53,404 nt of DNA from positions 1 through 53,404 of the forward strand of contig JAFTJQ010000007.1 of assembly GCA_017456285.1 (NCBI GenBank), read 5' to 3'. A model generated the notes under the pieces. It was not told where the DNA came from. It was given only the letters and a program-made list of their open reading frames with translations, and made no database searches. The stretch comes from Lentisphaeria bacterium (GTDB taxonomy: Bacteria; Verrucomicrobiota; Lentisphaeria; Victivallales; Victivallaceae). The translations under genes and the position numbers were made by a program. This document shows, piece after piece, positions 1 through 53,404 of this stretch (the first letter of the stretch is position 1; every line of letters begins with the position of its first letter).

Positions 1-109
1 AGCAGACAGTTGAATTCTCGACTCAAAAACTTTTACCCAATCAGCCCAAACATCAGCGTGGAGCTGATGCCATACCGATTTAATCACCAATATACACGAT
101 TATTTTTTT

Positions 110-330
110 CTGGATTCTTCGCTATGCTCTGAATGACGAGTTTGGCATGTCTTTGCCTCCGTGGCACAATATATAGCCGTCATGCAGAGGAGCGAAAGCG
201 ACGAAGCATCCAGTCTACGAGCCGCAAACCTCGCACTTCGTCGCTCCTAAGAGCGACACCTACCGTAATTCATAATTCCCCTGTCCTCCATAGCCTTTGG
301 CGAAGGAGGATAATTCTTAATTCATAATTC
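110..330. repeat. Mosaic dispersed repeat, copy 1
   Basis: This non-coding stretch starts with a core (110-147) that runs CTGGATTCTTCGC, TA, then a block containing GCTCTGAATGACG. A second block (148-280) follows and recurs almost unchanged at 42351-42478. The second block contains an inverted repeat, AGCGACGAAG at 197-206 with CTTCGTCGCT at 236-245. It ends in AATTC/TTAATT-rich simple sequence. The first 109 bases hold a small hairpin around 52-70 (ATCAGC...GCTGAT), similar to one at 1860-1877, and otherwise nothing I recognise. Confidence 0.75.
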
Positions 331-380
331 TTAATTTTATGGAATATCTGTGAATTTTTAGCAAAAAAATCATTTTCTAC

Positions 381-409
381 TTGAATTTACTGCAAAAACG
401 TGATATAAT
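381..409 (+). promoter_or_regulatory. Predicted sigma-70-type promoter for the symporter gene
   Basis: TTGAAT at 381-386 is followed by a 17 bp spacer ending in GTGA and by TATAAT at 404-409. The layout matches the other promoters in this window. Confidence 0.6.
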
Positions 410-462
410 ATCAATCAAGTATTTTTTATTACAAACCAAACAAGATTACGGAGTTAAACTTA

Positions 463-1848
463 ATGCTGCAAGTAGTTTCTTTTATTAATGAATATCTTTC
501 TGACTATGTTTTGATTTTTTTGCTGGTCGGAACCGGACTTTTTTTCACAATCCGCACTAAATTCGTGCAAATTCGTTGTTTCGGTGAGGGCTGGAAAAAC
601 GCTTTCGGCAAATTCTCTTTGCATGGTGGCAATGGCAAGCAAGGCGGCTTAAGTTCATTTCAATCACTTTCAGCGGCAGTGGCGGCTCAAGTAGGCACCG
701 GCAACATCGTCGGGGCTTCAGGAGCAATTTTAATCGGCGGCCCCGGAGCGATTTTTTGGATGTGGTTAATTGCATTTTTCGGTATGGCAACCATCTATGC
801 GGAGGCGGTTTTAGCCCAAGAGACCAGAATTACTGATGACAATAAAGTTATCCACGGCGGGCCTGTTTATTATATCAAAAAGGCTTTTCCTAATTATTTC
901 GGCACATTTTTGTCAGTATTTTTTGCCATTGCCTGCGTGGTATCGCTCGGCTTCATGGGGTGCATGGTTCAAGCAAATTCAATCGGTGAAACCTGCGAAC
1001 AGGCATTTAACGTGCCGTCCTACATCGTCGGAATTTTCATTGCATTAGCGGCACTTTTTATTTTCATCGGCGGAGTTTCCAGACTGGCACAAGTTACTGA
1101 AAAACTCGTACCTTTGATGGCGATTCTCTATTTAGCGGGCAGTTTGGGAGTACTTATTTGCCGAATTAATTACCTTCCTGAAACATTCGGAGTGATTTTC
1201 AAATACGCATTTTTGCCCGAAGCCTTGATCGGCGGCGGTATCGGACACGCACTTAAAACCGCAATCAGCCAGGGAGTTAAAAGAGGGCTTTTCTCCAATG
1301 AGGCAGGTATGGGGTCAACTCCGCACGCCCACGCACTTGCAAATGTGGCAACTCCGCATGTACAAGGCACAGTTGCAATGATCGGAGTTTTTATTGATAC
1401 TGCGGTGGTTCTGACGATGACTGCATTGGTAATTATCTCCACAGTTTACGTCGGTGATGGTCCGCTTGCGGCGGCAACGGGGGCAACTTACAAGGAATTT
1501 TTAGCTAATTCAGGACTGACCCAAACTAATTTGGTACAATACGCAATTGCTTCAGTAAGTTCAACAGCAATCGGCAATATTTTTGTTGCAGTCTGCCTCT
1601 TGTTTTTTGCTTTTTCAACAATTTTAAGTTGGAATTACTTTGGGAAAATCAATTTTCATTATCTTTTCGGCTCAAAAATGGTAATCATCTATTCGATTCT
1701 GGCAATCGGATTCATCTTCATCGGGACAACGATGAAAAGTGACCTTGTTTGGGCTTTGCAGGATATGTTCAATCAATTAATGGTGCTTCCTAACGTAATT
1801 GCTCTGTGGGCGCTTTCGACAATTGTCTGCAAATCTGCCCGAAATTAA
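463..1848 (+). CDS. Sodium:alanine/glycine symporter (AGCS family)
   Basis: This is an integral membrane carrier that most likely takes up alanine or glycine with sodium. The 461-residue length fits the family. The strongest signature is the N-terminal part around residues 70-90, where GTGNIVGASGAI is followed by a glycine- and proline-rich turn and a WMW helix, as in AGCS transporters. A second family signature, GVKRGLFSNEAGMGSTPHAH, lies near residue 270. Hydrophobic segments run along almost the whole length. The start is an ATG 54 bases after the predicted -10 box; no strong Shine-Dalgarno sequence is seen, only a weak GGAG upstream. It appears to be monocistronic. The family is clear, but the exact substrate cannot be read from the sequence. 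Confidence 0.9.
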   Translation: MLQVVSFINEYLSDYVLIFLLVGTGLFFTIRTKFVQIRCFGEGWKNAFGKFSLHGGNGKQGGLSSFQSLSAAVAAQVGTGNIVGASGAILIGGPGAIFWMWLIAFFGMATIYAEAVLAQETRITDDNKVIHGGPVYYIKKAFPNYFGTFLSVFFAIACVVSLGFMGCMVQANSIGETCEQAFNVPSYIVGIFIALAALFIFIGGVSRLAQVTEKLVPLMAILYLAGSLGVLICRINYLPETFGVIFKYAFLPEALIGGGIGHALKTAISQGVKRGLFSNEAGMGSTPHAHALANVATPHVQGTVAMIGVFIDTAVVLTMTALVIISTVYVGDGPLAAATGATYKEFLANSGLTQTNLVQYAIASVSSTAIGNIFVAVCLLFFAFSTILSWNYFGKINFHYLFGSKMVIIYSILAIGFIFIGTTMKSDLVWALQDMFNQLMVLPNVIALWALSTIVCKSARN

Positions 1849-1927
1849 ATTGCAACTATCAGCGTGAAACTGATGCCGCAACCATACATCCAACTCCAAT
1901 TTTTCAAAAATTTTCCCCAAAAAACTA

Positions 1928-1955
1928 TTGACAATTCAAAATTCTGTGCTATAAT
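1928..1955 (+). promoter_or_regulatory. Promoter of pseudopilin gene 1
   Basis: A consensus TTGACA at 1928-1933 is separated by 16 bp from TATAAT at 1950-1955, and the spacer ends in TGTGC. The same promoter, almost base for base, precedes the second pseudopilin gene at 10819-10846 on the other strand. Confidence 0.85.
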
Positions 1956-1963
1956 ATATCAAG

Positions 1964-2008
1964 TTTACAGTGATTGAGGTGATAACTGTCACTTCAAGTT
2001 ATTGTAAA
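1964..2008 (+). promoter_or_regulatory. Conserved structured 5' leader, copy 1
   Basis: The leader begins close to the expected transcription start. An outer stem pairs TTTACAGT (1964-1971) with ATTGTAAA (2001-2008). An inner stem pairs TTGAGGTGA (1974-1982) with TCACTTCAA (1989-1997) around the loop TAACTG. The second copy at 10763-10807 keeps both stems while changing paired bases, including G:C to A:T in the inner stem. Downstream, a conserved AAAGAGAGTAATTTTAA tract and the ribosome-binding stretch GAAAGGTC are shared too. The structure is predicted by eye; its function is unknown. Confidence 0.65.
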
Positions 2009-2052
2009 ATCGCTTAAAGAGAGTAATTTTAATAAAATGAAAGGTCAAAAAA

Positions 2053-2808
2053 ATGAAAAAATCACTCTATTTCACACTCATTGAATTGTTAGTTGTTATT
2101 GCAATCATTGCAATTTTGGCAGGAATGTTGCTCCCGGCTCTAAATAAGGCTCGTGAGAAAGCTCGTGCAATTTCATGTACCAGCAACTTGAAACAATGCG
2201 TACTGGCAGGGGCTATGTATGCTGATGAGAACAATGGCTTCTGGTTAATTGTTCCCTACAAGTACTCTTATGCAAAAGATGGCGGTACTTGCTACTCAAT
2301 GTATTGGGCTTCAGGCTTGGAATACTTGGGATACTTGCAGGGCAAAGTCATGTTCTGCCCGAATGTGGACAAAAAAGAACACGACTCTGATTATAATCAG
2401 GGGGCTTACGGTGTAGAAGTTGATGATGCTACTCCCTATGGCGGCAGAACTTCTTACGAGCCGAGCATTATGGTAATGGAAGCAACTAAAACCGGAACTT
2501 ATTATCCGCAGTTTATTAATGCTAAAGCTGTTAAAAACGCAGGTTCATTGTACTACAATATGGACTCATGCCGCAAAGTCGGTGATGCACTCAACAGCGG
2601 AACCAAAGCAGCTGCTTACATTATTAACGGCTGGGGTTGTGAAATGTCATTCCACCACTCAGACCGTATGAATGTCAACTTTATTGACGGACACTCTGAA
2701 CCGGTTACTCCCGATTCATTGAAAACAATGATGACTGATAATAAAGATTACTGCAAAAATACTATCAGATATGCAGTTCCGGGAAATAATACAAGCTTGA
2801 CAAAGTAA
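2053..2808 (+). CDS. Pseudopilin-like protein with H-X9-DG C-terminal motif
   Basis: The protein begins with a type IV prepilin-like N-terminus, [18 protein letters not shown], with the conserved glutamate at position 5 of the mature helix. The residue before the usual cleavage point is tyrosine rather than glycine. After the single hydrophobic helix and [14 protein letters not shown], the 251-residue protein has a globular part with paired cysteines. It ends in an H-X9-DG motif ([12 protein letters not shown], near residues 206-217). This architecture belongs to the large DUF1559-like or H-X9-DG families expanded in Lentisphaerae and Planctomycetes, known from genome surveys but poorly understood. 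It is likely anchored in or exported across the inner membrane. The first 42 residues are identical to the protein at 10037-10717 although codons differ, which points to purifying selection. A terminator follows directly. Confidence 0.85.
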
Positions 2809-2827
2809 GTTGTTATTAAAAATTCAT

Positions 2828-2860
2828 GCCGATATAAAAATTTTTTGTATCGGCTTTTTT
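2828..2860 (+). terminator. Intrinsic terminator after pseudopilin gene 1
   Basis: GCCGATA (2828-2834) pairs with TATCGGC (2848-2854), the stem extends into an A/T-rich inner helix, and six T residues follow. The next gene starts only 21 bases later, so that gene probably depends on read-through. Confidence 0.85.
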
Positions 2861-2881
2861 AAGTAAAAAGAAAGGAATAAA

Positions 2882-4558
2882 ATGAAAAAATTATTTATTT
2901 TAGGAACACTTATTTTAGGTGTTTGTGCTTTTGCAGATGAGATCATCTACAATGGCGGAAAAATCATCCCCTTGGAATTAAAGGTTATTGAAACCGCTCC
3001 GTACGATTTGAACTTCTGCTTCGCAACTAAGTACAATGACACAATCCACTTGACTCACTCAAAGGGTGTTCACACCATTAGTGAGAGACATTGTGCCGAC
3101 ATCTCTTATGACAATGGACAAACTTGGCAGAAACCCGAAAAGGGCGTTCACGTCGCAGGTATGAATGCCGCTTTGAACAGCAAAGGCGAAATTATCCAAA
3201 TCGGTATTTGGGATGCAAAAGCAAAAACTCAACATAACCTTGTTTGGGACAAAATTACTCCGGACGGACAGAGAGTACACCTGAACAAAACAATTGATCT
3301 CCCCTACGCCACAAGCGCTCATACCCACCGTGATATCTTGGTAACTCGTGACGGCAGAATGATTGCTACTGCTTACGGAAAAAAAGTGAATGCCAATCGC
3401 TCTCATATCTTCGCTATCGAATCAAAAGATGACGGCGAAACTTGGAACTTCCTCTCAATTATCACCGAACCGGAAGCAGGTGATCAGGAGGGGGCAAATG
3501 AAACCACTCTCGTACAGTTAAAAGACGGTACAATTTTAGCAATTTACCGTGTTGACGGGATGAAATCATGCAAACAACGCCGTTCAACTGACGGCGGCAA
3601 AACTTGGAGTGCCTCAGAGAGAGTCGGTTCTATGGGCGGAGCGTCTCCGCATGCAATCGTGCTTGAGAATGGAACTCTCGCTCTCGTAACCGGTCGTCCG
3701 AATCTCTATCTCTACTTGGACTTCACCGGTACCGGCAAAAAATATCAGCAGCACACCGTCTGGAAAGGCGGCACCAGCAGTTACGCTTCACTCATAGAAA
3801 CTGCACCGAATGAACTTATGGTTGTTTATGACGAAAGTCGTTTTATGAGTACCAAAAGCAATAGTGATTTCGCAAGAATCATGGCAGCAAAATACAGCAT
3901 TGTCAAAGATGACTCATTATCAACTATTTCAGGCGATCCGAAAGCTCAAGGTTTCGATGTCTGGTACTCTGCATGGGACAAAAAAGACCCGATGGAGGCT
4001 AAATTCGGTATCCTTATGGACTACAAAAAAGACAAAAATGTTTCTTCACATGTCTATGTCCATGAAATTCCTGAACGCCCCTACCCCGTACTTCGCATGC
4101 AGTCGCATGGTACTGTCGCTGACGGCAAGGAATGGGCGAGAATTGATATTAATAAGATGCCCGAGGGCGTCGCAAAAGCTGATGTCGAATTTGAATTCCG
4201 CTTAATGGATAATAGCGACAAACCACAATTCATGGTCAGCGTCTATTTCACTCCGCAGGAGGGTAAAAACTTGAGTGCTTATGTCGCATTTGCCAAAGAT
4301 TACATCCAGTATTTACAAGACGGCAACTTGAGAAAAGTTCCTTTTGACTTTGGAGTTTTCAAGTTCAGAAACTTCGTTATGAAGTGCGACACCACCAAAA
4401 ATGTTTGGGAACTCTATGAAAAAGGCGGAACAAAACCGCTCCTGAAACTCCCATTCATTAACAGTCCTAAAACAAGTCACGTTGCTATCGGTGACGGCGG
4501 CAGAAATATTTTTGGAACAATCGACCTCTCCTACATCGGTTGGAAGTACAAAAACTAA
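2882..4558 (+). CDS. Secreted sialidase-like protein with Asp-box repeats
   Basis: The protein has an N-terminal signal peptide (about residues 1-18, ending CAFA-DE) and is probably exported. Three Asp-boxes of the S-x-D-x-G-x-T-W type are visible: SYDNGQTW near residue 75, SKDDGETW near 181 and STDGGKTW near 236. They mark a six-bladed beta-propeller of the sialidase/neuraminidase superfamily. The C-terminal part (about residues 390-558) looks like an added beta-sandwich, possibly sugar-binding. Sialidases release terminal sialic acid, but the Asp-box fold also occurs in other glycosidases and the catalytic arginines and Tyr/Glu pair were not assigned, so the substrate is open. The gene lies between two terminators and has no obvious promoter of its own. 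A downstream epimerase remnant and the nag genes would fit amino-sugar use. Confidence 0.75.
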   Translation: MKKLFILGTLILGVCAFADEIIYNGGKIIPLELKVIETAPYDLNFCFATKYNDTIHLTHSKGVHTISERHCADISYDNGQTWQKPEKGVHVAGMNAALNSKGEIIQIGIWDAKAKTQHNLVWDKITPDGQRVHLNKTIDLPYATSAHTHRDILVTRDGRMIATAYGKKVNANRSHIFAIESKDDGETWNFLSIITEPEAGDQEGANETTLVQLKDGTILAIYRVDGMKSCKQRRSTDGGKTWSASERVGSMGGASPHAIVLENGTLALVTGRPNLYLYLDFTGTGKKYQQHTVWKGGTSSYASLIETAPNELMVVYDESRFMSTKSNSDFARIMAAKYSIVKDDSLSTISGDPKAQGFDVWYSAWDKKDPMEAKFGILMDYKKDKNVSSHVYVHEIPERPYPVLRMQSHGTVADGKEWARIDINKMPEGVAKADVEFEFRLMDNSDKPQFMVSVYFTPQEGKNLSAYVAFAKDYIQYLQDGNLRKVPFDFGVFKFRNFVMKCDTTKNVWELYEKGGTKPLLKLPFINSPKTSHVAIGDGGRNIFGTIDLSYIGWKYKN

Positions 4559-4585
4559 TTACTGTCGAAGTAAAATATAAATTCA

Positions 4586-4624
4586 AAGCTATTGCTGATA
4601 ACTTTTTCGGCAGTAGCTTTTTTA
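4586..4624 (+). terminator. Intrinsic terminator after the sialidase-like gene
   Basis: A 13 bp stem, AAGCTATTGCTGA (4586-4598) with TCGGCAGTAGCTT (4607-4619) including G-T pairs, is followed by a T tract. Confidence 0.85.
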
Positions 4625-4748
4625 TTGTCACTTTCCTTTCTTCCCCCTGCTTTACAGCGAAAAAACTTTTTCTATTCTGCTAAAAACTTTTTGCAATTAT
4701 ACTTTTTATAAAAAACAAAAAAGTTTTCGTATATTTGTATAAAAAAAC

Positions 4749-4776
4749 TTGACTTTTCCAAAAACTGTGGTATATT
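4749..4776 (+). promoter_or_regulatory. Promoter of the lipoprotein-secretin gene group
   Basis: TTGACT (4749-4754), a 16 bp spacer ending in TGTGG, and TATATT (4771-4776). It is the only convincing promoter before the four genes that run from 4844 to 9679. Confidence 0.75.
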
Positions 4777-4843
4777 AATGAGAATTAGTTAACACTGAAA
4801 GATATTTTCAATAAAAAGCATTTTACACAAAGGAGTTTACCCA

Positions 4844-5299
4844 ATGTTAAAAAATTATCTTTCCGCGATTACTATCGCTATCATGATTGCACTTTTTTCA
4901 AGTGCATGTACTACCGTCAAAGAAATTCATGCCCCCGCAGAAGAAATTAAAATAAATCAGGCTGAATACGATCTCGGCAAAGCTCTGCTTACAGCATTTG
5001 TTAAAAATGATGCGAAAACTTTTATAGGTTTGCTTCCCGAAGAAACCAGAGAATCTTTTACGGTCGAAACTTTTGCAAAAAGCCGAAAAAGCATTACCGA
5101 TTCAGTCGGCGAACCGATTGCATTCCACTACCTGACCACCTTGGAATTAACTTCGCTCAATCCGCAAATTTGGAAAGTCAAATTTCAGCGGACAAATCTG
5201 GAAAACACCAAGGTTTTTACCAGTGAATTGCTTTTCAGAGTAGTTACCGGTATGACCAAAGACAATGAAGCAGTAGTAACTGCTTTCCAATTTCTGTAA
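4844..5299 (+). CDS. Small lipoprotein of unknown function
   Basis: The 151-residue protein starts with a lipoprotein signal whose lipobox is SSAC (cysteine at residue 22), so it is predicted to be lipid-anchored in the envelope. The rest is a single small domain with alternating helix and strand, roughly like an NTF2/DUF4440-type cone, but I cannot assign a family. AAAGGAG lies upstream of the ATG. It is the first gene of a plus-strand group that continues with two secretin-like proteins, so a role as an accessory or pilotin-like lipoprotein of that envelope complex is an inference from position only. Confidence 0.7.
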   Translation: MLKNYLSAITIAIMIALFSSACTTVKEIHAPAEEIKINQAEYDLGKALLTAFVKNDAKTFIGLLPEETRESFTVETFAKSRKSITDSVGEPIAFHYLTTLELTSLNPQIWKVKFQRTNLENTKVFTSELLFRVVTGMTKDNEAVVTAFQFL

Positions 5300-5368
5300 T
5301 TAAATATTTTTTATCAATATAGTAATAGTAATCATTTATCAAAAAAAATTTAACAGAAAGGACAAAAA

Positions 5369-6916
5369 ATGGTAAAACTTTACTATGGACTCCGTAAATT
5401 AAGCATTATGCTTGCGGCAGTCACCCTCTGTGCTTTTGCAGCAGAGGCAAATGAAAGTTCGACTCGTACCATCCATTTGCGTCAAAATGATGCACAAGTA
5501 CGTTTCGAAAGCAAAATTTATGAATTGAAAAATGCAAAGGCAGACGAGATTCTCCCCTTTGTTAATTCAGCGATTTTGCGTTACGACAGCAACTCAACTA
5601 TCCGCAAAGTCGATACCGCAGACGGCAGCAACAATGCGTTGTTGGTCTCTACCGGCAAAGACTTCATTCAGTATGTTGATCAAATTATTGCTGTCCTCGA
5701 CAAAAAAGTTGCTAAATCAGACGCTTCAGCTGCATCTATCAGCGGTACAGGCTTAACCAGAATTGCCTACACTCCCAAATACCGTGCGGCACAGGAGTTG
5801 GCAAAACTCATCAATCTTACTTTGATGTCTTCTGCAGGTGCGGCTTTTATCAACGAAGAAACCAACACAATCTACTGGCGAGACCAAGATGCGAATGCTA
5901 AACGCACCCTCGCTTGGATCGAAAAACTTGACCAGCCGATTCCGCAGGTTCGTGTCCGTGTCAACTACTATGAACTTCGTGACAGCGACCTCAAAGATTG
6001 GGGATTTGACTACCTCGCATGGAAAAACGGTCCCGGTGTTAACTTATTCAACGTCGGTTACAATGCCGGAGAACTCGTTGTAAATGAATTAATTGAAGCG
6101 GCTTCTTTCGTTGCTACCAACTCTTGGGGACTCGGCGGATTTTTCACTGCTCCGCAGTTTGACATGAGTTTTATCCGCTGTCTTGAGCAGTCAGGCAATG
6201 CCAATGCGGTTGCCACCGGTTCATTGATGATGATCAATACCCCTGTCGGCAACAAAGCGGATTTCGCAATGCTTCGCCAAATCCAGAGTGCCAACCCGGC
6301 AACTGCTCCCTTTATCTACCGCGTTTCAATGACTCCCGAATATCAAACTATCGGAAAAAATGTACTCGGAAGAACCTTAGTCGGCAAAAGTTATTACGAG
6401 GATGCCGCCGGAAAAAAATACGCAGATCCGCCGCAAATGGAACTTCAGGTACTTAACCCCTTTATCTGCAAAGAAGACAAAGACCAGAAATCAGGCGGAG
6501 TTATTTTTGACTACTCACTCTATTTCAAAAGCGTAGTTGAGCGTGGCAATACCGGTTCTGAATTGAGCAATTCAGCCCTCTTCAGCGGAGCAACCACCCT
6601 CGGTTTCGGCAAGGAAAAAATTCTGGCTATCTATGAAAAAGAGAATGATGTTGAGCAGACAATCGGACTTCCGATTTTGTGCCGTATCCCGGTTTTGAAA
6701 TACCTTTTCAGCACCGTTACCAGCATCAAGGAACGCACTTACATCATCGTTACCGCCGAAGCTAATATCGTTGATATTGAAGCAGAAAAACAAGCCTTCA
6801 ATACCGACAGCATCGCAACTGCAATTGAACGGAGAATCGAAAATCCCTTCAAAAGTTCCGCAAGCAAAGCTAAAAAAAATGAAAATGCAGAATCAACCGA
6901 CAAAAGTCAGAAATAA
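5369..6916 (+). CDS. Secretin-like outer membrane protein (type II/IV secretin family)
   Basis: The 515-residue protein has a signal peptide (about residues 1-27). An N-domain-like region follows (about 50-115), with YELKNAKADEILPFVNSAI and repeated VLDK-type ends typical of secretin N1 domains. A second such region covers about 125-190, where KLDQPIPQVRVRVNYYELRD is the characteristic entry into the secretin core. The last core strand is recognisable near residues 430-470: GLPILCRIPVLKYLF, then KERTYIIVTAEANIVD. Secretins form multimeric outer membrane channels for pilus or type II systems. It ends in a basic, lysine-rich tail. GAAAGGAC precedes the start. It is followed after 21 bases by a second secretin-like gene. 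No GspE/PilB ATPase or PilD peptidase is in the window, so the system cannot be typed. Confidence 0.75.
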   Translation: MVKLYYGLRKLSIMLAAVTLCAFAAEANESSTRTIHLRQNDAQVRFESKIYELKNAKADEILPFVNSAILRYDSNSTIRKVDTADGSNNALLVSTGKDFIQYVDQIIAVLDKKVAKSDASAASISGTGLTRIAYTPKYRAAQELAKLINLTLMSSAGAAFINEETNTIYWRDQDANAKRTLAWIEKLDQPIPQVRVRVNYYELRDSDLKDWGFDYLAWKNGPGVNLFNVGYNAGELVVNELIEAASFVATNSWGLGGFFTAPQFDMSFIRCLEQSGNANAVATGSLMMINTPVGNKADFAMLRQIQSANPATAPFIYRVSMTPEYQTIGKNVLGRTLVGKSYYEDAAGKKYADPPQMELQVLNPFICKEDKDQKSGGVIFDYSLYFKSVVERGNTGSELSNSALFSGATTLGFGKEKILAIYEKENDVEQTIGLPILCRIPVLKYLFSTVTSIKERTYIIVTAEANIVDIEAEKQAFNTDSIATAIERRIENPFKSSASKAKKNENAESTDKSQK

Positions 6917-6937
6917 TAGAATCGAGGATTTATCATT

Positions 6938-9148
6938 ATGAAAAAAATTAATATATCTTCTCTCGCCGTTGCAAGTGCAGTTCTGCTTCCGATTTTGAGC
7001 GGTTGCACTACTACCCCTCCGGCAAATAGTATCGTAATTCCGCAAGTTCCGAGCAGTATCGGTACAGACGGCGGTAATTTCGTTGTCACCCCCCAAGCAA
7101 TACCCGGAACTCCCAGAGGCGATAATCACAACACCACAGGCGGTTATGCCCCCTCAAACGTTCAGGCTCAGCTCAAAATCAATGTTGCCGACGGCACCAA
7201 AGAGGTCAATGTCATCCGTGATAATTCTGACCCGTTTGTAATTACAAAACCGTACATTCTTAATAATGCAGATCCCTATGCAGTCCGCAGTTATTTGGAA
7301 GCAGCGGTCGGAGCAAAAAGCGTAAATGCCAGCCCCGCTCAAGTAACCGCAGTTAAATTTGCTGACGGCACCGGTGCGGTTTTGGTATCTGCTGAAGAAT
7401 ATCGTTTCGCAGACTCTGACTTGGGCAAAGGCATTGATGCTATCGTCAAGTCACTTGACCGCAAAGGTTTGGCATTTTTCCCGGAAGCAGATGCGTACAT
7501 CTATTTCCCGAAAATCAGCCGTGCCGCAAACTTGCGTGATATGCTTATCAAAGTCGGTTCATCTGAACTCGATCCGCAGTTTGCCGTTTCTCCGGGAACA
7601 ATCACTGTAGATTCTGAACTCAATGCTCTGGTAATCAAAGCATCAGAGTGGAACAAAAACGATATGCTTGCTATGCTTAAACAGTATGACAAGCCGATTC
7701 CGGAACTTAAAATCAGTTACCGTGTCATCGAAATTTTCGCTGAAAATGATGACCGTATCGGTGTTGACTTCCAGAGTTGGAAAAACAACGAGGGCGTTGA
7801 CCTTTTCTCTGCCGGCACAGTTGTTCGCCGCAACTGGGGAACTTTCTTCTCAAGTGCGATTGAAAACAACGGCAGCAACCGTACCTCTTACTGGAACTTC
7901 AATCCGAAATGGAATACCCGTTATCTGGACTTCATGACCTCTATCGGCAAAGCAAAGTGCATCGCACAGGGTGAAATGCTCGTTCAGAACCGCAACACCT
8001 CAACAATTCAGGTTAATTCAGGCTTCTTCTACGACCGTACTTACTACACAGCAGGTGCCAAATCTATCGCAGAGGGCTGTACCGAATTTACCTACACCGA
8101 CATCAACCCCGACACCATTTTGCGTGAATCAACCACCAAAATCATGCCGATCGGCAATGTCAATGACCTCTATAATGAAATGGGCGTAGATGCTTATTTG
8201 GCTAAAGCAGGTTACACCATGCGTGTTATGGGTACTCAAGTCGGTACCGCTACCTACTATGATGCAAGTGCCAAAAAAGCTTACCAAACCATGTTAGGTG
8301 CAAAAGCTGCTGTTGCTCAATATCAGGCTGCCGCTATCGCACAAGCTGCTGCTTTGGGCGTAACATTAACAAGCGAACAGGCTCATGCGAAACTTATGGC
8401 AAATCCTGAATATGCGGCTTTATATGGTGCAAGTTTAGAAGAAAATCCGGCTAATTTAATTGGTGCGGCTAATACAAAAACCAGTCCGATCACCAAGTAT
8501 TTGACCGGTTATGTCGATGCAGAAGGCAACCGTTACAGCGGTAACTACTACCGTGAGAACTACGGCTACGTCGATTCAGCACCGGGTATTATCCACGGAT
8601 GGCTTCAATATCCGATGGTTACCGACGGTTTCCAATTCACTTTCAGCGTAACCCCGATTGTTACCGGCAAGGCCGCTTCAATGAAAATTGATTTGCTCGG
8701 ACTCTCGCTTATGGGCTGGAACTCTGACGGTTCTGCACGCCGCAGTAAGTCAGAAACTTCAACCACCGTACAACTCCCCTACACTTCACAGGAGTTTGTC
8801 ATCGGCGGTATCCGCAAATCTGAATCAGTCAGAAGTGCGGCAGGCTTGCCCTGGTTCAAGGATCTCCCGGTTATCGGACGAGTTTTCTCAACCGAATCAG
8901 AATCTATCAAGCAGTCTCAATTGGTCGTGCTTGCCAGAGTTGAATACTCTAACCCCGACTCATTCGCCGGAGCTGAAATTCGTGAAGATTTGGGCAAAAT
9001 CGTTGACAACGTAAATAAAGGCATGAATAGCCGTGTCGGAAATATGTTCTTCCAGCAATACGGTTTGGACAGCGACCGTGCAGATCGCAACGAACGCCTC
9101 GATGAAGTTGGCAATATTATTAATGATGAATACGAAACAATCAAGTAA
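6938..9148 (+). CDS. Secretin-like lipoprotein
   Basis: The 736-residue protein has a lipoprotein signal with the lipobox LSGC (cysteine at residue 23). A proline- and asparagine-rich linker follows, then a secretin N-domain-like region (about 100-185) and a second one ending KQYDKPIPELKISYRVIEIF near 250-270. This is the same entry into the core as in the preceding protein. Both proteins share the FQSWKNNEGVDLF / YLAWKNGPGVNLF type motif, so they are paralogues. The C-terminal secretin strand is seen as GLPWFKDLPVIGRVF, then QLVVLARVEY, near residues 630-670. An alanine- and glutamine-rich insertion lies around residues 445-500. A lipidated secretin would need no separate pilotin. Its stop is only three bases before the next start. 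Confidence 0.75.
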   Translation: MKKINISSLAVASAVLLPILSGCTTTPPANSIVIPQVPSSIGTDGGNFVVTPQAIPGTPRGDNHNTTGGYAPSNVQAQLKINVADGTKEVNVIRDNSDPFVITKPYILNNADPYAVRSYLEAAVGAKSVNASPAQVTAVKFADGTGAVLVSAEEYRFADSDLGKGIDAIVKSLDRKGLAFFPEADAYIYFPKISRAANLRDMLIKVGSSELDPQFAVSPGTITVDSELNALVIKASEWNKNDMLAMLKQYDKPIPELKISYRVIEIFAENDDRIGVDFQSWKNNEGVDLFSAGTVVRRNWGTFFSSAIENNGSNRTSYWNFNPKWNTRYLDFMTSIGKAKCIAQGEMLVQNRNTSTIQVNSGFFYDRTYYTAGAKSIAEGCTEFTYTDINPDTILRESTTKIMPIGNVNDLYNEMGVDAYLAKAGYTMRVMGTQVGTATYYDASAKKAYQTMLGAKAAVAQYQAAAIAQAAALGVTLTSEQAHAKLMANPEYAALYGASLEENPANLIGAANTKTSPITKYLTGYVDAEGNRYSGNYYRENYGYVDSAPGIIHGWLQYPMVTDGFQFTFSVTPIVTGKAASMKIDLLGLSLMGWNSDGSARRSKSETSTTVQLPYTSQEFVIGGIRKSESVRSAAGLPWFKDLPVIGRVFSTESESIKQSQLVVLARVEYSNPDSFAGAEIREDLGKIVDNVNKGMNSRVGNMFFQQYGLDSDRADRNERLDEVGNIINDEYETIK

Positions 9149-9151
9149 TTA

Positions 9152-9679
9152 ATGAGTAATTTCGAAAAAAATCATAATAAACAAGCAGAACAGGTGCTTC
9201 TCTCGGGAAAACCGGAGCACCTGCTCTCCCGTGTCGAAGTTTTCAAGAAAATGTGCCGCATGCTTGAACTCATGCGGAGAAATTTTCTTGAAAACGATTG
9301 GCACCACTATTCAAAATTAATCCCGAGACAACAGTTTATTCACTTGATGCAGGTAAGACATTCTCTGCCCTGCAATCTATCAAAAATTATGCGTGTAACC
9401 GGTATGACCTCTGCAGGAGCATCCATTTTCGTTGACAAAATGGTAAAAAAGGGTGTTTTTGAACGACAGGAAGATCCTAATGACCGTCGCAACATTATTA
9501 TTAACTTTACCGAACGAGCAGGACGCAAAACCGAAGAACTTGACAATCGGTTAAACCGTTATATTTTGAAATTCTTTGACAACTGTTCAGAGGAAGAAAT
9601 CGCCAATTTGGAAGAGGCAAGCAGATTAGTCTGCCGAGTCCTCGACTCTCCGACACTTGACGACAATATCGACTTGTAA
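9152..9679 (+). CDS. MarR-family transcriptional regulator
   Basis: The 175-residue protein contains a winged helix-turn-helix of the MarR type. The recognition region is LPCNLSKIMRVTGMTSAGAS followed by VDKMVKKGVFERQEDPNDRR (about residues 70-110), with the family's D-x-R-D/N-R-R wing. The flanking helices would form the dimer interface. It starts three bases after the stop of the secretin-like lipoprotein, so it is almost certainly co-transcribed and translationally coupled, unusual for a secretin operon. It may regulate the operon itself. The ligand is unknown. Confidence 0.85.
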   Translation: MSNFEKNHNKQAEQVLLSGKPEHLLSRVEVFKKMCRMLELMRRNFLENDWHHYSKLIPRQQFIHLMQVRHSLPCNLSKIMRVTGMTSAGASIFVDKMVKKGVFERQEDPNDRRNIIINFTERAGRKTEELDNRLNRYILKFFDNCSEEEIANLEEASRLVCRVLDSPTLDDNIDL

Positions 9680-9681
9680 AT

Positions 9682-9985
9682 TTACACTAAATCCATTAAA
9701 CACAAATTTGTATGATACCCGGGGTCAGCATCCGGGACAGCAGGAATAACCTTGCTGATTTCTCCGAGAGAGTTGCAATTTTTGGCAACAGAAACCATTT
9801 TTTTGCACATAATTTTCAGCCATAGCGACAAAGGCTTTTCTCCTGATTTCTAAAATTTGAGTTTCATTTTTTGTCCTTAAAAGCAGCAATTCATTTGCAC
9901 TTCGGATACTTTCGGGCAAACTCCACCATGGCATATCGCTATTGAGAATTTCTCCGCTCTCGGCATCGAGAGTTTGATAAAAAAA
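9682..9985 (-). pseudogene. Remnant of an N-acylglucosamine 2-epimerase (AGE)-type gene
   Basis: Read on the minus strand, one frame gives YQTLDAESGEILNSD followed by MPWWSLPESIRSANELL and ends soon after an A7 run (GTGC-A7-TGG). Shifting by one base at that run continues a sensible protein, GEISKVIPAVPDADPGYH followed by TNLCLMDLV and a stop, close to the stop of the converging MarR gene. The WW-x-x-x-E and late PGYH patterns resemble the C-terminus of (alpha/alpha)6-barrel AGE epimerases. The upstream end stops at the T tract of the terminator belonging to the next pseudopilin gene, so the N-terminal two thirds are missing. It is truncated as well as frameshifted. Assignment to AGE rests on motif memory and is moderate. 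Confidence 0.5.
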
Positions 9986-10013
9986 AGAGGCTGTTGCAAT
10001 TTCGCAACAGCCT
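9981..10013 (-). terminator. Intrinsic terminator after pseudopilin gene 2
   Basis: AGGCTGTTGC (9988-9997) pairs perfectly with GCAACAGCCT (10004-10013) around a six-base loop, followed on the minus strand by a run of T residues. Confidence 0.9.
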
Positions 10014-10036
10014 ACTTTACTAAATACTAATTAAAA

Positions 10037-10717
10037 TTAGTCATTGAATACTGTGATTTGGTCATATTCTGCCTGAACAGAATTTTTGTCCATGCTTTCT
10101 ACGTGACCGTCTGACCAACCAACATTAGCACGACCGCCATGGCGAAGAGAAATTGCTCCGTCAGTATTTTTGGTGTACCACATCCAAGTCTGAGCACCAG
10201 TACCAGCATTAACAGTATCAGTAAGGATCATTTTGCTACTATCCATATTTTTGAAGTCCAAGAGAGTAGATTCTTCACCGGGACTTTTACCCCAAACGCT
10301 GATTGCGTTATTTCCCAAGTAAGCCTTCCATTGAGATGGCCAGCGGCACATACCGTATGAGTGATTGTTAAGATCTGCAAGCAAATTTGCTTCAGTATCA
10401 CCTACAGCTTGAGTACCGGAGGGACATTGCATAATTTTCACATTCTTGATTAAACCATTAACATATAACCAACGAGACCATGAATACCAACCATTGTAAC
10501 CATTTTGATCATCGTTACGGACGATAAATTGATCATTGTGTTCATCAGCATACATTCTGATAGCCAATAAAATCTGTTTTTGATTGTTAGCACATGAAAT
10601 TGCGCGAGCCTTTTCACGAGCCTTGTTAAGTGCCGGAAGCAACATTCCTGCAAGGATTGCAATGATTGCAATGACAACCAACAGTTCAATGAGGGTGAAA
10701 TAAAGAGATTTTTTCAT
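10037..10717 (-). CDS. Pseudopilin-like protein with H-X9-DG C-terminal motif, second copy
   Basis: This 226-residue protein has the same first 42 residues as the protein at 2053-2808, including the prepilin helix [18 protein letters not shown] with Tyr instead of Gly before Phe. The rest has diverged strongly. It is rich in tryptophan and aromatic residues (for example [14 protein letters not shown] near residue 75) and ends with an H-X9-DG motif ([12 protein letters not shown], near residues 194-205). Promoter, structured leader and ribosome-binding tract are all copied from the first gene's design, while a strong terminator closes a single-gene transcript. It probably has the same envelope location and an unknown partner or ligand. 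Confidence 0.85.
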
Positions 10718-10762
10718 TTTTTTGACCTTTCTTTTTTGTTAAAATTACTCTCTTTGCGGACT

Positions 10763-10807
10763 TTTACAATACGTTGAAGCAACAGTTATTACCTCAATCA
10801 TTGTAAA
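10763..10807 (-). promoter_or_regulatory. Conserved structured 5' leader, copy 2
   Basis: In minus-strand sense TTTACAAT pairs with ATTGTAAA (outer stem), and TTGAGGTAA pairs with TTGCTTCAA (inner stem) around TAACTG. Compared with copy 1 at 1964-2008, paired positions change together (G:C to A:T; T:A to T:G), so pairing is kept although sequence is not. The following AAAGAGAGTAATTTTAA and GAAAGGTC tracts are also shared. Confidence 0.65.
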
Positions 10808-10818
10808 CTACATAAAGT

Positions 10819-10846
10819 ATTATAGCACAAGATTTTAAATTGTCAA
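10819..10846 (-). promoter_or_regulatory. Promoter of pseudopilin gene 2
   Basis: On the minus strand TTGACA (10846-10841), a 16 bp spacer ending TTGTGC, then TATAAT (10824-10819). Confidence 0.85.
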
Positions 10847-10983
10847 TACTTAATCACTAAAAAAATTATAATTAAACTTCATTTTTTTGGAATACTGTAT
10901 TAACAATCAAATTTTGTTTATAAAAAATTTATACCTCCTATTCTTAAAATGCTAACATTTACAATTAAAGTTGCCTGCTATAT

Positions 10984-11976
10984 TTATCTTTGGTTATCAG
11001 CAAAATATTGCAATTCCAAAGTTTTTTTAGCACTTTCCAAAACAACATCAGTATTTAAATCGACTTTTTGAGCATTTATATCTCTTAAAAAACTATTTAA
11101 ATAATCCATATCTGTCCCCGGTAAATTATCAATAACTTCTACCTTTTCATTACCGTTTTTATAAAAATAGAGTTTATTATCCCCGACACGGAACTCCAAC
11201 ATCCCCGATGTTCCCCAAATCGTGAAACGCCAATAAGTCGGTAATGGCGATTTCAATGAATCTGTCGCACTATAAGACATATCACCTAAAACTCCACAAC
11301 CATTACTTAATTCCAACATTATCTGGGCGGCATCTCTAAAATATTCACTACCCAATCCAAGTGCATGCCAATTTCTGGCGGCGATTGTTTTTTTATACTC
11401 TAAATTGGTCATCCATGGAATAATATCTATTGCATGACTTCCAATATCATTAATTGTACCACCATGCTTACCTTGCTCAAAATACCATTGTGGTCGAGAG
11501 TTTAATAATATTGCATGTTGTGCTGAAAATTGAATTTGAACAATTTTCCCTAATTGATTATTTAAAATCAAATCGCGTGCCTTTAAAATTTCAGCTGCTC
11601 CTCTCAATTCAAACATGCAACCCACTTTTAAATTTTTGCTTGTCGCCAATTCATTAATTTCCTGCCACTCCGCCAAGGAGGTACAAAGTGGTTTATCGAC
11701 AATAATATGCTTATTAACTTTCAATGCCTTAATTGCTAAACTCCCACGCTTGCTGTAATAATCACCGATTGCCACCGCATCGCACTCAACTCGTGACAGC
11801 ATTTTATCAAAATCGGTATCAGTTATTTTGATATCACTACGCATGGAAAGCAAAGATTTTTCCACATCTTCTTCGCAAACTCCGACAATTTCCAAGTCAT
11901 CACGCTTTGAAACCATATCATACAATGAAAAAATATGACTATGTCTGAATCCGACAAAAGCAATTTTTAATCTCAT
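10984..11976 (-). CDS. Gfo/Idh/MocA-family oxidoreductase
   Basis: A predicted NAD(P)-dependent sugar or cyclitol oxidoreductase of 330 residues. The N-terminal Rossmann strand reads LKIAFVGFRHSH, so the usual GxGxxG turn is altered. HIIVDKPL near residue 95 is the family's E/D-K-P signature, and the catalytic-domain motif HGGTINDIGSHAID lies near residues 173-186. I start it at the ATG giving MRLKIAF, because AAGGAG sits five bases before it; a GTG two codons upstream would overlap that site. It is the last gene of the minus-strand sugar operon, 15 bases after the enolase-superfamily gene. The altered nucleotide-binding turn may mean a different cofactor or a low-activity enzyme. Between 10861 and 10983 I see no gene and no convincing terminator. 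Confidence 0.8.
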   Translation of the reverse strand: MRLKIAFVGFRHSHIFSLYDMVSKRDDLEIVGVCEEDVEKSLLSMRSDIKITDTDFDKMLSRVECDAVAIGDYYSKRGSLAIKALKVNKHIIVDKPLCTSLAEWQEINELATSKNLKVGCMFELRGAAEILKARDLILNNQLGKIVQIQFSAQHAILLNSRPQWYFEQGKHGGTINDIGSHAIDIIPWMTNLEYKKTIAARNWHALGLGSEYFRDAAQIMLELSNGCGVLGDMSYSATDSLKSPLPTYWRFTIWGTSGMLEFRVGDNKLYFYKNGNEKVEVIDNLPGTDMDYLNSFLRDINAQKVDLNTDVVLESAKKTLELQYFADNQR

Positions 11977-11991
11977 TTCCACTCCTTATTC

Positions 11992-13293
11992 TTATTTTAT
12001 ATTCTCTGGTCTGAAGTAGCCAAGTCCTGCATTTTTCAGCATATTGAGTTTGACTACTCCATTGCGCCGTTCATACAGTCCGGAATAGATTTTTTCATAT
12101 TCCAACGATGCTTCAGGATAAAATTGTGGAGCATTGCACTCAACCCCCATAATCGTTCCAATATGAGCCGCCAAAAGCACATGCGGAATTGTCGCCAGCA
12201 TAGGATTAGTTAAATCCTGAACCATCAACTGCATTTGATGTTCTTTTGCCCAACATGCAGAAAGCAATGCTCCCGTCTGAGTTTTGCAAACTTTCAAAGC
12301 AACTCCATTCCACCCTAATTCCAGACCCATTTTCACAAATTTCCAATCATGGGCACTCTCGTCCATAAACAAAGCCTTACGCGCTGAACAACTATGTACA
12401 TCTATTTGATTTTTTTCCAAATCGTATGGGAATGGCTGTTCGACATAAAGCAATTTCGCATAGATTTCCGGATATTCAGATTTTAATTTATCCAAAATCT
12501 CATTAACATAATCTACATCTTTAACCATACAATTAAAATCAGGTGAAAGTGCTTCGCAATTATATTTCAATGCAATTTTGCCAATCTCAACTATTCTATT
12601 ATAATCCCACAATGAATCATTTCCGGTAAGTTTAATTTTCAAACACTTAAGCCCGTCTCTTTCAATCCATTTCTCCAAAGTAACTGGATAATTATCGACA
12701 ATTTCAGTACCGTTTTTCTCGCTTTCATGCAAGAGGTCTTTACCGCCAACCAAATGCCAAACTGGCAATGATTCTGAAACTTGCTCAACAAAATAATCTT
12801 CTGGATAACGCCCCGAAAATTTCTCATCACCAAAAAAATAAGCCAAATCCTTTGACATATAATTCTTGTTGTAAGTTTGATAAGTTGGAACATTTTTTGC
12901 CAATCCAAAAGCATCATGGATAGCAATATCAAAAGACGAAGCACAGATTAATGCTGCTAAATATGGCATTTCAATTTTATTTGCAACATTGAATTTTTCA
13001 AGCAGCAATGGAAGTTTATTCATCAAAAAGTCATAATTTGCAACCATTGGGTCGAGAGTCGGAGCCTCCCAATTTTCTCCAAGAAAACTACAAAAAGAGC
13101 GCATCATCTGTTCGCGAAAAGCAAAACTCAAATTTGCCGGCCACGCCCAAGCGACAGAGAGTGGTGTTTCTCCAATTCCGATTTTACCATACGCTTCAAA
13201 CTCTACATGTGCAATTTGAATTGAAGAGATTGTCTCCGCTCCAAATTTTAATGGAAGACGCATTTTTATCGGAATAAAGTTGACTTTTATCAT
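11992..13293 (-). CDS. Enolase-superfamily enzyme (muconate lactonizing/mandelate racemase group)
   Basis: Members of this group abstract a proton next to a carboxylate using a magnesium-bound enolate intermediate. The barrel motifs are in order: the K-x-K motif in CLKIKLTGND (about residue 218), the metal-ligand aspartate in SPDFNCMV (about 254), the glutamate in YVEQPFPYD (about 284), the acidic DES (about 308) and a second lysine in ALKVCKTQTGA (about 332). The lysine-on-both-sides pattern resembles the muconate lactonizing/dipeptide epimerase subgroup rather than the histidine-using mandelate racemases. At 433 residues it is longer than the usual 350-380, with an insertion around residues 140-205. 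Its ATG overlaps the stop of the preceding oxidoreductase gene (ATGA), indicating translational coupling. Acting beside three oxidoreductases, it may work as a dehydratase or epimerase; the substrate is unknown. Confidence 0.75.
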   Translation of the reverse strand: MIKVNFIPIKMRLPLKFGAETISSIQIAHVEFEAYGKIGIGETPLSVAWAWPANLSFAFREQMMRSFCSFLGENWEAPTLDPMVANYDFLMNKLPLLLEKFNVANKIEMPYLAALICASSFDIAIHDAFGLAKNVPTYQTYNKNYMSKDLAYFFGDEKFSGRYPEDYFVEQVSESLPVWHLVGGKDLLHESEKNGTEIVDNYPVTLEKWIERDGLKCLKIKLTGNDSLWDYNRIVEIGKIALKYNCEALSPDFNCMVKDVDYVNEILDKLKSEYPEIYAKLLYVEQPFPYDLEKNQIDVHSCSARKALFMDESAHDWKFVKMGLELGWNGVALKVCKTQTGALLSACWAKEHQMQLMVQDLTNPMLATIPHVLLAAHIGTIMGVECNAPQFYPEASLEYEKIYSGLYERRNGVVKLNMLKNAGLGYFRPENIK

Positions 13294-14351
13294 TTCTCAG
13301 ATCCTGCACTTTTTTTGAAAATATATGGTTTGCCAGTTTTTGCAGACTCGTAAATACCACAAATTAATTCTACTGCCCGTTTGCCCTCATATATATCCAT
13401 AACTGGCTTTGAATTATTTAAAATGGCATTTGCTAAATCAGCAATTTGGCAAGCATGTCCAGTCATATTAATATTAGTTGGTGAAGTTCCACCCTGTGCA
13501 TCGGCAGGAGTTGCCAACTCTTTTTTAATCTCTTCATCTTCCGGCAATTCTTCAACAAAACTCCAGTTGGTAATTTTGTCATCTCCAAATGCGACAGTAC
13601 CCGCACTTCCGGAAAATTCCAATTCACGCGGAAAACCGGGGGCACATGAGGTGCTTACCTCAATTGTCCCGAATGAACCATTTTGATACTTAACTACCGC
13701 ACACAAATTATCCTCTACCTCAATATCATGGGTTAATGTGCCAGAGTAAGCAAACACAGATTCCACATCGCCATTAATGTAAAGCAATAAATCAATCATG
13801 TGAATTGCCTGATTCATCAATGCACCGCCACCATCCATATTCCAAGTGCCACGCCAATTAGAGGACTTGTAATACTCTTCGCTTCTAAACCAACGCATTT
13901 TAGCACTGGCTAAAAGCATTTTACCAAATCTTCCTGCTTTCATTGCTTTCAAAACTGTCTGCACATGTGGTGTATAGCGAATTTGGAAAACAGGCACTAA
14001 CAAAACATTATTCTCTTCACAACTTTTAATAATTTCATCTACCTTTTCGGTAGTAATTTCTATTGGTTTTTCACATAAAATATGTTTTTTTGCTTTAGCA
14101 GCAGCAATGGCGATTTCTCCATGCAACCCAGAAGGAGTGGCAATTGTAACTGCTTCGATTGCAGGATCAGCAAGAAGTTCCTCAAGTGATTGATACACTT
14201 GACAATTAAATTCGGCGGCTCTTTTTTTTGCAGCTTCTAAATTTGTATCAAAAAATCCAATTAATTCAACATTGTCCAGACTTTTTATCGAATGAGCATG
14301 ATACTCAGCAATCATTCCTGCTCCGATAATTCCAAAACCTATTTTCCGCAT
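13290..14351 (-). CDS. Gfo/Idh/MocA-family oxidoreductase
   Basis: This 353-residue protein is a canonical family member. It starts IGFGIIGAGMIAEYHAHS (nucleotide-binding GxGxxA/G), has HILCEKPIEI near residue 90 (the E-K-P signature) and WNMDGGGALMNQAIHMIDLL near residue 168, which carries the catalytic G-G-x-x-x-x-x-x-x-H motif. It would oxidise a sugar, sugar acid or inositol-like hydroxyl with NAD(P). AAGGAA lies about 10 bases before the start. It lies 34 bases after the preceding oxidoreductase gene, and its stop overlaps the start of the enolase-superfamily gene. Confidence 0.88.
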   Translation of the reverse strand: MRKIGFGIIGAGMIAEYHAHSIKSLDNVELIGFFDTNLEAAKKRAAEFNCQVYQSLEELLADPAIEAVTIATPSGLHGEIAIAAAKAKKHILCEKPIEITTEKVDEIIKSCEENNVLLVPVFQIRYTPHVQTVLKAMKAGRFGKMLLASAKMRWFRSEEYYKSSNWRGTWNMDGGGALMNQAIHMIDLLLYINGDVESVFAYSGTLTHDIEVEDNLCAVVKYQNGSFGTIEVSTSCAPGFPRELEFSGSAGTVAFGDDKITNWSFVEELPEDEEIKKELATPADAQGGTSPTNINMTGHACQIADLANAILNNSKPVMDIYEGKRAVELICGIYESAKTGKPYIFKKSAGSEK

Positions 14352-14385
14352 AATATAATTATTCCTTAATTTTAATCTCAGTTGC

Positions 14386-15561
14386 CTATTTTTTTTCTTT
14401 CAAAAATTGAGATTTAAATTCAACCCTTTGACCAAGTTCAAGTGATTTCATCAAAGCAACTGCCAATTCTGTACTCAATGCACCATCGATTCCTGACGCA
14501 TTCTCTGGTTCTTTACCACTCAAGAAACACTCTGCAAAGTGTTCCAAAGATTGACGCCAACCTTTATCAGGGAAGAAAATCTGCAATTCAGGATTGCTTT
14601 TGTCATATTTCTCAATATCATACGGCAATGGATTCGGAGCTGGTCGATTAACATGCTCTATCGGAATATTGTATTGATTAATAAAATCAGTTTGACGATA
14701 GATCAATTCAGAACGCAAAGTATCGTAAAAATCAAATCCATATTTGAAAACTTCTTCTTTTTTCTCATCTAAATAAGGAGAGTACAATCTATCAAATTCG
14801 CCCTCCCAACCACGCACACGCATATCTACCATGTCGGCAATATTAATTGCATGATGTTCAGCACAGAATTCAAGTTGCTCCTTCCAGTACAAGAATGAAC
14901 TCATTGTGCCGCAGAGAAACAATACTTGCGAACCATCTTTAAACTCTAACTGTACACTATTATCAGTAAAATCTCCTGTCATATTCACTCTCACTGGCAC
15001 ATCATCAAAAAGCCAGCACACCAAATCCAAAATATGAGTTCCCTCATAAAGAATATGTGGTTGGGTATAATAAAACTTTGCCTTTGACACGTATGGACAC
15101 ATTTGGCGATAATAAAGGAACCATGGGCGTTTGACACTTTGAATAAGTTTTTTCATATCCCTATGTGCAGGTGCGAAACGACGATTAAAACCAATTGCAA
15201 GTTTTCCTGTTGATTTCTCAACTGCCTCGATAACTGCTCGTGATTCCTGATCATCTTGTGCCATTGGTTTTTCACAAAAAACCCACTTATTTGCTTCAAG
15301 GCTTTCGATAATCAATTTGGCATGGAGATCGTGTTTTGTTCCGATAATTACCATATCAATTTCTGGATCTGCAAGAACTTCTTTGTAGTCAGTTGTAACA
15401 TAATCAGGCTTAAATTTTTTCTGCTGAAGATCCAAAGTTTCCTTTGAAATATCAGCAATGGCACGAATTTTCATGAGTTCACTATCTCTGGCTGTCAATA
15501 AATGATAACCACTAACAAAAGAACCAGCCCCGATAAAACCGACATTAACTTGTTTTTTCAT
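14386..15561 (-). CDS. Gfo/Idh/MocA-family oxidoreductase
   Basis: This 391-residue protein opens with VNVGFIGAGSFVSGYHL and has NKWVFCEKPMAQDD near residue 95, the family's Rossmann and E-K-P motifs. The segment YYTQPHILYEGTHILDL near residues 163-179 stands at the place of the catalytic-domain histidine motif, although the usual double glycine is replaced. An insertion around residues 245-335, rich in charged and aromatic residues, makes it longer than its two neighbours. AAGGAA precedes the ATG. It is a middle gene of the operon, 47 bases after the interrupted nitrilase. The specific reaction is not known. Confidence 0.82.
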   Translation of the reverse strand: MKKQVNVGFIGAGSFVSGYHLLTARDSELMKIRAIADISKETLDLQQKKFKPDYVTTDYKEVLADPEIDMVIIGTKHDLHAKLIIESLEANKWVFCEKPMAQDDQESRAVIEAVEKSTGKLAIGFNRRFAPAHRDMKKLIQSVKRPWFLYYRQMCPYVSKAKFYYTQPHILYEGTHILDLVCWLFDDVPVRVNMTGDFTDNSVQLEFKDGSQVLFLCGTMSSFLYWKEQLEFCAEHHAINIADMVDMRVRGWEGEFDRLYSPYLDEKKEEVFKYGFDFYDTLRSELIYRQTDFINQYNIPIEHVNRPAPNPLPYDIEKYDKSNPELQIFFPDKGWRQSLEHFAECFLSGKEPENASGIDGALSTELAVALMKSLELGQRVEFKSQFLKEKK

Positions 15562-15608
15562 TATTTATTTCCTTATTCTATCCAAAATTTCCACAAATCT
15601 AATTATTT

Positions 15609-16547
15609 TTATAATCTACCGCCTGATTTATCAGCACATAATTCTGCTCTTTTCAGATAATCTGCAACTTCCATCATTTCAAATTCCTTAAGCATATCAT
15701 GTACCGACACTTCAGAATGCATTGAAGTTACTAAAACCGAACCTAAATAACCGGGGTCACGAATAATAACCTGATTTCCATATTTCAACTTCAACTTATC
15801 AAGTTTTTCAAAGTTTCCATCATCATAATGTACTGTCGCACAATCTAAATTCAAAGTAGTACTTAAATAATATTGATAATTAGTAGATGAAGCGATCAAT
15901 TCACCTTGCGGGTCAAGCACAGTACATCTCTCTCCTGCAATTGCAGTAACCAAATGACAATGACATTGATACGCTCTCATTTTTTGCAACAATCCACCAT
16001 GGAAAACCGAATGAAATGAAAGGATATCCACCTTTTCTTTGGCATATTGTTGGAAAAGTTTATCGAAATTTAAATCAAAACAAATTGCCGACGCCAATTT
16101 GCCCCATTCACATGATGCGACAACACCTCTCTCGCCTGCTTTGATATTAAAATCATTAATTTAAGTTTCCATCGGATAATTTTTGTAATATTTGCTGATA
16201 ACTTTGCCGTGATGGTCAATTACAAAAACCATATTACGCCAAATACCATCATCTTCTAAAAATACCGCAGGGTAAGTAATCATACAATTATGTGCCGCCG
16301 CCTGCTCCGCAAAAAAATTCAATAACTTATCTCCGCGAAAAGCATAATAATCCATTCTCTCTTGAGGAGTATGGGCGATGAAGCGGTCACAACATTCAGG
16401 TAAAACAATAAATTCTGGGTTATCTGCCCATACCGACTTTAATTTTTCATCCCAAAACTTCTGCATGACTTCTACGCCATCAGATATTTTCACTTTTTCT
16501 TTCGGCAATGGCGGACAAAGTGCGGCAACTCGCAAAAATCTACTCAT
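15609..16547 (-). pseudogene. Nitrilase-superfamily amidohydrolase interrupted by an in-frame TAA
   Basis: Two segments in the same reading frame, divided only by TAA at 16161-16163, together make about 312 residues, a normal length for the carbon-nitrogen hydrolase superfamily. The catalytic triad is present: Glu in IVLPECCD (codon 51), Lys in KYYKNYP (codon 122) and Cys in SAICFDLNF (codon 156). The stop is codon 129, between Lys and Cys, in the stretch where KNYPMET continues as INDFNIKAGE. A single base change from GAA or CAA would explain it. The downstream half has no clear start or ribosome site, only a TTG at 16097. The start overlaps the end of the GH42-like gene by eight bases. Possibilities are a recent nonsense mutation, read-through, or a sequence error. 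Confidence 0.8.
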
Positions 16548-19536
16548 TTACATTACCTTTCATTTCAAAATCTAATAACTGCAAAGATGCAGGGGCTAAT
16601 GTAAATTTATTTTCACCCTGCAACTTATAATTTTTATCGCACTCCAAAGTACCAATCGCAGTTTTATCACCGGGATTGAATAAAATAACTTTGCAGTCCC
16701 CCTGCTTATTAAACATGATTGAGGTCAGAACCGGCACATTACCACGCCAGCGAACAGGAGAGAGAATTGCAGGATTTATTTTCTCCAAATCTGTCGGGGT
16801 ATTCGGGAAATAAAAACCTCCTTTACCATACTGATAAAATGAAATATTTTGGTTATTTTTCACTGCATTTTTGCGATAGGTATTCAAAATTGAACCCTTT
16901 TGAGCCCACAATGAATTTGATGACAAAACAACCATACCGCCTTTTTCGGCATGTTTAAGTAAACTTGTCTCAACTTCTTTGGTAAAAGCAAGACTGCCTG
17001 CATCAAAAATCACAATATCATTGCCCAAATTCGACCACGGCAAATAAGCATCGTAAATATGAGAAAATGGGTAACTATTGTATTCAATTTTTTCCATATT
17101 CTTACGATAAGGAGATCTCTGGGATGAGAGCATATCGATAGCAAGTTGAGTATAAGTACGCATATTCGCATCACCGTAAATTCTCAATTTGCCGTCGTAA
17201 CGCTTATAGCCTTTAAGTTCTTGCTGCATCATCTTGATCGGTCCCCATAAATCCGGTGGCACATCAGAGGGATAGACACAAAATCCCATAATCGGCATAT
17301 CATAACGCATGGTTAAGTAAAAACATTTTGAAGTACAAAGCGGCGGAGCAGGAAATTGCTCACCCTCCGCACCGACTTCTCCGACAATAATTGTATTCGG
17401 CAAAGCCTGCTGTGCACGTTCAATTTTTAATGGTTCAGCGGTTAATGCAGGGGTTGAGGTTGAAACAAAAAGAATATTTTTCTCTTGACAAAGTTTAAAT
17501 AATTTTTCATATTCAAAGCCTTTAGGCACTCTCTCCAAATATCCTCCGCCTGCCTTTAAAAGAATCGGAGTATCAGGGTCAACCTCGCGAATCGCATCCC
17601 AAATGCGGATAAATCCTTCGGTAACGGCTTGGGCATTATATTCAATAAAAAGATCAAAAATATTATTAGGCTCCGTATTTTTGCCCTCGCCCTCCGGAGA
17701 ATATTTATAACTTTGATCCGGAAATTTCACCTCGCTCCAGCTGCTGAAATTTTTATTGTAGAGTTTGCTGACTTCCGCTAAACTGAAACGTGCTTGCAAA
17801 AATTTGCACCATCCCGCCTCATTAGCAGGAGAATAATCAAAACATTGTTTAACCGAATGGCAACGGGTAAAACTTCCATGCAAAGGCCCATCATTCATTC
17901 CCACTGACGGAGTGTACCACGCAACTTGCGGATGATCTTTGTAGCGACGGGCAATTTCACGCCATAAATTTACAAGTCTATCAAATCCTTCTCCCCTAAT
18001 CGGCGGCACATGCCCGATATCACCGTTGCTGGAAATCATACGCTCCTCTAAATCCGCAGGAACATCCCAACACATTACTTTAATGCCGAATGCCAATTTG
18101 GTATCTTTGGCAATATCCAAACTTCTATTAATCACATCGAAGCAATAATTCCCTTTAGACGGTTCCAATTCGCCCCAAGTCAAATCAGGTTCAATTACAT
18201 CAAATCCCCAATCACGAAAACGTTTATACATGCCATATTCAGGCCATTGACTCAACATCATAAAGAAAATCGGTTCTTTTCTGCTTCGAACATTATGACG
18301 AGTTACCACTTCATACGGCACATCAGAAATTCCAATTTGGCGAATTTGCACATCAATAATTTTGCCGTCAGAAATCAAATAATTTTTTACACGCCATGGC
18401 CCTGCTGGTAATTCACTTACCGGCAGTTTAATCTCCCCTCGAAGCCAATTTCCCGGAGCAACTCTGCCACCAAAATCAAACATACTTACCGGCAGAGCAT
18501 AACTCTCTCCTTTGGTATTTTCCAGACGAGTCAAAATTGCACCTAAACGAACCATTTTTTTGCCACTATTATGCACCGCAAAATTCAGCATACCGTCTTC
18601 ATTCGGGTAATAGTAATAACGGTTAGGACGTACATCCACATGCAAATCAGATTTGCCGACAGCCAATTCTTTAACTTCTGCATCACGAATATTGACTTTT
18701 CCGACACTTTGAATACTTAATTTAACTTTTGCAGTTTTAGGGCCGACAGAAAAGAAAAGATTTACGCCACCCTCATTGTCATTGGTATTGGTTTTAGCAA
18801 AGAGAACATCTTTTTTGCTTAAGTCATTACCATTTGCATCAAACTCACGATAATAAAAAAGCACCCTTTGCCCGATAGCACCCTGCATTTTAACATTTAA
18901 ATAATAACCTTTATCCCCCTCAAGTTCAAGACAAGTCCCGATTTTACCATTTTTCAACAAAAAAGCATTATCGCCACTATTCTCAACAGTTCCGGAAAGA
19001 CTCTCCCACTTAACCTTGTTGCTTCCGAGTTTTTTATTTGCTTCCTCCACGACTTTCACTGCTTCGACTTTTTCGATTGCCACTTCATCTGCGAATCCTT
19101 CGCCGCCGTCAAATTGAATTGTTATGTAGTTGGCTGAACTGTTTTTGGCTTTCCACTCTTTTTCAAAATATCGCCAAGAGCTGCTTTGATTTTCACCGAT
19201 AAAAGCAGTAGTACCTTTAAGCCAATCTTTTTTCTTATCAAATTCAACTACTGAAAATCGCACTTTCCCCGAAGTTGCACGCAGTTTGACCGAAATTCGA
19301 TAAGTTGCGTTCGGGTCAATTTTGATATAACCATTTTTATTTAACTTCATACCGTTAGGCAAAATTTTCAAACAACAACTGCCCTCCGCAGGATTTTCAG
19401 TACTGATTTCGATTTTTTCACCGGACTTAAAAGGCACCCAATTTTTAGCACCATCTTTCTCAAAATCGATAAAAAGCTCAACAGCCGATAATGACAATGA
19501 TAGTCCAAGTAGTAATAAACAACTTATTTTTTTCAT
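16540..19536 (-). CDS. Large secreted GH42-like (beta-galactosidase-type) protein
   Basis: The protein of about 998 residues has a signal peptide (MKKISCLLLLGLSLSLSAVE). Two similar beta-sandwich domains (about 20-155 and 165-300) follow, perhaps carbohydrate-binding, then a spacer. A TIM barrel starts near residue 420 with FFMMLSQWPEYGMY and a DWGFDVIEPDLTWGELEP motif typical of GH42/GH35-like enzymes. The segment with SPANEAGWCKFLQ matches GH42 layout. The probable nucleophile is in VGEVGAEGEQ (near 720). At the acid/base position I see SVGMNDGPLHG rather than Asn-Glu, so catalysis may differ. The last part resembles the GH42 trimerisation domain. The start is the ATG with GGAGG five bases upstream; an earlier TTG is less likely. 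It lies 20 bases after nagA. Confidence 0.72.
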   Translation of the reverse strand: MKKISCLLLLGLSLSLSAVELFIDFEKDGAKNWVPFKSGEKIEISTENPAEGSCCLKILPNGMKLNKNGYIKIDPNATYRISVKLRATSGKVRFSVVEFDKKKDWLKGTTAFIGENQSSSWRYFEKEWKAKNSSANYITIQFDGGEGFADEVAIEKVEAVKVVEEANKKLGSNKVKWESLSGTVENSGDNAFLLKNGKIGTCLELEGDKGYYLNVKMQGAIGQRVLFYYREFDANGNDLSKKDVLFAKTNTNDNEGGVNLFFSVGPKTAKVKLSIQSVGKVNIRDAEVKELAVGKSDLHVDVRPNRYYYYPNEDGMLNFAVHNSGKKMVRLGAILTRLENTKGESYALPVSMFDFGGRVAPGNWLRGEIKLPVSELPAGPWRVKNYLISDGKIIDVQIRQIGISDVPYEVVTRHNVRSRKEPIFFMMLSQWPEYGMYKRFRDWGFDVIEPDLTWGELEPSKGNYCFDVINRSLDIAKDTKLAFGIKVMCWDVPADLEERMISSNGDIGHVPPIRGEGFDRLVNLWREIARRYKDHPQVAWYTPSVGMNDGPLHGSFTRCHSVKQCFDYSPANEAGWCKFLQARFSLAEVSKLYNKNFSSWSEVKFPDQSYKYSPEGEGKNTEPNNIFDLFIEYNAQAVTEGFIRIWDAIREVDPDTPILLKAGGGYLERVPKGFEYEKLFKLCQEKNILFVSTSTPALTAEPLKIERAQQALPNTIIVGEVGAEGEQFPAPPLCTSKCFYLTMRYDMPIMGFCVYPSDVPPDLWGPIKMMQQELKGYKRYDGKLRIYGDANMRTYTQLAIDMLSSQRSPYRKNMEKIEYNSYPFSHIYDAYLPWSNLGNDIVIFDAGSLAFTKEVETSLLKHAEKGGMVVLSSNSLWAQKGSILNTYRKNAVKNNQNISFYQYGKGGFYFPNTPTDLEKINPAILSPVRWRGNVPVLTSIMFNKQGDCKVILFNPGDKTAIGTLECDKNYKLQGENKFTLAPASLQLLDFEMKGNVNE

Positions 19537-19556
19537 AAAAACCTCCAAAATTAAAA

Positions 19557-20462
19557 TTACTCTGATATTTTCAATAACCTCAAGGCATTATTTCTACCCA
19601 CATCCAGCAATTCTGCTTCGCTTAAAATCTCTAATGACTTCAAAAAATCCATACACATATCAAGCGTCGCCGCCGCCGCGACCAAACATTGTTTATCGGG
19701 ATTATGCAGTTTACCGTTTTTCTCTAAAATCGCCTGATTTCCCCAGAGTTCATATTTCCCCGGCTTGCAGCCGCAAAGTGAACAGGCATCGCTGCTTACA
19801 ATAATATTTTTGCTTCCTTTTACCCGAAAAATAATTTTTATCAACTCCGCAGGCAAATGGTGACCATCTGTAATAATCATCGCACTCAATCTATCTTCTG
19901 CCAGTCCTGCAAGTAATGGATTATCATGTCTGCCAACCATATTAGGACAAGCGTTTCCTAAATGTGTAAGCACGCTTGCTCCGGCATCTGCCGCCGCCGC
20001 TATCTGCTGATAATTTGCCATATGATGCCCCAGTCCAACAACGATCCCTAACTCTTTTGCTTTTTTAATTGCAATATCTACATTATCAGCATCAGCGGAA
20101 AGAGTTATTAATTTGATAAATCCCTCAGACACATCAAAATATTCCTGTATTTTGTCTGCACTGCATGGCTGAATATATTCAGGATTATGCGAACCTTTGA
20201 CCGTCAGCATAGGGCCTTCCATATGAATCCCCGGGATATTTTTACTAATCCCATACTTCTCCACAGTATTTTTAATTAAGGGCAAGTTACGACTATACAA
20301 TTCATCCGAAGAAGTAACTATCGTCGGCAAAAAAATCTCCGTCCCTGCTTCATATAACTCCTCCGCAGAGCGAATAATTTCATCCGCCGTCAAAAAAGGC
20401 GAAGAATAATCAACCCCATTATGCCCGTTAACTTGTAAATCGACCCACATCGGATTATTCAT
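19557..20462 (-). CDS. nagA: N-acetylglucosamine-6-phosphate deacetylase
   Basis: It removes acetate from N-acetylglucosamine 6-phosphate in the cytosol, feeding NagB. Motifs in order: MWVDLQVNGHNGVD at the start, GIHMEGPML near residue 94 (the metal-binding glutamate), LGHHMANYQQ and VLTHLGNACPNM with metal-ligand histidines, DGHHLP for substrate binding, and SSDACSLCG near residue 226 with the catalytic aspartate. At about 301 residues it is shorter than the usual 380; it lacks much of the small N-terminal beta domain. I take the ATG at 20462, which gives MNNPMWVD and overlaps the nagB stop by eight bases; an upstream in-frame start would lie deep inside nagB. No GlcNAc kinase or PTS transporter is seen nearby. 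Confidence 0.88.
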   Translation of the reverse strand: MNNPMWVDLQVNGHNGVDYSSPFLTADEIIRSAEELYEAGTEIFLPTIVTSSDELYSRNLPLIKNTVEKYGISKNIPGIHMEGPMLTVKGSHNPEYIQPCSADKIQEYFDVSEGFIKLITLSADADNVDIAIKKAKELGIVVGLGHHMANYQQIAAAADAGASVLTHLGNACPNMVGRHDNPLLAGLAEDRLSAMIITDGHHLPAELIKIIFRVKGSKNIIVSSDACSLCGCKPGKYELWGNQAILEKNGKLHNPDKQCLVAAAATLDMCMDFLKSLEILSEAELLDVGRNNALRLLKISE

Positions 20463-21207
20463 AATCTTTCTCCAACAGTGCCGCAGATTCTGAATCGAGG
20501 AAAACATAATAATTCAAATGATTCTGCATAATTGAAGCAGGCACCATATTGGTAACATCTCCCTCAATAGCCATTTTTACCGCTTGAGCTTTTCTGGTAT
20601 CTGGTACGCTATTGATAATTACCTTTGCCCGCATAATTTCCTGACAACTCATAGTAATTGCTTTTTTAGGCACAGCATCGAAAGTTGGGAACCATCCCTC
20701 TTTAAACTGTTGATTGCGACAAACTTCATCCAAATCAGCAACAATATACGCTTTTTTCGTTTCAAAATCAGCAGGAGGATCATTAAATGCGACATGACCA
20801 TTCTCCCCAATACCAACAAAGGCAACGCAGATTTCGCAACTTTTAATCTCTCTATCTAAACTATTGAGAGTTGCTTCAATATCCTCACTATCACCCTGAA
20901 TTGGATAAAAATTACTCTCTTTTATCGGCAATCTATCCAGAATAGTTTTATGTAAATTTAAACGGAATGACGCACTATGAGAATCACTTAATCCAATATA
21001 TTCATCTAAATGAAAAACTCTGACCTTTGACCAATCAATACCCTTTTCTTCAACCAAAGCATCATAGGTGTAATTTTGACTTGGAGCACAAGCAAGAACA
21101 ATATTTGCCACTCCATTTTCGGCAATCGCCAATCGAATATATTTAGCGCCACACGCCGCGGCTTTTTTACCCATCTCAATTTTGCTATCACTGATTGAAA
21201 CTCGCAT
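20455..21207 (-). CDS. nagB: Glucosamine-6-phosphate deaminase
   Basis: This converts glucosamine 6-phosphate to fructose 6-phosphate and ammonia. The 250-residue length and motifs fit the family: VRVFHLDEYIGL (catalytic aspartate), SHSASFRLNLH, and CVAFVGIGENGHVAFNDPP (the signature with the ring-opening histidine and substrate contacts). A strong AGGAGAAG precedes the ATG. It is the first gene of the eight-gene minus-strand operon, with a clear promoter and a palindrome upstream, and it faces a divergent LacI-family gene. Confidence 0.92.
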   Translation of the reverse strand: MRVSISDSKIEMGKKAAACGAKYIRLAIAENGVANIVLACAPSQNYTYDALVEEKGIDWSKVRVFHLDEYIGLSDSHSASFRLNLHKTILDRLPIKESNFYPIQGDSEDIEATLNSLDREIKSCEICVAFVGIGENGHVAFNDPPADFETKKAYIVADLDEVCRNQQFKEGWFPTFDAVPKKAITMSCQEIMRAKVIINSVPDTRKAQAVKMAIEGDVTNMVPASIMQNHLNYYVFLDSESAALLEKDYE

Positions 21208-21240
21208 TTTCTTCTCCTGATAAAAATAGTGCAGTCATTT

Positions 21241-21258
21241 TGCACAACTTGTTGTTCA
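21241..21258. promoter_or_regulatory. Candidate operator for the nag operon
   Basis: TGCACAACTTGTTGTTCA is an imperfect 18 bp palindrome (TG-ACAAC-TT-GTTGT-CA) placed just downstream of the predicted nagB transcription start, about +8 to +25. Position and symmetry fit a LacI-family repressor site, and the LacI gene is adjacent. A second, overlapping inverted repeat GTGCA...TGCAC lies at 21230-21246. Confidence 0.6.
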
Positions 21259-21272
21259 CTTTCAATAGATAT

Positions 21273-21300
21273 AGTATACACCACTTTTTTCAATTGTCAA
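21273..21300 (-). promoter_or_regulatory. Promoter of the nagB operon
   Basis: On the minus strand TTGACA (21300-21295), a 16 bp spacer ending GTGGTG, and TATACT (21278-21273). It is one of the best promoter matches in the window. Confidence 0.85.
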
Positions 21301-21378
21301 GTCTTTTTTGCTTATTTTCATAAAAAAATAATAAATTTATTTGAATTGCAGTGAATGAAGATTTATATTAAATTAGAG

Positions 21379-21384
21379 TATAAT
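21379..21384 (+). promoter_or_regulatory. -10 box of the lacI-type regulator gene
   Basis: TATAAT lies 22 bases before the ATG, with AAAAAAGGA between them as ribosome site. No good -35 box is visible, which fits a weak or regulated promoter. Confidence 0.55.
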
Positions 21385-21405
21385 AATAGTTAAAAAAGGA
21401 AGTTT

Positions 21406-22446
21406 ATGAGCAACGTAACTATCAGAGATATTGCTAAAGCATTAAATATTGCTCCATCAACTGTATCAAGCTGCCTTAATGGCGATACTGCCAAACGCCG
21501 TATTTCACAGAAACGCATTGAGGAGGTTCGCAAAAAGGCAGATGAAATGGGTTACATTCCCAATATGCTTGCAAGCCGTATTTTCAAAAGAAACCGTAAA
21601 AAATATTTTGGTCTCGTCATCAAAAACGATACTGCAATGAATAGTATACCATCAATTTTGAATGACATTATTTCCGACTTCAATAGTCAAAGCGACTGTG
21701 ATTATGCTATTTTGTATTCTTCATCTGACAATCTGTTTGACACAATAAAAAACGGAGTCGGTCTCGGGATCAAAGATTTCATTATTTTGGGCTATCTACG
21801 CGGAGAGGATTTCAAAAATATAAATTTTTCTAAATTACCTGAAATTAATATCTATGCGGCAAATTATTACTTTGATGACAGCGACTGCGAAATCGACATT
21901 ATTGCACATAAAATCGGCTTCGCCCGTGATGAGTATTATCAAAAACTGAAAGCATTTCTGGAAAAATCATCTTACGGTCCCGTAACCATGGTTCAAGCAG
22001 TAGAAAAAGGACAAAAGACTCCGAAAAATTTAGACGATGTATATTACCAAGTTTCAGCAATTAAAAATCTTTTCCGCTTCGGCTACGAATCACTTGCCCC
22101 TGAAATTCTGAAAAAAATTCAAAACGGCAAGTGCCGTACCCTGCTGCTTCGCAACGACAGTCTGGCAATCGGCGTAATGGAGTATTTACTTGAAAAGGGG
22201 ATTAAAATTCCCGATGATGTGGCAATTATCGGCTTTAATAACGCCCCATTCTCAGCCTATGCCAAAGTCCCATTGAGTTCAATCTCACTCCCCTTGCAGG
22301 AGAATGTGCAGGAGTTATTAAGTGATATTTTGCAAGAGCGAAAAATTAAAAAATCAATCAAAAAACAGCCGACATTAATTTTACGCAAATCAACTCCGCG
22401 AGAATGGGATTGGAGTCAATTCGACGAAAAAATCATCTTTGAATAA
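21406..22446 (+). CDS. LacI-family transcriptional regulator
   Basis: The 346-residue protein has the LacI helix-turn-helix at its N-terminus, TIRDIAKALNIAPSTVSSCL, followed by the hinge region EEVRKKADEMGYIPN. Downstream is a periplasmic-binding-protein-like sugar domain; the late IPDDVAIIGFNNAPFSAY (around residue 270) is a family hallmark. It is divergent from the nagB operon across about 200 bases that contain a palindromic operator candidate, so it most likely represses that operon and responds to a breakdown intermediate. It converges with the transporter gene at 22468. Confidence 0.92.
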   Translation: MSNVTIRDIAKALNIAPSTVSSCLNGDTAKRRISQKRIEEVRKKADEMGYIPNMLASRIFKRNRKKYFGLVIKNDTAMNSIPSILNDIISDFNSQSDCDYAILYSSSDNLFDTIKNGVGLGIKDFIILGYLRGEDFKNINFSKLPEINIYAANYYFDDSDCEIDIIAHKIGFARDEYYQKLKAFLEKSSYGPVTMVQAVEKGQKTPKNLDDVYYQVSAIKNLFRFGYESLAPEILKKIQNGKCRTLLLRNDSLAIGVMEYLLEKGIKIPDDVAIIGFNNAPFSAYAKVPLSSISLPLQENVQELLSDILQERKIKKSIKKQPTLILRKSTPREWDWSQFDEKIIFE

Positions 22447-22467
22447 ACCGAATCGGTCTAATTTTAA

Positions 22468-23328
22468 TTACGAAAAACTTAAGAGCAATACGGTTGCAAT
22501 TCCGAGAATAAATGCAGTAACTTTGAGAAAAGTAATTTTTTCATGCATGAACAACACCCCAAGCAGCCCCGTAACTAAAAAACTCATCTGCATAATCGGC
22601 AAAACAAGCGACACCGCCCCACCCTCAAGCGCTTTCGCCATGGTCAAAGTAATTAGTGACACCAAAACTCCGGAGGCAACCCCGTAGCCCAATAATTTTT
22701 TGCAAATAGCCGAATCTTTTAATTGCTTCAACTCATCTTTTTCACGGAAAAAACCATAGAGCAGTCCGCCGAGTACCCAAAATAAACTATTGATGAAAGG
22801 CACAAATTGCACATCAGCTTCGGCAACCGAAAAACCATAGCGGTAACTAAGTCCCATTCCCGCCCGCATAAACGAGGCAATAACCATGACAATCAAACTC
22901 AATGTCATTCCACGCTCACTTGAACTCCGACGGGGGCGGAAAGCCAATACCGCCAAGCAGGCACAGACAATGGCAATATACTGAATTAAAGTAATTTTTT
23001 CACCGAGAAAAATTGCCGCCAGAAGCACCGCAGGCACTAAATTAAGCCGATAAATCGTCGAACAAACTCCGACATCAAGTTTTTTCATTGAGTCAAGCAT
23101 CAGTAAGTTACCACCGATTGAAAAAAATCCTGAAATACTCCCCCAAATTAAAGTTGCTTTCCAGTTTTCGACGGAATTTTTCAATACCAAACAGAAAAAA
23201 ATACACCATATAACGCCGATTATGGCACAGAAAAGTCCTTGTGATCTCGTTTTGCGAGCGTAAAACTTAAAAAGTAAATCATTCAATGCGGCAACCATCA
23301 TATTGCCCAACGCCCAAAAAATCACCAT
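22468..23328 (-). CDS. EamA/DMT-family transporter
   Basis: The 286-residue membrane protein has about ten hydrophobic helices arranged as two EamA repeats. The end of the first repeat reads VPAVLLAAIFLGEKITLIQY, the typical P-x-x...G-E-x family motif, and the second has LVTGLLGVLFMHEKITFLK at the same place. A charged loop (RPRRSSSERG) separates the halves. These carriers move small metabolites or sugars. Lying beside the LacI gene and transcribed towards it, it may export or import a product of the adjacent catabolic locus, but the substrate cannot be read from sequence. Confidence 0.85.
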   Translation of the reverse strand: MVIFWALGNMMVAALNDLLFKFYARKTRSQGLFCAIIGVIWCIFFCLVLKNSVENWKATLIWGSISGFFSIGGNLLMLDSMKKLDVGVCSTIYRLNLVPAVLLAAIFLGEKITLIQYIAIVCACLAVLAFRPRRSSSERGMTLSLIVMVIASFMRAGMGLSYRYGFSVAEADVQFVPFINSLFWVLGGLLYGFFREKDELKQLKDSAICKKLLGYGVASGVLVSLITLTMAKALEGGAVSLVLPIMQMSFLVTGLLGVLFMHEKITFLKVTAFILGIATVLLLSFS

Positions 23329-23379
23329 AACAACCTCTTTATTTTTCTTGCATATACGAATAGGAATTAATCTCTTATT

Positions 23380-23407
23380 AATATACTCTATTTTTGAATA
23401 AAATCAA
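23380..23407 (-). promoter_or_regulatory. Promoter of the EamA transporter gene
   Basis: On the minus strand TTGATT (23407-23402), a 16 bp spacer, and TATATT (23385-23380). Confidence 0.7.
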
Positions 23408-23445
23408 TAAGTGAAAAACATTTTTTTGAAAATTGAGTTTTTTTT

Positions 23446-23593
23446 GTGGAGACTAACGCCGTCCCCACACCCCTACGCAAGGTCAGCGACCTTGACCAAA
23501 AGAGATGCGAAAATTTTTCAAATTTTCACATCTCAAAATTTTTCCTCACATCCGTGAGCGAAGGCAACAACTTTTTTAAAAGTTTTTGCCTTT
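23446..23593. repeat. Multi-hairpin array, copy 1
   Basis: Five consecutive inverted repeats are visible: GTGGAGAC/GTCCCCAC (23446-23468), AAGGTC/GACCTT (23479-23493), AGATGCGAAAATTT/AAATTTTCACATCT (23503-23533), CTCAC/GTGAG (23545-23558), and AAGGCAACAACTTT with its near complement (about 23561-23593). The first three recur in the same order at 53240-53328. A further hairpin AGGACA...TGTCCT follows near 23622-23643. No coding function is apparent. The region 23408-23715 holds only this material and related mosaic pieces. Confidence 0.75.
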
Positions 23594-23674
23594 CGAAACC
23601 TAATTTCAAAAAAAACGTTGACAGGACAAAAGCACGAATGTCCTCATAATCAACACGATTGTTTTTTTCTGGAT

Positions 23675-23691
23675 TCAAAGCGTAATATCAT
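23675..23691. repeat. 17 bp direct repeat, left copy
   Basis: TCAAAGCGTAATATCAT is repeated exactly at 25482-25498, so the two lipoprotein genes lie between the copies. Confidence 0.7.
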
Positions 23692-23715
23692 AAAATGTTT
23701 TTTCAAATTTTCAAT

Positions 23716-23743
23716 TTGTAATTTTTTTTGTTTAGTGTATATT
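23716..23743 (+). promoter_or_regulatory. Promoter of the tandem lipoprotein genes
   Basis: TTGTAA (23716-23721), a 16 bp spacer ending TAGTG, and TATATT (23738-23743). Confidence 0.7.
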
Positions 23744-23770
23744 ATTTCATCGGTAAAAAGGAATATAAAA

Positions 23771-24538
23771 GTGAAAAAGTTTATTTCTTATTTTTTGTTG
23801 ATTGCTGCAAGTTTATTTTTATCAAGTTGTTGCAGTTCCACATTGTCGGAAGAAACCATACAGACACTTGATAATTTCAAGGAAAATTCTCCATATATTT
23901 GGGGCGGACGAGAGTTTAAATGCCGTCTTTACCGCAAAGGAAATCATTATTACCTTGAAAGTCAAATAGTGGAAACAAGATTTGATTTAGGACACAAATT
24001 TACAAAGTATCTGGGGGAAAATATTGTCCCCTCCGAACAAGGAATGTTTTTAGGTAACGACGGGAGGATGTACATTAAGTATATAAACAACAAAGGAGAG
24101 AAGTGCGAATCAAGCGTGCCATTCGGCGATATTTACGGCGATAAACATATTTCTGATATTCCTAAAAAAGAAATCTCTTTTAATTTGGGATATGGACACA
24201 TATATGCATGGTCTGAAATATATGAAGTAGGGAAACCGATTGTTGAAGCTCGTCTGCTGGAATTGCAAAAACATGTTCGTAATGATGATGCAGAAGCGAT
24301 TTCAAAAATGCTTATCTATCCAATTTGGATAAATGATCTTTGGGTTGAAAACTATCAGGATTTTCTGAAATACTACCCTTATTTTTTCACAGATTTACTA
24401 AAAAATAATTTATTAAAACTGCAAGGCACAGACATATACTGTAATGTTCTCGGTTTTATGATAAATCGCGGCATGTGGTTCCGTTTAGGAGATGATCGCA
24501 AAGCATATTTGCATGTTCTTTACATGTGGGATTACTAA
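23771..24538 (+). CDS. Lipoprotein of unknown family, first tandem copy
   Basis: The GTG at 23771 is chosen because AAAAAGGAA lies eight bases before it and because it yields a lipoprotein signal, VKKFISYFLLIAASLFLSSC, with cysteine at residue 20. It also gives 255 residues, the same length as the neighbouring paralogue. Longer readings from an upstream ATG would place the signal in the interior. The mature part is rich in Tyr, Lys and charged residues, without motifs I recognise. Blocks such as CRLYRKGNHYYLESQI and GEKCESSVPFGDIYGD are identical to those of the second copy. The protein is predicted to be lipid-anchored in the envelope; function unknown. Confidence 0.75.
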   Translation: MKKFISYFLLIAASLFLSSCCSSTLSEETIQTLDNFKENSPYIWGGREFKCRLYRKGNHYYLESQIVETRFDLGHKFTKYLGENIVPSEQGMFLGNDGRMYIKYINNKGEKCESSVPFGDIYGDKHISDIPKKEISFNLGYGHIYAWSEIYEVGKPIVEARLLELQKHVRNDDAEAISKMLIYPIWINDLWVENYQDFLKYYPYFFTDLLKNNLLKLQGTDIYCNVLGFMINRGMWFRLGDDRKAYLHVLYMWDY

Positions 24539-24565
24539 TTTTTTCTTAACAAAAGAAACTTAATT

Positions 24566-25333
24566 ATGAAAAAATACTATATAATTTTGTTAGTTATTTC
24601 AACTCTATTTTTATCAAGCGGCTGCACTTCCGCGGAAATAGAAATAATACAATCATTTAACAATCATCAGGAAAACTCTCCTCTTTATTTTTTAGGCGGC
24701 AGAGATTATGAATGTCGCCTTTACCGCAAAGGAAATCATTATTACCTTGAAAGTCAAATATTGCAAACCCAATACAATATAGGTTATAAATTTGAAAAAT
24801 ATCTTGGTAAAAATATTAAACTTTACCATAAAAAATTATTTTTGAAAGACGATGGGAGGATGTACATTAAGTATATGAACAACAAAGGAGAGAAATGCGA
24901 ATCAAGCGTGCCATTCGGCGATATTTACGGCGATACGCCACTTTCTCAAATGCGACGCACTAACATCTTCCGGCGTTATAATGGCACATCAAGTGAAAAA
25001 TACGGAGTTGCCGGAATAGACAAAGACGAAGAACCGATTATCGAAGCATTTTTGCCGACATTACAAGAGCATATCCGCAATGATGATGCAGAAGCGATTT
25101 CAAAAATGTTTATTTATCCAATTGAAATAGACATATTCTGTTTAGAGAATCGACAGGACTTTCTGAAATATTATCCGCAAATTTTTACTGAAGAATTAAA
25201 AAATTATATATTAACATTGAAAAATGAAAATATATTCTGCAATTACAAAGGACTGATGTTAGATAGCGGCATGTGGTTCTATCGATTTTATGGCAAAGTA
25301 TATTTTTATACATTTTGGCCATGCGGTTATTGA
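24566..25333 (+). CDS. Lipoprotein of unknown family, second tandem copy
   Basis: This 255-residue paralogue of the preceding gene starts 27 bases after it and has its own lipobox (LSSGC, cysteine at residue 20). Identity between the copies is patchy: two stretches are nearly identical at DNA level (about 24709-24769 and 24850-24935 here), while the intervening parts have clearly diverged. That suggests an older duplication with local gene conversion, or strong constraint on two segments. The C-terminal parts share DDAEAISKM.IYPI and an ending with SGMWF. No known family was recognised. Confidence 0.75.
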   Translation: MKKYYIILLVISTLFLSSGCTSAEIEIIQSFNNHQENSPLYFLGGRDYECRLYRKGNHYYLESQILQTQYNIGYKFEKYLGKNIKLYHKKLFLKDDGRMYIKYMNNKGEKCESSVPFGDIYGDTPLSQMRRTNIFRRYNGTSSEKYGVAGIDKDEEPIIEAFLPTLQEHIRNDDAEAISKMFIYPIEIDIFCLENRQDFLKYYPQIFTEELKNYILTLKNENIFCNYKGLMLDSGMWFYRFYGKVYFYTFWPCGY

Positions 25334-25498
25334 ATCTCTTCCGCAAGTTTAGTTAACTCAATCGCCGCATCCAATCGCCGTTTTGCAAGTCCGTTTAATG
25401 TAACTTGTTCACCTTTTTTTGTAATATTTTCAGCTTAAATATTTTCTAAAAGGAAACGCCACCGGTTGAATTTTATTATTATCAAAGCGTAATATCAT
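25327..25498 (-). pseudogene. Possible frameshifted gene fragment
   Basis: On the minus strand one frame reads MILRFDNNKIQPVAFPFRKY then LS and a TGA. Dropping one T there continues as ENITKKGEQVTLNGLAKRRL followed by DAAIELTKLAEEIQ and a stop that overlaps the end of the second lipoprotein gene. The composition looks protein-like, so this may be the C-terminal remnant of a lost gene. No family was recognised and the frameshift is an inference. Confidence 0.3.
25482..25498. repeat. 17 bp direct repeat, right copy
   Basis: Exact second copy of TCAAAGCGTAATATCAT, first seen at 23675-23691. Confidence 0.7.
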
Positions 25499-25519
25499 TA
25501 AAATAATTTTTAAATAGTT

Positions 25520-26638
25520 TTACTTATTAAAAACAAACTTTTCCGCACCTTGCCAAATTTCTAAAGCAGTTTGATTTAGAAGTTTAATTGCTTCATGTTT
25601 TTTGTTGTTACGAACAAGCTCGCGTGCTGCAGCAAGAGTTTTTTCAAATTTGACTCTACTCTCTTTTTCAAATTCAATCCATTCAACAGGAATTTTATTA
25701 AACCTGCCCTGCTTTGCCAAATTTTTATAACTGCCAACTGACCAGCTGCCATCAACCATTTCAGTCGGCAATTTATCAATACAAATCGGCAATGGCACAC
25801 AAATTGTATGTCGGGGATACCCAATTAAAGCATAGCCATAAGATAAAACATCAGGAAACTCTTTGTCTATCACCATAGTCAAAGCAGAGAGAGTTTTTTT
25901 CCCACACACCGCAGAAGTTGTTTTGGCAGGTGCGTATAATTTAGAATCACGAGCAATATTGATGATATCCTCAACATCAATTTTTTCACCTTTTCGCAAA
26001 ACAGATTTCAAGGAATTTTTCACAATACTTTCCCTGAGACTGCTGCCAAAAACTTCATTTACCGGAGTGTTGCTGAATTGATCCATCTCGGGGAAACGCC
26101 ATCTATTAGCACGACATATATAGCCCTTATCATATTTTCTTGTCGCAACGTAATGAGCTGTAATTTCACAAATATATCCCTCTTTTGCGTCCATAAATAA
26201 AAAAATTGAACCACTTTTTCTATGATTATAATCTTTGGCATCAATAAATGATTTTAATTTTTTCACAGCCTCTTCCGCAGTACCGCAATTTTCTAAAATC
26301 TCTCTACAAATTCTAACGGTATTTTTTCCTTTAGGATTGCTACTATGATAATTAGTTTTTTCTCCACTATTGACAGCGACAGCCAAACCGGATTCATTCA
26401 ATCCCATAGTCGGAGAATTGTGATTAGGATTACCCAATCCTACCCATTTACGCTTTGCATTAGGCGAACTCATTACCGCACTGACTTTTTGAGCATGATT
26501 ATCGCGATTTTTATGAAGGATATTCACTCCATTTTCAGTTAAATCGGAAAAAACCATCCAACTGGTACACTCATGAAATTCTTCTGATTGTACCCCTGAA
26601 GCCACCAAGATCATGAACATTAAAACAATTTTTTTCAT
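25520..26638 (-). CDS. Secreted Ntn-hydrolase (C45/choloylglycine hydrolase-like)
   Basis: These enzymes cleave linear amide bonds such as conjugated bile salts, penicillins or acyl amino acids with an N-terminal cysteine freed by processing. A signal peptide (about residues 1-20) is followed by EFHECTSWMVFSD, in which the cysteine would become the nucleophile. About 20 residues later comes HKNRDN, the family's Arg-Asp motif. MGLNESGLAVAVNSG near residue 80 is the expected next conserved segment. Around 370 residues is normal for the superfamily. I prefer the second ATG (MKKIVL), six bases after GAGGG; the first ATG is two codons upstream. Bile-salt activity is one option only. It has its own promoter and no operon partner. 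Confidence 0.78.
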   Translation of the reverse strand: MKKIVLMFMILVASGVQSEEFHECTSWMVFSDLTENGVNILHKNRDNHAQKVSAVMSSPNAKRKWVGLGNPNHNSPTMGLNESGLAVAVNSGEKTNYHSSNPKGKNTVRICREILENCGTAEEAVKKLKSFIDAKDYNHRKSGSIFLFMDAKEGYICEITAHYVATRKYDKGYICRANRWRFPEMDQFSNTPVNEVFGSSLRESIVKNSLKSVLRKGEKIDVEDIINIARDSKLYAPAKTTSAVCGKKTLSALTMVIDKEFPDVLSYGYALIGYPRHTICVPLPICIDKLPTEMVDGSWSVGSYKNLAKQGRFNKIPVEWIEFEKESRVKFEKTLAAARELVRNNKKHEAIKLLNQTALEIWQGAEKFVFNK

Positions 26639-26669
26639 AGACATCCCTCTTTTTTTGTTTTTATCAAAT

Positions 26670-26697
26670 AAAATACACCCAAAAGTGTTTTTCGCAA
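26670..26697 (-). promoter_or_regulatory. Promoter of the Ntn-hydrolase gene
   Basis: On the minus strand TTGCGA (26697-26692), a 16 bp spacer ending TGGGTG, and TATTTT (26675-26670). Confidence 0.6.
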
Positions 26698-26723
26698 ATA
26701 AAAATCAAATATTTTCTGCATTT

Positions 26724-26872
26724 TTGTTTTAAAAATGCGAGAGGCGATGTTGTAAATTGACCGAAGTGTACTTAAGGTACACGAGATGTCAATTTCAACA
26801 AGCCTATCCTTTTTCAATAATCACAAAACTTTGCATACCGATGAAAACAGTTTGAGCGAGAGCGAACACAGA
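26724..26872. repeat. Long palindromic element, copy 1
   Basis: The core is a long inverted repeat. GTGTAC/GTACAC flank TTAAG, enclosed by ATTGAC/GTCAAT and further by TGTTG/CAACA and AGGC/GCCT. A tail of about 60 bases (GTTTGAGCGAGAGCGAACAC) is shared with copy 2. The unit repeats with a spacing of 193 bp. Confidence 0.8.
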
Positions 26873-26910
26873 AAAAAAAACTAATTAAAATTAAAAAGTA
26901 ATTTGTAGTA

Positions 26911-27063
26911 TTTTTTTTGTTTTGAAAATGCGAGAGGCGATGTTGCAAATTGACCGAAGTGTACTTAAGGTACACGAGATGTCAATTTCAACAAGCCTAT
27001 CCTTTTTCAATAATCACAAAACCTTGCATGCCAATAAAAACAGTTTGAGCGAGAGCGAACACA
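26911..27063. repeat. Long palindromic element, copy 2
   Basis: Nearly identical to copy 1 through the palindrome and the tail. It starts with a T8-GTTTTGAAAA flank that also opens copy 3. The distance to copy 3 is 190 bp. Confidence 0.8.
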
Positions 27064-27100
27064 AGAAAATTGATAATAAATAAAAATAATGAAAATATCA

Positions 27101-27212
27101 TTTTTTTTGTTTTGAAAATGCGAGAGGCGATGTTGTAAATTGACCGAAGTGTACTTTAGGTACACGAGATGTCAATTTCAACAAGTCTATCCTTTTTCAA
27201 AACAAAAAAAAA
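27101..27212. repeat. Long palindromic element, copy 3, abutting tRNA-Leu
   Basis: In this copy even the flanks pair: T8-GTTTTGAAAA (27101-27118) is the exact reverse complement of TTTTCAAAAC-A8 (27194-27211), so the whole 112 bp can fold. It lacks the tail of copies 1 and 2 and ends directly at the 3' CCA of the tRNA gene. Confidence 0.8.
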
Positions 27213-27298
27213 TGGTACCCGGAGCGGGACTTGAACCCGCACGTCTAAAAAGACAACAGATTTTAAGTCTGTTGCGTCTGCCATTCCGCCATCCGGGC
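27213..27298 (-). tRNA. tRNA-Leu (anticodon UAA)
   Basis: The 86 base gene reads on the minus strand from GCCCGGA, with D-loop AATGGCAGACGC, an anticodon stem AACAGA/TCTGTT around CTTAAAA (anticodon TAA), a variable arm of class II length, and the T-arm GGGTTCAAGTCCC. The acceptor strand TCCGGGT, discriminator A and an encoded CCA complete it. A G-U pair closes the acceptor stem. A T-rich tract follows at once, then a palindromic repeat. Confidence 0.95.
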
Positions 27299-27330
27299 AA
27301 CATTTATTCGACTAAAAATGCGATATTGTA

Positions 27331-27359
27331 AATATAACTCCTAATTGTAATTTTTTCAA
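27331..27359 (-). promoter_or_regulatory. Promoter of tRNA-Leu
   Basis: On the minus strand TTGAAA (27359-27354), a 17 bp spacer, and TATATT (27336-27331), 32 bases before the tRNA 5' end. Confidence 0.7.
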
Positions 27360-27438
27360 GTAAAATTCAGAAAAAATTCATTTTTTTTTATTTTTTCAAA
27401 AAAAAGCGTTTTTTTTGTAAAAAAATTGTTTTTTTCTA

Positions 27439-27466
27439 TTGCAATATTGAAAAATTGCGTTATGTT
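27439..27466 (+). promoter_or_regulatory. Promoter of the EIIA-pyrE-secA gene group
   Basis: TTGCAA (27439-27444), a 16 bp spacer and TATGTT (27461-27466). The fit is weaker than for the other promoters. Confidence 0.45.
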
Positions 27467-27516
27467 ACTGTAAATATGTAAATTTTTGTAACTTTTAGTA
27501 TGATGGAGGTAAAATA

Positions 27517-27972
27517 ATGAGTTGCGAATTTTTAAAGTATGTTTCAAGAGATTCTGTCATCCTTTTGGATGGAACCGACAAATTACAAATTATGGACGAG
27601 CTTATCAACAGAGCGGCAGATTTAACTAAATTAAATCGCGATACAATCTTCCGCTTGACATGGAAACGTGAAAAAATGATTACCACCGGTGTCGGTAATG
27701 GTTTAGCATTGCCCCACATCCGCGTGAATGATATTCCTGCCCCGGTAGTTGTTATCGGTGTTGCAAAAAATGAAATTACCGACTACCAGGCACAGGACGG
27801 CAAACCGATTAAGGTTGTGGTTTTCATCGTCGGTCCTGACGAAAATCAGGATGCGTACTTGCAGCTTTTGGGCAGCATCTCTCGCAAAATGCGTGAGCCG
27901 GGCGTACTTGACAAATTGATTGCAAGCACCGAAAATGCGGCAGTTCTTTACAACACTGTAACTTCTCTCTAA
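27517..27972 (+). CDS. PTS EIIA-like (PtsN/fructose-type) domain protein
   Basis: The 151-residue protein is a stand-alone EIIA domain of the fructose/mannitol/PtsN class. The phosphorylatable histidine lies in GVGNGLALPHIRVND (His67). The tail ISRKMREPGVLDKLIAS followed by a short acidic helix is also typical. Such free EIIA domains are usually regulatory phosphoacceptors in the nitrogen-PTS rather than part of a sugar permease; no EI, HPr or EIIBC is in the window. ATGGAGGT gives a strong ribosome site. Just 26 bases separate it from the next gene, and pyrE and secA follow. A paralogue sits at 44677. Confidence 0.85.
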   Translation: MSCEFLKYVSRDSVILLDGTDKLQIMDELINRAADLTKLNRDTIFRLTWKREKMITTGVGNGLALPHIRVNDIPAPVVVIGVAKNEITDYQAQDGKPIKVVVFIVGPDENQDAYLQLLGSISRKMREPGVLDKLIASTENAAVLYNTVTSL

Positions 27973-27998
27973 TTATTACCGAAAGGTGAATACAAGGA

Positions 27999-28391
27999 AT
28001 GGACAACAACGTAAAAAACATCGGAGCTAAGGCACAGATTGATTTTCATTGCCTTGATGCCAATTGTACCGGGGTTATCGAGTTTAATTTAGCCGATATT
28101 TCCCGCAAGAACTTTCAGGCGGTATGCCCTAAGTGCCATAAGACCTATGAGTTTGATGCTGTTTTGAGAGACAAACTCAGTCGCATGCTGAAACTCGTGA
28201 GTGCGATTCGCGATGCTGAAGATATTTTGGGTGACAGCAATGTTTCAGTAAATGTGGCAGGTGGTTCGGTCAAAGTTCCGTATGCGTTGTTGCTAACCAG
28301 ATTAAATACCTTAATTACTTTAGACCTCGGCGACAAAAAGGTAGACTTCCACTTGTGGATTGAGCCGTCAAGTGCCGATACTTTCAGATAA
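27999..28391 (+). CDS. Zinc-ribbon-like protein of unknown function
   Basis: The 130-residue protein has two cysteine pairs in FHCLDANCTGVIEF and VCPKCHKTYEFD (about residues 16-50) that look like a small zinc ribbon. A helical segment follows, then a C-terminal beta-rich part. GAAAGGTG lies before the ATG. It sits between the EIIA-like gene and pyrE with short gaps, so it is probably co-transcribed with them. I do not recognise the family. Confidence 0.7.
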   Translation: MDNNVKNIGAKAQIDFHCLDANCTGVIEFNLADISRKNFQAVCPKCHKTYEFDAVLRDKLSRMLKLVSAIRDAEDILGDSNVSVNVAGGSVKVPYALLLTRLNTLITLDLGDKKVDFHLWIEPSSADTFR

Positions 28392-28424
28392 AATAATTTA
28401 ATAATATAAAATATGGTGAAAAAA

Positions 28425-28991
28425 ATGACAGATCAGGAAATCATAGCAGTATTTGAAGAGTCAAAAGCTCTTTTGAACGGACACTTTCAATTAAGAAGCG
28501 GATTGCACAGTAACCAGTTTTTCCAGGCGGCATTGCTTTTGCAGTATCCGGACAAAGCGGAACTTCTCTGCAAACACCTGGCAACTAAATTCGAAGGAAT
28601 TGAGATTGAAACAGTTATCTCTCCTGCGGTCGGCGGTTTAATTGTCGGACAGGAGATGGGCAGAGCCTTGGGAACTCGTGCGATTTTTGCGGACAAGGAC
28701 GAGGGCAAGTTGGTATTGAAGCGTGGTTTTTCAATTAAACCCGGCGAAAAAGTTTTGGTTGCCGAGGATGTAATCACCCGTGGCGGACGAGTTCAGGAAA
28801 CCATTGATTTGGTAAGAGCACACGGTGGAGATGTAGTCGGGGTTGCGGTATTGGTTGACCGTTCAGGCGGTTTGGCAAAATTCGATGTCCCGACCTACAG
28901 TTTGATTAAACTTAATTTGCAAACATTTGAGCCGGACAATTGCGAGCTTTGCAAAGCAGGACTTCCGATTGACCGTCCCGGTTCAAAATAA
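28425..28991 (+). CDS. pyrE: Orotate phosphoribosyltransferase
   Basis: It makes orotidine 5'-phosphate from orotate and PRPP in pyrimidine synthesis. The PRPP-binding signature is VLVAEDVITRGG near residues 109-120. FQLRSGLHSNQFFQ near residue 20 and VISPAVGGLIVGQEMGRAL near residue 66 are the other conserved segments. I prefer the second ATG (MTDQEI), which has GGTGA six bases upstream; an ATG four codons earlier is possible. About 188 residues is normal. A cysteine pair at the C-terminus (NCELC) is unusual but seen in some PyrE proteins. Confidence 0.9.
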   Translation: MTDQEIIAVFEESKALLNGHFQLRSGLHSNQFFQAALLLQYPDKAELLCKHLATKFEGIEIETVISPAVGGLIVGQEMGRALGTRAIFADKDEGKLVLKRGFSIKPGEKVLVAEDVITRGGRVQETIDLVRAHGGDVVGVAVLVDRSGGLAKFDVPTYSLIKLNLQTFEPDNCELCKAGLPIDRPGSK

Positions 28992-29088
28992 TGAGGATAG
29001 AGTGATAAAATTACGATACGAATTGTTCAATTTTTTTGGGCAATTCGTTTCGGTTTATAAATAATTGAGGAGTAAGGAGTAATACAAT

Positions 29089-32000
29089 ATGTTCATAAAG
29101 TTGTTGGAAAAAATTTTCGGCACCAAATCAATGCGGGATGTACGCAAAATGCTCCCCTTGGTTGCCAGAATCAATACATTGGAAGTTGAATACCAAAAAC
29201 TCTCTGATGATGAATTAAAAAACAAAACCAATGAATTCAAAAATCGCTTGGCGAATGGCGAAACTACCGATGATATTCTCTGCGAAGCATTTGCAGTTGT
29301 TAAAAATGCCTGCCGCCGTCTCTGCGGCACTACCGTTACCGTATGTGACCACGAAGTCGTCTGGAATATGATTCCCTTTGACGTGCAGATTATGGGGGGA
29401 ATCGCTCTTCACAAGGGAAAAATCGCTGAAATGGCAACCGGTGAGGGAAAAACACTTGTTGCGACTATGCCATTGTACTTGAATGCTTTGACCGGCAAAA
29501 ACTGCCAGTTGGTTACTGTAAATGATTACCTTGCCCGCCGTGACTCCGAGTGGATGGGGGCTTTGTACAAATATCTGGGCTTAACCGTCGGTTGCCTCCA
29601 GAATATGCAGCACCCCTCTGAACGCAAAGAGCAGTACGCTTGTGACATCACCTACGGTACCAACAGCGAATTTGGATTTGATTACCTCCGCGACATGGGC
29701 ATGGCGATGAAGCGTGAACACATTGTGCAAAGAGACCATTTTTTCGCAATCGTGGACGAAATCGACAGTATTTTGATTGACGAAGCGAGAACTCCGCTCA
29801 TTATTTCAGGGCCGGTTGCCGCTTCCACCCATCAGTTTGCCGAAATTCAGGGGCTGGTTGCCAATGTTTACAGCAAGCAGAATGCTCTCTGCTCAACTAT
29901 GATGCAGCAGGTTAATAATTTATTGTACAAAGAAGATGGCATGACTGATGATGAATTAAAATTCGTCCTCCGCAAACTTTTGCAGGTTAAATTCGGTATG
30001 CCGACCCACAAACAATTACTCCGGGCGATGGAGGACGGAGAGCTGCTTAAGGAACTTGAGAAATACGAAGCCTACGTTCGAAGCGACAACAATCGAGGTA
30101 TGCTTCAGGAAGTCCAAAGCGAACTCTATTTCACAATTGACGAGAAAACTCACGAGGCCGATTTGACCGAAAAAGGCCGCAATGCGATTGCACCTGATTC
30201 GCCGGAATCGTTCATCATGCCCGATTTGCTCATGGAAATCCACAAAATCGAGAGCGATCCCTCTCTCAATGAGAAAGAAAAAATCGATAAACGCCAGGCT
30301 TTCCAAGAGGCTTTTGCTGCACAAACCGAGCGATTGCATGACCTGTCACAGCTTTTGAAAGCCTACTGCCTTTTTGAGAAAGATGTTCACTACGTCGTCC
30401 AGAACGGCAAAGTTTTAATCGTTGACGAGCATACCGGACGTTTAATGCCGGGTCGCCGATTCAGCGACGGACTCCACCAGGCGTTGGAAGCCAAAGAAAA
30501 TGTCAAAATTGAACAAGAAACTCAAACCATGGCGACAATTACCATTCAAAATTACTTTAGAATGTATGAAAAACTTGCAGGTATGACCGGTACAGCAGAA
30601 ACCGAAGCAAGCGAGTTTTATCAGATTTACAAACTTGATGTAATGGTAATTCCGACCAATCGCCCCTGCATACGCAAGGACGATAACGACTCAATTTTCA
30701 AAACCAAGCGTGAGAAATTCAATGCAGTTGTTGCCGAAGTTGAACGCCGTCACCGTATCGGACAGCCGGTTTTGGTCGGTACAATTTCAGTTGAAGATTC
30801 TGAAATTTTGAGCCGCATGCTCAAACGCCAGAACATTCCGCACAATGTTTTGAATGCTAAAAACAATATGACTGAAGCCGATATTGTCGCTCAAGCAGGA
30901 CAGAAATTTGCCGTTACCGTTGCAACTAACATGGCAGGTCGCGGTACAGATATTAAACTCGGCGAAGGCGTTGCCGAACTCGGCGGACTTCATGTTATTG
31001 CAAGTTCACGCCACGATGCACGCCGTATCGACCGCCAGTTGAGAGGTCGTTGCAGTCGTCAGGGCGACCCGGGTTCATCTAAATTCTATGTATCACTCGA
31101 AGATCCGCTTATGCGTCTTTTCGGTTCAGACCGCATTGTCAAAATTTTTGAAAAGTTCGGGCTTGAAGAGGGTGAGGAAATTCAACATCCGCTTCTCAAT
31201 CGTTCAATCGAAACTGCCCAGAAACGTGTTGAGCAGCAACACTTTGCAGTTAGAAAACACACTCTCGAATTTGACGATGTTATGAATAAACAACGTGAAA
31301 TTATCTACCAGTTACGCAAAGATGCTTTGCTCTCTGATAATCCGCATGACGTGCTTTTCTCGATTGTGGAAAATGTTGTGTATGACAATGTTATCGCTTG
31401 TGCCACCCCAAAAGAGGGCGACAAGGAAAATAACTACGATGTAAGCCGTCTCCTTGAATATCTGCGAATGACTTTCCCGATTGATTTTGCTGAAACCGAC
31501 ATCACTAATTGTTTGGTCAAAAATCAACTTCAGGAGCCTGAAAAATTAACCCTCGCAATTGTGGACAAAATCGAGGCTGCGTATAACATTAAAAATGAGA
31601 TTATGTCTCCTGAAAATATGGACTATTTTGAACGCCATGTGATTTTGGAATCAATTGATGCACTCTGGCAGGAACATTTGTACACCATGGACGGACTCCG
31701 TTCAAGCATGAATTTACGCTCTTACGCCCAGAAAGACCCATTGGTTGAGTACAAAAACGAGGCATTCGGAGTATTCAAAAAGATGATGGATCAAGTCTAT
31801 AATACCGTCGTCAGCAATATTTTCAAAGTCACAATCGCTTCACTTGAAGAGTTTGAGCGTTTAATGGCTTTGCAGCAGCGTTCAATGGCGGAGAACAAGG
31901 CTAACCAGGCGGAATCTCTGGTAAACTTGCTCCAGCAGGAACTTAACCAGCGGACAAATCCGCTCCCTGAAGAAGCCGCCCCGATGCCGGAAGTTCAAAT

Positions 32001-32091
32001 CCCTTACCGCCGCGAAACCGAGAAAGTCGGTCGTAACGACCTCTGCCCCTGCGGCAGCGGCAAAAAATACAAAAAATGCTGCGGTAAATAA
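29089..32091 (+). CDS. secA: Preprotein translocase ATPase SecA
   Basis: SecA drives preproteins through SecYEG. The 1000-residue protein begins with the usual helix and MLPLVARIN. It shows the Walker A motif ATGEGKTLVA (residues 116-125), the Walker B-like DEIDSILIDEARTPLIISGP, TMATITIQNYFRMYEKLAGM, and TNMAGRGTDIKL. The family's acidic tail ends in a zinc-binding SEC-C motif, CPCGSGKKYKKCCGK, at the extreme C-terminus. An insertion of about 100 residues after the DEAD region (residues 255-350) is longer than in E. coli and resembles SecA of Bacteroidetes and PVC bacteria. AAGGAG precedes the ATG. The 97 bases upstream hold a possible hairpin, ACGAATTG/CAATTCGT at 29018-29048. Confidence 0.97.
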   Translation: MFIKLLEKIFGTKSMRDVRKMLPLVARINTLEVEYQKLSDDELKNKTNEFKNRLANGETTDDILCEAFAVVKNACRRLCGTTVTVCDHEVVWNMIPFDVQIMGGIALHKGKIAEMATGEGKTLVATMPLYLNALTGKNCQLVTVNDYLARRDSEWMGALYKYLGLTVGCLQNMQHPSERKEQYACDITYGTNSEFGFDYLRDMGMAMKREHIVQRDHFFAIVDEIDSILIDEARTPLIISGPVAASTHQFAEIQGLVANVYSKQNALCSTMMQQVNNLLYKEDGMTDDELKFVLRKLLQVKFGMPTHKQLLRAMEDGELLKELEKYEAYVRSDNNRGMLQEVQSELYFTIDEKTHEADLTEKGRNAIAPDSPESFIMPDLLMEIHKIESDPSLNEKEKIDKRQAFQEAFAAQTERLHDLSQLLKAYCLFEKDVHYVVQNGKVLIVDEHTGRLMPGRRFSDGLHQALEAKENVKIEQETQTMATITIQNYFRMYEKLAGMTGTAETEASEFYQIYKLDVMVIPTNRPCIRKDDNDSIFKTKREKFNAVVAEVERRHRIGQPVLVGTISVEDSEILSRMLKRQNIPHNVLNAKNNMTEADIVAQAGQKFAVTVATNMAGRGTDIKLGEGVAELGGLHVIASSRHDARRIDRQLRGRCSRQGDPGSSKFYVSLEDPLMRLFGSDRIVKIFEKFGLEEGEEIQHPLLNRSIETAQKRVEQQHFAVRKHTLEFDDVMNKQREIIYQLRKDALLSDNPHDVLFSIVENVVYDNVIACATPKEGDKENNYDVSRLLEYLRMTFPIDFAETDITNCLVKNQLQEPEKLTLAIVDKIEAAYNIKNEIMSPENMDYFERHVILESIDALWQEHLYTMDGLRSSMNLRSYAQKDPLVEYKNEAFGVFKKMMDQVYNTVVSNIFKVTIASLEEFERLMALQQRSMAENKANQAESLVNLLQQELNQRTNPLPEEAAPMPEVQIPYRRETEKVGRNDLCPCGSGKKYKKCCGK

Positions 32092-32101
32092 GAGCGGTAC
32101 A

Positions 32102-32162
32102 AGGGGGAAAGGGAAAAACTTTTTTCTTGACTGAAAGAAAAAAGATTTTTCCCTTTCCCCCT
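32102..32162. terminator. Long inverted repeat after secA, possible terminator
   Basis: A G- and A-rich arm beginning AGGGGGAAAGGG (32102-32128) pairs with its near-perfect complement ending CCCTTTCCCCCT (32134-32162), with one bulged base and a five-base loop. No clean T tract follows, so termination is likely but not certain. The stretch 32163-32300 has C-rich and A/T-rich sequence with nothing I recognise. Confidence 0.55.
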
Positions 32163-32304
32163 ATCCCCCCTATCCCTTTTCAAAAAAGAAAGCAAAAAAT
32201 TTTACAATTTGATTAAGTGTATAATCGTGTTAGATACAATTTACTAATAAATATTCTCCCCTCCATGATCGTGGCAAAAAAATGAGAATAAAATCCCCCA
32301 CACA

Positions 32305-32337
32305 CAAAAAAAAAGATGCGAATTTAATTTCGCATCT
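32305..32337 (-). terminator. Intrinsic terminator for the small minus-strand genes
   Basis: AGATGCGAA (32314-32322) pairs with TTCGCATCT (32329-32337), followed on the minus strand by nine T residues. Confidence 0.85.
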
Positions 32338-32393
32338 CAAAAGTTATAAAAACATAATAAACTAACTTTGCTTATTAGAATATTGGCTATTTA

Positions 32394-32504
32394 TCAATCA
32401 CATCCAAATAAGTGTGCGAGGACTCCTAAAATAATCATAAATCCAACAAAAGGAGCCATCACATAAGATAAAATCCCAACAAGAATAGCGAATATACCAA
32501 ACAT
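32394..32504 (-). CDS. Very small hydrophobic membrane protein (36 residues)
   Basis: A 36-residue frame starts MFGIFAILVGILSYVMAPFV and ends HLFGCD. GGAGG lies four bases before its ATG, an excellent ribosome site, and a terminator follows about 60 bases after the stop. It comes 14 bases after the gene at 32519-33064 and is probably translated from the same mRNA. The peptide would form one or two membrane segments. Function is unknown; small membrane peptides of this kind can be regulators or toxin-like, but nothing in the sequence favours one. Confidence 0.6.
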   Translation of the reverse strand: MFGIFAILVGILSYVMAPFVGFMIILGVLAHLFGCD

Positions 32505-32518
32505 ATTACCTCCGAGTT

Positions 32519-33064
32519 TTATTTTTTAATATTATTTTTACCACAATTAATACATATCATTGGAAATTTATCTAAACGTGTTATTTCATCAACATTTATC
32601 CCTTTCTGTTCATGTTCCTGACAAATAAAACGACCACATTTATTACAAATACCAATAGCTGATTGCTTATTATCATCACAAATATCACATTTTATTTTTT
32701 CAAGTTGACATTCCGGATGTTGTTGATTAAAATTATCTACAAAATTTTTAATTTGACCATGTTGTTCTATAAATATTTTTAAATACTTCCCTGTTTTAAA
32801 GTCTTTAATAAAAGGTAATAATTTTTGTAATGACTCCTCGGTAATCAATAAAAGTTCTTGCACTTCTCGTGCGGTTAAACCATTATTATTAATATATTTG
32901 TGTAATTCCTCATAATATTTTTCAGTATCATAATATTTATTTTTAATATCATATAATTCACTATCCAAATCTTTTATTAATTCTAATTTACGTAATAATG
33001 TTATTGCATGGTCTTCATCAAGACCCAAATCTTTTTGAATGTCTAAAAAATTAATCTTCTCCAT
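32519..33064 (-). CDS. Protein with C-terminal B-box-like zinc motifs
   Basis: I start this gene at the ATG giving MEKINFLDIQ, because residues upstream lack protein-like composition; that gives 181 residues. The N-terminal 100 residues look helical and heavily charged. The C-terminus holds paired metal-binding motifs: KCDICDDNKQSAIGICNKCG, then RFICQEHEQKG and finally ICINCG, with the cysteine/histidine spacing of a B-box-type zinc finger. Such domains usually mediate protein contacts. The ribosome site is weak. Base composition is very AT-rich compared with neighbours, which may indicate transfer. No function assigned. Confidence 0.6.
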   Translation of the reverse strand: MEKINFLDIQKDLGLDEDHAITLLRKLELIKDLDSELYDIKNKYYDTEKYYEELHKYINNNGLTAREVQELLLITEESLQKLLPFIKDFKTGKYLKIFIEQHGQIKNFVDNFNQQHPECQLEKIKCDICDDNKQSAIGICNKCGRFICQEHEQKGINVDEITRLDKFPMICINCGKNNIKK

Positions 33065-33223
33065 AACATATAGTATCCCTATTTTTGATATTGTTAATAA
33101 ATTCATACTATTTTTACATTTCAATCGGCTAATGTAATTTTTATAATCTCCTTTCTCGATTGATAATATTAATAACTATTATGATGATTGAATTTTCTTT
33201 GAAATGGGGATTTTTTAGACAAT

Positions 33224-33437
33224 AAAAAAGGCACATTCCGAAGAATTGCCCATTCCTACGCTTACGACGGCGTTCCAAAACAACAATATCGCAATGTGCC
33301 GTGCACAAATACACACAACACACTGATCCTAATGTTTTGGAAATCACCATTTTTGAGGTCGTAATTCAGGAATGGTAGTTACAATCAGTTTTATTTTTCT
33401 TTAATTTTCAATTTATAAAACCTTCTAAATCAGGTTT
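33224..33437 (-). ncRNA. Candidate small structured RNA
   Basis: A promoter at 33472-33444 predicts transcription from about 33437. The transcript would contain the hairpin AAACCT/AGGTTT type near its 5' end. It ends with an 8 bp stem GGCACATT (33300-33293) / AATGTGCC (33237-33230) directly followed by six T residues. Inside that stem, ATTG/CAAT and ACGC/GCGT could form an interrupted inner helix. No open frame with a ribosome site covers it. It does not match 6S, SRP, RNase P or tmRNA features that I can recall. Confidence 0.4.
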
Positions 33438-33443
33438 CAACTT

Positions 33444-33472
33444 AATATAATATCAATTTAATAAAATTGCAA
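33444..33472 (-). promoter_or_regulatory. Promoter of the candidate small RNA
   Basis: On the minus strand TTGCAA (33472-33467), a 17 bp spacer, and TATATT (33449-33444). No gene with a ribosome site follows before the terminator-like stem. Confidence 0.55.
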
Positions 33473-33501
33473 ATGCAAAAGTTAAAAAATTATAAATTAT
33501 A

Positions 33502-33935
33502 AGAGATGTCTCACGATAATCGTGTGATTGATAATATCTCAAATGTTGCGGAACTTGCAGCATTTCTGCATGGTTTTGCCCTGACGGCAGAGAGGTGCCA
33601 AACTCGTCATTCAGAGCGGGACATTATGTCCTGCGAAGAATCCAGCACACAATTCAGAATTAAGAATTAAGAATGCAGAATTAAGAATTATGGGTTGTGT
33701 GGCATGAAATAAATTCCTGCCACTTCATTATAGCGTGTCATGCGACACTTACAGTGCCTCTGGATGACGAATTTGGCATATCTGTACCACCGAAACAAAA
33801 ACAAACCGCCGTCATTCAGAGTGGGACTTTATGTCCTGCGAAGAATCCAGTATTTTATTAGTCGTGCTAAAAATTTAGCACGACACCTCCCATAATTCTT
33901 AATTCTTAATTATGAATTCTTAATTTTACAAAATA
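33502..33935. repeat. Mosaic dispersed repeats, inverted copies
   Basis: The block begins with a palindrome around CACGATaATCGTG (33512-33524) inside a GAGAT/ATCTC stem. Two minus-orientation copies of the CTGGATTCTTCGC...GCTCTGAATGACG core lie at 33605-33645 and 33810-33850; both carry a palindromic insert, GGACATTATGTCC and GGACTTTATGTCC, in place of the TA of other copies. AATTC/TTAATT simple sequence fills the rest. No gene is apparent from 33473 to 34088. Confidence 0.7.
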
Positions 33936-33960
33936 TCTGTCGAAATTTTTATAAAAAAAC

Positions 33961-33988
33961 TTGATTTTTTGCAAAAAGATGATATATT
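33961..33988 (+). promoter_or_regulatory. Promoter of rpsB-tsf
   Basis: TTGATT (33961-33966), a 16 bp spacer, and TATATT (33983-33988). Confidence 0.75.
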
Positions 33989-34000
33989 AATTAAATACGT

Positions 34001-34066
34001 GGAGTGTTTATACTCCGAAGCAAATAATTTAACAATATGAAATCTCAGAATTTGATGCAAGATTTC
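34001..34066 (+). promoter_or_regulatory. rpsB 5' leader with two hairpins
   Basis: GGAGT/ACTCC (34001-34016) and GAAATC/GATTTC (34039-34066) can form stems in the roughly 100-base leader. Ribosomal protein S2 autoregulates its own mRNA in several bacteria, so a control role is possible, but the known rpsB leader motifs were not matched. Confidence 0.35.
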
Positions 34067-34088
34067 AACAAAAAGAAAGGCTGCTAAA

Positions 34089-34970
34089 ATGGCAAAAATT
34101 ACTATCAATGATTTGATGGAAGCAGGTTGTCACTTCGGACACCAAACTAAACGCTGGAACCCCAAAATGAAGCACTTTGTTTACGGGGCAAAAAATGGTA
34201 TCTCTATTATCGACTTAACTAAAACTATGCACCAGATTGCAGATGCTTGCAACTTTTTGCAGCATGTTGTTGCTGACGGCGGCGAAGTTCTTTTTGTCGG
34301 AACCAAGCGTCAGGCTCGTGATATTACCAAGGAATTGGCAGAGCGTACCGGTATGTACCACGTTTCAGAGCGTTGGTTGGGCGGTACTTTGACCAACAAT
34401 GTCACTATCCGCAAATCAATCCAGAAAATGTACGATATTGACAAAGTTCTCAATGCTGATTCTGCTGCAAGCATGAAGAAAAAAGAAGTAGCTGTTATGG
34501 CTCGTAATGCAGAGAAATTGCACCGCGACCTCGACGGTATCGCTGCTATGAAAAAACTTCCTGCGGCTGTTGTTATTATCGACATGTCACACGAATTGAA
34601 TGCGGTCAAAGAAGCTAATAAACTCGGCATTCCGATCATCGCTATCGTTGATACCAATGGCGACCCGACCATGGTTCAGTATCCGGTTGCAGCGAATGAT
34701 GATGCGGTTAAATCAATTCAGGTTATCACCAATCTTTTTGCTGATGCAATTTTGGTTGCTAAAGACATCTACCAGAAACGCGTCGTAGAGGAACGTGATG
34801 CAAAGGCTGCTGCTGCAAAGAAAGCCGCTGAAGAAAAAGCTGACAAAGAGGAAAAAGCTCCGGCAAAGAAAGCCCCGGCTAAAAAGGCTCCCGCAAAGAA
34901 AGCTCCGGCTAAAAAAGCTACCGCTAAAAAAGAAGAAGTAAAAGCTGAAGAAGCTCCGAAAGCTGAATAA
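34089..34970 (+). CDS. rpsB: 30S ribosomal protein S2
   Basis: The 293-residue protein starts with the S2 signature MEAGCHFGHQTKRWNPKM, then FVYGAKNGISIIDLTKT and VGTKRQARDI. HVSERWLGGTLTNNVTIR and the late GIPIIAIVDTNGDP complete the family pattern. The core ends near residue 235; after it a 55-residue tail consists of repeated A-K-K-A-P blocks (residues about 255-280) and an acidic end. Such histone-like lysine/alanine tails occur on S2 in some PVC bacteria and Actinobacteria. GAAAGG precedes the ATG. It is followed by tsf in the conserved order. Confidence 0.97.
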   Translation: MAKITINDLMEAGCHFGHQTKRWNPKMKHFVYGAKNGISIIDLTKTMHQIADACNFLQHVVADGGEVLFVGTKRQARDITKELAERTGMYHVSERWLGGTLTNNVTIRKSIQKMYDIDKVLNADSAASMKKKEVAVMARNAEKLHRDLDGIAAMKKLPAAVVIIDMSHELNAVKEANKLGIPIIAIVDTNGDPTMVQYPVAANDDAVKSIQVITNLFADAILVAKDIYQKRVVEERDAKAAAAKKAAEEKADKEEKAPAKKAPAKKAPAKKAPAKKATAKKEEVKAEEAPKAE

Positions 34971-35005
34971 TTTATAAAACTAAACTTAAATAGGATTGAA
35001 ATATT

Positions 35006-35800
35006 ATGATTACTGCAAAAATGGTTCAGGAACTCCGTGAAAAAACCGGAGCAGGTATGATGGACTGCAAAAAAGCTCTTACCGCTGCAAACGGCGATAT
35101 GGAACTTGCTATCGAAAACTTGCGCAAATCAGGTATTGCTAAAGCCGAGAAGAAAAGCGGTCGTGCTACCAATCAGGGCAAAGTTCTCGTTGCTACTAAA
35201 GATAATGTCGGTGTTATGGTCGAAGTTCTCTGCGAAACTGACTTCGCTGCAAATACTGATCGTTTCAAAGATTTCGTTATGGAAATTGCTACCCGTGCTT
35301 TGGATATCGATGCAACCGGTGATGTTTCAGCAGTTGTAAATGCTAATGAAGCAGCTGCTTTGACCGACAAAATCGCTGTTATCGGTGAAAATATGCAGAT
35401 TCGTCGTGTTATCCGCTGGGTATCAAACGGCAAAATCGCTTCATACATCCACGGCGGCGGTCGTGTAGGTGTTATGCTTGATGTTGAGAATGAAGACGAT
35501 GCAGCTTTCTTGACTGATATGTCAATGCACGTTGCGGCTTTCCGTCCTGCTTACATCACCAGCAATGACGTTCCCGAAGCTGTTATCGCTAAAGAAAAAG
35601 AAATTGCAGCAGTTCAGCTTGCAGGCAAACCTGCTAACATGATTGAAAACATTCTCAAAGGCAAAATCAACAAATGGTTCGGCGAAGTTTGCTTCGTAAA
35701 TCAGCCTTGGATCAAAGATGACAAAACTTCTTTGGCAAAAATGAAACCGTCAATCGTTGTTAAGCAGATGGCTCGCTGGGAAGTCGGCGAAGAAATCTAA
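35006..35800 (+). CDS. tsf: Elongation factor Ts
   Basis: EF-Ts recharges EF-Tu with GTP. The N-terminal domain has VQELREKTGAGMMDCKKAL, the family signature, followed by ENLRKSGIAKAEKKSGR. The core contains VLCETDFAANTDRFKDF, the TDF contact region for EF-Tu. IASYIHGGGRVGVMLDVE marks the second core repeat. At 264 residues it is slightly shorter than E. coli EF-Ts. It lies 35 bases after rpsB and is closed by a terminator. Confidence 0.97.
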   Translation: MITAKMVQELREKTGAGMMDCKKALTAANGDMELAIENLRKSGIAKAEKKSGRATNQGKVLVATKDNVGVMVEVLCETDFAANTDRFKDFVMEIATRALDIDATGDVSAVVNANEAAALTDKIAVIGENMQIRRVIRWVSNGKIASYIHGGGRVGVMLDVENEDDAAFLTDMSMHVAAFRPAYITSNDVPEAVIAKEKEIAAVQLAGKPANMIENILKGKINKWFGEVCFVNQPWIKDDKTSLAKMKPSIVVKQMARWEVGEEI

Positions 35801-35829
35801 TCGATTAGGTATTATTTTTCATAAAATTC

Positions 35830-35861
35830 AGGCGGAAATCAAATGGTTTCCGCCTTTTTTT
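35830..35861 (+). terminator. Intrinsic terminator after tsf
   Basis: AGGCGGAAA (35830-35838) pairs with TTTCCGCCT (35847-35855), followed by a T tract. The next start codon is only about ten bases later. Confidence 0.9.
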
Positions 35862-35871
35862 ATTAATTACT

Positions 35872-36531
35872 ATGATAAAAAAAATTACATTAAAAAAATT
35901 ATTCTGGTCAATAATATCACTTTTTATCACCGGAATCGGAATTGCATTCAGCACTCGCCCGGGACTTGGCACATCTCCGATTGCAAGCCCCTCGTATGCA
36001 ATGACTTTCGTACTTCCCTTAACTCTTGGCACATGGACGATTATCACCAATGCCTTTATGGTGCTTGCCCAGATAATGATACTCAAAAAAGAGTTTGATT
36101 ATTTTCAGCTCACGCAGCTTATTACAGTAAGTTTTCTTGGTCTTTTCATCGATATCGGCATGTGGATAAGCGGATTTTTCATCTTTCAAAATTACTTTGC
36201 CTTGCTGGCGGAGCAAATTTTCGGCTGTTTTGTTCTGGCATTGGGTATCAGCATCGAACTTGCGGCAAATCTTTTTTACCTGCCGGGGGAAGGCATAGTC
36301 AATTCGATTGTACAGCGTTGGAACTTAAACTTCGGCAAAGTAAAAATCGCCTTTGACTGCACAATGGTAGTTACAGCGATATTGATTACCTTGATTTTCA
36401 CCGACAAAATTCAAGGTGTGCGAGAGGGAACTATCATTGCCGCTTTTGGGGTAGGTTTTATGATAAAGTTACTTGAAAAACCTTTAACTCCCCTTAAAAA
36501 ATATATCCGAAAGGGGACAGACAATGAATGA
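35872..36531 (+). CDS. YczE/YitT-like membrane protein
   Basis: The 219-residue protein has five or six hydrophobic helices. The N-terminal segment GIAFSTRPGLGTSPIASPSY, with the conserved G-x-G-T-S-P turn, is typical of YczE/YyaS-type integral membrane proteins. Their role is not well established. The ATG directly follows the T tract of the tsf terminator and has no Shine-Dalgarno sequence, so expression by read-through, or a weak start, must be assumed. Its end overlaps recX by eight bases. Confidence 0.7.
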   Translation: MIKKITLKKLFWSIISLFITGIGIAFSTRPGLGTSPIASPSYAMTFVLPLTLGTWTIITNAFMVLAQIMILKKEFDYFQLTQLITVSFLGLFIDIGMWISGFFIFQNYFALLAEQIFGCFVLALGISIELAANLFYLPGEGIVNSIVQRWNLNFGKVKIAFDCTMVVTAILITLIFTDKIQGVREGTIIAAFGVGFMIKLLEKPLTPLKKYIRKGTDNE

Positions 36532-36997
36532 GTCACCTAAAAAAGAACTTCCGAACCCACTTGATTACGCCATGAAACTCTTGGGGGTTCGCCCCTACTC
36601 CGAGTACGAGTTATGCCAAAAATTGCAAAAAAAAGGCTACTCAATCAAAGAAATTAATTCAACATTAGTTGATTGCATGCGATACGGCTTTATCAATGAT
36701 GAATTGTATGCCAAAGATTATGCAAATAACTTGAGTGCAAAAGGTTACGGCAAATTTGTTATCGTCCGCAAACTTCGGGAGAAACGCATTGCCGAGCCAT
36801 TGATTGACTCTGCCTTATCCCAAATAGCAACCCCACTTGAGGATGCAAAACGCTCTTTTGATTTCAAAATCCGCATGCTTAAAACCGAAAAAGACCCAAA
36901 AAAACATCGGGAAAAACTCTATCGATTTATGCTCACCCGTGGATTTTCAAGCGATGTCATCCGCCAACTCTATGATGATTATCTAAATTGTAAATAA
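36524..36997 (+). CDS. recX: Regulatory protein RecX
   Basis: RecX limits RecA filaments. The 157-residue protein shows the repeated three-helix pattern of the family: LDYAMKLLGVRPYSEYELCQKL, then LVDCMRYGFINDELYAKDYA with the conserved Y-G-(F/L)-I-(N/D)-D-E-x-(F/Y)-A motif. GYGKFVIVRKLREKRI is the start of the next repeat. GAAAGGGG lies before the ATG, inside the preceding gene. No recA is nearby. Confidence 0.85.
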   Translation: MNESPKKELPNPLDYAMKLLGVRPYSEYELCQKLQKKGYSIKEINSTLVDCMRYGFINDELYAKDYANNLSAKGYGKFVIVRKLREKRIAEPLIDSALSQIATPLEDAKRSFDFKIRMLKTEKDPKKHREKLYRFMLTRGFSSDVIRQLYDDYLNCK

Positions 36998-37101
36998 TCA
37001 AAAATTTTTTTCAACTTCTGCGAGAGAATTTTATCTGCCAATTCAAATTTTTAACTCTGATTGTTTTGGCGGATTATTACATTTATTTACCTTTTTATAG
37101 C

Positions 37102-37130
37102 TTGCAAAAAACAGAGTAATGTGTTATAGT
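37102..37130 (+). promoter_or_regulatory. Promoter of the GH5-like gene
   Basis: TTGCAA (37102-37107), a 17 bp spacer ending TGTGT, and TATAGT (37125-37130). Confidence 0.65.
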
Positions 37131-37178
37131 AATAAAGAAAAAACAGTTTTGCTTTAATAAAAAAATGGAATAAATGCT

Positions 37179-38648
37179 ATGAAAAAAATTATTATTGTTG
37201 TTATGTTATTTGCCGGATGTCTCGCATTTTCAAATAGTAATAAGGAGTCTGAAAATATGAAAAAATTTTTAGAAGTCAGTAAAGAAAATCCCCATTATTT
37301 TGTTGATTCCAATGGCAAAACTTTTATTCCAATCGGAGTAAATCTTTGCTTTTACCGTCCCGGTTTATATAGTGATGACCCTAAAGTAGAAGAGACTTAT
37401 CAAGCCTACTTCCACTGGCTCGACAAAATTGCAGAAAATGGCGGCAACTACGCAAGGCTTTGGGTTAGCAGTAAATTTTTTAATGTCATGCCGGATAAAC
37501 TCTGGGAGTTTAGTTCTGAAAATTTGGAACACTTGAAAACTATCGTTAAATATGCTGAAAAACGAAACATCAAATTAAAAATTACTTTGGAGCAATTCAG
37601 AACTCCGCAAAAGACCAGTTCAGCCTCTTTCAGTGATACAATTTACCTGCCATTAGTAAAAGATATGCGGGAGTACTGTGAGAGCGAGGAGTGCCGCAAA
37701 ATCTATCTGGCAAAAGCCAAATATATTGCAGATGCGGTCGGCAATTCACCATCTATTGTCGCAGTTGAACTCTGGAATGAAATCAGCGCAATGGGTTTAA
37801 TTCACGAATATGTCGGGGAGTGGAGCGATTATATGTTAGTCGAATTGCAGAAAATTTTTCCTCGCCAATTAATTGTACAAAATCTTGGAAGTTATGACCG
37901 TGCAGATTGTTATGGTGATTATTATTATTTGTGCAATCTTCCCAATAATGCTTTCTATCAAGTTCACCGCTATTTAGACCCGGGTGCCCCTGCCCAAATT
38001 TGTCAGGCCCCGATGGATATTCTCTGTGCAGAAAGCATCCGGGAATTGAAAAACTTTAACTATGACAAACCAATTCTACTTGCAGAAACCGGAGCGGTGA
38101 AAGAAAATCACTCCGGAGCATCACCTCTTTATGAGTTAGATAGCGAGGGGGCATTACTGCATGATATTCTTTTTGCACCATTTTTCACAGGGAGTGCAGG
38201 TTCCGGGCAGAGTTGGTATTGGGATGCCCACATTGACCGCTGGGATCTATGGTGGCACATAAAAAGATTTGCCAAAGCGATAGAGGGAATTGACCCAATA
38301 AAAGAACATTTCAAGGTTGGTTTTATGGAGACAGCAGAGTGTCGAGTTTATATGCTTCATGGCAAAACCCACGATCTTTATTGGTTCCGCGACAAATTTA
38401 ACACTTGGGAAAATGAATTTATAAAAAAACAACCACCACAGGAAATTCAAGAGTTTTACTTTCCGCTTTGGGCAATCGGAGCAGTAGAAGTATATCTTCC
38501 TTGGATAGATCAATACATTACTCCGGAAATCAAAGATGATTTTTTCTGTAAAATTCCGAAATTCAAACGCTCTCTTGTTTTGCGTATTAAACATAACGGC
38601 AAAAGCCGTTATTTAAGCCATGTACCATCGCTTAACGTGCTTAAATAA
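37179..38648 (+). CDS. Secreted GH5-like glycoside hydrolase
   Basis: The 489-residue protein has an export signal (FAGC near residue 15 could also be a lipobox). The catalytic barrel begins with ENPHYFVDSNGKTFIPIGVN, the usual opening of GH5 mannanase/cellulase-like enzymes. The acid/base is in AVELWNEIS (Glu201) and the nucleophile in PILLAETGAV (Glu303), at the spacing expected for this clan. The C-terminal 120 residues form an additional domain. It is probably periplasmic or surface-attached and acts on a beta-linked polysaccharide, but mannan, xylan or glucan cannot be distinguished. The gene converges with the beta-galactosidase gene. Confidence 0.8.
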   Translation: MKKIIIVVMLFAGCLAFSNSNKESENMKKFLEVSKENPHYFVDSNGKTFIPIGVNLCFYRPGLYSDDPKVEETYQAYFHWLDKIAENGGNYARLWVSSKFFNVMPDKLWEFSSENLEHLKTIVKYAEKRNIKLKITLEQFRTPQKTSSASFSDTIYLPLVKDMREYCESEECRKIYLAKAKYIADAVGNSPSIVAVELWNEISAMGLIHEYVGEWSDYMLVELQKIFPRQLIVQNLGSYDRADCYGDYYYLCNLPNNAFYQVHRYLDPGAPAQICQAPMDILCAESIRELKNFNYDKPILLAETGAVKENHSGASPLYELDSEGALLHDILFAPFFTGSAGSGQSWYWDAHIDRWDLWWHIKRFAKAIEGIDPIKEHFKVGFMETAECRVYMLHGKTHDLYWFRDKFNTWENEFIKKQPPQEIQEFYFPLWAIGAVEVYLPWIDQYITPEIKDDFFCKIPKFKRSLVLRIKHNGKSRYLSHVPSLNVLK

Positions 38649-38731
38649 AATTTTATTGTCATTCTAATAGTTTTGCAAAGTGAATACACCAACTCTATAG
38701 CAGCGACCTAAACTTGTGATAATGAAAGTAT

Positions 38732-38946
38732 TGAATTGCCGTTGACAGGTCATAGTGGCGGTAGGATTGAATTATATCACAACCTTGACGTGTGCGTGAG
38801 CGTGATAAGATGCGTTTAGCATCTTTCACGCTCTCGCACTGTCTGACTTATCCGACAATTCAAACGTTTCGCACCACCACGCAAATTACAATTGTCCAGT
38901 CTGATGACTGGTTGCTGGGGTGTGGGGAGTGCAATCAACTCCCCAC
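38732..38946. other. Intergenic structured element with strong hairpin
   Basis: Between two convergent genes there are 310 bases without a reading frame. They hold a motif related to ones at 42266 and 53186 (TTGCCGTTGACAGGTCAT, near 38736). A hairpin of about 21 pairs (38792-38813 with 38819-38839, GTGCG...GATGC/GCATC...CGCAC) follows, with outer ends TTGAATTG/CAATTCAA also complementary. A last hairpin GTGGGGAG/CTCCCCAC (38922-38946) ends next to an A7 run. It may be a small RNA or a mobile repeat. Confidence 0.45.
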
Positions 38947-38958
38947 AAAAAAACAATT

Positions 38959-41900
38959 TTACTGAATTTCAATTTCAAAACTGAAATTGTATTCACCTGC
39001 TTCAAGGCAGTATTCCGGCAATGTTGCAGGACCGCAGGAATTTGTTCCTAATCCACGTTGTGCCAAATCTATTGAGAGGTAAGTTGCTTCCTGCTCAACT
39101 AATTCACAAGGATGTTTTGCCGCAAAAATATCCTCAATTGAGTAGTGGCTTGCCCCGAACTCAAAAGGCTGGCTCAAGTAATTAATTATGATTGAATTGT
39201 TGCCGTTTGACAAAATTACTTTGTCCACATAGGTACGATTGCCGTTCTCCTGCGGAAGAATGTAGGGTTCAAACATCTCCTTGACGGTGGTGCTGTAACA
39301 GCCGTAGAATGCTCCGCGGTTACGGTCGATATAGTTTTCGTGAGGTCCTAATCCCCAATAAGTTACATTTTCAAAGCCGTTTGCTGTAATATTCATTACA
39401 CCGACTCTCGGCAGGCTCGGAAGAGTTTTGTCGTAGTTAATTGACTGTGAAACTTCGATTTTGCCGTCACCTGAAAGGATAATTTCCTGCAGGAAGTCAA
39501 TTTTTTGACCTGCTTCGTTGCTGTATTGGTAGGTTCTGGAAATTGCCGCACAACTATCAGAAATATTCAGAACTTTGACATCAATTAATTTTTCAGTAAG
39601 TCTGTCGAGTTGAGCCGCAAGCCACCAGCCCATAGCCTTTTTGTCCTGACCTGTCCAGCCTTTGATACCGTCATTATCGGTCGGGGCCCGGAAGGTGGTA
39701 AGTTTAGCTAAATCCTTGATAATTAAGTTATTAGCTTTGCTGATAGTTACTTTGCCGTCATTTTTGTCAAATTCGATGCAAATATCATTGCAACTTATTG
39801 AGTTATCGGTAGTTACAACTTTGGTTAAATCAATTTCATCATCGTTTTCAATAACTTCAAAATCATCGGTGATTTCAAATTGTTCACTTGCGATCACATG
39901 ATTTTCATCGCACCATGCCGGAGCATTGATATAACTGAAATAGAAGTTAATGTGGGCTCGTTCATTTTCTTTGATTGCCACAGTTGAGTAGTCAATTTCC
40001 ACTAATTGTGAAGTTCCTGCACCTGTATAGAGTTCCGGAAGTTCACCTGATTCAACAGCTTTGCCGTCAACGAGAAGTTCCCAAGTTCCTTTGATATTTT
40101 TAAGATCGCTGAAGTTAAAGTCGTTGTTTACATAGAATGTATTGCAGTCAATCATATCCACATTGACATGCTGGGCAACATGCTTAAATTCATACATTGC
40201 AGGGTGGGGGGTGCGATCAGGCCAAATTAAGCCATTACAGCAGAAGTCGAAGTCATGAATTTTTTCGCCGAAATCACCGCCGTATGCCCAGAATTTTTTG
40301 CCGTCGGCAGTCTCTTGTACAATTCCTTGGTCAACCCAGTCCCAGATAAATCCGCCCTGAAGTCCGTGAACGCTCTTAAAGGCATCCCAATAATCCGCCA
40401 AAGAACCATTACTATTGCCCATAGCGTGGTTGTATTCGCATAGAATGACGGGGCGGTCAGTGATTTTGCTTTGAGCAATTTCAATGATTTGCTGGATCGG
40501 CGGATACATGCGATTGACAGTAGCATTAATTTCGTGGTTGCCGTAGCGTTTGAAGTTAAATGGTGATTGACTCCAAAATTCGTGGCACTCTCCCTCGTTG
40601 TGGATGATTCGGGATTTGTCGAGTTTCAAAATTGCATCAATTGCCGCCATGTGGTTGTCGCCGAAGCCGGTTTCATTACAGGTTGACCATTCGATGATAG
40701 AAACGTGGCTTCTGGTACGGAGAACCATTCGCTCGTTGCGGTCAACGAAAGCCTTTTTGAAGCGGCTGTCACGGCAGATACTTGAGTAGTTTGCGTGGGC
40801 TTCGACATTTGCTTCGTCGATGAGATAAATACCGTATTCATCGCAGAGATCGTACCATTTAATATCCTGCGGATAGTGGCAGTTGCGAACCGCATTGAAG
40901 TTGAATTTTTTAAGGAGTTTAATATCTTCCAACATCGTTTCAAGAGATACGGTTTTGCAACTATATTGGTCGTGTTCATGGCGGTTTACACCACGGATGA
41001 GTACGGCTTCCCCATTAATGAGAAGTTCCTGATTTTTGATAACCAAGTTGCGGAACCCGACTTTAAGTGCTTTTGCTTCAATCAAATTCTGCTCATGGTC
41101 AAAAAGTTCGACAGTTAATTTGTACAAATAAGGAGATTCGCTTGACCATGGATTGATATTGGCAATTCTTTTTTGAGTTTTTGCAGTGTACTGCTGTTCA
41201 CGGTATGAGTGGCTGATTTTAGCAGTTTCAGCGTAAACTACATTGTTGTCAGCATCGGTGAGATTGTATTTGACATAGAATGGATTTTGCGGACCGCGAT
41301 TTCCCCAAATTACATCGCCTTTGAAGTTCCATGCTATGCCGAGATTGGTTTCAATATCCAAAATACCCTCACGAGTATTGAGGTCAAAGTCGCCATTGGC
41401 AAAAATATCATTGATATAGCCGCCTTTATTAGTTGAATACAAATAGCAATCACGGTAGATACCGGCATTCCACCACTGGTCTTGGTCTTCAATATAACTT
41501 GCATCTGACCAGCGGATAACTTTGCAAATAAGCTCATTTGCACCGGTTTCGACATAATTTGTCAAGTCAAATTCAGCAGGGAGGCGAGTGTCTTTGCTTA
41601 AGCCGACAAATGAGCCGTTGCAATAGACTTCGAGAACGCTTTCCGCTCCGCCGATGTGAAGCACAATTCGACGATCCTGCCATGATTCGGGGATTTCTAA
41701 ATTGGTTTTGTAAATGCCGGTCGGATTTTCAGTCGGCACAATCGGCGGATTATTGTCAAAAGGCATGACCAAATTGGTATAAATCGGTTTGTCTTTGAAG
41801 CCTTGAAGCGTCCAAACGCCCGGTACTTTGATTTTGTCCCATTCTCTATTTGAATAGTCGTCGTCTGGATGGTCAAGCAAAATAAAGTCCCAAGTGCCGT

Positions 41901-42057
41901 TGATGCCCTTAAAATAAGGTGATTTGGTGCGGTCAAATGATAAGGCATTCTCCGCAGTATCAAATGTCATAAGTTCGGCAGCCATCGGCAGGCGGTTAAT
42001 TTCAATTAATTCAGGAAGTTCCCAAAAGTTTTTTGAGACATTATTTTTTTTGTTCAT
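38959..42057 (-). CDS. lacZ: Beta-galactosidase, GH2 family (LacZ type)
   Basis: The 1032-residue protein has the complete LacZ layout without signal peptide, so it is cytosolic. The jelly-roll domain carries KVPGVWTLQGFKDKPIYTN (near 75-95), the immunoglobulin-like domain follows, then the barrel with LIRGVNRHEHDQYS. The acid/base motif is EWSTCNETGFGDN (near residue 460; most LacZ proteins have GNESG). The nucleophile is in ILCEYNHAMGNSNG (near residue 540), and GGFIWDWVDQGIV also fits. The C-terminal small-chain domain begins near residue 750 and ends with LPEYCLEAGEYNF. It hydrolyses terminal beta-galactosides. AAGGAG lies before the ATG. Confidence 0.93.
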   Translation of the reverse strand: MNKKNNVSKNFWELPELIEINRLPMAAELMTFDTAENALSFDRTKSPYFKGINGTWDFILLDHPDDDYSNREWDKIKVPGVWTLQGFKDKPIYTNLVMPFDNNPPIVPTENPTGIYKTNLEIPESWQDRRIVLHIGGAESVLEVYCNGSFVGLSKDTRLPAEFDLTNYVETGANELICKVIRWSDASYIEDQDQWWNAGIYRDCYLYSTNKGGYINDIFANGDFDLNTREGILDIETNLGIAWNFKGDVIWGNRGPQNPFYVKYNLTDADNNVVYAETAKISHSYREQQYTAKTQKRIANINPWSSESPYLYKLTVELFDHEQNLIEAKALKVGFRNLVIKNQELLINGEAVLIRGVNRHEHDQYSCKTVSLETMLEDIKLLKKFNFNAVRNCHYPQDIKWYDLCDEYGIYLIDEANVEAHANYSSICRDSRFKKAFVDRNERMVLRTRSHVSIIEWSTCNETGFGDNHMAAIDAILKLDKSRIIHNEGECHEFWSQSPFNFKRYGNHEINATVNRMYPPIQQIIEIAQSKITDRPVILCEYNHAMGNSNGSLADYWDAFKSVHGLQGGFIWDWVDQGIVQETADGKKFWAYGGDFGEKIHDFDFCCNGLIWPDRTPHPAMYEFKHVAQHVNVDMIDCNTFYVNNDFNFSDLKNIKGTWELLVDGKAVESGELPELYTGAGTSQLVEIDYSTVAIKENERAHINFYFSYINAPAWCDENHVIASEQFEITDDFEVIENDDEIDLTKVVTTDNSISCNDICIEFDKNDGKVTISKANNLIIKDLAKLTTFRAPTDNDGIKGWTGQDKKAMGWWLAAQLDRLTEKLIDVKVLNISDSCAAISRTYQYSNEAGQKIDFLQEIILSGDGKIEVSQSINYDKTLPSLPRVGVMNITANGFENVTYWGLGPHENYIDRNRGAFYGCYSTTVKEMFEPYILPQENGNRTYVDKVILSNGNNSIIINYLSQPFEFGASHYSIEDIFAAKHPCELVEQEATYLSIDLAQRGLGTNSCGPATLPEYCLEAGEYNFSFEIEIQ

Positions 42058-42102
42058 AGCAAACTCCTTGATTTTTAGGTTAAAATTTATTAGTTTTAAT
42101 AT

Positions 42103-42130
42103 AATTTATCATAAATAAGCAGCTTGTCAA
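42103..42130 (-). promoter_or_regulatory. Promoter of lacZ
   Basis: On the minus strand TTGACA (42130-42125), a 16 bp spacer ending TATGA, and TAAATT (42108-42103). Confidence 0.75.
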
Positions 42131-42240
42131 TATCAAAATTATATAAAAATTGAGAAAAAAGATGTCAAATTTGGGAAAATAAATTTTCGCTATCAGCGGA
42201 GTTTCCCCCTAATATCAAGCTGAAAAATTAAGAAAAATTA

Positions 42241-42545
42241 TGGACATGACGGAGGTATGGACGCATGGAGTTGCCGTCTAAAGGTCATGACGGCGTTGGT
42301 CGCTGCTGTCATTCTGGATTCTTCGCTACGCTCTGAATGACGGTGGTTTGTCTTTGCCTCCGTGGCACAATATATAGCCGTCATGCAGAGGAGCGAAAGC
42401 GACGAAGCATCCAGTCTACGAGCCGTCAGGCTCGCACTTCGTCGCTCCAAAAGAGCGACACCTACCATAATTCATAATTCTTAATTCTGCATTCTTAATT
42501 GTGTGCTGGATTCTTCGCTACGCTCTGAATGACGAGTTTGGAAAT
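42241..42545. repeat. Mosaic dispersed repeat, copies at 42.3 and 42.5 kb
   Basis: A motif related to 38732 and 53186 (42266-42300) is followed by two copies of the CTGGATTCTTCGC-TA core (42314-42342 and 42506-42542). The longer block shared with 148-280 lies between them, here with nested stems AGCGACGAAG/CTTCGTCGCT (42398-42446) and GAGCC/GGCTC (42420-42433). AATTC/TTAATT simple sequence lies between block and second core. Confidence 0.75.
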
Positions 42546-42628
42546 ACTCTGACAAATGCGAAAATGTGATATTTTCTATATCCGCAGCTTAAACCATCAA
42601 CCTTTTTATTTTATTACACAAGCGGTAG

Positions 42629-42958
42629 TTAGAAGTGTTGGATCATCAGCATATAAGCAATTGTCCCTCCGCAGATGGAGAGTAAGGGATTTTTGCGGAT
42701 ATTATGCAGAACGATAACTATTACCGAAGCAATTACCGAGGCACTCACTTCGCTCAATGAATTTAATTCAACATCCTTGAAGCAATAGACCACCAGCATG
42801 GCAATCGCCGCAGGCGAAATCACCCGTCCCAAATACTCCACCGTCGCAGGAACTTTATCCGACTTGGCAAAAACAATGAATGGGCATAGCCGCAGCAAAT
42901 AACTGACGACTGCCATAATTGCAACCATGGCAATCAAATGCAAATTATCAGCACTCAT
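42629..42958 (-). CDS. azlD: AzlD-family subunit of a branched-chain amino acid exporter
   Basis: The small hydrophobic protein (about 109 residues from the ATG at 42958) has the AzlD pattern: VAIMAVVSYLLRLCPFIVF near the start, then LGRVISPAAIAMLVVYCF. AzlD works with AzlC, which precedes it. I chose this start because GGGGAGAA lies eight bases upstream and it overlaps the azlC stop by eleven bases; a longer frame would extend into azlC. Confidence 0.85.
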   Translation of the reverse strand: MSADNLHLIAMVAIMAVVSYLLRLCPFIVFAKSDKVPATVEYLGRVISPAAIAMLVVYCFKDVELNSLSEVSASVIASVIVIVLHNIRKNPLLSICGGTIAYMLMIQHF

Positions 42959-43664
42959 TATCTGCTTTCTCCCCTTTTTGTTCAATTTTTTTACGGAAAA
43001 TCAACAGCCCCCCGATGAAAAACAGCATTGCAGGAATCAGCATATTCGCCGCCCCGAAAATCGCTAATGATACAACTGTGGCAATCAAGCCGATACAAAT
43101 CGGTTTGCGATTATTTTTATCCCAACTTTGTTCAATCAAAATCACCAGAAAAAGTGCGGTCATTGCAAACTCAATTCCTTTAGCATTGAACTCCAGACAA
43201 CTTCCCGCTATCGCCCCTGCGGTACTGCCGATTATCCAATAAAGGTGGTCAAAAAATCCAATAAAAAACATAAAATTTTCCCTCGGAATATCTTCGCTTC
43301 GGTCGTCCTGAACCTCAAGTGCATAGGCTTCATCCGCCAAGCAAAAAATCATATAACTTTTTTTGAAAAAACCGATATTCTGAAAAGGCTTAAGCAGAGA
43401 CAATCCGTACATCGCATAGCGGATATTGATAATCATTGACAGCAGTGCCGTCTCCGCAAGAGAAATTCTTTCGCTCAACATCGCCACCGCCGCAAACTGC
43501 AAACTCCCCGATAGAATCGTCAGACTCATAAAAAATGCCCAAATCGGGTGAAAACCCGCTTTATTAAGCAAAATACCGAATGCCGCCCCCATAGTCGTAT
43601 AACCCATAAGTACCGGAATGGTTTGGATAAACGCACACTTGATTGTTTTTAATTTGATATTCAT
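42948..43664 (-). CDS. azlC: AzlC-family branched-chain amino acid permease subunit
   Basis: The 238-residue membrane protein is the large subunit of the AzlCD system. Near the N-terminus IPVLMGYTTMGAAFGILLNK and then ILSGSLQFAAVAMLS match the family's two conserved segments, and IINIRYAMYGLSL (near residue 82) is its central signature. Related systems export branched-chain amino acids or analogues. It lies 15 bases after rsmE and overlaps azlD. Confidence 0.85.
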   Translation of the reverse strand: MNIKLKTIKCAFIQTIPVLMGYTTMGAAFGILLNKAGFHPIWAFFMSLTILSGSLQFAAVAMLSERISLAETALLSMIINIRYAMYGLSLLKPFQNIGFFKKSYMIFCLADEAYALEVQDDRSEDIPRENFMFFIGFFDHLYWIIGSTAGAIAGSCLEFNAKGIEFAMTALFLVILIEQSWDKNNRKPICIGLIATVVSLAIFGAANMLIPAMLFFIGGLLIFRKKIEQKGEKADNEC

Positions 43665-43679
43665 CGCTTCGCCACTCGT

Positions 43680-44405
43680 CTACCGCAAAAATCTCCCTGC
43701 CAGAGCGGTAAAAGCAAATTCCGTCCGCAAAATCCGTCTGCCTAAACTCAATTGCTTCGCCCCTGCCTCCTTGAGCATGTTTACTTCGTAATCGGTAAAG
43801 CCGCCCTCTGGCCCCATAAAAAGTACACTTTCTCGCTCCTCATCGATGAATTTACTAAAATTCTCCTCCTTGTCAGGATGTGCCAAAAGCAACTGCGAAT
43901 TTTCCGCCAATCGGGGCAGAATATTACTCAAAAAATCCTTGAAGTATCGACAAAATTCAATCTCAATCTCACAGGTATCAACACACTGCTCTAACGCCAG
44001 AAGCTGTTCATAAGCAAGGCTTTCTGATTGCAAAACCGATGAATCCCAGTAGCTTTTTTCTACTTTGAAACAACCGATGAAAATAATTTTTTTCACTCCG
44101 ACACTGATTGCACTATGAATGATTTTTTTGACGGTATTAGGTCGTTGCATGGCAATAACCAGAGTTAACGGCAATTTCGGCGGTGCCTCATTATCGAGTT
44201 GAGTCCGCATGATGATTTCATTCTCGCCGATTTCCAAAACTTCTGCCGTACCGATTTTGCCATTAAGCAAGCCTGCCTGACAAACTTTACCCACCTTGAC
44301 CTTCAAAACTTTGTGCAAGTGAGTCAATCGTCTGTCATCGCAAATTTTTATTAAGTTATCGCTTCCGCTGATAAAATCTTCAGCAAAAATCATCATCATA
44401 TTCAT
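43680..44405 (-). CDS. rsmE: 16S rRNA (uracil1498-N3)-methyltransferase
   Basis: RsmE methylates U1498 of 16S rRNA. The 241-residue protein has an N-terminal PUA-like part (DDRRLTHLHKVLKVKVGKVC) and a SPOUT knot at the end. FMGPEGGFTDYEVNMLKEAG and LSLGRRILRTEFAFTAL are the family's most conserved stretches and contain the SAM-binding knot. I start at the ATG giving MNMMMIFAED, with GAAGGAT about ten bases before; a TTG six codons upstream would cover that site. It is first in an rsmE-azlC-azlD operon, an unusual pairing of an rRNA modifier with an amino acid exporter. Confidence 0.9.
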   Translation of the reverse strand: MNMMMIFAEDFISGSDNLIKICDDRRLTHLHKVLKVKVGKVCQAGLLNGKIGTAEVLEIGENEIIMRTQLDNEAPPKLPLTLVIAMQRPNTVKKIIHSAISVGVKKIIFIGCFKVEKSYWDSSVLQSESLAYEQLLALEQCVDTCEIEIEFCRYFKDFLSNILPRLAENSQLLLAHPDKEENFSKFIDEERESVLFMGPEGGFTDYEVNMLKEAGAKQLSLGRRILRTEFAFTALAGRFLR

Positions 44406-44438
44406 TTCTAAATCATCCTTCAAAAATTTTATCTAATT

Positions 44439-44466
44439 AATATACCATAATTTCTGATTTTTTCAA
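44439..44466 (-). promoter_or_regulatory. Promoter of rsmE-azlCD
   Basis: On the minus strand TTGAAA (44466-44461), a 16 bp spacer ending TATGG, and TATATT (44444-44439). Confidence 0.75.
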
Positions 44467-44607
44467 GAAGTTATCCGTATCAAATCCAAGTTTACTCTAT
44501 AATGATTACTTGTCTTTGTGTTTATAAATAATTGCCTGAAAGAAAAAATTTAATTTTGTACCAATCTGATATTTAATGATTTTTTGCACAAAAAAATAAA
44601 AAATATA

Positions 44608-44636
44608 TTGAAAAAACAACAAATCTGTGGTATATT
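44608..44636 (+). promoter_or_regulatory. Promoter of the EIIA-antiporter operon
   Basis: TTGAAA (44608-44613), a 17 bp spacer ending CTGTGG, and TATATT (44631-44636). Confidence 0.75.
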
Positions 44637-44676
44637 ATAAGCGAGTTATTTTCTTACCTAATATGGAGTTATGTAA

Positions 44677-45144
44677 ATGGAACGGGTATTGAATTTAAAA
44701 TTGGCATCAATTTTGGCTTTGCCGCGAGTTGTCGTGCTGGAGAGTGCCTCAAAAAGAGAGGTGCTTGATATCCTTATTGACAAACTTGCAGAGACCGATT
44801 TTGTGAAATCAAAAGCAGATTTGCAAGCAGGAATTTATGAGCGTGAGGAACTTATGAGCACCGGAATCGGCTTAAATTTAGGGATTCCCCATGTCCGAAT
44901 GAAATCGATTAAAGATTTGGTATTAGCGGTTGCTTTGGTTAAAAACGGGGTCGATGATTACGAATCTCTGGATTCAAGCAAGGTAAAACTGATTTTTATG
45001 ATCGTTGCGAGAGATGATCAGCATGCGGCACACTTGAAGTTACTCTCTCATTTGAGCAATAACTTAAAAGCCGATGAGGTGCGTGAAACCTTGCTCAATG
45101 CTGAAAATGCCGCCGAATTATACGCCTATTTAGGAGGGAAATAA
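44677..45144 (+). CDS. PTS EIIA-like (PtsN-type) domain protein
   Basis: The 155-residue protein is another free EIIA domain, with the histidine in GIGLNLGIPHVRMKS (His72) and the same C-terminal pattern as the protein at 27517. EREELMSTG before the active site is also typical. It overlaps no gene but carries the AGGAGGG ribosome site of the following antiporter inside its last codons. The fixed pairing suggests that its phosphorylation state controls the transporter. No phosphotransferase partner is present in the window. Confidence 0.85.
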   Translation: MERVLNLKLASILALPRVVVLESASKREVLDILIDKLAETDFVKSKADLQAGIYEREELMSTGIGLNLGIPHVRMKSIKDLVLAVALVKNGVDDYESLDSSKVKLIFMIVARDDQHAAHLKLLSHLSNNLKADEVRETLLNAENAAELYAYLGGK

Positions 45145-45148
45145 TATC

Positions 45149-46810
45149 ATGTTTGACACCAATATTCTCATGGTTGTCGGAATTACCATTCTGGGCGGCA
45201 TGCTCGGCGGCGTAATTTGTCAAAAACTAAAAATTCCTCAAGTCGTCGGCAATATCATTGTGGGGTTGATTTTAGGCGGAAGCTGTTTAAATATCATCAC
45301 CCTCGAAGATGTCGCGAATTTGAAAGTGATTAACTTTTTCGCCCTCGGAGTCATCGGCTTTCTGGTCGGCGGCGAATTAAAAATTGAAACATTCAGAAAA
45401 TATGCCAAACAATTTATAACGATATTGATTTTTGAAGGCATGGCAGGATTTATTTTTGTCGCCTTAAGTTCCTTTCTCATCATCTATTTAATCACTCAAA
45501 ACTTGATTGTTTCAATCGCCGTCGGACTGGTTTTCGGCGCAATCGCTTCTGCAACTGACCCTGCCTCCACTATCGATGTCCTCTGGGAATATCGTGCCAA
45601 AGGAGTAATGACCACAGCAATTATCGCAATTATCGCACTTGACGACGCTCTGGCAATGACTCTCTACGGCATAAGCAGCGGAATTATGCAAATTATGGTC
45701 GGGGGCGGCGGTTCAAACTCCATTATGCAGGAGATGTACCATGTAATTGTGCATCTATTCGGCTCGCTGCTTTTGGGAGGAGTTTGTGCCGGAGTACTGA
45801 TGTTGTTTTTCCGTTTTGTTGCGCAAGTTGAAAAAGCGGTTGCCCTGTCGCTCGGCATTGTTCTGCTTGGTATCGGCTTGGCAATCAAACTTGATTTGGA
45901 TGTTATCCTTGCCTCAATGGCAATCGGCTTCGGAGTGGCGAATCTGCTTCCCCGAAGAAGCGAACACATTTTCAAATTAATGCGTAATATCTCAATTGCC
46001 ATTTACATTCTTTTCTTTGTCCTTGTCGGGGCTAAATTGTCGCTCGGAGCGATGCCGATTTGGCTGTGGGGAATTGTTTTGTGCTACGTTTTTTTCCGCA
46101 ACTTCGGCAAAGTTATAGGTTCATACTACGGAGCAAAAGTGGTTAACTCTCCCGACGTCATCCGCAAGTACCTCGGCACCGGAATTTTCGCTCAAGGCGG
46201 TGTGGCTATCGGTTTAGCAATCGTCGCAGGCGAAAAACTTAATGGGATACAAATTACTCCCAATTTGAATATGGGTGACATGGTCGTTTATGTAGTTACA
46301 ACAACGACACTTATTCTGCAAATTATGGGACCCAACATGGTCAAATTCTCGATAAAAAAAGCCAATGAAGCAGGCAAAAATATCACTGAAGAAGACATTA
46401 TGGAAAAAATGTTAGTTCAGGATGTTTTAGATCAGGAATTAATCGTCGTGGAAAACCGCACTCCTTTAATCAAAGCAGTCAAATATTTTACCGAAAACGA
46501 TGTACTTTTTTACCCGGTTGTGGATAGAGAAAAAAATATTTGCGGTATTCTGACATTTGAATCTCTCAAGGATGTTTTAAGCGATCGTGATTCATGGCAG
46601 TGGCTTCTGGTTGCTGATGTGATGCTTCCTCTGCACGATTTGGCAACTCCGGAGGAATCGCTCAAGGCTGTATATGAAAAAATGCTTCAACTTAAAATCG
46701 ACCAAATTCCGATTGTTGATGTGGAGACTCATAAACGGGCTTTGGGCATCCTTGACATCCGCAATATCCGTCAAAAAGTCCACACAGAACTCCTGAAAAG
46801 AGTTGCTTAA
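45149..46810 (+). CDS. Cation/proton antiporter with C-terminal CBS pair
   Basis: The 553-residue protein has about 12 membrane helices in the first 390 residues, with GQ/GG-rich segments and the motif GAIASATDPASTIDVLWE (near residue 130), a hallmark of sodium/proton exchangers of the CPA superfamily. IIAIIALDDALAM contains the aspartate pair expected at the ion site. From residue 415 on a CBS pair follows: LIVVENRTPLIKAVKYFTEN and later VMLPLHDLATPEESLKAV. CBS domains usually bind adenosine nucleotides and gate transport. It is preceded by an EIIA gene four bases upstream. Confidence 0.88.
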   Translation: MFDTNILMVVGITILGGMLGGVICQKLKIPQVVGNIIVGLILGGSCLNIITLEDVANLKVINFFALGVIGFLVGGELKIETFRKYAKQFITILIFEGMAGFIFVALSSFLIIYLITQNLIVSIAVGLVFGAIASATDPASTIDVLWEYRAKGVMTTAIIAIIALDDALAMTLYGISSGIMQIMVGGGGSNSIMQEMYHVIVHLFGSLLLGGVCAGVLMLFFRFVAQVEKAVALSLGIVLLGIGLAIKLDLDVILASMAIGFGVANLLPRRSEHIFKLMRNISIAIYILFFVLVGAKLSLGAMPIWLWGIVLCYVFFRNFGKVIGSYYGAKVVNSPDVIRKYLGTGIFAQGGVAIGLAIVAGEKLNGIQITPNLNMGDMVVYVVTTTTLILQIMGPNMVKFSIKKANEAGKNITEEDIMEKMLVQDVLDQELIVVENRTPLIKAVKYFTENDVLFYPVVDREKNICGILTFESLKDVLSDRDSWQWLLVADVMLPLHDLATPEESLKAVYEKMLQLKIDQIPIVDVETHKRALGILDIRNIRQKVHTELLKRVA

Positions 46811-46854
46811 GTCAAGTTAGATAAAAAAATATCGTGAAAAATACAACTCATTTC

Positions 46855-46882
46855 TTGTAAAATCTCACTTTGGGTGTAAATT
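46855..46882 (+). promoter_or_regulatory. Promoter of the serA gene group
   Basis: TTGTAA (46855-46860), a 16 bp spacer ending GGGTG, and TAAATT (46877-46882). Confidence 0.55.
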
Positions 46883-46939
46883 ATATAATATATATTTTTT
46901 TGTTATTAATAATGTAAATTTATTTTATGGAGGTTAAAA

Positions 46940-48520
46940 ATGCCGAAAGTCTTAATTCCGACTAAATTAGACAAAGCTGCAGCCCAGCTTTTGAAAGACA
47001 ACAATTACGAAGTAGTTCAGGACGCCGCCACTCCGTTGGCAGAGTTGTGCCAAGCTCACAGCGATGCACAGGTGTTGATCGTCCGCAGTGAAGCAGTTAC
47101 TGCTGAAATTATTGACATGCTGCCGAAATTGGCGTTGGTTGTCCGTGCAGGTGCAGGATTCAATACCATTGACATCAAGTATGCTCGCAAACGCAATGTC
47201 GATGTAATGAATACTCCGGGTGCTAACTCAAACGGAGTTGCCGAAGAAGTTATCGCTCTCATCCTCGCAGGTTTCCGCAAAGTTGTTCCTGCTGATATTT
47301 CTACTCGCAAAGGCGATTGGGAAAAATCTAAATTCATGGGCCGTGAACTTACCAATAAAACTGTCGGTATTTTAGGTTTAGGTCATATCGGACAGCTTTT
47401 GGTCAAGCGTTTGGCTGGTTTTGAAGTCAAAGTTCTCGGATTTGACCCGGTTATGTCAGAAGCGATGGCAGAGAAAATCGGCGTCGAACTTTGCAGTGTT
47501 GAGAAAATTTTTGCTGAATCAGACATCATCTCATTGCACATTCCTGAAAATAATGAAACCCGCGGCATGGTCAATTCAAAATTGCTCGGCATGATGAAAG
47601 ACGGTGCAATGCTGGTCAACTGTGCTCGTGCAGGTATCATCAATGAAGATGATTTACGTGCCGCTAAAGCAGAAAAGAACTTGATTTTCTGTAACGACGT
47701 TTATCCGAAAGACGCAGCAGGTGAGAAAAGTGTTGCCGATATTGCTGACGTTATGCTTCCGCACTTGGGTGCAAATACCTTTGAGGCAAACTACACTGCG
47801 GCAATCCGTTCTGCAGAACAGACCATTGCATACTTCGAGCATGGCATTACCTCTGCAGTGGTAAATAAAGCTCTTCCCGACGGACTTGATGCTAAATATC
47901 AGCAGCTTGCTTATGTTCTTACCTCTTTGGGCAAATCATATTTGCAGAACAACAAAGTTGTCCGAGTTGAAACCAGTTTCTACGGCGAACTTGCTGCTTT
48001 TGCTAAATGGATGACACCGCCGATTGCTGCTGCTTTGGCAGGTGATTCTGCGGCGGATTTCGCTTCAGGTGACGCTAAAGCCGTATTCGAGGAAAACGGT
48101 ATCGAACTCGTCAATCGTGAAGTCGATAATGACAAAAAGTACGGTCAGTCAATGACTATTGACTTAATCGGTGCCGACGGCGACCAGATTGCTAAAGTCA
48201 GCGTCCGCGGAACTATCACTGAAAATACCGTAATCATCTCTCGTGTCAATGATTATGAGCATATCTACTTAGACCCCAATGGTCAGCACCTCTTTGTCGA
48301 GTATCAGGACACTCCGGGTGTGCTTGCTAAAATTACTACCATCCTCGGCAATGCGGATATTAATATCGTCAATATCCGGGCTCCGCAGGATTTGAAAAAC
48401 GGCACTTCATTGACCGTTGTTACTGCAAATAAAGCAATTTCTGATGATATTGTTGCTGAAGTAAAAAAAGCAACCAATGCAAGCAAAGCTTTTGCTTACA
48501 ACTACACTCAACAACTTTAA
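46940..48520 (+). CDS. serA: D-3-phosphoglycerate dehydrogenase
   Basis: SerA oxidises 3-phosphoglycerate in the first step of serine synthesis. The 526-residue protein is the long form. The substrate and Rossmann domains contain VVRAGAGFNTIDIKYA, the dinucleotide turn VGILGLGHIGQLLV (near 144) and LVNCARAGIINEDDL. An intervening domain (about 305-440) follows. The C-terminal ACT domain starts near 450, FVEYQDTPGVLAKITTILGN, and may sense serine. ATGGAGG lies before the start. Aconitase follows after 24 bases. Confidence 0.95.
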   Translation: MPKVLIPTKLDKAAAQLLKDNNYEVVQDAATPLAELCQAHSDAQVLIVRSEAVTAEIIDMLPKLALVVRAGAGFNTIDIKYARKRNVDVMNTPGANSNGVAEEVIALILAGFRKVVPADISTRKGDWEKSKFMGRELTNKTVGILGLGHIGQLLVKRLAGFEVKVLGFDPVMSEAMAEKIGVELCSVEKIFAESDIISLHIPENNETRGMVNSKLLGMMKDGAMLVNCARAGIINEDDLRAAKAEKNLIFCNDVYPKDAAGEKSVADIADVMLPHLGANTFEANYTAAIRSAEQTIAYFEHGITSAVVNKALPDGLDAKYQQLAYVLTSLGKSYLQNNKVVRVETSFYGELAAFAKWMTPPIAAALAGDSAADFASGDAKAVFEENGIELVNREVDNDKKYGQSMTIDLIGADGDQIAKVSVRGTITENTVIISRVNDYEHIYLDPNGQHLFVEYQDTPGVLAKITTILGNADINIVNIRAPQDLKNGTSLTVVTANKAISDDIVAEVKKATNASKAFAYNYTQQL

Positions 48521-48544
48521 GCGTGATAGAAAGCAGGTTGAATA

Positions 48545-50485
48545 ATGGCAAAAGGTACAGTTGTTCAGAAAATTATTGACAAGCACTTTGTAAGCGGAGA
48601 AAAAGTCACAGGTCAACCCGTTGCAATCAAAATTGACCAAACTTTAACTCAAGATGCAACAGGCACTATGGCTTATTTGGAATTGGAGGCAATGGGGGCA
48701 GAAAAAGTCGCAACCGAACTTTCTGTCTCATACGTTGACCACAATATGATGCAGAATGGTCCTGAAAACCGCAATGACCACATGTATTTGCAGAGTGTTG
48801 CCGCCAATAAAGGTGTAGTTTTTTCAGCGCCCGGCAACGGTATTTGCCATCAGGTTCACTTGGAGCGTTTCGGCGCTCCGGGTAAAACTCTGCTCGGGTC
48901 AGATTCACACACTCCGACCGGCGGCGGAATCGGTATGATTGCGATCGGAGCGGGCGGTTTGGATGTGGCTTTGGCAATGGCAGGTAAACCCTTCCGCTTG
49001 AACTATCCGAAAATTGTCGGGGTAAAATTGACCAATAAACTTAATCCTTGGTGTGCTGCTAAAGACGTTATCTTGCATCTTTTAAGCATTTTAACAACCA
49101 AAGGCAATGTCGGTTCAATTGTTGAATACTTCGGCGACGGCGTAGCATCTTTGAGCGTTCCCCAGCGTGCAACTATTACCAATATGGGGGCAGAATTGGG
49201 GGTAACTACTTCAGTTTTCCCGTCAGATGAAGCAACCAAGCAGTTTTTGGTCGCACAGGGTCGCGGTGATGTTTATACCGAACTTAAAGCCGATGTGGAC
49301 GCAGAATATGATCGGGTAATTGAAATTGACCTTGCTCAAGTCGTGCCGATGGCGGCATGTCCCTCAAGCCCCGATAATGTCAAAAAAGTTGCAGAACTTG
49401 CTGACATCAAAGTATCACAGGTAATTATCGGTTCATGTACCAATAGTTCATACACCGACTTGGCAATGGTAGCAACTGCACTCAAGGGGCGTCGGGTACA
49501 CCCGAGCGTAACCCTCTCTATCGCTCCCGGAAGCCGTCAGGTTTTGGAAATGCTTTCACGCAACGGCATGCTTGCTGATATGATCGGAGCAGGTGCGAGA
49601 ATTTTGGAGACCGGTTGCGGTCCATGTATCGGTCAGGGACAAAGTCCTGCTGATGACACTGTAACATTGAGAACTTTCAACCGTAACTTTGCCGGCAGAA
49701 CCGGAACTAAAGGCGATCAGGCATATTTAGTAAGCCCTGAAACTGCGGTTATTTCAGCATTGACAGGATATTTTACTGATCCACGCAAAGCTGATTTTGC
49801 TTATCCGGTAATTGAAAAAGTTGAGCAGTTTTTAATTAATGACAATATGATTATCCGCCCCGAAGTTGCAGAAAGCACTGAAATTATCCGCAAAAGAACT
49901 ATCGGTGCACCTCCCGTGAATCAGGCATTGCCCGACAAAATTGACGGTGTAGTTGCAATTAAGGTCGGCGACAAAATTACCACTGACCACATTATGCCGG
50001 CAGGTATCCACTTGAAGTTGAGAAGTAATATTCCTGCTTATTCAAAGGTGGTTTTTGAGTGCTTTACCGAAGCAGGTAAGCCCTCATTCGCCGAGAGATC
50101 AAGTGCTATCCGCGATAATGGCAAACACAGTATTATCGTCGGTCGCGACTCTTACGGACAAGGTTCAAGCCGTGAACATGCGGCAATCTGTCCGATGTAC
50201 TTGGGTGTAAAAGCGGTAATTGCCATGGCGATTGAGCGTATTCACAGTGCTAATTTGGTGAATTTCGGTATCATGCCTTTGATTTTCGTCAATAGTGCTG
50301 ATTACGACAAAATCGATGAAAGCGATTCAATCACTATTGATAATGCCCGTGAGCAGTTGCCGAGCGGCAAAATTATTGCAACTGTTGCAAAAAATGACGG
50401 CAGTAAAGTTGAAATTGAACTTACTCACAAACTTTCAGCTGAAGATGTCAGAATTATTTTGGCAGGAGGCATGCTTAATTGTTAA
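48545..50485 (+). CDS. Aconitate hydratase
   Basis: Aconitase interconverts citrate and isocitrate with a 4Fe-4S cluster. The 646-residue protein corresponds to the shorter bacterial type. SDSHTPTGGGIGMIAIGAG is the family's first signature. The cluster cysteines are in IIGSCTNSSYTD (near residue 300) and ETGCGPCIGQGQSPA (near 362). The swivel domain follows with GRDSYGQGSSREHAAI near 545. It lies just after serA and overlaps the ung start. A homoaconitase or isopropylmalate isomerase role is less likely given the fused swivel domain and length. Confidence 0.9.
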   Translation: MAKGTVVQKIIDKHFVSGEKVTGQPVAIKIDQTLTQDATGTMAYLELEAMGAEKVATELSVSYVDHNMMQNGPENRNDHMYLQSVAANKGVVFSAPGNGICHQVHLERFGAPGKTLLGSDSHTPTGGGIGMIAIGAGGLDVALAMAGKPFRLNYPKIVGVKLTNKLNPWCAAKDVILHLLSILTTKGNVGSIVEYFGDGVASLSVPQRATITNMGAELGVTTSVFPSDEATKQFLVAQGRGDVYTELKADVDAEYDRVIEIDLAQVVPMAACPSSPDNVKKVAELADIKVSQVIIGSCTNSSYTDLAMVATALKGRRVHPSVTLSIAPGSRQVLEMLSRNGMLADMIGAGARILETGCGPCIGQGQSPADDTVTLRTFNRNFAGRTGTKGDQAYLVSPETAVISALTGYFTDPRKADFAYPVIEKVEQFLINDNMIIRPEVAESTEIIRKRTIGAPPVNQALPDKIDGVVAIKVGDKITTDHIMPAGIHLKLRSNIPAYSKVVFECFTEAGKPSFAERSSAIRDNGKHSIIVGRDSYGQGSSREHAAICPMYLGVKAVIAMAIERIHSANLVNFGIMPLIFVNSADYDKIDESDSITIDNAREQLPSGKIIATVAKNDGSKVEIELTHKLSAEDVRIILAGGMLNC

Positions 50486-51186
50486 AAAATATTCCGCAGG
50501 ATTGGCAGAAAATTTTAAGTGACGGCGGCAGCGAATTTGAGTTGACTGCCGTCATGGAGAGAATCGGCAACTTTTTAGAAAGACAAAAACAAGCTCAAAT
50601 TACCATCTTTCCTGCGGAAGAAAATATTTTTAACGCCTTAAAAATGACTCCTTTTGAGGAAGTAAAAGTTGTAATTTTAGGTCAAGATCCGTATCATGAC
50701 TTCGGTCAGGCATACGGACTTGCATTTTCGGTGCCGGAGAGTTTGCAGAAGCTGCCGCCGAGTTTGAAAAATATCTACAAAGAACTTGCATCTGATATTG
50801 GTTGTGCAATTCCCAAGCATGGTTGTTTGGATAGTTGGGCTGAGCAGGGAGTGCTTTTGATAAATACTGTTCTGACGGTGAGAGCACATGAAGCAAATTC
50901 ACATAAAGGTATTGGCTGGGAAAGTTTTACCGATTTGGTGATTAAGAAAATTAATGAAAAAAAAGAGCATGTAGTTTTTATTCTTTGGGGAGCAAATGCC
51001 ATCAGCAAAAAGGATTTGATTGATTGCAGTAAACATGCAGTAATTGAGTCAGTCCACCCATCGCCATTATCTGCAAGCAGAGGATTTTTCGGGAGCAAAC
51101 CATTTTCACGCTGCAATTCGGAGTTGAAAAAATTTAATTTAACCCCGATTGATTGGGAAATAAAAAACAGAAATGAGTTATTTTGA
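50479..51186 (+). CDS. ung: Uracil-DNA glycosylase
   Basis: Ung removes uracil from DNA. The 235-residue protein has KVVILGQDPYHDFGQAYGLA (near residue 62; GQDPYH with the catalytic aspartate) and VIESVHPSPLSASRGFFGSK near 190, the HPSPLS motif. The start is the TTG at 50479: AGGAGG at 50465-50470 lies eight bases upstream, inside the end of the aconitase gene, and the two genes overlap by seven bases. An ATG at 50471 is out of frame. Confidence 0.95.
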   Translation: MLKNIPQDWQKILSDGGSEFELTAVMERIGNFLERQKQAQITIFPAEENIFNALKMTPFEEVKVVILGQDPYHDFGQAYGLAFSVPESLQKLPPSLKNIYKELASDIGCAIPKHGCLDSWAEQGVLLINTVLTVRAHEANSHKGIGWESFTDLVIKKINEKKEHVVFILWGANAISKKDLIDCSKHAVIESVHPSPLSASRGFFGSKPFSRCNSELKKFNLTPIDWEIKNRNELF

Positions 51187-51694
51187 AATGAATGATAGAG
51201 CATTATTAATCGGACGCACTTTGATTGCCAAAGCCAGAGAACAAGAATTTATTGACGACACTGAATTCCTTATGATTGAAGCACTTGCGGATGTCGAAAA
51301 AAAATTTTTTATGGATTTAATGATCAAAACTGACGAGTATTTGTACCGCAATAACAAACAGGACTTGTCTTTGGATGAAATTTCCGGCATCTTTACCTTT
51401 GTTTTTGCCAAAAGTGCTGAAGCGGTTACAAATTATTTGAACAAATCCGAGCAAAAATTTGAGTTTTGGGGAATTTTTGACGGCAAAGTTCCGCTCTATA
51501 CCGATGAAACTTTGACCGGGGAATTAAAAAAATCTCTGATTCCGGGAGTAATGGCACAAACTTTTATCGATTTTATCGATGAAAATCCTGAATTTAAGCA
51601 AGATTTCAAACTGGCAATTTTTGAAGCACTTAAATGGACTTGGCGACTCGGACAGCACTTCTCAGTATCATTTTTGCGACTTTATTTCAAATAA
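51173..51694 (+). CDS. Conserved-looking helical protein of unknown function
   Basis: The 173-residue protein overlaps the ung end by 14 bases. It is mostly alpha-helical, acidic in the middle and aromatic at the C-terminus, with no recognised motif. A second start three codons later (MNDRALLIGR...) would be equally placed. Being at the end of a tight serA-aconitase-ung run, it is probably co-transcribed. Confidence 0.6.
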   Translation: MSYFEMNDRALLIGRTLIAKAREQEFIDDTEFLMIEALADVEKKFFMDLMIKTDEYLYRNNKQDLSLDEISGIFTFVFAKSAEAVTNYLNKSEQKFEFWGIFDGKVPLYTDETLTGELKKSLIPGVMAQTFIDFIDENPEFKQDFKLAIFEALKWTWRLGQHFSVSFLRLYFK

Positions 51695-51749
51695 TTCCGT
51701 AGTTGCCTCTAAAAAAATAAGATTCTATCCTAAAATTGCAAAAATACTG

Positions 51750-52649
51750 CTACTTTATCTCCGCAAGTTTAACTCGCCGATAGTAATCAAAGGGGGCAAG
51801 TGATTTTTTCGCCTGACGAATGCCGTTACTCCCCAAATCCTGTTCCCGATTCATGCACTTAACACCTTTTTTAAGTAACTCATTTGCAAGCAATTGCACA
51901 AGTATCTGCGGAGAACCTTTGACATCATGGCATGCCTTTTCATAGTGAATATCAGCATAAGTGTCATTCAGAAAACTGTAAACCGTAAATCCTACCGGCA
52001 AATTCGGCTCCGCATAAAGCATAAATCCTTGTAAATCAAGCAGTTCCAAATTCTTAAAAGCATAATCCATTGATTGATTTTCCTCATCCACAAACTCGGT
52101 TTGCTCCAATAAATTATTGAGGTCTCTGGCAAATTTACTGCACTTATCGGCATTTTCAGCCGACAAATACTCTATAAAATAATTCGGATAATTTTTCTGA
52201 AATTGATTAATCAAATTGCGTTTCTTTTTAAGAATCGCTCCCGACATCGCCGCAAGATTTTCATTGAAATAGAGGTAATCAAAATCATCTTCATTTGCCT
52301 CTGCATGGAAAAAATTGCAAATATCGCCATTATCCTCAAGCCATTCGGGGTCAACATCATAAATAGTTACCTGCCCAAGTTGGTAAAAATTCTTAAAATC
52401 ATTCGCAATTTCCACCAGCAATTCGGCACTTAAATTGCTCCACCTTGGGAAATACAAAATTCCGTCTGATGCGGAAAAAAAGAGATAATTTTCGCCGTAT
52501 TGCAGAAATTCCGTACCATACACCTCACTCCACATTTTCAAATTGGCAAAAGACATTTCACACGAGGGCGTAGCCAAATTCCGCAAATAGGGAATTAAAA
52601 GTTCTGAATCTTGCCATTCTATCTTTTTTGCTTGTGAAAAATCTAACAT
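51750..52649 (-). CDS. DUF2156 (GNAT-like) protein
   Basis: The 299-residue protein resembles the C-terminal half of phosphatidylglycerol lysyltransferases (DUF2156), with two GNAT-like folds. Conserved features include NLKMWSEVYGTEFLQYGENY near residue 37, KKRNLINQFQKNYPNYFIEY near 142, and a late NREQDLGSNGIRQAKKSLAP (near 270). Proteins of this type transfer an aminoacyl or acyl group, but membrane helices are absent, so it may be a soluble relative. GAGG precedes the ATG. It is convergent with the preceding gene, with a short 55-base gap. Confidence 0.75.
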   Translation of the reverse strand: MLDFSQAKKIEWQDSELLIPYLRNLATPSCEMSFANLKMWSEVYGTEFLQYGENYLFFSASDGILYFPRWSNLSAELLVEIANDFKNFYQLGQVTIYDVDPEWLEDNGDICNFFHAEANEDDFDYLYFNENLAAMSGAILKKKRNLINQFQKNYPNYFIEYLSAENADKCSKFARDLNNLLEQTEFVDEENQSMDYAFKNLELLDLQGFMLYAEPNLPVGFTVYSFLNDTYADIHYEKACHDVKGSPQILVQLLANELLKKGVKCMNREQDLGSNGIRQAKKSLAPFDYYRRVKLAEIK

Positions 52650-52683
52650 TTTTACCTCTTCATAGTGAACTGATTTACTCTAT

Positions 52684-52711
52684 AATTTACCATAAATCAC
52701 TCAAAAATCAA
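52684..52711 (-). promoter_or_regulatory. Promoter of the DUF2156 gene
   Basis: On the minus strand TTGATT (52711-52706), a 16 bp spacer ending TATGG, and TAAATT (52689-52684). Confidence 0.6.
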
Positions 52712-52751
52712 TTTTTATTGTAAAAAATTATTGATTTTTTCTAATTAGAAC

Positions 52752-52779
52752 TTGAATTTTTAAAAAAATATGGTACATT
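52752..52779 (+). promoter_or_regulatory. Promoter of rpsT
   Basis: TTGAAT (52752-52757), a 16 bp spacer ending TATGG, and TACATT (52774-52779). Confidence 0.6.
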
Positions 52780-52840
52780 ATATTTTTCAAAACTTGTGTG
52801 ATTTTTTATAATTTGAAATAGAGAAAAAAAGGGTAAAAAA

Positions 52841-53104
52841 ATGGCTCACTTAAAAACTGCAATCAAAAGATTGAAAACAAGCAAAAAAGCAAATTTGCGT
52901 AACCGTGCTCGTACCAGCGAGTTGAAAACTTATGAGAAGAAATTCCGCGCAGCTGTTGCTGCTGCTGACAAAGCTCTCGCACAGGAACTTTTGCAGACAA
53001 CCTGCAGCAAGTTCGACAAGGCAGCTAAAGTCGGTACTTTGCACAGAAACAAGGTTTCTAACAAGAAATCTCAGCTCTGCAAACTTATGAATACTCTTGC
53101 ATAA
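52841..53104 (+). CDS. rpsT: 30S ribosomal protein S20
   Basis: The 87-residue basic protein has the S20 pattern: AHLKTAIKRLKTSKKANLRN at the start, RARTSELKTYEKKFRAAV in the middle and GTLHRNKVSNKKSQL near the end. It binds the 16S rRNA 5' domain. It is a single-gene unit with its own promoter and terminator. Confidence 0.95.
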   Translation: MAHLKTAIKRLKTSKKANLRNRARTSELKTYEKKFRAAVAAADKALAQELLQTTCSKFDKAAKVGTLHRNKVSNKKSQLCKLMNTLA

Positions 53105-53128
53105 TAAGTTTATTTAATTAGAGTTACA

Positions 53129-53161
53129 ACGACATCAAAGCAATTTGATGTCGTTTTTTTA
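53129..53161 (+). terminator. Intrinsic terminator after rpsT
   Basis: ACGACATCAAA (53129-53139) pairs perfectly with TTTGATGTCGT (53144-53154) around GCAA, followed by a T tract. Confidence 0.95.
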
Positions 53162-53185
53162 TTGTAATATCCCAATGTATAGAGG

Positions 53186-53404
53186 CATAGAGTTTCCGTT
53201 GAAAGGTCATAATGGCGTTGGTAGAGGTTTTGTTTTTTTGTGGGGACTAACGCCGTCCCCACGCCCCTACGCAAGGTCAGCGACCTTGACCAAGAAGAGA
53301 TGCGAAAATTTTTCAAATTTTCACATCTCAAAATTTTTATCCATATTCATGGACGAAGGCAACAACTTTTTCAACCTTCTGCAATTTTTGCCAAAATTGC
53401 AGAA
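53186..53404. repeat. Multi-hairpin array, copy 2, at the window end
   Basis: A leading motif related to 42266-42300 (53186-53222) is followed by GTGGGGAC/GTCCCCAC (53240-53262), AAGGTC/GACCTT (53273-53287) and AGATGCGAAAATTT/AAATTTTCACATCT (53298-53328). A different fourth hairpin TCCAT/ATGGA (53340-53353) follows. The last is a perfect 12 bp palindrome TTCTGCAATTTT/AAAATTGCAGAA (53377-53404) that ends exactly at the window edge, so the element may continue. Confidence 0.75.

What the first reader, a model, noticed from the sequence alone, without database searches (positions are those of the whole stretch)
26724..27212. Three long palindromic elements in tandem beside tRNA-Leu
Units spaced 193 and 190 bp apart carry an almost identical foldable core of about 90 bases: GTGTAC/GTACAC inside ATTGAC/GTCAAT inside TGTTG/CAACA inside AGGC/GCCT. 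Copy 3 has 18 bp perfectly inverted ends and abuts the tRNA 3' CCA. tRNA 3' ends are typical integration sites, so these may be MITE-like or site-specific elements. They could also be processed tRNA-operon structures or binding arrays.
Basis: partly seen in the sequence, partly recalled or inferred. Interest (0 to 1): 0.7.

Follow-up and report, generated by a model that had tools for sequence, protein, structure and literature searches.

The report
Mobile hairpin repeats behind gene ends
A roughly 190-base DNA repeat built around a long, precisely shaped hairpin has spread through this bacterium only to the spots directly behind tRNA genes, while its cousins in related bacteria sit directly behind the stop codons of protein genes, which points to a little-studied kind of small mobile element aimed at gene ends.

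Summary
Three tandem copies (spacing 193/190) of an ~110-nt palindrome lie at 26721-27211; copy 3 has perfect 18-bp inverted ends abutting the CCA of tRNA-Leu(TAA). The genome holds ten hairpin copies, in a wider repeat unit, at six loci, all downstream of tRNAs (Leu, Arg, Asn x2, Met, Gly) and all in the same polarity; end fragments flank tRNA-Thr. None lies elsewhere.

Covariance models link it to a family found in 7 other species of the same taxonomic family (137 genomes of the order searched). Stem sequences differ but pairing is compensated, and unpaired internal loops (CUC / UUCG or GUCG) are conserved. In one genus 29 of 34 copies start 1-32 nt after a sense stop codon (7% of random positions). 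In another, weaker relatives carry 15-bp inverted repeats and mostly 6-bp target duplications: true MITEs.

Best explanation: a MITE-like, non-autonomous hairpin element inserted or retained only at gene 3' ends; here, the T-tract behind tRNAs. Stems show no G.U excess over A.C, favouring DNA-level rather than sense-RNA maintenance. No transposase was found, and mobility in this genome is inferred. No Rfam match; the closest analogues are SPRITE, RUP, ERIC and Correia repeats. Verdict: real, new variant of a known kind.

The parts
27213..27298 (-). tRNA-Leu (anticodon TAA); its CCA end faces the array; directly followed (minus strand) by T9-G
   Evidence: ARAGORN, Rfam RF00005 59.6 bits, trailer table
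27101..27211 (-). Hairpin copy 3, tRNA-proximal, complete: 18-bp inverted ends T8GTTTTGAAAA ... TTTTCAAAACA8
   Evidence: (I2), fold z -7.5, model R1 core 27114-27198, 107.9 bits
26911..27010 (-). Hairpin copy 2: distal inverted arm present, tRNA-proximal outer arm replaced by ...GTTTTGTGATTATTG
   Evidence: model R1 core 26924-27008, 111.6 bits
26721..26817 (-). Hairpin copy 1, most distal, distal arm decayed (TTTTTGTTTTAAAAATGC)
   Evidence: model R1 core 26731-26815, 110.6 bits
27044..27061 (+). Unit-specific distal motif TTTGAGCGAGAGCGAACA between copies 2 and 3
   Evidence: pattern search of the whole genome
26851..26868 (+). Same distal motif between copies 1 and 2
27101..27118 (+). Distal 18-bp terminal inverted arm of copy 3
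27194..27211 (+). tRNA-proximal 18-bp terminal inverted arm of copy 3 (includes the T8G tract that is also a common tRNA trailer in this genome)

Best explanation
The three units are copies of a short, non-autonomous, MITE-like mobile element whose body is a long hairpin with conserved unpaired internal loops. A transposase-type protein (not identified) probably recognises that hairpin or its ends as DNA. Insertions are made, or survive, only immediately behind the 3' end of a transcription unit and in one polarity; in this species that niche is the T-tract directly behind the CCA of tRNA genes. Once one copy is in place, tandem duplication of a 190-210 bp unit, starting inside the 5' arm and ending in the tail, lengthens it into an array. 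Shown: copy number, locations, polarity, structure with compensated stems, homologous family, array anatomy. Shown only in the weakly matching relative G069/G070: inverted ends with target duplications. Inferred: that the copies in this genome moved by the same chemistry, and the existence and identity of the recognising protein.
For: In the own genome model R1 finds ten copies at six loci, all downstream of tRNAs in tRNA sense, behind unrelated tRNAs; rough chance for 5 independent loci about 1e-12. R1 hits relatives in G038 and model R2 hits this genome's C59 copy at 36 bits, E 8e-7. The family occurs in G032, G050, G045, G038, G002, G018 and G069 and in no genome outside the taxonomic family. 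Stem covariation: A3 6 pairs/14 cells with two-sided change (shuffled 2.8/5.0), A4 12/28 (shuffled 4.9/6.6), sliding controls at most 2 pairs. 29 of 34 relatives start 1-32 nt after a sense stop codon against 7% of random positions; 2 of 34 have a convergent gene end at the other side. In G069/G070, copies bounded by GTCGRTTATGYAAAA inverted repeats are flanked in most cases by exact 6-7 bp direct repeats such as TATTTA, GAATTA, TAACTA, TTGTTA. G.U 27 versus A.C 37 in the stems points to DNA-level maintenance.
Against: No target duplication, empty site or transposase is visible in this genome; congeneric tRNA flanks were too diverged for an empty-site comparison. Y1_Tnp is absent and no autonomous partner was seen near single G069 ends (inspection only). 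The G069 MITEs match R2 at only 16-31 bits and R1 near noise. Copies kept at orthologous gene ends between species about 88% identical suggest long retention, which is also compatible with a function.
Confidence: 0.62

Rival explanations
1. A functional 3'-end RNA element: after the stop codon or tRNA, the transcribed hairpin terminates transcription, blocks exonucleases or is cut by an RNase, and is kept by selection at the RNA level.
For: Strict sense polarity and 1-32 nt distance from stop codons; conserved unpaired loops and compensated stems; retention at orthologous sites.
Against: G.U is not commoner than A.C in the sense strand (27 vs 37), as it should be if sense RNA were selected; only 8 of 137 genomes of the order carry it, and few genes in each (R1 for G000); no U-tract follows the hairpin; behind tRNAs a T7-9 tract comes before the hairpin, so the hairpin may not be transcribed; no Rfam match.
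Confidence: 0.22
2. A passenger of tRNA-flank recombination: one ancestral palindrome was copied among tRNA 3' flanks by gene conversion through the shared T8G trailer and lengthened by slippage, without any transposition.
For: T7-8G follows most tRNAs here (32 of 43 have at least 6 T after CCA); the two tRNA-Asn copies are a duplication that includes the tRNA flank; the C14 copy mixes two stem variants; subtypes differ at orthologous sites in relatives.
Against: Relatives sit behind protein genes with no shared trailer; G069 copies have target duplications; the C59 copy lies about 300 bp from the tRNA with both arms intact.
Confidence: 0.11
3. Attachment-site remnants of larger integrative elements that use tRNA 3' ends.
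For: tRNA 3' ends are classic integration sites (general knowledge); the Gln(TTG) flank carries repeated copies of the tRNA 3' end (L105).
Against: No integrase-bearing island was seen; no match in the phage, plasmid or viral collections searched; relatives are not at tRNAs.
Confidence: 0.04

Closest known systems
[quoted passage not shown]
   Same: Short palindromic repeat, A/T-run inverted ends, strongly enriched at the 3' ends of coding genes, restricted to a few species, MITE-like, target duplication not established.
   Different: SPRITE has one 18-bp duplex followed by a U-rich tract; here the stem is longer, has several conserved internal loops, no U-tract follows, units form arrays and, in this genome, copies sit only behind tRNAs.
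RUP, Correia/NEMIS and ERIC repeats (bacterial MITEs; PMC2229807, PMC10969869)
   Same: 100-200 bp, transcripts would form long stem-loops, inverted ends, target duplications (seen in the G069 relative), many copies per genome; ERIC effects on upstream transcripts depend on orientation.
   Different: Those have TA-type termini; here the relative has 6-7 bp duplications. Strand-specific abutment to gene 3' ends and a tRNA-only distribution are not among the features found in these reviews (the word tRNA does not occur in either text).
REP/REPIN elements with RAYT (Y1) transposases
   Same: Extragenic palindromes thought to be recognised as hairpins (general knowledge).
   Different: Several times longer; no Y1_Tnp gene in this genome or its two congeners.
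Integron attC sites
   Same: Variable sequence, conserved fold with unpaired bases, repeated in arrays (general knowledge).
   Different: By inspection the R-box pattern (5' AAC ... GTT 3') is absent and in reverse here; arrays carry no cassettes.
Palindrome about 10 bp downstream of Methanopyrus kandleri tRNAs (PMC5217627)
   Same: Palindrome at a fixed place behind about half the tRNAs of one genome.
   Different: Only about 19 bp, archaeal, no large hairpin or tandem units.

Membership tests
MITE (miniature inverted-repeat transposable element) | Short, no coding capacity, multiple copies per genome | tested here: met
   About 110-nt hairpin in a 190-bp unit; ten copies at six loci in G000
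MITE (miniature inverted-repeat transposable element) | Terminal inverted repeats | tested here: met
   18-bp perfect arms in copy 3 and similar arms at C91, C35, C42, C14, C59; internal array copies lack one arm
MITE (miniature inverted-repeat transposable element) | Target-site duplication on insertion | tested here: inconclusive
   Not seen by inspection in G000; 6-7 bp duplications in most complete G069/G070 relatives
MITE (miniature inverted-repeat transposable element) | Ends shared with an autonomous element whose transposase acts in trans | tested here: inconclusive
   No autonomous partner found in own-genome matches or near single G069 ends; search not exhaustive
REP/RAYT | Y1 transposase encoded in the genome | tested here: not met
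   PF01797 absent in G000, G001, G002; rings in 5 of 14 controls
Rfam structured RNA family | Covariance-model match | tested here: not met
   No element match at gathering threshold or at E up to 1
Intrinsic transcription terminator | G+C-rich hairpin followed by a U-tract on the sense strand | tested here: not met
   The T-tract precedes and an A-tract follows the hairpin on either strand of copy 3
Functional sense-strand RNA | Stem variation shows G.U in excess of A.C | tested here: not met
   27 G.U versus 37 A.C cells in 37 unique relatives; some stem columns are poorly aligned
Functional sense-strand RNA | Expression as a defined transcript | not testable with these tools
   No RNA data held
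tRNA-integrating genomic island | Integrase gene next to the tRNA with attL/attR direct repeats | tested here: inconclusive
   Nearest neighbours are an AAT/choloylglycine-hydrolase-type enzyme and a PTS EIIA protein, with unnamed ORFs further out; not every ORF was searched

The most novel reading that the evidence does not exclude
A dedicated transposition system of this bacterial family that reads a multi-loop DNA hairpin and delivers it, in fixed polarity, to the 3' ends of transcription units (behind tRNA CCA ends in one lineage, behind stop codons in others), adding tandem units there: a bacterial counterpart of the tRNA-flank-targeting retroelements of eukaryotes.
Probability: 0.22. Interest if true: 0.75.

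Novelty: new variant of a known kind. Interest (0 to 1): 0.5.

Why it matters
If right, it is an undescribed hairpin-repeat family with an unusually strict address, the 3' end of a gene in sense polarity. It would make target choice of small bacterial mobile elements testable, show how tRNA flanks fill with palindromes, and supply a structured DNA substrate with conserved loops from which to look for the recognising protein.

Tried and rejected
Rfam scans: nothing but tRNA and sub-threshold miRNA noise. Phage, plasmid and viral-contig searches: no match. Y1 transposase: absent. MAFFT alignment of both subfamilies together misplaced the 3' arm and was not used. Empty-site comparison with congeneric tRNA-Leu(TAA): only the tRNA aligns. 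Single G069 ends inspected for an autonomous partner: none seen. attC reading: rejected by box orientation. A first impression that the T8G tract is the insertion duplication was dropped because the far side carries A8, not T8.

Full report
Observation. The sequence at 26721-27211 is as described: three units, spacing 193 and 190 bp, with nested complementary arms; copy 3 has perfect 18-bp inverted ends next to the CCA of tRNA-Leu(TAA), minus strand. Folded alone, the copy-3 strand is 7.5 standard deviations better than shuffles. Read in the tRNA's sense the order is tRNA-CCA-T9-G-TTTTGAAAAAGGATAG-hairpin-GCATTTTCAAAACA8, then an A+T-rich tail holding TGTTCGCTCTCGCTCAAA, then the next unit.

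Copies in the genome. BLAST and model R1 find ten hairpins at six loci: C21 (this window, 3), C91 (2 plus a half), C35 (2), C42 (1), C14 (1), C59 (1). ARAGORN puts a tRNA beside every one: Leu(TAA), Arg(CCG), Asn(GTT) twice, Met(CAT) and Gly(GCC); in C59 the element is about 300 bp downstream of the tRNA. All are in tRNA sense; truncated ends also flank tRNA-Thr(TGT). The tail motif occurs only in these units. A rough chance estimate for five independent loci in the 400 bp behind a tRNA, right strand, is about 6e-13. The tRNA-proximal copy has the complete outer arm; internal copies have it replaced by the tail end of the preceding unit, and the most distal copies are decayed.

Structure. In the ten copies 30 pairs form in 98.7% of cells, 6 pairs change on both sides (14 cells; shuffled 2.8 and 5.0), and no partner slide gives any. 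Unpaired loops are nearly invariant: UU/(A)UUC and NNCUC/UUCG around a GUGUAC/GUACAC apical stem. One copy (C14) combines 5' and 3' halves of two variants, a sign of recombination between copies.

Relatives. R1 over 78 genomes of the family hit one further genome, G038. BLAST from there reached G032, G050 and others, and model R2 built on 14 of these finds about 40 copies in G032, G050, G045, G038, G002 (same genus as the window), G018 and G069, none outside the family among 137 genomes of the order. The link is reciprocal: R1 scores these relatives at 24-38 bits, R2 scores this genome's C59 copy at 36 bits, E 8e-7, in the right orientation. Stems are different sequences but compensated (12 pairs, 28 cells; shuffled 4.9 and 6.6); the CUC/(U,G)UCG loop is kept. 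Tandem arrays of 203-216 bp units occur in G032 and G002, again with the gene-proximal copy complete and the following ones lacking the outer 5' arm.

Position in relatives. Of 34 copies in the G032/G038/G045/G050 genus, 29 start 1-32 nt after a stop codon on the same strand; 2 have a convergent gene end at the other side; random positions score 7%. ORFs were found mechanically. Several sites are shared between species whose flanking genes are about 79-88% identical, sometimes with a different hairpin subtype at the same site.

Mobility. In G069 (weaker matches: R2 16-31 bits, R1 near noise) BLAST finds about fifteen copies bounded by GTCGRTTATGYAAAA inverted repeats (45 pattern hits, control 0). 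Most complete copies are flanked by exact 6-7 bp direct repeats (TATTTA, GAATTA, GGATTA, TAACTA, TAGTTA, TAAATA, TTGTTA, TGTTGTA; G070 TATTTTA, TAAATA), in 318-bp two-hairpin and about 120-bp one-hairpin forms. That is the signature of a MITE. Whether the hairpins of the window move the same way is inference.

RNA or DNA. If a sense RNA were selected, G.U intermediates should outnumber A.C. In 37 unique relatives they do not (27 against 37), which favours maintenance as DNA (hairpin recognition or arm-to-arm correction). Alignment errors in one stem soften this. The hairpin is not an intrinsic terminator by form: its T-tract precedes it.

The tRNA niche. 32 of 43 tRNAs of this genome have at least six T directly after CCA, commonly T7-8G, also behind tRNAs with no element. 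The element's arm begins with the same T8G. I read the T-tract as the native tRNA trailer and likely terminator, and the site just behind it as a harmless landing place; this is inference.

Known kinds. SPRITE of pneumococcus, found near 3' ends of coding genes (PMC3049150), and the RUP, Correia and ERIC group (PMC2229807, PMC10969869) are the closest. Mechanistically it works like a MITE; formal membership is incomplete, because target duplication and an autonomous partner are unproven in this genome.

Noticed in passing
tRNA 3' flanks of the own genome, e.g. L081, L082, L090, L094 and congeners L062, L067: Other palindromic repeat arrays (ATGAAGCC..GGCTTCGCTTCATG units) follow directly behind His, Val, Phe and Pro tRNAs, often after a T7G-NNN..NNN'-CA7 stem.
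   Followed up: partly
L105 (G000:C87, tRNA-Gln TTG): 45-57 bp tandem repeats downstream carry copies of the tRNA 3' end itself, GACTGCCATTTTTTTG.
   Followed up: no
L010 / G000:C42:54264 and 54484: Truncated element ends on both sides of tRNA-Thr; the first joins the distal flank to the proximal arm, as if inverted through the arms.
   Followed up: partly
L190 (G032:C49) and L206 (G002:C250): Arrays about 90% identical between two genera, with no similarity seen in the flanks held: horizontal movement or a misbinned contig.
   Followed up: partly
window 23618-24538 and 24566-25333: Two adjacent, similar proteins without any Pfam match, probably a tandem duplication of an unknown lipoprotein-like gene.
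   Followed up: no
L108:476-517 (G001:C107): A 42-bp partial copy of the tRNA-Leu 5' half lies just upstream of tRNA-Leu(TAA) in a congener.
   Followed up: no
L085, L068, L114: Val tRNAs in G000 and G001 share the trailer TCCTTCGCTAAAGCTACGGATGGCAGGCCG, another repeat.
   Followed up: no
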